Positions 1 through 28,665 of a DNA stretch of 28,665 bases are shown one piece after another. This DNA comes from a virus: the IMG/VR virus record IMGVR_UViG_3300044625_001181, positions 1 through 28,665 of that record; one strand, written 5' to 3'. Within the stretch, counting starts at the first letter, position 1, and each line of letters starts with the position of its first letter. The position numbers and the translations under genes are program-made. The notes below the pieces were generated by a model. The model saw nothing but the letters and a program-made list of their open reading frames with translations. It had not been told where the DNA came from and made no database searches.

Positions 1-322
1 AAACGAATTGTATAAAATTATCTTTAAATACTCTATGTAAACTTATAGTTTTAAATAGATTTTTAAAAGTATCGTTAGAAATAATTACTACATTAGAACC
101 ATCTAAAGTTCTAGATATTGACGCATTATTATCTTTAAGTACATTTCTTATTTTAAATCTAGGTACTGTGCAGCCAGGTAAGAAAAATATTCTATCATTT
201 TTTTGAATAGAATAGTTATCTACCATATCACAACTCAGATCAGAAATATAACTTAATGTACTAGTAGAAAATGTATTATCATTATTATTATTGATGTAAA
301 AAATCTTTTCTTTTTTAATCAT
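1..322 (-). CDS. Hypothetical protein, 3' end cut by window edge
   Basis: An open frame starts at the ATG read leftward from 322 and runs off the left edge without a stop, giving at least 107 residues. The protein begins MIKKEKIFYINNNNDNTF and is rich in Asn, Ile, Lys and Ser, with no motif I recognise. It lies directly downstream of the terminator hairpin at 333-348. Its start codon is only a few bases past the T-rich tail, so it may be transcribed by read-through or from a promoter overlapping the terminator. No Shine-Dalgarno sequence is visible. The frame is probably a real gene because it is open to the edge and uses the same AT-rich codons as its neighbours. No function is proposed. Confidence 0.6.
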   Translation of the reverse strand, partial: MIKKEKIFYINNNNDNTFSTSTLSYISDLSCDMVDNYSIQKNDRIFFLPGCTVPRFKIRNVLKDNNASISRTLDGSNVVIISNDTFKNLFKTISLHRVFKDNFIQFV

Positions 323-323
323 A

Positions 324-349
324 AATAAAAGCGGGAGGTTTCCCTCCCT
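324..349 (-). terminator. Rho-independent terminator after the MoxR gene
   Basis: On the minus strand GGGAGG and CCTCCC (333-338 and 343-348) form a 6-bp GC-rich stem with a 4-nt loop, followed by GCTTTTATTT. It lies just past the stop codon of the MoxR-type ATPase gene, as expected for an intrinsic terminator of the leftward operon. Confidence 0.75.
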
Positions 350-354
350 TAATT

Positions 355-1902
355 TTATTTAGAAGCCATTGTAATAACTTCCGGGTTAACTAAAAGTTTC
401 TGAAATTTTTGTTTGTTTCCAGCTAGTAACTTTTTAACAATTACATACTGAAGATCTGCGCTTAAGAAATCTTCTCTCTCTGTACAAATTCTAATCAAAC
501 GATTTATCTGAGGTTGTGTAATAGAATTAGACTCAGAGTAATAAAGAGTATAGTTAATAAGGCGAGCAGTTACTACTGAAGCAATATCTGCGCGATAGTT
601 TGTACCTCTACCAAAAGAATCTCTCATTTTCTTTATCACATTACCTTCGTTATCATCGAATAAGATTTCTTTAGGGTTTACAATTTTATCAAGGTTGTTA
701 TTGATAAACATCGTAAACATAGTAGTAAACTCTGAACCGGCCGAACCTTCACCAATCATTTGAACCAATGGTAATTCCTTAGAGAAATCTTCCAAAGAAC
801 TAATACAGTTAAAGAAGTTTGTAACACTTCTTGGGTTAACGTCTCCTTGGATCATATCCGGGTGTAACAACACAAAGTTTATACATCTTGTGTCAACACC
901 GTCTTTCTCAGCCCACTGAGCCCAACAATCAGAATCCCACTTTAAGTTAACGCTTACAAAACGAGTTGTTTGAGCGTTATCCATAGTGTTAACTAAGTAG
1001 TTACCGTTATCCGGGTTAGCTGTAAGAATAATATGCCAGTCAGAAGGTAGTTTCCAGGAAATGTATTCGCCACGGTCAACTAATTCCATAATTGCTTGTA
1101 AAAAACGTAAATCCGCTCGGTTATAATCATCAATGATTAATATACCACCACCTTCTTTATTTGCAATCCACTCTGGAGGACAATAAGACATACGTTTGTT
1201 ACCGGTAAAATTATAACCTCTTTTGGTATACTCTTCCGTAGCTTGTTCGTCAACCCAAATACATCCTGAATAAGTTGGTTGTACAGACTGTGTTCCAAGA
1301 GTTACCGATTCAGTAACAACATCATCTATCATTACAGTTTCTTCAACTTCTACTTCAACTTGTTCTTCTTCAGTATACTCGTAAGGCACCATTTTCTCTA
1401 CTTCTTTAGTTACTGGAACCTGGGTAGTTACTTCTTTCATTGTCATACGACCATTTTCTAAAACCTGTTTTTTAACAGTTTTAGATTCCATCACTGTTTC
1501 TGTAACTAATTCTAATTTTTCTCCAGTTTTAGTAACCATTTGCGGAACAAACTTTTTAACCGTTTTAGTAACAGGTATTTGTACAGTTTTAGTTACCGTT
1601 TCAGTTACCGGTAAAGCTCTATCTACAGTTTCTTCGTACTTACATAACTCAAATTGTCTTACTGGAAAACCAACGAGATCACCTAACTCTTCGATTTGAG
1701 ATAAATTCAACTTTACAAAATTCAAATTTAATTCATTAGCAAGCTGTAACGCTACGCTAGTTTTACCTAAACCAGATTCGCCCATAATTTCTACGGCTAC
1801 TTTTTTCTTGTTGTTAACTTCAAGAAATCTGTTGTTTGTAATCATGTGAGTAAGGAACCCTTTTAGTTCATTACTGTTAAGATGTACTTGTTTTTTAGAC
1901 AT
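355..1902 (-). CDS. MoxR-type AAA+ ATPase with a repetitive insert
   Basis: This 515-aa protein is an AAA+ ATPase of the MoxR/RavA (AAA_5) kind. These act as ATP-driven chaperones and usually work with a VWA-domain partner. Residues 41-48 (GESGLGKT) are Walker A, 254-264 (ILIIDDYNRAD) Walker B, and N296 in LTANPDNGN is a likely sensor 1; R314 may be an arginine finger. Between Walker A and Walker B, about residues 95-205 form an unusual Val/Thr/Glu/Lys-rich insert with imperfect repeats, for example IPVTKTVKKFVP (109-120) and VPVTKEVEKMVP (162-173). The next gene upstream in the operon, one base away, encodes a DUF2201-type metallopeptidase/VWA protein. That is the classic MoxR-VWA pairing. 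The target is unknown. Confidence 0.85.
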   Translation of the reverse strand: MSKKQVHLNSNELKGFLTHMITNNRFLEVNNKKKVAVEIMGESGLGKTSVALQLANELNLNFVKLNLSQIEELGDLVGFPVRQFELCKYEETVDRALPVTETVTKTVQIPVTKTVKKFVPQMVTKTGEKLELVTETVMESKTVKKQVLENGRMTMKEVTTQVPVTKEVEKMVPYEYTEEEQVEVEVEETVMIDDVVTESVTLGTQSVQPTYSGCIWVDEQATEEYTKRGYNFTGNKRMSYCPPEWIANKEGGGILIIDDYNRADLRFLQAIMELVDRGEYISWKLPSDWHIILTANPDNGNYLVNTMDNAQTTRFVSVNLKWDSDCWAQWAEKDGVDTRCINFVLLHPDMIQGDVNPRSVTNFFNCISSLEDFSKELPLVQMIGEGSAGSEFTTMFTMFINNNLDKIVNPKEILFDDNEGNVIKKMRDSFGRGTNYRADIASVVTARLINYTLYYSESNSITQPQINRLIRICTEREDFLSADLQYVIVKKLLAGNKQKFQKLLVNPEVITMASK

Positions 1903-1903
1903 A

Positions 1904-3097
1904 CTAATTCAATTGTATTTTTATTCCGGGTAATGATTCGTTAATAGATGAGCGAGAAGAATGAACCCACAACATTCTTCCTCTACTGTATTCAGGGGCT
2001 GGTGCTTCACCGTCAGTAAGATAAATCAGACACGTATACTTATGAACGTTTTCTGAATAGTATTCTACTACCGGATCGAAACTTGTACCACCGCGTCCAT
2101 GTAATTTTATTTCTTTCTTTGGGTCAAATGGGCAAATATCTCTGATATGAGTATCGGCCTGTACCACAGTAATATCAGTTCCTGTTTTATGAATATGGTT
2201 TATTTCTTGAAAAAATTCAATTAACTCATTATTACTTACAGAACCTGAAGTATCTACCGCTACAAGAACGTGTTTCTTTTGTTTAATTTTTAATCCTGGA
2301 TTTTCTTCGTATCGTTTACTAAGTTTTCTACGAGATTTCTTTGTATAAACTTTTACCGAAGCTCCCGAAAATCTTCTTAGAAAACCTTTCCAATCAAACT
2401 TAGGCGGTTCGGTATGATTAATTTTATCCAAAATGCTTTGAAATTCTCCAGGAATAGTACCTCTAGACTTTTTAACCTGGTCAGCTAATTCATTTAGTAT
2501 ATGACCTGTTTGTTTTTCAATAAGTTTTTGGGTAGCCTCGTCTAATTCTACTTCTTCCCAATCGTGTTGGGGAATATCCATTTCTCCAGGCTCATTACCA
2601 GCCATAACTATTTGTATAGTACCTTGACCCTCTAACGCAGCTTTTAAGTTTGGGGATGAATTATTCTTAGCAGCGGTCATCATTTTCTCATAATAAGAAA
2701 TAGTACCTTCTTTCGGGCCAAGGTTTAAGTCTGGAAAACACTCCGGTAATACTGGATTTCCTGGTAACCAATCTCTATCAATGTATTGATTGATTTCACA
2801 ATCCATAGCAAGATTGAGAATACGTTGATCAGAAAGATGGTTAAAATTAGTAAGATGGAAAAAACCAATGTGTAAGAGCTCGTGTTTAAGCAATCCCATT
2901 TTTTGTAAAGGGTTACATTTTTCCCAAAACTCTTCGTTTATTTCTAAACGGTAATTTATATCATTAATACTTACTGCAGCGGTAGGTACTTTTTTGGACC
3001 ATGATTTGTTTAACATTATAAGAAACAATCCATAGAAAGGTTCTTTTAACATTAATTCTTTACAGACTTTTGCTAAAGATTCTGTTTTTTTATCCAT
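1904..3097 (-). CDS. DUF2201-type putative metallopeptidase with VWA-like domain
   Basis: The 397-aa protein has two parts. The N-terminal part carries H72-E-L-L-H76, a zincin-type HExxH motif, followed by AMDCEINQYI (97-106), which may supply the third ligand. This matches the DUF2201 N-terminal putative metallopeptidase domain. The C-terminal part is VWA-like, with D282-T-S-G-S in a MIDAS-like position and a later LTDGEAPAP segment. Such proteins typically pair with a MoxR-family ATPase, and that gene follows immediately. I chose the ATG at 3097, which overlaps the previous stop by 8 nt. An upstream in-frame TTG at 3142 would add 15 residues but lies deep in the preceding gene. Whether it cleaves anything is not shown by the sequence. 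Confidence 0.8.
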   Translation of the reverse strand: MDKKTESLAKVCKELMLKEPFYGLFLIMLNKSWSKKVPTAAVSINDINYRLEINEEFWEKCNPLQKMGLLKHELLHIGFFHLTNFNHLSDQRILNLAMDCEINQYIDRDWLPGNPVLPECFPDLNLGPKEGTISYYEKMMTAAKNNSSPNLKAALEGQGTIQIVMAGNEPGEMDIPQHDWEEVELDEATQKLIEKQTGHILNELADQVKKSRGTIPGEFQSILDKINHTEPPKFDWKGFLRRFSGASVKVYTKKSRRKLSKRYEENPGLKIKQKKHVLVAVDTSGSVSNNELIEFFQEINHIHKTGTDITVVQADTHIRDICPFDPKKEIKLHGRGGTSFDPVVEYYSENVHKYTCLIYLTDGEAPAPEYSRGRMLWVHSSRSSINESLPGIKIQLN

Positions 3098-3539
3098 CGA
3101 TTTCTTCTTTTGTAAGTAAAATAGATTTGTCTTCGTATTCAACAGTTATGTTGAGTAATTGACCAAATTTAAAACTATCGACAAGTTTTGCAAGTCCTAA
3201 TACAGCTGATTTAACTAAAAGCTTTTCATGTTCTGGATTTTTAGATCCTGTTTGATCATAAAGACTTTTTGTTGAGGTATAAGAAAAGTGTTTAGCAGAT
3301 AATCTTTTATCAAGAATGTATTGATAAAACCCATTAGTTAAAACTTTCCAATCAAACTCAGGTCTATTAGAAAACTTTAATAACATAATTAAAACAATTA
3401 CGTTTTTAGCGTAATCGAATCTGTCAATAACTCCAAAAGCCAAAGTAACATTTTCTTCGTCAGGAGAGTTAAGCATGTTTAATAAAGTATAATACTGTTC
3501 GATAGAAATAAACTCAATCTTTGTAGATGAGTTTTCCAT
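3090..3539 (-). CDS. Hypothetical protein
   Basis: The 149-aa protein is not recognised. It has a hydrophobic stretch, NVIVLIMLLKF, near residues 46-56, probably a buried helix because it is short and flanked by charged residues, and a mixed helical C-terminus. It overlaps the RuvC-like gene upstream by 26 nt and the metallopeptidase/VWA gene downstream by 8 nt, so all three are almost certainly co-transcribed and translationally coupled. It could be an accessory factor for either neighbour. Nothing in the sequence decides between them. Confidence 0.7.
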   Translation of the reverse strand: MENSSTKIEFISIEQYYTLLNMLNSPDEENVTLAFGVIDRFDYAKNVIVLIMLLKFSNRPEFDWKVLTNGFYQYILDKRLSAKHFSYTSTKSLYDQTGSKNPEHEKLLVKSAVLGLAKLVDSFKFGQLLNITVEYEDKSILLTKEEIDG

Positions 3540-4020
3540 AATCGCTTAGAAGTATAGCGTCAACAAGACCATCGTGATCTTTTGTGACTCTGTTTGAAAA
3601 TTTAAGTACAACGTCAGGATGACGCCTTTTTACAGCAATTAAAGCCATAGCTTTAGTATCTCTTTTTTTAACACCTTTAACGGTTTTGATTACTTCATCA
3701 ACCCCTTCAAACATCTGTTTTTGCCAAGCTTTAGGTGGTACAATATGATAAGGAATAGCCAAGCTTACACACAAAGCTTCGATAATACCAACCTGAAATC
3801 CCATACTAAAAGCCGTGGTTTTAGAAGATCCGAAAATAGGAGCTAGTTTTTCAAAAACTACAATACCTCTCATACCTTCGTAGTCAGAAAGAATTTTGTA
3901 AATACCTGAAATATCTAACTGATCTTTTACCATCGGCATTTTATAAGATGTTTTATCACCTTTATCGTTTTGAATAAAGATTCCTCCTTTTTTACCTATA
4001 TCAATTCCTATAGAAATCAT
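3514..4020 (-). CDS. RuvC-like Holliday junction resolvase (RNase H fold)
   Basis: The 168-aa protein fits RuvC-like resolvases in length and acidic residue pattern: D7 in the first strand (ISIGIDIGKKGG), E57 at the end of strand IVVFEK, and D150 plus D154 in HDGLVDA. These four acids would bind the two metal ions that cut branched DNA. A phage enzyme of this type would resolve recombination or replication junctions, and often also cleans up DNA before packaging. Its gene lies in the repair and nucleotide block, 3 nt after the preceding gene. A different RNase H-fold nuclease is possible, but the spacing of the acids favours RuvC. Confidence 0.8.
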   Translation of the reverse strand: MISIGIDIGKKGGIFIQNDKGDKTSYKMPMVKDQLDISGIYKILSDYEGMRGIVVFEKLAPIFGSSKTTAFSMGFQVGIIEALCVSLAIPYHIVPPKAWQKQMFEGVDEVIKTVKGVKKRDTKAMALIAVKRRHPDVVLKFSNRVTKDHDGLVDAILLSDYGKLIYKD

Positions 4021-4023
4021 AAG

Positions 4024-4323
4024 TTATAACGGATAATCGTCCGCTTGCGATTTATAATGTACAAAAGAATCTTTAAGAAGGTATGTTTCGACAGATATGT
4101 AACACTTATCTAAAATAATCGGTGTAACAACTTCTCCTTCTTTCTCGAAATAAACGATTAATCCCTCACATTTATCTTCAGATAACTTATTTATTCTTCT
4201 AAATAATGGAGGTACTCTTAAAACAGTATGTTCCGGGTTATCAGAAGCTATTAACTTATCATCGTTATAAATGTTTGCAAAATCGTTTTCATATTTTACT
4301 ACACAGTTTAAAGTCACTATCAT
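4024..4323 (-). CDS. Hypothetical protein
   Basis: This 99-aa protein is not recognised. It alternates short hydrophobic and polar stretches (VTLNCVVKYEN, GLIVYFEKEGEVVTPIIL), suggesting a small beta-rich domain. No metal-binding or membrane motif is seen. The start overlaps the end of the zinc-ribbon gene by 35 nt and the stop is 3 nt from the RuvC-like gene, so it belongs to the same transcript. Confidence 0.65.
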   Translation of the reverse strand: MIVTLNCVVKYENDFANIYNDDKLIASDNPEHTVLRVPPLFRRINKLSEDKCEGLIVYFEKEGEVVTPIILDKCYISVETYLLKDSFVHYKSQADDYPL

Positions 4324-4498
4324 ATTTTAAACGAAGTTTACATTTTTTACAACGAAAATCTTGATCACTAGATAAATTATTACACTTCGGACACACTTTC
4401 ATACCTAATTTAGAAAGTTTTGACAATGTTTTAGAAGAATGTTTAGTACGATTAGTTTCCCGTGGACCCAAAACCTCCCTTTCCTCTATCTGTTTCAT
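4289..4498 (-). CDS. Small zinc-ribbon protein
   Basis: The frame encodes 69 residues with two CxxC knuckles in CPKCNNLSSDQDFRCKKCK (residues 36-54), a typical treble-clef or ribbon zinc site. The first ATG (4498) lies 47 nt inside the dUTPase gene. An internal ATG at 4402 would give a 37-residue protein containing only the zinc knuckles and a basic tail. I keep the longer form because the frame is open throughout, but the start is uncertain. Such mini zinc proteins are common in phage genomes and may bind nucleic acid or protein. No specific role can be given. Confidence 0.55.
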   Translation of the reverse strand: MKQIEEREVLGPRETNRTKHSSKTLSKLSKLGMKVCPKCNNLSSDQDFRCKKCKLRLKYDSDFKLCSKI

Positions 4499-4910
4499 CT
4501 AAGCTATTTACTTCTTGAAATTCAAATTCTTCAACTTTTTCTAAATACATCTGAGCAATACGATCTCCTACTTTAAAAGGAAACTTTTCGTAAGATGTGC
4601 CTTTATAAGCAGATTCTGTAGATGTATACGGAATACATTTGAATCTTAACTCGTACTCTCCAGTATAATCTTCATCACCAGTAGCAGGACTATTTTGTAA
4701 TATCCATTGGGTTTTAGTAATACTACTGCGAGGTACAAATACAATTCTATACCCTGGAGGCGGAGTCATCTTAAGGCCCAGCTTACAACGATAATAATTA
4801 TCAGACTCTCTAATAATTTCTGTACCAAATACATCCCAAGCACCGGCTTTAGGAGACATCTTTACCGGGAGCTTATTTCCTGGTTCTAATTTGACAATTT
4901 TTATATTCAT
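4452..4910 (-). CDS. dut: dUTP diphosphatase (dUTPase)
   Basis: The 152-aa protein is a trimeric-type dUTPase, hydrolysing dUTP to dUMP and pyrophosphate, which keeps uracil out of DNA and feeds dTTP synthesis. All five family motifs can be found: I AGAWDVFG, II PRSSI, III ATGDEDYTGE with the catalytic Asp, IV GDRIAQM, and V RGKGGFGSTG at the C-terminus. Motif I is unusual in having Ala-Trp where most members have Tyr. The length is normal for the family. The start overlaps the primase stop by 4 nt. A uracil-DNA glycosylase is also encoded (10203-10919), so the phage appears to police uracil at both the nucleotide and DNA level. Confidence 0.93.
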   Translation of the reverse strand: MNIKIVKLEPGNKLPVKMSPKAGAWDVFGTEIIRESDNYYRCKLGLKMTPPPGYRIVFVPRSSITKTQWILQNSPATGDEDYTGEYELRFKCIPYTSTESAYKGTSYEKFPFKVGDRIAQMYLEKVEEFEFQEVNSLDETDRGKGGFGSTGN

Positions 4911-5857
4911 GATTTAAAATGTTTTATTAAGATTGGTATAATTATTTCTTTTACTTTTTCAATCCCGTAATCCCTAACAGAATCTGATACATCTTTTGAC
5001 AAAGGTAAATTCAAATATTCAATGTTATAATAGTTTTTATAAGATTTACTACCGTTTATACCGGCTGAATCATTATCAAACAAAACACCAATTTTTTTAT
5101 AATGTACTTTATAAGCGTTTATATAACCTAAACGTATAAAACTAGTCTCAGAATTAGGGGCTACACACTCTATATTACCTATATTCAAACTTTTAAAAGA
5201 CATCATATCTTTTAACGATGACATAATAAGTAAATAGTCTGTCTTATAAGTTAATTGACAAGTACCGCTAATAAAATCTTGTACATAATAAAATTTGAAA
5301 TCAGAATCCGGAATATATATTTTATACAACATTCCGTATTTATTAAAATAACCATACAAAATTTCTCTTTTTATAGTAAAAACACCATTTATATTTTGAA
5401 TAACAAATTCACTAAGCGGTTTGACGTTATAATAATCCAGGATAAATTTATTTATACCAAACTTTAACCAAAAGTTATAATTTTTATTTGTCCAATAACC
5501 AAGTTTGTAATCAATGATTTTGGTTTTACGAGATTCTATTTGAGTTTCGCAATTATATACTTTAGTATCATCGCTTTTATTATACGCTTCTCTAATAATA
5601 GAATTAGCTTCGTTAACAGATACGTTAAATAGTAATTTTATAAAAGTCTCTGCATTACCTTCTATTTTACGGTTGTAATCTATAAAAAAGTATTGCTGGA
5701 AATTATCATTGTATTTTAAATAAAAACTAGGATTCTTATCATTCGGATTAAAAGGAGATTTGATAGTTATACTTTGACCAACTAAATCAACATCTAAATT
5801 TAAAAAATGCTTAAAAATCCATTGAGACGGAATATCTAATTGTGTTGTCCTAAGCAT
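4907..5857 (-). CDS. DnaG-like primase with TOPRIM domain
   Basis: This 316-aa protein resembles compact phage DnaG-type primases. The N-terminus has SPFNPNDKNPSF (about residues 34-45), matching the CHC2 region in which bacterial primases have CPFH.DKxPSF, but the zinc cysteine is replaced by Ser. A TOPRIM-like domain follows, with LFDNDSAGINGS carrying the DxD pair and a later LPLSKDVSD segment. The usual first TOPRIM Glu is not obvious (SSLKDMMS). It would make RNA primers for lagging-strand synthesis. The helicase, SSB and Sak4 genes lie immediately upstream. The degenerate zinc site and weak TOPRIM Glu mean activity may differ from DnaG or depend on a partner. Confidence 0.7.
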   Translation of the reverse strand: MLRTTQLDIPSQWIFKHFLNLDVDLVGQSITIKSPFNPNDKNPSFYLKYNDNFQQYFFIDYNRKIEGNAETFIKLLFNVSVNEANSIIREAYNKSDDTKVYNCETQIESRKTKIIDYKLGYWTNKNYNFWLKFGINKFILDYYNVKPLSEFVIQNINGVFTIKREILYGYFNKYGMLYKIYIPDSDFKFYYVQDFISGTCQLTYKTDYLLIMSSLKDMMSFKSLNIGNIECVAPNSETSFIRLGYINAYKVHYKKIGVLFDNDSAGINGSKSYKNYYNIEYLNLPLSKDVSDSVRDYGIEKVKEIIIPILIKHFKS

Positions 5858-5860
5858 TTG

Positions 5861-5891
5861 ATAAAATAAGGGGAAAACTTTCGTTCTCCCC
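5861..5891 (-). terminator. Rho-independent terminator after the candidate SSB gene
   Basis: On the minus strand GGGGAGAAC and GTTTTCCCC (5883-5891 and 5870-5878) pair with one mismatch around a 4-nt GAAA loop, followed by TTATTTTATC. It lies between the stop of the candidate SSB gene and the primase start, so SSB-level transcripts may end here while some read-through supplies the primase operon. Confidence 0.75.
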
Positions 5892-5909
5892 TCCCCAAAT
5901 TAAACATGA

Positions 5910-6578
5910 TTAAAGTGAAAATGTGTCGTCAGATATCGGTTCAGAGTCAGATTGACTAAACTCTTTAGGAGCTTGCTTTTTAATATGTTTAGAAGAGTCA
6001 AAAATTATCAACTTAGAGTTAGTAGCTCCTACGTTTTCTAAATTCTTTTCACCTTTAGCCGGTCTTACTAAGTTCAAATCAAAAGCAGGATAACCTTGCT
6101 TGTTGGTATATTCTCTACCTCCAACACACAAGTTAAACATAACACCTTTGAAAGGTTTTTCTATATCAAAACTTTCCATTAAAGATTCAATAGTATCGTG
6201 TTTGTTATCTTGTTCTTCAAACCATTTTACAGCTTCCGGACCGCTTTCTACACAAACGTTTTTAACGAATTTTAAGATATCCATATCTCTAGAAACAGCG
6301 ATACCAGTTTTAGTAGTACCGTCAGCATAAGCGTATTCGTTTGATTTTACATAAGCCACTTGACCTTTGTATTTTTCACCTTCAGGATTTCCTTTGTCTA
6401 CAGGAATTCCTTGGAAACCTTCAATTTCAGAACCCTGGATAAATAACGAGATGTGATAAGAACCTTCTTTAAAAGGGAATGGTGCCAGGGCTACAGATAA
6501 AATTTCAGCCTTCAAATTACCTGGTTCGAATATTTTAGATAACGAACCTGTGTTTACATTCTTTGTACTTAAAGCCAT
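5910..6578 (-). CDS. Putative single-stranded DNA-binding protein
   Basis: This 222-aa protein is probably the phage SSB. I infer this from its location between primase and Sak4, from an apparently beta-rich body, and from an acidic, disordered C-terminal tail ending SEPISDDTFSL, like the acidic-plus-aromatic tails that SSBs use to recruit partners. It has its own terminator just downstream, as expected for an abundantly expressed protein. The leader before ATG is A-rich (ACAAAAATG) and lacks a Shine-Dalgarno sequence, like strong Bacteroidota translation starts. No catalytic motif is visible. The family assignment rests on context and tail rather than on a recognised fold. Confidence 0.55.
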   Translation of the reverse strand: MALSTKNVNTGSLSKIFEPGNLKAEILSVALAPFPFKEGSYHISLFIQGSEIEGFQGIPVDKGNPEGEKYKGQVAYVKSNEYAYADGTTKTGIAVSRDMDILKFVKNVCVESGPEAVKWFEEQDNKHDTIESLMESFDIEKPFKGVMFNLCVGGREYTNKQGYPAFDLNLVRPAKGEKNLENVGATNSKLIIFDSSKHIKKQAPKEFSQSDSEPISDDTFSL

Positions 6579-6598
6579 TTTTGTATAGTTTTTGTTAA

Positions 6599-7372
6599 TT
6601 AATCAATATAAATTTTGTCCCAGTAAGTAACTAGTTTATCATCTTTTAATTCAGAGATGACAAATTCTTCGTTTCTTAAATGAGGAGGACGAGCCCCACA
6701 CGCAATTTCATCAGTAGTTTTAAAAGTTATTTTATTAACTCCATTTTTACGATAGAGATAACCTATCGCGTCCGACTGTGAGGTACTTATTCTTTTTAAT
6801 TTACCGGTTAAGTCTAAATCAAGAGAACTTACTTCTACACCAGCTTTGTCTAGCAAAGTATCTTTAACGTGTCCTACAAGAATAGTTCTTGGGGCCCATG
6901 TTTTGATAAATTCTACAACTTTAGTAAAAGCTTCTCTAAGATAAAAATAACCACCACCGTTGGGTAAATTAAGTATACTACCATAAGTAGCTTTACCGCT
7001 ATCTTCAGCTAGGGTTCCGTCTAGTTTTTTCTTAAACCAGTTTTTACCCATACTTGTCTTAGCGTAAAGCTTTTCAGCATAAGGTATACACATTTCTTCC
7101 AAAGCTGTTACAGTATCGACTGCGATATACGTATAAGGATTACCAGCTTTCTTAATAGCTTCACCTATTTGTTTAATTTCTTCAATACTTGACGCATGAA
7201 TTTTCATAGCATCAATACCGTCTGTACCTTTTTCAAGATCAAGAATTAAACAATTATCTAATTCTGCTAAAAGAGTTGTTTTACCTGTTTTAGGCTTGGA
7301 AAGAATAATAAGATTACGAGGACTCTTTATAGAAGCCGGTATCTTAGTTGTTGGTAATACAATATCGCTCAT
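6599..7372 (-). CDS. Sak4-like RecA-fold ATPase (AAA_24)
   Basis: The 257-aa protein has a RecA-type core typical of phage Sak4 proteins, single-strand annealing or recombination ATPases that work with the phage SSB. Residues 25-33 (SKPKTGKTT) form the P-loop; the first Gly of Walker A is replaced by Ser, but the GKT is kept. LILDLEKGTDGID (about 42-54) and the Walker B strand YIAVDTVTALEE with D86 follow, and TILVGHVKD matches the later strand of this family. Its start overlaps the previous stop by 1 nt and the candidate SSB lies just downstream, as expected for Sak4. A helicase-loading role is an alternative. Confidence 0.8.
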   Translation of the reverse strand: MSDIVLPTTKIPASIKSPRNLIILSKPKTGKTTLLAELDNCLILDLEKGTDGIDAMKIHASSIEEIKQIGEAIKKAGNPYTYIAVDTVTALEEMCIPYAEKLYAKTSMGKNWFKKKLDGTLAEDSGKATYGSILNLPNGGGYFYLREAFTKVVEFIKTWAPRTILVGHVKDTLLDKAGVEVSSLDLDLTGKLKRISTSQSDAIGYLYRKNGVNKITFKTTDEIACGARPPHLRNEEFVISELKDDKLVTYWDKIYID

Positions 7373-8004
7373 TAAAGTAAGTTTTCTTTTCTGTGCTTGG
7401 TAATAAGATCGTTAAGCCATTCGTGAGAACTTTCCGGAACTTTCAAATATAAGCAAGCAAAATCACGAGCATCCAGATCTACAATTCGACAAGTTTCCTC
7501 GTGTGTAAATTTAGGTGATTTAATTGTATTTTGATCAGATATACTTTCTTTTTTTAAAGAACCTATTTCAAAATCTTTTGTACTAATTTTTTCTTTAACT
7601 TCCGGCTGTTTTATAACCGGTTCATCTTTAGGAGCTTGTATTTCAATAAGTTCTGTAATAGGTACAAGATACCTGAAACCCGTAGTTTGTTCTAAAGGAA
7701 TTGATTCGTATTCTGTTTCAAAATGAGGGTTATATCTCCATTTCCATAACCTTCTTTCAGGATCTTCTACAGTGTTATTAATCGAAGCAAATTCAATATA
7801 AATATCTTCAGCTCTTCTAAGTTCGCTTATAAAAAACGTAATAACTTTAGATATATCACCAGTTTTTTTTGGAAAAGCTAGTTTGGGTAAAAAATAAGCA
7901 TTCGGAAGACCGAGTTTTTCAAATGTTTTTTCATGATGTTTTCTCATCTCAGCCGCGTTTTTCTTTTTTTCTTGCGGACTTACGGGTTCTGGATACATTC
8001 TCAT
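7372..8004 (-). CDS. Hypothetical protein in the replication operon
   Basis: This 210-aa protein is not recognised. The N-terminus is basic and probably helical, a central part is rich in Glu, Lys and Pro with low complexity (about 125-165) and is likely a flexible linker, and a short C-terminal domain follows (about 168-210). It is sandwiched between the DnaB-type helicase and Sak4 with 4-nt and 1-nt overlaps. A two-domain adaptor in the replisome is therefore a reasonable guess, but no motif supports a specific activity. Confidence 0.7.
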   Translation of the reverse strand: MRMYPEPVSPQEKKKNAAEMRKHHEKTFEKLGLPNAYFLPKLAFPKKTGDISKVITFFISELRRAEDIYIEFASINNTVEDPERRLWKWRYNPHFETEYESIPLEQTTGFRYLVPITELIEIQAPKDEPVIKQPEVKEKISTKDFEIGSLKKESISDQNTIKSPKFTHEETCRIVDLDARDFACLYLKVPESSHEWLNDLITKHRKENLL

Positions 8005-8963
8005 AATTTAATTTTTGATTGTGTAGGTGGGGTAGCCATCTCTTCGATTCTCATGTTTTCAAATACAGCTTTAAAGAAACTCATTCTAGTATCTCCGTTA
8101 CGACATTTAAGAAAATGAGCTACAAGAATACTATCGTCTTTAATTATAAATCTTTCCGGACCGTAATATTCAATTTTTCTCTGAGCCGGTCGGTTAATAC
8201 CGATTAACATATCAGCGTGTTGTAACAAAGCGTCACCACCAAATATATCAGAATCCAAAATAAAATTACCATACTTACCATTTTCAGCTCTTTCAGGGCT
8301 GTCAACATTTCTATTTAGCTGACTAAGAATTATAAATATAACTGGTAGTTTTCTTTTAAGTCTTGTTAGCTCTTCACCAAGTTGATATAACATTTCGTAT
8401 TTATCTTTATGGTTGTAAGACTTGTTTAAAAGAATTGAGTGATCTAAAGTGACTACAAATTTTGTTTTGTGTTCTTCATAATAATTTGAAATAGTTTCTG
8501 AAAATTCTTGTACTGTACAAGGCGTGTCTACAATATCAATTGGAAGATTTAATCTAGAATCTCGGTATTGTTTACACAATTCAAAATCATTAGGATTTAG
8601 TTTATAACCACCGGCGCTACACAACTCTTTATAAGTTTTTCCTAACGAAGCAGAAAATTCTCTAATAGCTGATACACGTCCGATCATTTCAAACTGAAAT
8701 TCTAAGATTCTAAAATCTTGATTAGGATTTAAGTTAAACGACTCTCTAATGATTTGATCTTTTAATAAAGTCTTACCACTACCGGGCCTACCTCCTATAA
8801 CTACCATAGAGTTCCATTCTATACCGTCTACACCAGCATCATTAAACTTAGACCAAGGTGTAATAAAACTTGTAGTTTTACCTAAAGCTCGACTTCTGAG
8901 ATATTCTAAAGATTCTTGATAAGCGTTTTCTTTAGATTTCCATCTTTTTACTCTTAATATCAT
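8001..8963 (-). CDS. DnaB-type replicative helicase (RecA-like core only)
   Basis: The 320-aa protein contains the RecA-like ATPase core of DnaB/gp4-type hexameric helicases. Walker A is GRPGSGKT (58-65), E92 in EFQFEM lies in motif H1a, Walker B is VVTLDH (170-175), motif H3 is FIILSQLNR (210-218), and CRNGDT (287-292) fits motif H4. The N-terminal DnaG-binding domain of bacterial DnaB is missing, which explains the short length. It should unwind the fork ahead of the phage polymerase and work with the primase at 4907-5857. It overlaps both neighbours by 4 nt. Confidence 0.85.
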   Translation of the reverse strand: MILRVKRWKSKENAYQESLEYLRSRALGKTTSFITPWSKFNDAGVDGIEWNSMVVIGGRPGSGKTLLKDQIIRESFNLNPNQDFRILEFQFEMIGRVSAIREFSASLGKTYKELCSAGGYKLNPNDFELCKQYRDSRLNLPIDIVDTPCTVQEFSETISNYYEEHKTKFVVTLDHSILLNKSYNHKDKYEMLYQLGEELTRLKRKLPVIFIILSQLNRNVDSPERAENGKYGNFILDSDIFGGDALLQHADMLIGINRPAQRKIEYYGPERFIIKDDSILVAHFLKCRNGDTRMSFFKAVFENMRIEEMATPPTQSKIKL

Positions 8964-9562
8964 ACAATACGCTCTTTAATAAACGATTCGTTATCATCGG
9001 TACCGTTCATATAGTTTTCACAATAAACAGCAAGATCAGACATAAACGTTTTATCAGATTCTTGTTTTCTTATAAAGAACTGAGATGTTCTCATATAAAG
9101 CCAGTTTTTTCTTTGGTATTCGTTTACATATACCACAGTAGCTTCTAATATAGTATCCCAGGAATAATCATAAGTTTCGAAAAACCATCTAAACGCGTTT
9201 TCTATCTGTTTTCTATCAGATCGTGCGTACTTACCGTTCGGAAGTTTTATTTTAGGAAACAGCGATAAGTACTTCACAATATTATTTTCAAAATCATTAC
9301 CCAACAATGTAGCTGACGTCTTTTTTTTACTTATTCTAAAATATTTATCCATTTTGTCAATAAACCTTACAGCGTCATCTGAAAGTTTATTGTCATCGCC
9401 AACCCATCTCTTACCTTTAAGAGTGTTTAATTCATTAGTAGTATTTATAAGAACCGGAGCTATCGATTCCCTCATACTACATAAAAGATAAAATTCGTTA
9501 GGCGTTATTCCCTGGGAGGTAATCTGATCGAAAAATTCCCTTACATCTACATTAACAGACAT
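8960..9562 (-). CDS. Hypothetical protein, first gene of the replication operon
   Basis: The 200-aa protein is not recognised. It appears largely helical, with a Trp/Tyr-rich middle section (AFRWFFETYDYSWDTILEA, about 124-142). It is translationally coupled (4-nt overlap) to the DnaB-type helicase. Phage helicases are often preceded by a loader, so a loader or replisome role is plausible by context only. Its start lies 17 bp from the divergent gene at 9580; the intervening A/T-rich tract must hold both leaders. No Shine-Dalgarno sequence is present. Confidence 0.7.
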   Translation of the reverse strand: MSVNVDVREFFDQITSQGITPNEFYLLCSMRESIAPVLINTTNELNTLKGKRWVGDDNKLSDDAVRFIDKMDKYFRISKKKTSATLLGNDFENNIVKYLSLFPKIKLPNGKYARSDRKQIENAFRWFFETYDYSWDTILEATVVYVNEYQRKNWLYMRTSQFFIRKQESDKTFMSDLAVYCENYMNGTDDNESFIKERIV

Positions 9563-9579
9563 TTTTTTATATTTACAAC

Positions 9580-9891
9580 ATGAATAAAGACTTAATTTAT
9601 ATTTTAATAATCATTACATTAATTCTTATAGGGGTTATTTTATTTAAAAAAACCAATACAACCCCGTCCATCACTGATACTACTGAATATGATAAGCTTC
9701 GTAAAAAATATGATTCTTTATATGTTGTAAAATTCGAAGAAAGTCTGTTTTATCGTTATAAAATAGATAGTTTAGAATCTTTACCAGAAAAAATTAAATA
9801 CATAAATGGAAAAACTAAAATTGTTATTGCTGATGGTTCTGTTGCTATTCTCGATAGTATCATTCGCTCAGAATCTGGAATTGGATTCTAG
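9580..9891 (+). CDS. Small membrane-anchored protein, possible inner-membrane spanin
   Basis: The 103-aa protein has one N-terminal membrane helix (DLIYILIIITLILIGVILF, about 4-22) followed by a charged exported part of about 80 residues. It is one of only three rightward genes. The next gene begins inside it in another frame, overlapping by 86 nt. This layout resembles Rz/Rz1-type lysis spanin pairs, in which an anchored protein and a second envelope protein are encoded in overlapping frames. That role is an inference from topology. The ATG follows TATATTTAC (9568-9576), a possible promoter -7 element so close that the transcript would be almost leaderless. Confidence 0.65.
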   Translation: MNKDLIYILIIITLILIGVILFKKTNTTPSITDTTEYDKLRKKYDSLYVVKFEESLFYRYKIDSLESLPEKIKYINGKTKIVIADGSVAILDSIIRSESGIGF

Positions 9892-10213
9892 TAAAACTTA
9901 TACTAAATCAGAGCTGAGACAGATAGCTTTTAAGCTAATCGAAGGTAAAGAATGTTGTCAACTTTTACAAATTTTTGAGCAATCAAGTTTATACAAAAAT
10001 AAACTTATTGAGACTCAGGATTCTATAATTGTTTTTAAAACATCTTTGTCCGATGAGCAACAAAAACTTATTACTAAGTTTAAAGAAAACGAGATAGAAT
10101 TTCAAAAAGCTCTCAAAAAACAAAAAGTAAAAACTAAATTATCAAACTCTTTATGGGCCTCTGGACTATTAATTTTAGTAGGAGGAGCTGTTGGAGTATT
10201 TGTTACCAAGTAA
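9806..10213 (+). CDS. Secreted protein with coiled coil and C-terminal membrane helix, spanin-like
   Basis: The 135-aa protein starts with a signal-peptide-like segment (KLLLLMVLLLFSIVSFAQ, to about residue 22), has a long charged helical stretch (about 65-112) likely to form a coiled coil, and ends in a second membrane helix (SLWASGLLILVGGAVGVFV, about 115-133). There is no lipobox cysteine, so it is not a lipoprotein of the Rz1 kind. A signal plus C-terminal membrane helix recalls unimolecular spanins. It overlaps the preceding gene by 86 nt in a different frame and its end overlaps the uracil-DNA glycosylase gene tail to tail by 11 nt. Function is inferred from topology only. Confidence 0.65.
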   Translation: MEKLKLLLLMVLLLFSIVSFAQNLELDSSKTYTKSELRQIAFKLIEGKECCQLLQIFEQSSLYKNKLIETQDSIIVFKTSLSDEQQKLITKFKENEIEFQKALKKQKVKTKLSNSLWASGLLILVGGAVGVFVTK

Positions 10214-10919
10214 TAGGTAATTTGTTAAGTCCGATAAGGGCCTCGTTTACCTTAATAAATAACTCGTTCGACTCCCAGTTTTTTAAATTATTATGAGCAG
10301 CGGATGCCGGATGAGGGGCGTAAAAATTAATTGAATCTTCAGGAATTAATTCATGATATCTAACAGATTGTTTACCAAGAAACATATAAACTATATCAGG
10401 GCGATCGTTACCGATAGTATCAAGCAAAAAAGTAATAAACGGTTTCCAAATATCAAAGTGGCTTCCGGATCTATTGATTGTGGTTGTAAACGCAGAGTTA
10501 ATAAGTAATACACCTTGGTGAGACCAACGCGATAGATTAACGTCCCGCTTATAACTTTCTCCAGGATATACAGATCGTTCGATTTCGTCAAACATATACG
10601 TAAGAGAAGGTTGTTCTTTACCGGTATTACTACACGAAAAAGCTATACCATCGGCTACTGATGGGGTTGGGTACGGATCCTGACCTATACAAACAACTTT
10701 AACACTATCGTAAGGGCACTCTTCGAAGGCCCTAAATACTTGTGTCAGTTTTGGGGTAAATCTTTTACCATCATTTACTTCTTTTACTAAAAATTCTAAG
10801 ATTCTATCAAAATCAGAACTCAAAATAAAAGACTTTAACTTATTACTCCAACCTGATGGTTTAAGTCGTTCGTTAAGTTTAATCTTTATTTCAGAAATAT
10901 CTATAGTTTTACTACTCAT
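10203..10919 (-). CDS. ung: Uracil-DNA glycosylase, family 1
   Basis: This 238-aa enzyme removes uracil from DNA by cutting the N-glycosidic bond. The water-activating motif is GQDPYP (79-84) with D81 and Y83; most family 1 enzymes have His after the Tyr, here it is Pro. The uracil-stacking region is GIAFS (91-95), the strand GVLLINSAFTT supplies N141, and the second motif is HPASA (203-207) in place of the usual HPSPLS, with catalytic H203. Length and order fit the family. Together with the dUTPase it implies that the phage DNA contains normal thymine and that uracil is excluded or repaired. The start overlaps the upstream gene by 4 nt. Confidence 0.92.
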   Translation of the reverse strand: MSSKTIDISEIKIKLNERLKPSGWSNKLKSFILSSDFDRILEFLVKEVNDGKRFTPKLTQVFRAFEECPYDSVKVVCIGQDPYPTPSVADGIAFSCSNTGKEQPSLTYMFDEIERSVYPGESYKRDVNLSRWSHQGVLLINSAFTTTINRSGSHFDIWKPFITFLLDTIGNDRPDIVYMFLGKQSVRYHELIPEDSINFYAPHPASAAHNNLKNWESNELFIKVNEALIGLNKLPITW

Positions 10920-11302
10920 TGTTTCTCTTTTACAATTTCAATTAATTTTTTAAGACATTCAAGTTCTGCTTCTTCGTAACTCCATGTAGGTAATCCTCTA
11001 TCAATGATTGCTTTTTGATATACTTCAATAAATTCTTCTTGTTTTATTTCTTTAATCATAGAAATATAACCTAACCCATCTCCCCATAAAGTTATCTCAG
11101 CAAATAAACCATACTTCTCTCTAAACCATTTAAATGCTTGTTGGTAAAGTGGTGCTTGTATTATGTTTTCAGATGTAGATTTAGTTGATTTATCTATAAT
11201 GAGCATTTCTTCGTCTGCAAACCACCAACCAAAACAAGGTTCATCAAATCCAAGTTCTTTTAAAGCTAATGCTTGTTTATACAGAATAAATTCTTTATTC
11301 AT
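10916..11302 (-). CDS. Conserved phage hypothetical protein
   Basis: This 128-aa protein contains APLYQQAFKWFREKYGL (about 51-67) and ends in YEEAELECLKKLIEIVKEK. I recognise this layout as a common uncharacterised protein of Bacteroidota phages and prophages, without a known role. It is probably alpha/beta with a helical C-terminus. It is translationally coupled to the uracil-DNA glycosylase gene by a 4-nt overlap. Its start is 30 bp from the divergent small gene at 11333. Confidence 0.7.
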   Translation of the reverse strand: MNKEFILYKQALALKELGFDEPCFGWWFADEEMLIIDKSTKSTSENIIQAPLYQQAFKWFREKYGLFAEITLWGDGLGYISMIKEIKQEEFIEVYQKAIIDRGLPTWSYEEAELECLKKLIEIVKEKQ

Positions 11303-11332
11303 GTTATTGTTTAATTTTTATAATTTTACATT

Positions 11333-11638
11333 ATGAGTGAAAAAATTAAATACGATACAATACTACCTGAAGCTATTATAGAAGTAAAAATTTCAGGAGG
11401 ATTTTATAAAAGACTAACCGAAGCATTATTAATGATTTCGGAAACCAAAACACCTGATGAGTTTAAAGAATCTCTTGAAAAAATAAAAGAAAATATTTCT
11501 CCAAGAGATGCTTCAGAAGCCTGTATACACGCTTTGTTACCCTTAATCTACGCTATAGAAACTAGCGCGAAAGAACAAGGTAAAATAACTGTACAAGAAT
11601 TTGACCCAGGGTCAATACCAGAGGATCAGAAAGAATAA
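11333..11638 (+). CDS. Small hypothetical protein
   Basis: A 101-aa rightward gene. The product is acidic and probably helical (FYKRLTEALLMISETKTPDE, then DASEACIHALLPLIYAIE). It is not recognised. The stop codon abuts the stop of the leftward gene at 11639 with no gap, and no terminator hairpin is visible there. TATAATTTTAC (11319-11329) sits just before the ATG, similar to the element before the other rightward operon. This suggests that the two rightward units may share a promoter type. Confidence 0.65.
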   Translation: MSEKIKYDTILPEAIIEVKISGGFYKRLTEALLMISETKTPDEFKESLEKIKENISPRDASEACIHALLPLIYAIETSAKEQGKITVQEFDPGSIPEDQKE

Positions 11639-11944
11639 TTACTTCTTATGATTAAAAGTAAATACATCTTCGGATTGTTGTTGTAAGCTAAGAAGTTTAA
11701 TACTATAGTGTTTAATACCAACTAAATGAGATAACCTGTATACATAATTACCACTAATAAATTTTATGTATTCGGAAGGTTTAATACCTATATTTTCACA
11801 AAAGTCTTTCTTATCTATTTTATAATTAGAATGTAAATCTTTGATACTAGCTACTATTTGAGACTGAGCACATAGATATCTAAAATCTAAATCAGAAAGT
11901 TCGGATATAAATCCGTTAATAAGTTTTGTCGATACATTTTCCAT
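11639..11944 (-). CDS. Hypothetical protein, possible helix-turn-helix
   Basis: This 101-aa protein has a segment, KDFCENIGIKPSEYIKFIS (about 46-64), whose spacing resembles a helix-turn-helix of the Xre type. It could be a small DNA-binding regulator, but the match is weak. Its start overlaps the preceding gene by 1 nt, so the two are co-translated. Confidence 0.55.
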   Translation of the reverse strand: MENVSTKLINGFISELSDLDFRYLCAQSQIVASIKDLHSNYKIDKKDFCENIGIKPSEYIKFISGNYVYRLSHLVGIKHYSIKLLSLQQQSEDVFTFNHKK

Positions 11945-12342
11945 TATCTTAAGTTTAAATTTACAAAATCACCCATTTCAATTATTTGTTGAATTACTAA
12001 ATTAAGTTCGTCTTTAGAAGCGTCACCAAGAGATTTACAAAACATAAATCTTTCGTTATCAACTGTTTTTACAAAACATAATCCAACTTTTTTCTTTATC
12101 TCAAGTTTTAAATCTTCTACCGACTGACCAGTTTCTATTGATAATTCTCTTATACAAGCATGTATTTTTGATAATTGAGCCAAAGTTCCGTTGTCCGGAC
12201 TAGCGTCAAACATTACTGATATCTCATGACCTTCTTCTAACTTATCAATAAATTTTTCATAAATCTCTTTTTTTACATCAGAAATATGAACCATTTTACC
12301 ATTTTTTTTAACAAGTTTTGTTTGTAATAATTGGCTACTCAT
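11944..12342 (-). CDS. Hypothetical protein, possibly NinB/Orf-like
   Basis: The 132-aa protein has TLAQLSKIHACIRELSIETG (about 53-72) followed by VEDLKLEIKKKVGLCF and a helical C-terminus (SKDELNLVIQQIIEMGDF). This order loosely resembles phage NinB/Orf recombination mediators and related Bacteroidota phage proteins, which load or displace SSB-bound recombinases. The match is by eye and weak. It sits among small early-type genes and overlaps the next gene by 1 nt. Confidence 0.5.
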   Translation of the reverse strand: MSSQLLQTKLVKKNGKMVHISDVKKEIYEKFIDKLEEGHEISVMFDASPDNGTLAQLSKIHACIRELSIETGQSVEDLKLEIKKKVGLCFVKTVDNERFMFCKSLGDASKDELNLVIQQIIEMGDFVNLNLR

Positions 12343-12344
12343 AG

Positions 12345-12608
12345 TTACATCCAGGTTTGTTTTGTTATTTTAATTTTATCATTTACTCTTTGCCATCTTT
12401 CGAACCATTCTCCCCATTCACCTCTTTTACTTCTCGAAACAAATACGCAGTTGTCTACACTTAAACTTACCATTCTATCAAGTTCTTTTTTTAAAGTCTT
12501 ATAGTCTTTAAATACTTCTGTTACATTAGAACTTTTAGATTGACCGTTACGATAATCCCTAATACTTTCCTCTGAAGTATAACTAGCTTGTGGTTTGAAT
12601 TTAGCCAT
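12345..12608 (-). CDS. Hypothetical protein
   Basis: The 87-aa protein starts MAKFKPQASYTSEESIRDY. I chose the ATG at 12608, which overlaps the upstream stop by 8 nt, over an in-frame TTG at 12620. It has a basic N-terminal half and a C-terminal part rich in Trp (GEWGEWFERWQRVND). It is not recognised. Both this ATG overlap and that at 3097 are of the ATG-GA/GC-TAA kind typical of coupled genes here. Confidence 0.6.
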   Translation of the reverse strand: MAKFKPQASYTSEESIRDYRNGQSKSSNVTEVFKDYKTLKKELDRMVSLSVDNCVFVSRSKRGEWGEWFERWQRVNDKIKITKQTWM

Positions 12609-12999
12609 AGTTATTTTCAATATTTATATCCATATTATCATTATTTTCATTATGTGCTTGACAAGGATTCATTCTTTTAGCTTTATCTTGATGTATTTTT
12701 AATAATACTTCTTTACCTTTACTTAATTCTTTCATCTTATTCTTTCCAAATTGATCAAACCATTCTTTTAAAGGTAATCTAGTTTCTTCATCTGCATTAA
12801 TTAAAGTATAAGCAGCAAATTTAGGTAGTAGTTCTAAAAATTCTTCTTCACTATACATTCTTTCAGCTTGCCATTTAGCACCTTCAATATATCCAAGTTT
12901 ATATGGAAAAATATGTTTTTGTGGTACAATTGGGTTTTTACTTTTAAAATCATTAAAAGCATTATCAGCAGCTTCTTCAAGAGTTTCTTTATCTTTCAT
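12601..12999 (-). CDS. Hypothetical protein of the RMYSEEE family
   Basis: The 132-aa product starts at the ATG at 12999 (MKDKETLEEAADNAF), immediately after the upstream stop; an earlier in-frame start at 13044 would lie inside the upstream gene. It contains KWQAERMYSEEE (about 43-54) followed by a helical stretch, matching a motif in the next gene upstream (WQADRMYSKEEV). This motif family is frequent in Bacteroidota phages and has no known function. The Asn-rich C-terminus (ENNDNMDINIENN) looks disordered. Confidence 0.6.
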   Translation of the reverse strand: MKDKETLEEAADNAFNDFKSKNPIVPQKHIFPYKLGYIEGAKWQAERMYSEEEFLELLPKFAAYTLINADEETRLPLKEWFDQFGKNKMKELSKGKEVLLKIHQDKAKRMNPCQAHNENNDNMDINIENNYG

Positions 13000-13000
13000 C

Positions 13001-13837
13001 TTATTTCTTTTTAAATTGTTCAAACCATTTGTTGAATACTCCAATTAACAAATTATTTCTACCCATTGTATAAGCATCTTTTGCTATTGTTTCTACTTCT
13101 TCCTTACTATACATCCTGTCAGCCTGCCAAATAAGTTGTTCAGTTAATTTGCTTCTACCATAAAAACAATTATCACAAGCACAATCTTTTTTAGAATAAT
13201 TACCTGTAGCTTCAACTTCTTCTTTATCATAACCATATTCTTCTTTTATTTGAAAGTCAGGATTTCTTCTGTCATAATAACAAAGTTTTGTTAAGTCTAT
13301 TTTACCAGCTTCTTCAAGCGTTTCTTGTCTAGGAAACCATTCTTTATTTAATACTATTTTAAAAGTTTGTCTACTAACACCAGGTACTTCTTCTTTAGGT
13401 TCTTCTTGTGGAATTATGATTTTGTAAGAATAATAAACACCATTTAAAGGATTAGCTCTTTTAGTTTTATTAGGTTCAAAATGTTGTTTTTGTTTTACTT
13501 CAACATACTCACAACTTGGATTCTTAACAAACCATTCTAAAAACTCATCATCAATAGCTTGTACACCATCTTTGATTAAGTCTTGGTCTGTTGTTAGGAT
13601 TATTTTTTTGTACCAAAATTTATCATCATGTTTTTTAGAATCATATCGAACTATATAATTGTACTCAAAGTTAAAAACCCAATCTTCTTCTTTAATATTT
13701 TCATCAGAAGTGGTGTAGATATTATAGCTTGTAACTGGGTGTCCTTGCCTATCCATTAAATCACTGAGATATAAATCTATGCCATCGTTAAATAACCTAC
13801 TTGGTTTATCTGTTGGTAATAAATGTATGTTTTTCAT
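13001..13837 (-). CDS. Conserved phage hypothetical protein
   Basis: This 278-aa protein contains IILTTDQDLIKDGVQAIDD (about 76-94) and EFLEWFVKNPSCEYVEV, a pattern I recognise as recurrent in uncharacterised Bacteroidota phage proteins. The C-terminal third has a possible zinc site (DCACDNCFYG, about 218-227) and then WQADRMYSKEEVETIA, related to the adjacent gene. The two genes probably share a duplicated C-terminal module. It is the first protein gene downstream of the tRNA-like/noncoding block. The leader is AAAAATTATG without Shine-Dalgarno sequence. No function is assigned. Confidence 0.65.
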   Translation of the reverse strand: MKNIHLLPTDKPSRLFNDGIDLYLSDLMDRQGHPVTSYNIYTTSDENIKEEDWVFNFEYNYIVRYDSKKHDDKFWYKKIILTTDQDLIKDGVQAIDDEFLEWFVKNPSCEYVEVKQKQHFEPNKTKRANPLNGVYYSYKIIIPQEEPKEEVPGVSRQTFKIVLNKEWFPRQETLEEAGKIDLTKLCYYDRRNPDFQIKEEYGYDKEEVEATGNYSKKDCACDNCFYGRSKLTEQLIWQADRMYSKEEVETIAKDAYTMGRNNLLIGVFNKWFEQFKKK

Positions 13838-13851
13838 AATTTTTAATTTTT

Positions 13852-13879
13852 AGTAGTCAGGACAGGATTCGAACCTGTA
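13852..13879. repeat. Direct repeat copy 1 (3' end of tRNA-like gene 1)
   Basis: These 28 bp match 14096-14123 with a single mismatch (C versus T in the T loop). They cover the T arm, the 3' acceptor strand and three bases of flank, so the two tRNA-like genes probably arose from one another. Confidence 0.85.
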
Positions 13880-13948
13880 ATTATGGAGCGTAAACTATTT
13901 ACCACATACCTTTGTAACGATAGCGTCTACCAATTCCGCCACCTGACT
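13854..13948 (-). tRNA. tRNA-like gene 1, long variable arm, anticodon unclear
   Basis: The 95-nt sequence has a perfect 7-bp acceptor (AGTCAGG/CCTGACT), a D arm of the leucine/serine type (GCGGAATTGGTAGACGC) and a perfect T arm (ACAGG-TTCGAAT-CCTGT). The 44 nt between D and T arms are long enough for a type II tRNA, and GTAAA-TAG-TTTAC could be the variable arm. No 5-bp stem with a 7-nt anticodon loop can be drawn. The best anticodon-like hairpin is TATC/GGTA around the 8-nt loop GTTACAAA. CCA is not encoded. The D arm suggests tRNA-Leu ancestry, but amino-acid identity cannot be called. It may be a degenerate tRNA, an unusual decoder or a tRNA-like part of a larger RNA. Confidence 0.6.
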
Positions 13949-14097
13949 AAATTTGACTGTCTTTCCAATCTGTCACTCGTTAGATTATGCTCTCTGGACT
14001 TTATGAGTTAAGCCCTGTTAACCGTAAGCATTTCGGTTCGTCTGCAACTAAATGTAAACCTGTGACGAATTTTCCTTATCGTTTACACCTTGCTAAG
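13949..14097 (-). ncRNA. Structured spacer between the two tRNA-like genes
   Basis: These 149 nt hold no protein gene but, on the minus strand, at least four hairpins: TGTAAAC/GTTTACA (14081-14087 with 14053-14059, 7 bp, extended by GCAA/TTGC outside an internal loop), AACCG/CGGTT with a 9-nt loop (14020-14038), GGGCTT/AAGTCC with an 8-nt loop (13996-14015), and AATCT/AGATT with a 10-nt loop (13967-13986). They are probably part of the same structured RNA as 14175-14507. I do not recognise the family. Confidence 0.45.
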
Positions 14098-14123
14098 TAG
14101 TCAGGACAGGATTTGAACCTGTA
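14096..14123. repeat. Direct repeat copy 2 (3' end of tRNA-like gene 2)
   Basis: Partner of the 28-bp repeat at 13852-13879, with one mismatch. Confidence 0.85.
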
Positions 14124-14174
14124 TCCACCCGTTGTTTAACGGAGTGCCTCTGTCGCCAATTCAGCCACCTGACC
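14098..14174 (-). tRNA. tRNA-like gene 2, non-canonical anticodon arm
   Basis: The 77-nt sequence has a 7-bp acceptor (GGTCAGG/CCTGACT, first pair G-U), a D-arm region with conserved GAATTGG, and a perfect T arm (ACAGG-TTCAAAT-CCTGT). Length fits an ordinary type I tRNA. The anticodon region can form TCCG/CGGG around the 8-nt loop TTAAACAA, or a longer stem (TCCGTT/AACGGG) with only 4 nt in the loop. The symmetry excludes a 7-nt loop, so no anticodon can be read with confidence. CCA is not encoded. The 3' half is almost identical to that of tRNA-like gene 1. It may be an aberrant or expanded-loop tRNA, or a tRNA mimic. Confidence 0.6.
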
Positions 14175-14507
14175 TGGTTCACCCTTGAGATTCGTTACAG
14201 GTAACTAGAATATATAATCTAGATGAGATGTTTTCCCACGACATTTCGTAACTAGTTTTCCTCTCAATAGTAATAAGTTAACTACTACCCTCCTCCTTTG
14301 CGCGGCTGCAGGTCACGACTAAGGAAGCGCTTTCACCAGTGATTTCTTTAAGAAGGTTTTTCCCCGGATAGTAGCTAACCGTTTTAATAATGTAATGTTT
14401 CCGGTTCCGTTGTATCAGCATCGCTATACTTTCGAGAGTCTCAATGGTCTCACATGTTGTAGCCTCAACTCATCCCTCAGCGGTTTTATCAAGAGGTATC
14501 TTTAACA
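14175..14507 (-). ncRNA. Candidate large structured noncoding RNA
   Basis: This 333-nt stretch has no protein gene and can fold into a nested structure on the minus strand. An outer 10-bp helix pairs 14487-14496 with 14260-14269 (CCTCTTGATA/TATTGAGAGG). Inside it a 15-bp helix pairs 14366-14380 with 14276-14290 (GGTTAGCTACTATCC/GGGTAGTAGTTAACT, three G-U pairs). This encloses CTTCCTT/AAGGAGG (7 bp). Other hairpins are GTATAGC-GAT-GCT(G)ATAC and, nearer the tRNA-like gene, CTAGA/TCTAG with an 8-nt loop. The 60 bases at 14281-14340 contain 34 G or C, far above the neighbouring genes. It runs directly into tRNA-like gene 2. I do not recognise a known family. Large phage RNAs found near tRNAs (GOLLD, ROOL) are possible relatives. 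Confidence 0.6.
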
Positions 14508-14828
14508 CTACAAATCGTCTATTGGAGTAGTATCGTTTTCATCAATTGTAATATCACTTACTTCTTCAGAATTTTCTCCAAGATCTTCATCTACTAAAAT
14601 CATAAATCTAGATAAATCAAAGAACGTATAGGGTACACAATCAGAAAGATCTTTTTCTTTAAGTTTTACCGCAAGACCGTCGTGAAATTTTAAATTACTA
14701 ACATGTACAACAGTATATAACTCACCTTCCTTAATCCATTTACTATTAGGTATTGTTTCAGGTTTGTTTTTATCATCGATACATAATACCTGGAATGGAA
14801 CAATAAGTCTAATTATTTTCTTCGACAT
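14508..14828 (-). CDS. Hypothetical protein
   Basis: The 106-aa protein has a compact basic part (about 1-80, including NSKWIKEGELYTVVHV at 28-43) and a very acidic C-terminal tail (SEEVSDITIDENDTTPIDDL). I have seen similar small proteins in Bacteroidota phages, without known role. Its stop marks the upstream limit of the noncoding RNA block, so that RNA may be processed from the transcript of this operon. It overlaps the upstream gene by 20 nt. Confidence 0.65.
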   Translation of the reverse strand: MSKKIIRLIVPFQVLCIDDKNKPETIPNSKWIKEGELYTVVHVSNLKFHDGLAVKLKEKDLSDCVPYTFFDLSRFMILVDEDLGENSEEVSDITIDENDTTPIDDL

Positions 14829-15093
14829 CTTCTAAAGGTTCTGGCTCATGATCTAATAATGTCGAAAATTCTTTGACAAAGTGGCCTTTTTCTGAAGATT
14901 CTTCTCTAAGAGTTTTATGATACTCCTGTTCTTCAGCGTTTTTAGCTAAAGTTGATATTACTTTTCCAGGAGAAAATTCATCATCGCATAAAATAATATC
15001 GATGTGTAAATCATCAGAAGCGCTTTGAATAGTAGAAATCATAAGGTTAGTTTTAACCCCGTTTTTTTCAATAGATAACGCTGTAGTAGCCAT
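14809..15093 (-). CDS. Hypothetical acidic protein
   Basis: The 94-aa product has an N-terminal beta-like half (TALSIEKNGVKTNLMISTIQ) and a strongly acidic C-terminus (DHEPEPLEDVEENN). It is not recognised. A promoter-like pair of elements lies just upstream (15106-15135), which may start a transcript covering this gene, the next gene and the noncoding RNA block. Confidence 0.65.
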   Translation of the reverse strand: MATTALSIEKNGVKTNLMISTIQSASDDLHIDIILCDDEFSPGKVISTLAKNAEEQEYHKTLREESSEKGHFVKEFSTLLDHEPEPLEDVEENN

Positions 15094-15105
15094 AAGAAGT
15101 TTTTA

Positions 15106-15135
15106 CAAATTTAAGCTATTCTCCAGACTCTTAAA
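15106..15135 (-). promoter_or_regulatory. Candidate Bacteroidota-type promoter
   Basis: On the minus strand TAAATTTG (15106-15113) matches the -7 element TAnnTTTG, and TTTA (15132-15135), 18 nt upstream, is one base from the -33 TTTG. It precedes the gene at 14809-15093, with the ATG 12 nt after the -7 element. The -33 element lies inside the end of the preceding gene. In such AT-rich DNA chance matches are likely. Confidence 0.3.
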
Positions 15136-15455
15136 CCTAAATATTCTTTTTTATCGTTGTATACTTTAGAAACACCAAGTATTAATTTAGGAGTATTTTT
15201 ATCTACTCTATCATCCGTATATCTTCTACGGGTAGTATTAACAAGATTACTAGCTTCCTTTTCTGATATTAATATAACAGAAAGATATAAATTATTAGAT
15301 CTGTCAGTATTAAGTTTAAAGCACTTTTCGATAAATGCGTCAACTAATTCAGAATTTCTACCACCACTTTTTTTATAAAAATTACCTTCTTCAATAAGAA
15401 AAGCTTTTTCTACAAAAGTTTGTAAATCTGTAATTTTTTTTTTAGATGTACTCAT
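15111..15455 (-). CDS. Hypothetical protein
   Basis: The product is 114 aa with a basic, mixed alpha/beta composition (for example RSNNLYLSVILISEKEASNL). It is not recognised. I chose the ATG at 15455 because it forms the 4-nt ATGA overlap with the helicase stop that is common in this genome; an in-frame ATG at 15461 would add two residues. Confidence 0.65.
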   Translation of the reverse strand: MSTSKKKITDLQTFVEKAFLIEEGNFYKKSGGRNSELVDAFIEKCFKLNTDRSNNLYLSVILISEKEASNLVNTTRRRYTDDRVDKNTPKLILGVSKVYNDKKEYLGLRVWRIA

Positions 15456-16537
15456 AACCATTTAATTTTTGTTTGATCAAAATCTTTTAAAGCAGATTTT
15501 ACCCATTCCTCATCTATTGTATTTTTATAACAAAGAACGTGTATATTAGAACAGTCGTCAGGGTTAAGTCGTAATAGCCGACCTATTCTTTGACTAGCTT
15601 TTTTTTCGTTACCGTAAGCATGTAAAATGATACCTATCTTAAGACCCGGGATATTTATACCCTCGTTTAATTTAGCTACACAACTAAGTTTAGTTATTTT
15701 TCCAGATTTAAAATCCTTTAAATTTGTGTCTCCGTCCGGATGACCTGAATAATAACTTTTATTACAAAGGAGATCTGCCTGCTCTTTTGTATTAGTAAAA
15801 ACTATTGACTTATCTGTAAACGATTGGAATAATTGTTTAGCGTATATAGTTTTTGAGTTAAATCCCATCAACGCTTTCATACGCATTAAACGAGCTTTAT
15901 GTAACTTATTACCAGATTCAGTATCTGTTAAATTAGTCCAAAAATTATAACTATTTACCTCACTGGTATACCATGTTTTACCAGACTTACTTGTCATTTT
16001 TATGTTTTTATCAGAATCTAATGATAGACTATGAATTATAATACGATAATCATTTAAGATATGATCGTTTACAGCTTCGTCTACCATATATTCATAAACC
16101 ATAGGACAATAAGTATCTACTAAAATACCTTTCTCAGATTTTTTAAACCTGGGAGGTGTACCTGTTAAACCTAAAATTTTACCAGAATAAGATTTTAACC
16201 ATTTTGAATGACTAGCTAATAAAGAATGACATTCGTCTAGATAAACTATATCATAATCAAGATCTTGATTGGGTAAAGAACGATAAGTAGAAAATTCAAC
16301 ATTTTCTTTTAGGAAAGACAAATTAAACTTATCCATTTCTTCAAGATACGTTTGAAAAATATCTACTTTAGGAGCCACAACTAAAAACCGAGAATAATCG
16401 GTATAGTTTCTGGCCATGTGTTGTAAAGCAATATAAGTTTTACCAACACCCATAGATATAGCTATACCACAACGAAATTTATTACCTATTATAGATAATG
16501 CTTCATCTTGTATTCCCCCTTTTAATTGATTTATCAT
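15452..16537 (-). CDS. SF2 DNA/RNA helicase (DECH box)
   Basis: The 361-aa protein is a compact superfamily 2 helicase. Motif I is GVGKT (about 30-34), motif Ia is VVAPK, motif II is DECH (in VYLDECHSL, about 99-107), motif III is LTGTP, and motif VI is SQRIGRLLRL. The segment SIVFTNTKEQA starts the second RecA domain. Overall it resembles phage UvsW-like or XPB-like helicases that remodel branched DNA or D-loops. Together with the RuvC-like resolvase, Sak4 and SSB it would form the recombination kit. It overlaps the upstream gene by 4 nt and the downstream gene by 4 nt. Confidence 0.88.
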   Translation of the reverse strand: MINQLKGGIQDEALSIIGNKFRCGIAISMGVGKTYIALQHMARNYTDYSRFLVVAPKVDIFQTYLEEMDKFNLSFLKENVEFSTYRSLPNQDLDYDIVYLDECHSLLASHSKWLKSYSGKILGLTGTPPRFKKSEKGILVDTYCPMVYEYMVDEAVNDHILNDYRIIIHSLSLDSDKNIKMTSKSGKTWYTSEVNSYNFWTNLTDTESGNKLHKARLMRMKALMGFNSKTIYAKQLFQSFTDKSIVFTNTKEQADLLCNKSYYSGHPDGDTNLKDFKSGKITKLSCVAKLNEGINIPGLKIGIILHAYGNEKKASQRIGRLLRLNPDDCSNIHVLCYKNTIDEEWVKSALKDFDQTKIKWL

Positions 16538-16842
16538 TTTTTCATAGTATTTAAAACGTGATCCTTAAGTTCTTGAAGAGAATTTTCAGAAAGTTTAACG
16601 GCTTGAATATACTGAGTATTACTTTGTCTTTTAACAGGTAAAATAAGTTTTTTAATACCTGAAAATCCTTCATAACTTTCTACAGTGACTCCGTTACTAT
16701 GACTTCTATTAACCGGAGATACATGTAAATAATAACCTCTTTCTTGAGGTCTGCCTGTAAAGTAATTCATACCTCCGATGTCATATTTTACCTCAATTCT
16801 TAATTCTTTAGAACTGTCAGGTACAGATTCGTATTTTTTCAT
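16534..16842 (-). CDS. Conserved small hypothetical protein
   Basis: The 102-aa protein contains EVKYDIGGMNYFTGRPQERG (about 17-36), a conserved pattern I recognise from uncharacterised phage and bacterial proteins. It probably forms a beta-rich fold with a helical C-terminus. It is coupled to the SF2 helicase by a 4-nt overlap. No function is known to me. Confidence 0.65.
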   Translation of the reverse strand: MKKYESVPDSSKELRIEVKYDIGGMNYFTGRPQERGYYLHVSPVNRSHSNGVTVESYEGFSGIKKLILPVKRQSNTQYIQAVKLSENSLQELKDHVLNTMKK

Positions 16843-16844
16843 AG

Positions 16845-17123
16845 CTACTTTTTAAAAATCCAATCTAGAACTTCTTCTGAATAATAAGAAGTTGTCATAC
16901 TGGAAAGATACATATACATATCGTTTCTTGCATTGTAATTATTAATTCCAAAAGATTTACGATCTAATTCTTTAGCTAAACTTTGATCAGAGCTTTTACG
17001 AGAACCTTTTGAGTAATCCCATTCTTTTTGAATAATAGTTACAGTATCGTTTTTAATTTCTACAGTAAGTACTCCACCGGCCATATACTCACCGATTTTC
17101 CAGGTCTTTGTTCTAGAAGCCAT
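16845..17123 (-). CDS. Small hypothetical protein
   Basis: The 92-aa product starts with a beta-hairpin-like region (TWKIGEYMAGGVLTVEIKND) and ends in a Tyr-rich helix (MYMYLSSMTTSYYSEEVLDW). It is not recognised. It overlaps the preceding gene by 11 nt and is 2 nt from the next. Confidence 0.6.
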   Translation of the reverse strand: MASRTKTWKIGEYMAGGVLTVEIKNDTVTIIQKEWDYSKGSRKSSDQSLAKELDRKSFGINNYNARNDMYMYLSSMTTSYYSEEVLDWIFKK

Positions 17124-17364
17124 CTTTCAACCAATTATAAGCTGTTTTAAAATCAGGAGTTAATTTATAAGATTTTGGATCAATCTCATTTTTACTTCCT
17201 GTTTCTTTAATTACAGGTATTACTTCTTTATTGTAACGTCTGTAAGATTTTACTCTACCAACTTTAATAGTTGTGTTATGATCCTTTTTAGTAAAAAAAG
17301 AATTATGTATGCAATAAATAACGGAGTTTATAGGATAAAACTCTTGTTTAGCTTTTTTTGCCAT
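17113..17364 (-). CDS. Small basic hypothetical protein
   Basis: This 83-aa, Lys/Tyr-rich protein (KVGRVKSYRRYNKEVIPVIK) might be a small beta-barrel with nucleic-acid affinity, judging only by its basic composition. It overlaps the adenylosuccinate synthetase gene by 17 nt and the next gene by 11 nt. Confidence 0.6.
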   Translation of the reverse strand: MAKKAKQEFYPINSVIYCIHNSFFTKKDHNTTIKVGRVKSYRRYNKEVIPVIKETGSKNEIDPKSYKLTPDFKTAYNWLKDGF

Positions 17365-18433
17365 AAATAGTTTTTACAATATTAGTGTAAGAAGGGCCCG
17401 ACGATTTGTAAACATTATTGAAATTAAATTTATTCTGAAGATGTACGATTATATCATCAACTTTTTCAGAATATTGATCACAACAAGTCACAAATAAATT
17501 AACTTTAACTTTTTTAGCTTCCTGAAGTTGTTTTAAATTACAGTCAACGGCATACTCTAAAAGCTCTACTGAATGAGAAGTAATTTTAAAATCTCCTTGC
17601 CAAGGGTTTTGAACATTGGTTTCACCTTCGTTATTAATTAAATTAATAGGTCCTAAATCAGGAAAATAACCTTTACCGTGACGTGTCAGATAAGATCTCA
17701 TAACAAGATTTACTTCTGACACCTTAGAAACAATATTCTTCACAGTAGTATTACTACGAGTAACGTTAGGAAAAAATCCATCATGTTGATCCAATAAAGT
17801 ACCTTGAGCTCCTTCGTAAATCGGAGTATGTATCTGTAAAATAGAAGAATCAGTCAGTTTAATTACTCTTGACATTTCTAAACACATTTTGATAAAATCG
17901 TAATTTACGGGCGGAACTTCTTTACCCATTTTTTCTTGATAGTAATTACGAATTGCTTCAACCTTTTCTTTAACAACATTTTCGTAAGCAAGGTCTTTAG
18001 CGTAAAGACAATAATGATCCGCCTGGCGTTGAAGAGTTGTACCAAATCCCATACCTACTGTACCTCCTATCATAGATACTGTTTCACGATTAGCGTATAA
18101 GTCGTAAGGAGTAGTTACCGGGCAGTAAGGATTTACATAAATAACCGGCTCAATACCGTAACCTAAAAGTTTACTTCGTTCATTAAAGAAAGAAGCAGGA
18201 TAAATAGTACAGTGTTTTGACCAATACGTTGGTACTCCTTGTAAAGTACCTGAACCAAAGCTTGAAAAAACATGCTTGCGTTCTTTATATACTACGGTAT
18301 GACCAGCTTGATGACCTCCGTTAAATCTTACCACAATCGGGTTTAAATTTTTACTCAAAGCTTGATGACAAAGATAAGAGGTTACTAACCCCTTACCCTC
18401 GTCACCGAAACCTAATCCTATAACTGCTTTCAT
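17348..18433 (-). CDS. Adenylosuccinate synthetase-like enzyme (PurA family)
   Basis: The 361-aa protein belongs to the adenylosuccinate synthetase family, which joins aspartate to IMP using GTP. The N-terminal loop is GFGDEGKG (8-15) with catalytic D11, and FNGGHQAGHT (37-46) supplies H45. VGMGFGTTLQRQAD and EGAQGTLLDQHDG are also typical. It is shorter than bacterial PurA (about 430 aa) and close to archaeal and phage members. Phage PurZ enzymes, which make the precursor of 2-aminoadenine DNA, replace the loop Asp (Ser in the best-known cases). Asp is kept here, favouring an IMP-type enzyme. No DatZ or MazZ is seen in the window. It overlaps the VWA gene by 4 nt. A boost of adenine nucleotide supply is the simplest role. 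Confidence 0.85.
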   Translation of the reverse strand: MKAVIGLGFGDEGKGLVTSYLCHQALSKNLNPIVVRFNGGHQAGHTVVYKERKHVFSSFGSGTLQGVPTYWSKHCTIYPASFFNERSKLLGYGIEPVIYVNPYCPVTTPYDLYANRETVSMIGGTVGMGFGTTLQRQADHYCLYAKDLAYENVVKEKVEAIRNYYQEKMGKEVPPVNYDFIKMCLEMSRVIKLTDSSILQIHTPIYEGAQGTLLDQHDGFFPNVTRSNTTVKNIVSKVSEVNLVMRSYLTRHGKGYFPDLGPINLINNEGETNVQNPWQGDFKITSHSVELLEYAVDCNLKQLQEAKKVKVNLFVTCCDQYSEKVDDIIVHLQNKFNFNNVYKSSGPSYTNIVKTIYGKKS

Positions 18434-19335
18434 AACATGTGAGGCGTGTTTGAAATATCTGTTTTTGAATCATTTTTAACATCCTCAGAAACAGTTATCT
18501 CTGAAGCTTTTACTACTTGCTCGTTCGTTTGAAATTTTCTTTCGTTTTCGATTACAAGGTTAGCAATAACATTAGGAACTTCTTTATAATCGTTTACTTC
18601 AATTAAGTTTTCACCTAAAGCTTCTTTCCATAAAGGATCTAAACTTCGACCATGATTAACATGAATATGGAATACATGATTCTTTTTACGAGCTTCTTCG
18701 AGTAATTCCAACCAATTGGTGTTATCTTGAATTTGACACGTACTACCCATAATACTTTTTGCAGCATTTAATGGAAGATTTCGTAAACAAGGTTCGTCAC
18801 CGATAGTAATTACATATCCTTTCTTGCCTCTTTTATCAAAAGCATCAGTACGAGTATGATAAGCAGCAAAATACCAGGCAAGTAAATAGCTTTCACCTTT
18901 ATTACCACCACCTTTACCTTCAAGATAAGTTCTGGTAAGCCACATATCTAATTCAGCATCGCCTGATTCAAACTGAGCTATCTGTAAAGGATATGAATCA
19001 TATTCGTGATCACCAATGGAACCGAACATTAAAGCGGCATCTTCTACACCTTTCTGAATTAAATTACTCATTAAAGTTGGTAAACCTTCTTTAATCAATT
19101 CGTGAGGAATATGACCCATACTACCGGTAACATCCAGGTATAGCTGGATAGGAACCGTTTTAGGATGAGTTTCTGAATCACAAGATTCTCTTACTGTTAC
19201 ACCTTGAGAAACCATGTCTTTATGGGCTTTTCTTTCAACGTTTTGAGTAAAAATTTGGTTAACATTTTTAGTGGTGTAACCTTCTAAATTAGAACGAGTC
19301 GCTCTATTATCAACTGAATAAGATGTATTTCCCAT
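18430..19335 (-). CDS. VWA-domain protein
   Basis: The 301-aa protein has a von Willebrand factor A domain with a MIDAS motif DVTGSMG (about 68-74) and a later strand YVITIGDEP (about 172-180). GDHEYDSYPLQI lies between them. About 60 residues precede the domain, and the C-terminus is charged and probably disordered. VWA domains mediate metal-dependent protein contacts, often with AAA ATPases. It sits between a coiled-coil gene and PurA with 1-nt and 4-nt overlaps. Its partner could be the MoxR ATPase at 355-1902, but that is inference. Confidence 0.8.
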   Translation of the reverse strand: MGNTSYSVDNRATRSNLEGYTTKNVNQIFTQNVERKAHKDMVSQGVTVRESCDSETHPKTVPIQLYLDVTGSMGHIPHELIKEGLPTLMSNLIQKGVEDAALMFGSIGDHEYDSYPLQIAQFESGDAELDMWLTRTYLEGKGGGNKGESYLLAWYFAAYHTRTDAFDKRGKKGYVITIGDEPCLRNLPLNAAKSIMGSTCQIQDNTNWLELLEEARKKNHVFHIHVNHGRSLDPLWKEALGENLIEVNDYKEVPNVIANLVIENERKFQTNEQVVKASEITVSEDVKNDSKTDISNTPHML

Positions 19336-19721
19336 TATTGACCTCCGAATAAATATTTGTAACGTTTTCTAGCAATTTCTAACAAAATCTCAAGATTGCG
19401 TATTTCTACACCAATTTTAAGATCTTTGTCAACAAAGCTTTTAGCATCGAAATCTGAAGCAAGCACCAAAGAGTTAGCGTCAGATGGGCTCAAGTCTAAT
19501 AAACCTTCTCTTTCTCTGGATAATCTTTTGATTTTCATCTCAAGATCTTCAATTTCGCGTTTGTAAATCATTTCGGCATCTTCCGAAATAGCTGTCGCTC
19601 TGTCTTCACGAATTCTTTTATTATTTCGTTTAAGAGAGTCAGCAAATGCTCCTCCGTTTCCGGTAATAGCTGTTCCTGTAGTTTCAGTTAACTCATCAGG
19701 ACTTAAAAATAATCTTTTCAT
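19335..19721 (-). CDS. Coiled-coil hypothetical protein
   Basis: The 128-aa product has a long charged helix with heptad-like spacing (EMIYKREIEDLEMKIKRLSR, about 50-69) and a second helical stretch at the C-terminus. The N-terminus is Gly/Thr-rich. It is coupled to the WGR-ligase gene (4-nt overlap) and the VWA gene (1-nt overlap), so it may scaffold one of them. Not recognised. Confidence 0.65.
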   Translation of the reverse strand: MKRLFLSPDELTETTGTAITGNGGAFADSLKRNNKRIREDRATAISEDAEMIYKREIEDLEMKIKRLSREREGLLDLSPSDANSLVLASDFDAKSFVDKDLKIGVEIRNLEILLEIARKRYKYLFGGQ

Positions 19722-20773
19722 AAATCGTCTATTACTTGTTTTGTTTTAAGTTTTGTAATTAAACACTCGTTAGGTTCTATATCATCACGCAATCCTAGAA
19801 GGATAGGTTGATACAATGATCCTGAAGGATAATAATAAAGGTATCTCACCTCCACTACCGAGTCCACCTTCGGAAATTCTTGATTCGGATAAACAGTAAC
19901 ATTTCCAACAGGTATAAGTACTCCGTTTGAATACACTGCAAGTTCTATCGAACTTTTACTGGAATGATGACCAATCACAATACAAGAGGCTGTACTGTAA
20001 AATTTGAATTTTAACTGATCACCATAGGAATTTGGTCTACCCGGAGAATACAATGAGGATGCTTTTTTAAATACAATACCTTCAGCGTTTTCTTGTACAA
20101 GTTTTTGGTATAGTTTATACTTTTGTTGCGTAGTAAAAGCCGTTGGTACAATCTTTAATACGTTTTTGTCTAATCTATTCTCAAGATTCTTTAAAAATAT
20201 ATATCGGTCAATATATTTTTTAGGTAAAGATAATGTGTCAAAAATATGTACAACATCACCAATTTCTTCACCATCTAAAACAACATTAGTACCGATTTTA
20301 GAACAAGCTTGTATAATTATATCAGAAATACCGACAACTAATCCTTTGCGATTAATAGCATCGACTCTACCGTCAAAGTTTACATCTAAAATTCTACGTT
20401 TTCCGTCAAACTTTTCCTGGGCTATAAAACTATCGTCTTCAAGATATTTTATTAACTCAGACTCATCGATCGGATTTAATAACTGTGGTCTATGACCTGA
20501 ATCAGTTTTATCTACATGTTGGATAATAGGTTTACCAGAGGAATCTTCTACATAACCTTTACCTTTTTTTTCAGAAACCAACTTATCATATATAGCTTTA
20601 GCTTTACCATAAGCTACGGGAAGAGTTGTTTTAGTACCTGGGGTTAAACTGGTACCTCGTCTACCATAAGCAAAAGTAACTCTGTAACCAGAGCCATCTT
20701 GTTTTAAATACGCGTGATAAACTTTATCGCTACTTCCTTCGCGATAAAATAGATTTACACTTTCTTCTTTCAT
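19718..20773 (-). CDS. ATP-dependent DNA ligase with N-terminal WGR domain
   Basis: The 351-aa protein starts with a WGR-type domain (about 6-75; the motif reads YGRRG at 36-40), a nucleic-acid-binding module best known from PARPs. An ATP-dependent ligase core follows. EKFDGKR (120-126) is motif I with K121 as the adenylated lysine, DGEEI matches motif III, EGIVFKK motif IV and QLKFKFY motif V. The last 90 residues fit an OB-fold. It would seal nicks in replication and repair. WGR fused to a ligase is a less common arrangement and may target the enzyme to damaged or structured DNA. It overlaps both neighbouring genes by 4 nt. Confidence 0.85.
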   Translation of the reverse strand: MKEESVNLFYREGSSDKVYHAYLKQDGSGYRVTFAYGRRGTSLTPGTKTTLPVAYGKAKAIYDKLVSEKKGKGYVEDSSGKPIIQHVDKTDSGHRPQLLNPIDESELIKYLEDDSFIAQEKFDGKRRILDVNFDGRVDAINRKGLVVGISDIIIQACSKIGTNVVLDGEEIGDVVHIFDTLSLPKKYIDRYIFLKNLENRLDKNVLKIVPTAFTTQQKYKLYQKLVQENAEGIVFKKASSLYSPGRPNSYGDQLKFKFYSTASCIVIGHHSSKSSIELAVYSNGVLIPVGNVTVYPNQEFPKVDSVVEVRYLYYYPSGSLYQPILLGLRDDIEPNECLITKLKTKQVIDDL

Positions 20774-21084
20774 GATCTAGAATTAAGTTCTTCAATAGAT
20801 TCTTCTCCTTCACCTTGTCTAAGATGAGTATTATCAATAATTTTTGCGTATTGAATATTATAATTAGTTTCACCCTTACCACACTCTATAAGAGCGGGTT
20901 CATCTACTATTAAAAATTTAACTTGTTTACCGTGACTGAGTAAAAATGTGAAATCATCAGGATGTAATGGTAGTTTATTAAACCATGAAGCATCGTCTCC
21001 GGCTTTTTCTGCTTCATACTCTATTACCCAGGAATCATTATCTTCTAATAACGTTCCTTGAATTATTTTCGATTTCATATTCAT
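20770..21084 (-). CDS. Conserved phage hypothetical protein
   Basis: The 104-aa protein contains IIQGTLLEDNDSWVIEYE (about 7-24) and LPLHPDDFTFLL (about 39-50), a layout I recognise from many Bacteroidota phages, function unknown. Probably a small beta-rich domain with an acidic C-terminus. It is coupled to the ligase gene by a 4-nt overlap. The start could be M1 (21084) or the in-frame ATG two codons later. Confidence 0.65.
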   Translation of the reverse strand: MNMKSKIIQGTLLEDNDSWVIEYEAEKAGDDASWFNKLPLHPDDFTFLLSHGKQVKFLIVDEPALIECGKGETNYNIQYAKIIDNTHLRQGEGEESIEELNSRS

Positions 21085-21358
21085 CTTTTAGTAAAGGATT
21101 AGTTTTATCAATTCCGTCTCCTTTATGTTTAATCCATAAACCAGGAGGATCTCCTTGACCGTCCCATATTTGTAAGGCCGCCAAAGCATTAAATTTATTA
21201 GAGTAACAATATCTACCTTGATAACCAGTAATATCTATATTATAAACAAGACCGTAAGTAAAAGCGTATTTTTGTACACCACAATAACCTTTTCCTTGAA
21301 TATATTTTACTCCTTCAAAACCTAACTCTTTAAAAAATTTCTCAAGCTGTTCACTCAT
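21038..21358 (-). CDS. Conserved phage hypothetical protein
   Basis: This 106-aa protein has SNKFNALAALQIWDGQGDPP (about 53-72) and GLWIKHKGDG, a signature of an uncharacterised phage family. It is rich in Tyr and Gly, probably a compact alpha/beta fold. It overlaps the downstream gene by 47 nt. Confidence 0.65.
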   Translation of the reverse strand: MSEQLEKFFKELGFEGVKYIQGKGYCGVQKYAFTYGLVYNIDITGYQGRYCYSNKFNALAALQIWDGQGDPPGLWIKHKGDGIDKTNPLLKDEYEIENNSRNVIRR

Positions 21359-21367
21359 AATAGTCGT

Positions 21368-22222
21368 TTAAAAAATATACCTTATAGTATTCCAGGGTAT
21401 AATCTTATCATGTAATTCAGTCCACTCTTTGATATACTGAGCTTTTAGGTCGTGTTTATACCTTATATTTTTACCACCGTACTGTGATATTTTATCTTCC
21501 TGGAGCTCTGGTCTCCATAAAAGATGTTCTCCTAGTAAAGAATGTCTAAGATTATACTCATGTTTACTTTCATTATGAGTTAAGAAGATTACTTCAGCTT
21601 TAACTTTATCTTTATTTTTTACTATAGCAGAAACCTGGTTAAAAAGTTCTTCATATTTTTTAATCCAACCGTATGTTACAATAACAGGAGAAAAATTTAT
21701 GTGTACATCATAACCAGCTTCTATAAACCTATCGATAGCTTTTATTCTTTCTTCTATAGAACTAGTTTTAGGTTCTAAATAATCACAATAAGATTGAGGC
21801 ATCAGACTAAATCTGATTCTAATTTTACCTTCAGGGTTATACTCAAGTAGTTTTTCATTTACATACTTAGTAGCAAACGAACCCATAGCCCGAGGATGGT
21901 TCTTAAAGAAATCAAACAAGTATTTCCAATCATAGTGTTTAGCGTGTAAAGCCATATCAGAATTACAACCTATATCATAAGTTATAAACTCCGGATGAGT
22001 TTGATTAGGTTTTTCTACATCGGCAAACCAAGCGTGATGATCTACTGTAGTAAGTATATCTCCTAAATTAGTAGCAATATCTACACCTTCCGTTTTATGT
22101 CTTTTACAATAACAGTAAGAGCACTGGTAACCACAACCCATTATTATAGTTGGAGTCAGAAAATCAGTACTACGACCGCTCGGTCGAATTATCATAGATT
22201 TTCTTACTACTTTTTCAATCAT
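21368..22222 (-). CDS. Radical SAM protein, spore photoproduct lyase-like
   Basis: The 284-aa protein has the radical-SAM cluster motif CxxxCxxC as C30-GYQ-C34-SY-C37, which binds a [4Fe-4S] cluster and S-adenosylmethionine. The rest fits the spore photoproduct lyase (SplB) family: FATKYVNEKLL, IRIRFSLMPQ, RIKAIDRFIEAGYDVHINFS, FLTHNESKHEYNL and the C-terminal IIPWNTIRYIF. SplB reverses a thymine dimer by radical chemistry. A phage copy may repair UV damage, although related family members modify other substrates. It lies near the ligase and HNH genes. A 43-nt gap with an inverted repeat separates it from the small HTH gene upstream. Confidence 0.82.
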   Translation of the reverse strand: MIEKVVRKSMIIRPSGRSTDFLTPTIIMGCGYQCSYCYCKRHKTEGVDIATNLGDILTTVDHHAWFADVEKPNQTHPEFITYDIGCNSDMALHAKHYDWKYLFDFFKNHPRAMGSFATKYVNEKLLEYNPEGKIRIRFSLMPQSYCDYLEPKTSSIEERIKAIDRFIEAGYDVHINFSPVIVTYGWIKKYEELFNQVSAIVKNKDKVKAEVIFLTHNESKHEYNLRHSLLGEHLLWRPELQEDKISQYGGKNIRYKHDLKAQYIKEWTELHDKIIPWNTIRYIF

Positions 22223-22233
22223 TTTTCACATGT

Positions 22234-22265
22234 TTATTGATAAAATCAAAAGTTTAGATCAATAA
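22234..22265. promoter_or_regulatory. Inverted repeat between HTH gene and radical-SAM gene
   Basis: TTATTGAT (22234-22241) and ATCAATAA (22258-22265) form a perfect 8-bp inverted repeat with a 16-nt spacer, directly after the HTH gene stop and 11 nt before the radical-SAM start. There is no T-tract, so it is not a typical terminator. It could be an operator or an RNA hairpin. Confidence 0.35.
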
Positions 22266-22502
22266 CTAAACGATTTCGTCCGTTTCGTTATTAATTTGTT
22301 TTCGTCTTTTTAAAAGATAATTACTTAATTTAAAGTACAAATCACTCGGAATAGATAAACCAAATCGGGCCCGTTTAAACGTAGCCCGACTTATGTTTAA
22401 CTCTTCGAGTAATATTGATACTCTCAACTTTTTTACAATATGATTTTCAATAAAGGTTCGCTGTTCAACATCAAGACGATGATATTTTTTTATTTCACTC
22501 AT
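22266..22502 (-). CDS. Small helix-turn-helix protein
   Basis: The 78-aa, basic protein has RVSILLEELNISRATFKRAR (about 27-46), which matches a helix-turn-helix with the turn at NIS. FGLSIPSDLYFKLSNYLLKR follows as a further helix. It is likely a phage transcription regulator. The inverted repeat at 22234-22265 might be its site, but this is only proximity. Confidence 0.6.
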   Translation of the reverse strand: MSEIKKYHRLDVEQRTFIENHIVKKLRVSILLEELNISRATFKRARFGLSIPSDLYFKLSNYLLKRRKQINNETDEIV

Positions 22503-22536
22503 TGTTTATCTAATAGCTTTACGTTTAACAAGCTTT

Positions 22537-22812
22537 CTAACATGCTTGCTTGACCGCTTCTGTTCCAGAAGTTTTACCATTATCTTTCTTTTTAGAAGTT
22601 TTTGAATTTTTTACTTCTTTTGAAGGTACTTCTCTGTAAGAAATATGAGTAATCAAAGGCTTGTAAATATGAGTTTCAACACCATGAGCACAGTATATGA
22701 ATCCTCCAAAATCAAAACCTTCTTTTGATCTGGGACTTACTTTTTCGAAAAACTCTTCAAAATCTTCGAAACGAGTACCGCAAGCGAGTACGACTAACAT
22801 TAATTTTACCAT
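22537..22812 (-). CDS. Small hypothetical protein
   Basis: A 91-aa protein with a short hydrophobic start (VKLMLVVLACG), a middle acidic helix (FEDFEEFFEKV) and a Lys/Ser-rich C-terminal tail (SKTSKKKDNGKTSGTEAVKQ) that looks disordered. The beginning is too short for a confident signal peptide. Not recognised. It overlaps the HNH gene by 1 nt. Confidence 0.6.
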   Translation of the reverse strand: MVKLMLVVLACGTRFEDFEEFFEKVSPRSKEGFDFGGFIYCAHGVETHIYKPLITHISYREVPSKEVKNSKTSKKKDNGKTSGTEAVKQAC

Positions 22813-23234
22813 TATTTACGATTTTGTGAAAATCCTTCTTCTTTAGCAAACAGAGGATTCGTTTCGATATAATCATGACAAGCTCTACAAACTGATAACC
22901 AAGTTGTAGTATCAAGATAATTACCTCCAAGTCTTCCTTTTTTATGGTGAACGTCTGTTGATACCTGGGTACAGATCCCGGGTATATGTGCTTCACACAT
23001 AGGTTTGTAAGTAAGAAAAAGTTTTCGTTGTTGAGAATAAATATTATCTAGTTTTTCTTTCTTAGAAGACCGGGGGCGTATAGAAGCAGTTTTCACAGTT
23101 GGTTTCTGCTTTACGTTACTAGAATGGCAACTCCAGCAATGCTTACACCACTTCTTACCCCCGTAGTTCTTCCAAATTAATTTTGGTTTATTACAACCAT
23201 CACACTCCTTCAGACTTTTCATCATGTCTTTCAT
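22812..23234 (-). CDS. HNH-type protein with N-terminal zinc ribbon
   Basis: The 140-aa protein has two zinc-like parts. C11, C14, C30 and C33 form an N-terminal ribbon (CDGC...CKHC). The C-terminal part is HNH-like, with C80, C88, VHHKKGR (95-101) carrying H96-H97, and CRACH (116-120). It resembles the NinG/Rap-type and HNH nucleases of phages, which cut branched DNA or act in packaging. The DNA between the two parts is basic (ASIRPRSSKKEK). It overlaps the gene upstream by 35 nt, so the start could be a later Met (M4 or M5). Confidence 0.75.
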   Translation of the reverse strand: MKDMMKSLKECDGCNKPKLIWKNYGGKKWCKHCWSCHSSNVKQKPTVKTASIRPRSSKKEKLDNIYSQQRKLFLTYKPMCEAHIPGICTQVSTDVHHKKGRLGGNYLDTTTWLSVCRACHDYIETNPLFAKEEGFSQNRK

Positions 23235-23421
23235 GAGATAATTGTTTACCGATATAAATACCGTTTTTTACACTGTGATTAAGAACACTAACAGGTCCTC
23301 TTATCTCAATAATATTGTTTTCTTGTTTTAAAAGATTTTTAACAATTTCTTCTTCAAGAGGATTTTGAGGAACTAGTATTAAACTAGCTCCTGAACTATT
23401 AACTATACATTCAACGTGCAT
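23200..23421 (-). CDS. Small conserved hypothetical protein
   Basis: This 73-aa protein contains LVPQNPLEEEIVKNLLKQ (about 16-33), a pattern recurring in short Bacteroidota phage proteins of unknown function. It overlaps genes on both sides (19 nt and 35 nt), consistent with translational coupling. Confidence 0.6.
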   Translation of the reverse strand: MHVECIVNSSGASLILVPQNPLEEEIVKNLLKQENNIIEIRGPVSVLNHSVKNGIYIGKQLSHERHDEKSEGV

Positions 23422-23894
23422 ATTTTTACGTTTTCTTTTAAGGTTAAAAAATTACTAGGTAAGATTTTCTCTGATATTAACTTGTTGATTATATCTTGTT
23501 TCTTGATACCTAATTCTTTGAAAGAAAGCATACAAATAAAATTCCGGTTAGCTTTATCCTGACTTATAATCTCTTCAGCTAACGGGCTACATTTGAATAT
23601 AGAAAATATTTTGTTTGTTTTTTCTATAAGAATTTCTTGTTTCCAAAGATTTAAAATAAACTGAGTTTTACGATAGATATTCGAAATTCTTTTCTTTTCG
23701 AAATCTGACATGTTACTCAAAACCTTTTCTGGGTAAGAATTTATACCGTATAAAGCTTCCTTGTAATATTTTTCTTGAATTTTAGATAAATGATAAGATT
23801 CAAGAGGTACTTCTGTTTTGTAAGGGTGATTAAAAGTCTGATAGTTATCTATGACTTTTTTTAAATTACTAATATTATCAGCAATTGTTTTCAT
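23403..23894 (-). CDS. Hypothetical helical protein
   Basis: The 163-aa product looks almost entirely helical and basic (for example FEKKRISNIYRKTQFILNLW) and ends in a strand-like VKICTLNV. It is not recognised. It is the first gene after the terminator at 23915-23944, and its leader reads TTTTTATTCACCAC before the ATG, similar to the leader of the gene at 26623-27237. Confidence 0.65.
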   Translation of the reverse strand: MKTIADNISNLKKVIDNYQTFNHPYKTEVPLESYHLSKIQEKYYKEALYGINSYPEKVLSNMSDFEKKRISNIYRKTQFILNLWKQEILIEKTNKIFSIFKCSPLAEEIISQDKANRNFICMLSFKELGIKKQDIINKLISEKILPSNFLTLKENVKICTLNV

Positions 23895-23914
23895 TTTGAT
23901 TAGGATTTGTGGTG

Positions 23915-23944
23915 AATAAAAAGGTGGAGATATTACTCTCCACC
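23915..23944 (-). terminator. Rho-independent terminator after the 158-aa protein gene
   Basis: On the minus strand GGTGGAGA/TCTCCACC (8 bp; 23937-23944 and 23923-23930) closes a 6-nt loop and is followed by TTTTTATT. It lies 18 nt past the stop at 23963. Confidence 0.85.
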
Positions 23945-23962
23945 GTATCTACAGGTATTATA

Positions 23963-24439
23963 TTAAAGTTCGTCTAAATCCAAGTTATCAGAAAACTCTG
24001 GATTGTTTTGAGAAATAAGAGTTATACTCTCTTCGTAAGCAGCCACTATTTGCTCTTTATTAGTGTGAGCGATTAATACATCTTCCATGTTTGTATTTTG
24101 AACATAGAAAGTTTTACGATAAATAGGCTGATCACCGACACAACATACAACGTTTGTGTTACCGGCAACTTTATAATCGTTCTCAGGTTCTTTTTTGTTG
24201 AACGGCATGAGAGATTCTTTGATAATAATTTTACCAGGAAGTTCTTTACCAGCAGTCCATCCCAGGTTTTTAAGATCACCTCTTAAACCTAGTACCAAGG
24301 CGCTTAACTTTTGAGGTCTTAAAAAACCTCTTTCATCGATAAGATTACGAGTTTCGGTTACTCTGATGTAACCATACTCAGGATTAGATGTAGGAGTAAT
24401 TACATTACCCGCTGCATCAGATGACACTTTTACAGCCAT
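23963..24439 (-). CDS. Conserved phage protein, possibly a second nucleic-acid-binding protein
   Basis: The 158-aa protein contains RGFLRPQKLSALVLG (about 37-51), ELPGKIIIKES and DQPIYRKTFYVQN, a pattern I recognise as a conserved uncharacterised family in Bacteroidota phages. The body is beta-rich and the C-terminus is an acidic tail (FSDNLDLDEL), like SSB-type proteins. It has its own strong terminator, suggesting high expression. A ssDNA-binding or other abundant early role is plausible but not shown. Confidence 0.65.
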   Translation of the reverse strand: MAVKVSSDAAGNVITPTSNPEYGYIRVTETRNLIDERGFLRPQKLSALVLGLRGDLKNLGWTAGKELPGKIIIKESLMPFNKKEPENDYKVAGNTNVVCCVGDQPIYRKTFYVQNTNMEDVLIAHTNKEQIVAAYEESITLISQNNPEFSDNLDLDEL

Positions 24440-24478
24440 TTGAATTGATTTTTGTGATTAAAAAAAAATGAAACGATT

Positions 24479-24805
24479 TTATTCTTCCTCTTGATGAGGA
24501 GGTTCTATTAGTATTTCCGGCATACATTGCGGATCAGAAGATAATATGTCTAAGGTGTTAATTATTTCGTTTATACCCAGGGATAAAGGGTTATCTTCAA
24601 ACTCTTCTGAATAATCGATAGATTGATCGATTTCAGTGTCTGTTTTTAAACGTAATTTCTGAGAAATAGAGGAATTAAAGAAAGGTGACGATACGTTGTA
24701 TCCTGAATTTGATGCGATGATATCTTGTATATCTTGATCTGTTAGATTAAGATACTCTTCAAGAGATATTTCTATCGTTCTACCGTTAGGTAATGAATAC
24801 AACAT
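24479..24805 (-). CDS. Conserved phage hypothetical protein
   Basis: This 108-aa acidic protein begins MLYSLPNGRTIEISLEEYLN, followed by LTDQDIQDIIASNSGYN. I recognise this arrangement from small Bacteroidota phage proteins of unknown role. It lies downstream of an 83-nt gap with a possible promoter and is followed by the acidic-tail protein gene, so the two may form a separate transcription unit ending at 23915-23944. Confidence 0.65.
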   Translation of the reverse strand: MLYSLPNGRTIEISLEEYLNLTDQDIQDIIASNSGYNVSSPFFNSSISQKLRLKTDTEIDQSIDYSEEFEDNPLSLGINEIINTLDILSSDPQCMPEILIEPPHQEEE

Positions 24806-24827
24806 TTATACACAAAAACATTTAATA

Positions 24828-24861
24828 CAAACTTACTCGTTATCAAACAAATTGTACTAAA
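24828..24861 (-). promoter_or_regulatory. Candidate Bacteroidota-type promoter
   Basis: In the 83-nt gap upstream of the 108-aa gene, the minus strand has TAAGTTTG (24828-24835), matching TAnnTTTG, and TTTA (24858-24861), 22 nt further upstream, as a weak -33 element. A transcript from here would end at the terminator at 23915-23944. Confidence 0.3.
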
Positions 24862-24888
24862 TATACTAATTTCTGGTGTACTATAACG

Positions 24889-25341
24889 CTAACTTTTACT
24901 TAAAAACTCATCAATATCGTTTTCAAAATCAGTATGATCTTTTGATAAATTGTATTCAGCTATATCGTACTCATCAGAATAAAGCTCACCTTTATCATTA
25001 AAATAACTAAATCGAACATTAACTGTGTTTCTAGTCAAAGACACACTATTAACTATACCTCTAAAACAATTTTTAAATAACAGTTCTTCTTGATTAGATT
25101 TATATCTCCAAGTAGGGCCAGAAGAATAAGGTAGTAAAACCTTATCTCCTGGTTTAAATTTGGAAACAATATCAAACCCGCTTAACATTTTAATAAATGT
25201 TTCTTCAGTTCTGGTATTTTCTAAAAGTTCAGTTATAAATAAAAAAGCTATTTTAGGATTATCAAAACCTTTCTCTAAACATTTCATCAATTTTTTCTCA
25301 ATTATTTCAGAATCCAACGTTATCGAAATTCTCTGCTTCAT
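24889..25341 (-). CDS. Hypothetical protein
   Basis: The 150-aa protein has a helical N-terminal half (SEIIEKKLMKCLEKGFDNPK) and then FKPGDKVLLPYSSGPTWRYK (about 61-80), which looks like a small SH3-like or KOW-like beta module. The C-terminus is acidic. It is not recognised. Its start overlaps the PcfJ-like gene by 35 nt. Confidence 0.6.
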   Translation of the reverse strand: MKQRISITLDSEIIEKKLMKCLEKGFDNPKIAFLFITELLENTRTEETFIKMLSGFDIVSKFKPGDKVLLPYSSGPTWRYKSNQEELLFKNCFRGIVNSVSLTRNTVNVRFSYFNDKGELYSDEYDIAEYNLSKDHTDFENDIDEFLSKS

Positions 25342-26626
25342 TAGTTACAATTTGATATTTAACTTTTAAATGACTTATTTTAGCTTTTAAATAATCTTCT
25401 AGAACAAATCTTAAACTGATAGGCACTTCGCAATTTCTATATCCTTTAAATTGTTGGATTTGAAAAAATCTATTTACAGTAAGAGTAAACCTTTGATCAG
25501 CGTATAGAACAGAATAAATACCTATATTACCATTAATTATATTCTGAGCGTAATAATTATTTCTACCAACACAATGATCGTTAATAACCGATTCTTCTAT
25601 AATACGCTCCTTAGTATCAATTATTTCTATAGGATACTGATCAAAACCCTCAAATAACTTTAAAAAACAAGTGTCAGGTTTTAATTCTTTCGGAATCCCT
25701 TTAAGACCTATTAGACTTGAGTTTCTACGATGTTCCACCTCGATTCTTTTCCAGGATCTAATTTTAATATTAAACGGTAGTTTAAGATAATAAATCTCAC
25801 GTAACCAATCAGAAAACGTATAATTATACGTTGAATAATTAGTAAATCCCATAGTAGTAAAAAGAACATGTTTAAAATCAATATACTTAGGTATTACAGG
25901 AACTTTCGCTAAAGTATTTATTACATTTCTAAAATCGTTTTTATTTTTCATACGTTTGATTATATTGATTATATGATAATAATCATCAGTACAAAATTGA
26001 AAACGAAAAAGTGTTTTTGATACTTTATAACCTAAAAGATTATCGATAACCTCATTGTCTTTTACACCATTTTGATAATGTTTACTACTCACGGGTAAAT
26101 GTCTTCCGCTATAAATATCTCTTTTCTCATAGATGTTGAGAATGATTTGTTCTAATCGTTCTAATAACATAAAATCAGCTCCTTCAAAAGAGTTGTAACA
26201 TTTAGTATAAACTCTAATAAGCTTATTACGATTAATATTCATAAAACAATACACCTGACGAGGAGTTATTGTAATAATTGGACAATTTTCTGCAAAAGGA
26301 TAAATATTACAGTGTTTATTTATACCATAACCGGAGTAAAACTTTTTATAACTGAGTTTATCTTTAAGTTTATCATAACCAATATTATAATAACAAACAC
26401 GATGATATCTCATTCCTTTTTCAGTAGCAAAATCCGTAGCATTTTTATAACCGTTTTCTGATACATAATCTTTTATGATTTCTATTTTCAAATCTGTTTT
26501 ATCTTTTTTGTTTTGAAAAGAGAGATAAATAAAATCACCTTCAGTACACTCTTTAGCTAACTTAAAACAATCGAGAGATTTAATAAAATCTACAATTTTG
26601 TGATACGTTTCTTCTATATAGGTCAT
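25307..26626 (-). CDS. PcfJ-like protein
   Basis: The 439-aa protein has a C-terminal region of the PcfJ family (about 340-425): EESVINDHCVGRNNYYAQN with H351-C352-V-G, then GNIGIYSVLY, FTLTVNRFFQIQQFKGYRN. PcfJ was named from conjugative plasmids, and its biochemical role is unclear. The first 330 residues are rich in Tyr, Asn and Lys and not recognised. It is coupled (4-nt overlap) to a possible nuclease gene upstream, which itself follows the DUF2828 gene. Confidence 0.72.
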   Translation of the reverse strand: MTYIEETYHKIVDFIKSLDCFKLAKECTEGDFIYLSFQNKKDKTDLKIEIIKDYVSENGYKNATDFATEKGMRYHRVCYYNIGYDKLKDKLSYKKFYSGYGINKHCNIYPFAENCPIITITPRQVYCFMNINRNKLIRVYTKCYNSFEGADFMLLERLEQIILNIYEKRDIYSGRHLPVSSKHYQNGVKDNEVIDNLLGYKVSKTLFRFQFCTDDYYHIINIIKRMKNKNDFRNVINTLAKVPVIPKYIDFKHVLFTTMGFTNYSTYNYTFSDWLREIYYLKLPFNIKIRSWKRIEVEHRRNSSLIGLKGIPKELKPDTCFLKLFEGFDQYPIEIIDTKERIIEESVINDHCVGRNNYYAQNIINGNIGIYSVLYADQRFTLTVNRFFQIQQFKGYRNCEVPISLRFVLEDYLKAKISHLKVKYQIVTNEAENFDNVGF

Positions 26627-27237
26627 GATAAAAGTTTAAAAGTAAAAAAAGGACTCAGTGTTTCGTACTCTTTACTCTTATAAAAATCATCGTGTAACCT
26701 AGCCTGGGTATAATCAAATGTAGCTTGGGCTTTTTTAAGATAAAACCCTACAAGTTTAGGAGCATCGGTTACTTCTACAGAATACTTTTTGTCTTTGATA
26801 TCCAGAATAGATACAACTGGTTTATCGATAACAATTTCATACCGAGGATTACCTTTAGCTAGTTCGTAATTTGCAGTTATGTACGTTTTATTATTGTTAA
26901 TAGTAACTAACGCATTATAAAAAGCTGTCTGTAACAATGAGGATTTAAGAAACCAGTCTTCTATTTCATCGGCATCAAAATGTTTGTGTTCTATAAGAAC
27001 AAAATGATCATGATTATCTAAGATTTCGTCAAACGTGTATTTTAAATCAAAATCAGAGTTTACTTTTAAAGTACCGACAAGTTCTATTAGATGAGACTTT
27101 GATTTATCTTTTGCCGATTTATCTCCCACAATCATACGAGGAGTTACTACAGGTTGTATTTTTTTTAAACGAGTGTAAGTTATGGCCATCGCGCTCTTTT
27201 TAACAAGATCAGCGCATGAAATTATAATTTTTGACAT
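26623..27237 (-). CDS. Hypothetical protein, possible PD-(D/E)XK-type nuclease
   Basis: The 204-aa protein has YTFDEILDNHDHFVLIEHKH (about 67-86). An Asp followed by a hydrophobic strand with E-x-K (LIEHK) is the arrangement of PD-(D/E)XK nucleases, and AFYNALVTINN next to it may be the following helix. This is a motif-level suggestion only. The N-terminus is basic. It lies between the DUF2828 terminator and the PcfJ-like gene, with which it shares a 4-nt overlap. A PcfJ-associated nuclease would be a sensible pair, but another fold cannot be excluded. Confidence 0.5.
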   Translation of the reverse strand: MSKIIISCADLVKKSAMAITYTRLKKIQPVVTPRMIVGDKSAKDKSKSHLIELVGTLKVNSDFDLKYTFDEILDNHDHFVLIEHKHFDADEIEDWFLKSSLLQTAFYNALVTINNNKTYITANYELAKGNPRYEIVIDKPVVSILDIKDKKYSVEVTDAPKLVGFYLKKAQATFDYTQARLHDDFYKSKEYETLSPFFTFKLLS

Positions 27238-27260
27238 GGTGTTAGAATTGGTGAATAAAA

Positions 27261-27296
27261 GATAAAAAAAAGGTGTAGATTTTTATTATCTACACC
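27261..27296 (-). terminator. Rho-independent terminator after the DUF2828 gene
   Basis: On the minus strand GGTGTAGAT/ATCTACACC (9 bp; 27288-27296 and 27272-27280) closes a 7-nt loop and is followed by a run of T (TTTTTTTATC). It lies a few bases past the stop at 27303. Confidence 0.9.
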
Positions 27297-27302
27297 TATT
27301 AT

Positions 27303-28661
27303 TTACAGTTCTACCTGCTCGTACCGCGGTGAATTAATCACCTTTAGCATCATCGACACCGGATCTGTAACTGTACCATCAAGAACTGACATCAGTATTG
27401 AAGGACTAAACCCGCTTACAAGAGCCACTCCCTTATCATTGATCGTAGCCGGAATGTTATTTAGTCTACCGTTTACGTTCCAAAATACTACTGAAGGTAA
27501 TTTGTAACCGGCTCTAGAATACATTTCGCGTAACGAATCAAGATTAGAAAGATGTCCGCAACTATCAAATTCCATATCAGATATGATAAGAAGTGATGTT
27601 GGCATCTCGTTTTCAGGTAAGTTTTCTCTTACAGCCGAGTTTAAAATAAGACTAAACACAGCGTTTAAATCTGTATTCATACCCCATTCGGCATTGTCCA
27701 ACTGACGAAATCTCTGATAAAGATCACCTTTTAGAATCTGTATCTTAGGTTTACTAGAGAAAGTAACAAAAGCATCTTTGAAAATACCTCGATTCTTTTC
27801 ACTAATATATACTCCCAGGGAAACAGATACTTCCATAGGTAAACCCTCCATACTTCCTGATACGTCACATATCGGTAAAATACGATGATTTTCCGACTTA
27901 GTAAGGTAATCTGGTAAAGCGTTCCACTGAGCCTGAACCTGATCTTCTGATTCGTCCATCAAATACGCTCTGTAAAGCTGATTAGGAAATAACACCGAAG
28001 CGTTTATTTTCTTATCACCTTTAAGTACGTCTGTGATATACTGACTGAATCTAGGATGATCATGTTTACCAAAAGACTTGGCATAAGTTCTCATCGCTAC
28101 AGACGGAACCTTAGAGTACTCGATAGCATCCCATTCGTTGTTACACATTTGCGTCTCAACTACTTTAGTCATCTCTACGAGAAACTTTCTAAGCGTCTTA
28201 GGCTTTTCTTCCTGGTGGATACGAAAAGCGTTAAACCATTTCCCTTTACGAGGGAAATACTTAGCCAAAAGATTTCTCTGAGAATGATGACTTAACGCCC
28301 AGGCAAAGTAATTTAATAACTCCTGGGTAGGGCGCATCTTGAAGAGATCCTTAAAATACCCGTATTCATAAACTAATGGATATATTTTGGTAAATACATC
28401 CGGATAAGTTTTCTGAATATGTGATAAGATTATCTGAAAGAATCTTTTCTCACCGGCACCTCCACGCGCATCACGGGCCCAGAACAACACTCTAATTGCT
28501 GTCAAAGGACTTTGACCAAAAGCTCTTTCGAATAATAGAATTATATCTTCTTCAGACATAGTACGCGAAGCTCCGGCCAGGAAAAACATGTCTAAACAAA
28601 AGTTAAGACTTGTACTGTTAGTAACAGCACCATTGTGGGTTAGAGAATTTTTAGTTCTCAT
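27303..28661 (-). CDS. DUF2828 protein (Ro60/TROVE-like repeats plus VWA)
   Basis: The 452-aa protein fits the DUF2828 family. The N-terminal helical part carries FWARDARGGAGEKRFF (60-75) and YEYGYFKDLFKM (98-109), and the C-terminal part is a VWA domain with MIDAS DVSGSMEG (266-273), WGMNTDL with the MIDAS Thr, and ISDMEFD. The layout of helical repeats followed by VWA resembles the RNA-binding Ro60/TROVE proteins, which hold Y RNAs and misfolded RNAs. The family occurs in eukaryotes, bacteria and viruses, and its function is not known to me. It has a dedicated terminator and starts four bases from the window edge, so its promoter is outside. A role in RNA handling would fit the unusual noncoding RNA block at 13838-14507, but that link is inference. 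Confidence 0.85.
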   Translation of the reverse strand: MRTKNSLTHNGAVTNSTSLNFCLDMFFLAGASRTMSEEDIILLFERAFGQSPLTAIRVLFWARDARGGAGEKRFFQIILSHIQKTYPDVFTKIYPLVYEYGYFKDLFKMRPTQELLNYFAWALSHHSQRNLLAKYFPRKGKWFNAFRIHQEEKPKTLRKFLVEMTKVVETQMCNNEWDAIEYSKVPSVAMRTYAKSFGKHDHPRFSQYITDVLKGDKKINASVLFPNQLYRAYLMDESEDQVQAQWNALPDYLTKSENHRILPICDVSGSMEGLPMEVSVSLGVYISEKNRGIFKDAFVTFSSKPKIQILKGDLYQRFRQLDNAEWGMNTDLNAVFSLILNSAVRENLPENEMPTSLLIISDMEFDSCGHLSNLDSLREMYSRAGYKLPSVVFWNVNGRLNNIPATINDKGVALVSGFSPSILMSVLDGTVTDPVSMMLKVINSPRYEQVEL

Positions 28662-28665
28662 AGCG

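Follow-up and report, generated by a model that had tools for sequence, protein, structure and literature searches.

tRNA-Leu-bodied RNA elements without a normal anticodon arm in phages: possible carriers of swappable structured inserts

The stretch of lake-type phage DNA considered here (the whole of IMG/VR virus record IMGVR_UViG_3300044625_001181, positions 1 to 28,665, which we call the window) very likely harbors a non-coding RNA locus on its minus strand, a block of 655 nt at 13853-14507 in which a conserved module (A), a second module (B), a tRNA-like element (tRNA-like 2), a spacer (C), and another tRNA-like element (tRNA-like 1) follow one another in that order. What the computations display, in this block and in many other phages, is a tRNA body of leucine type that has no decoding arm, together with structured inserts, structured upstream modules, and same-strand placement with genes. 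We read the block, with a confidence only slightly above even, as an array of tRNA-bodied, non-decoding RNAs with structured modules between them, the body being a carrier of inserts that can be swapped. Such a class of phage RNAs appears to be undescribed; we found no account of it in the open-licence literature. Our starting point, the original prediction, was narrower: a single large structured RNA at 14175-14507, closed by nested long-range helices. That interpretation is partly supported, in that the region is non-coding, but one large nested RNA is not likely, and the adjoining tRNA-like gene is more informative than the 333 nt that had been reported.

The absence of genes from those 333 nt was borne out, and the gene-free stretch is really 13838-14507, within which there is no open reading frame of 50 or more amino acids. 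It is bounded upstream by the gene at 14508-14828, directly past whose stop codon module A begins, and downstream by a gene of unknown function (13001-13837, minus strand) that starts 15 nt past tRNA-like 1. The G+C content is raised, as had been claimed: 34 of 60 bases at 14281-14340, 41% over 14175-14507, and 42% over the whole block, against 28-29% in the neighbouring genes. Both predicted minus-strand helices are there to be drawn. Module A (14271-14507, minus strand, 237 nt) contains both arms of the 15-bp helix (5' arm 14366-14380, 3' arm 14276-14290, three wobble pairs) and the 5' arm of the outer 10-bp helix (14487-14496, two wobble pairs), the partner of which, 14260-14269, lies in module B. 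This second module (14175-14270, minus strand, 96 nt) is a predicted two-hairpin domain closed by UUGAGA/UCUCAA, and its end coincides with the point where RNase P is expected to cleave for tRNA-like 2, which abuts it directly, just as the prediction of a neighbouring tRNA-like gene required.

The two tRNA-like elements, at about 14097-14174 (tRNA-like 2) and about 13853-13949 (tRNA-like 1, with the insert UAUCGUUACAAAGGUAUGUGGUAAAUAGUUUACGCUCCA), both on the minus strand, have the acceptor, D-arm, and T-arm of a tRNA-Leu. Their bodies match the tRNA cloverleaf model RF00005 (42.2 bits for tRNA-like 1 and 38.3 bits for tRNA-like 2, the cut-off being 29), and a 5-bp anticodon arm with a 7-nt loop and U33 was found in neither. 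ARAGORN gave both of them 4-base anticodons and no amino acid (tRNA-like 2 is called tRNA-???, from an 8-nt loop). Loops of 8 nt had suggested frameshift-suppressor tRNAs, an idea that we abandoned in view of the general absence of anticodon arms from the class. A73, A14, A15-U48, and G18G19 are kept in both elements, and A20a additionally in tRNA-like 1. The latter also recurs, at 91-95% identity, at five other loci (L216, L248, L249, L250, and L251; loci are given by L numbers here), with a variant in L170, and in all but one of these the match stops a few bases from the ends of the element, the flanking DNA being unrelated.

How widespread is this body? Its shared form, UAGUCAGG-UGGCGGAAUUGGUAGACGC ... 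ACAGGUUCGAAUCCUGU-CCUGACUA-C, was seen in helicase-related phages, where the 3' half occurs in 14 of 50 records (none for a reversed-pattern control). Scanning IMG/VR with that 3' half returned at least 120 stretches, and a genome collection gave 13, the majority from Bacteroidota assemblies, where they probably represent phage contigs; the phages that host the elements are mostly linked to Bacteroidota. The fetched loci, 123 in number, hold 181 distinct elements (up to six per locus) with a median length of 105 nt (5-95%: 73-162), as compared with 76 nt for the ordinary tRNAs found there. Only 7 of the 181 (4%, where shuffling would yield 0.5 elements) have a normal anticodon arm, vs. 79 of 113 ordinary tRNAs (70%) at these loci. 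The features of leucine identity (A73, A14, A15-U48, and G18G19) occur jointly in 77% of elements and in 43% of other tRNAs. A73, like the T-arm and the 3' acceptor strand, was fixed by the search pattern, so that the invariance of these parts is partly ascertainment. The D-arm consensus, GGCGGAAUUGG, is strong although the search required a D-arm only loosely.

Some variants of the form should be recorded here. The shortest elements (L063 3064-3119 and L102 1174-1228, about 55 nt) consist of an acceptor, one D-arm-like hairpin, and a T-arm, with no anticodon domain. Downstream of the main type, L145, L146, and L230 carry a second short tRNA-like family with the acceptor GGCUAUG/CAUGGCC. In the human gut Crassvirales, the crAss-like phage cr4_1 (NC_055893.1, L245) has an unannotated tRNA-like sequence at about 1455-1525; its acceptor is a different one (CUUACUA), and its anticodon-like loop has 9 nt.

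One could suppose that all of these are decaying tRNA-Leu pseudogenes beside neutral spacer, since some do resemble damaged tRNA-Leu (L024 1921-1994) and tRNA-rich regions have raised G+C anyway. Decay, however, would have had to spare the acceptor, D-arm, and T-arm of 181 elements and yet remove the anticodon arm from 96% of them, to build inserts of up to about 170 nt that show compensatory changes, and to keep module A conserved at the level of genes. This explanation was already disfavoured, and we give it hardly any chance.

The inserts themselves recur and have structure. Nineteen insert families are shared among different contigs, and their members account for only 52 of the 181 inserts, so that many inserts may be unselected. 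In the insert alignments (n=15), 19 pairs are changed on both sides, as against 4.1 in column shuffles. A simple instance is GUUGAA-GCUGGGUAA-UUCAAC in L123 and GAGCAA-GCUGGGUAA-UUGCUC in L165. The inserts of L138, L134, L149, L218, and L237 include additional T-arm-like hairpins, with UUCGANN loops, within the tRNA-like body.

It is also conceivable, if rather unlikely, that the elements are decoys; that is, tRNA-shaped bait for the tRNA-cutting defence nucleases of the host or for other tRNA-binding proteins, with the loss of the anticodon protecting them from cleavage or letting them titrate, and with inserts that reflect tolerated drift or an arms race. Phage tRNAs are commonly known as a counter to anticodon nucleases, there are several copies per phage, and a strongly conserved body with varying inserts is what one might imagine of bait. 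A decoy body, on the other hand, has no need of inserts with compensatory changes and conserved loops, or of a complete element kept at 91-95% identity in unrelated contexts, and the anticodon arm, to which most anticodon nucleases bind, is the very part that is absent.

Structure is not confined to the interior of the body. Three recurrent modules, X, Y, and Z, lie directly upstream of tRNA-like elements or of other tRNAs, with 3-7 nt left between module and acceptor stem in most cases of Y and Z and about 20 nt in several cases of X. Module Y has double changes in 10 of its 20 predicted pairs; module X has a constant helix, GUGUUGU/ACAACAC, and one full replacement of a C-G pair; module Z ends with GUGACAG-stem-GAAAGA-stem. 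The last of these occurs in the window itself, in spacer C (13950-14097, minus strand), as a predicted hairpin at 13955-13976 (GUGACAG, stem 13966-13970/13955-13959, loop GAAAGA) that stands 6 nt upstream of tRNA-like 1. The same motif is found directly upstream of tRNA-likes in L063, L099, and L105, with double base-pair changes, and the stem reads GAUUG/CAGUC in the window, GCUUG/CAAGC in L105, and GCGUG/CACGC in L096. At the level of aligned sequence, these stem changes are direct covariation evidence for a putative RNA module inside the window.

Might the tRNA-likes be nothing but punctuation, processing signals at which long phage transcripts are cut, the RNA between and inside them being spacer? 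An acceptor and a T-arm are enough for RNase P and tRNase Z, and a gene start on the same strand lies at most 30 nt downstream of 31% of the elements, whereas 5.6% would be met at random. Spacer, though, should not be conserved and covarying as the inserts and modules X, Y, and Z are, and the D-arm is not required for such a role. We consider this explanation unlikely.

Modules A and B fit none of the upstream families X, Y, and Z, and for them we must speak more cautiously. Module A is a conserved non-coding unit, the fold of which is predicted. When the neighbouring helicase was used to search IMG/VR, a closely related lineage came to light, represented by L002 (a 111.5 kb contig) and L003, along with more distant relatives. 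Module A (14271-14507) shows 95.4% identity between the window and L002/L003, in line with the 92-98% of the flanking genes; because the locus sequence of L003 is that of L002, the module is known in two distinct sequences only. Two single-base indels separate window and L002, so no conserved reading frame runs through it, and with no open reading frame either, a protein-coding reading was rejected and the non-coding half of the original claim stood. At 14271 the similarity to L002 ends and a tRNA-like element starts there at once, in the place where the window has B, tRNA-like 2, C, and tRNA-like 1. Module B is thus not present in L002, and since the 3' arm of the outer 10-bp helix sits in module B, that helix cannot form in L002; the nested closure of one large RNA failed on this point. 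The block of L002 is closed by a mini tRNA-like (8460-8516; acceptor and T-arm, about 57 nt), and in the spacer upstream of it a motif of module A, GUAUAGCG-UGCUGAUAC, appears again.

Relatives beyond these were sought in several ways. With nhmmer and a covariance model (about 1.66 Mb), nothing significant came up for module A, and a motif scan of IMG/VR matched the L002 and L003 contigs only; named phages gave short tRNA-type or chance matches, and scans with the flanking genes placed the locus in L002/L003 only, the more distant helicase relatives having no block at that position. For module B, too, sequence search turned up no relatives.

The folding results divide in the same way. Over the whole 333 nt the minimum free energy is -77.1, against -74.3 +/- 5.5 for shuffles (z -0.51, with 31 of 100 shuffles equally good), the plus strand is likewise no better than shuffles, and folded alone module A reaches z -0.31 and module B -19.6 kcal/mol (z -0.88). 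A helix of 15 bp, by contrast, was reached in 0 of 200 dinucleotide shuffles of the region, and the 110 nt that it closes (14271-14380) have z -2.0. The inner helix therefore merits attention and the argument from total stability does not. This helix is without any change between window and L002 (two sequences). Inside it, a 3-bp hairpin has gone from C-G to U-A in L002 (one double change) and a 7-bp hairpin has two broken pairs there.

Together with the raised G+C and the fact that GOLLD and ROOL are also phage-encoded beside tRNA-like genes (PMC12286853), the 15-bp helix beyond chance is what speaks for module A, perhaps with B, as a large ornate RNA of that type, which had been part of the initial proposal. 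We regard this as very unlikely. The Rfam covariance models found no family but tRNA in the block at gathering score, and at E values up to 10 they added one match, a eukaryotic snoRNA at chance level and outside the core of the block; GOLLD, ROOL, group I and II introns, RNase P RNA, and tmRNA (RF00023) were accordingly set aside for the window. The RNA would in addition be far shorter than the 800 nt that many GOLLD RNAs measure, its total fold is not above that of shuffles, and its outer helix is not conserved.

A further candidate comes from the other end of the window, where the protein encoded at 27303-28661 (minus strand) belongs to DUF2828/DUF7788 (phrog_850 'RNA-binding protein', TROVE-like). 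Bacterial Y RNAs mimic tRNAs, and by analogy the elements might be Y-RNA-like mimics bound by this protein, which is encoded both in the window and in the phage of L002, the sole phages with module A whose available sequence is long enough to judge. Besides the phage of L002, four other searched records have the protein, and in all it is present in just 5 of 50 records, most of them carriers of tRNA-like elements. As a general explanation, Y RNAs with a TROVE-like partner were rejected on that count, and the chance that they account for the window seems to us slim.

Other window genes may be mentioned in passing. An adenylosuccinate synthetase (17348-18433, minus strand; phrog_1211, PurZ-like) hints at modified-purine DNA. 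At 355-3142 (minus strand) are an AAA ATPase and then a metallopeptidase/VWA protein (DUF2201), and the product of 18430-19335 (minus strand; phrog_2971, unknown function) looks VWA-like by eye.

How, then, would an array of tRNA-bodied carriers work? The array would be transcribed together with the neighbouring minus-strand genes. Every tRNA-like would be cut by host RNase P on its 5' side and by tRNase Z on its 3' side. Individual RNAs with protected ends (A+B, tRNA-like 2, spacer C, and tRNA-like 1) would thereby come free, the reported 333 nt being the 5' RNA freed upstream of tRNA-like 2. The body would serve as carrier (stable, CCA-tailed, and perhaps leucylated), and the insert would do the specific work, whether as regulatory RNA, as protein ligand, or as decoy. 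In Escherichia coli, leucylation needs A73, A15-U48, G18G19, and the contact of the D- and T-loops, and charging of tRNA-Leu persists when both the anticodon arm and the long variable arm are missing (PMC9976931). The phage body keeps the features on which leucylation in E. coli depends, and the anticodon arm is not needed for it, so the body could be leucylated; for the two window elements this is possibly the case, to judge by their identity nucleotides.

A bolder extension, which we offer tentatively and expect to be wrong more often than right, is that Bacteroidota phages share a large repertoire of non-decoding tRNA-Leu-bodied RNAs with dozens of members, a natural scaffold that the host processes and charges with leucine and in which structured inserts are swapped; the two tRNA-likes of the window, with module A upstream, would be examples. 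Phage tRNA genes are usually read as helpers of translation, and annotation programs either pass over elements like these or label them as tRNAs with unusual anticodons. If the entire class is indeed non-decoding and carries structured inserts, then a modular system of non-coding phage RNAs has been overlooked, and the long-standing question of the extra stable RNAs of unknown function in phage tRNA clusters becomes a testable one.

Among known systems, tmRNA comes to mind at once: its tRNA-like body, too, has an acceptor and a T-arm but no anticodon arm, and the synthetase that charges it (with alanine) ignores the anticodon. The phage elements, if charged, would by virtue of their leucine identity features work like the alanine-charged domain of tmRNA without being tmRNA: they keep a D-arm, their body is of Leu and not of Ala type, they have no tag reading frame and many inserts, and RF00023 does not match them. 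True tmRNAs are found beside tRNA-likes at some loci (L049 2493-2850, with the tag AMTQSERVAEGEAILASIFGEVAVAA, and L082 1118-1544 by Rfam; L093 and L094 by eye). Bacterial Y RNAs (YrlA) are likewise non-coding RNAs that engage in tRNA mimicry, but they are defined by Ro/Rsr binding, and the partner protein is missing from most of the phages searched. GOLLD and ROOL share with the block their phage origin, non-coding nature, and proximity to tRNA genes; the block is smaller, matches no covariance model of theirs, and has no demonstrated ornate fold. In engineered tRNA-scaffold RNAs (PMC3753655), an RNA of interest is placed in a tRNA body for the sake of stability, whereas the phage elements are natural, phage-borne, and furnished with many inserts per genome. 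The tRNA-Other pseudo-tRNA of Bacillus cereus is a non-decoding tRNA-like within a larger regulatory RNA, although a single chromosomal case, not from a phage and with neither insert swapping nor an array. It is this pseudo-tRNA (PMC3399842), together with the RNAs that phages encode close to tRNA islands (PMC12286853), that we take to be the best precedents for the RNAs described here.
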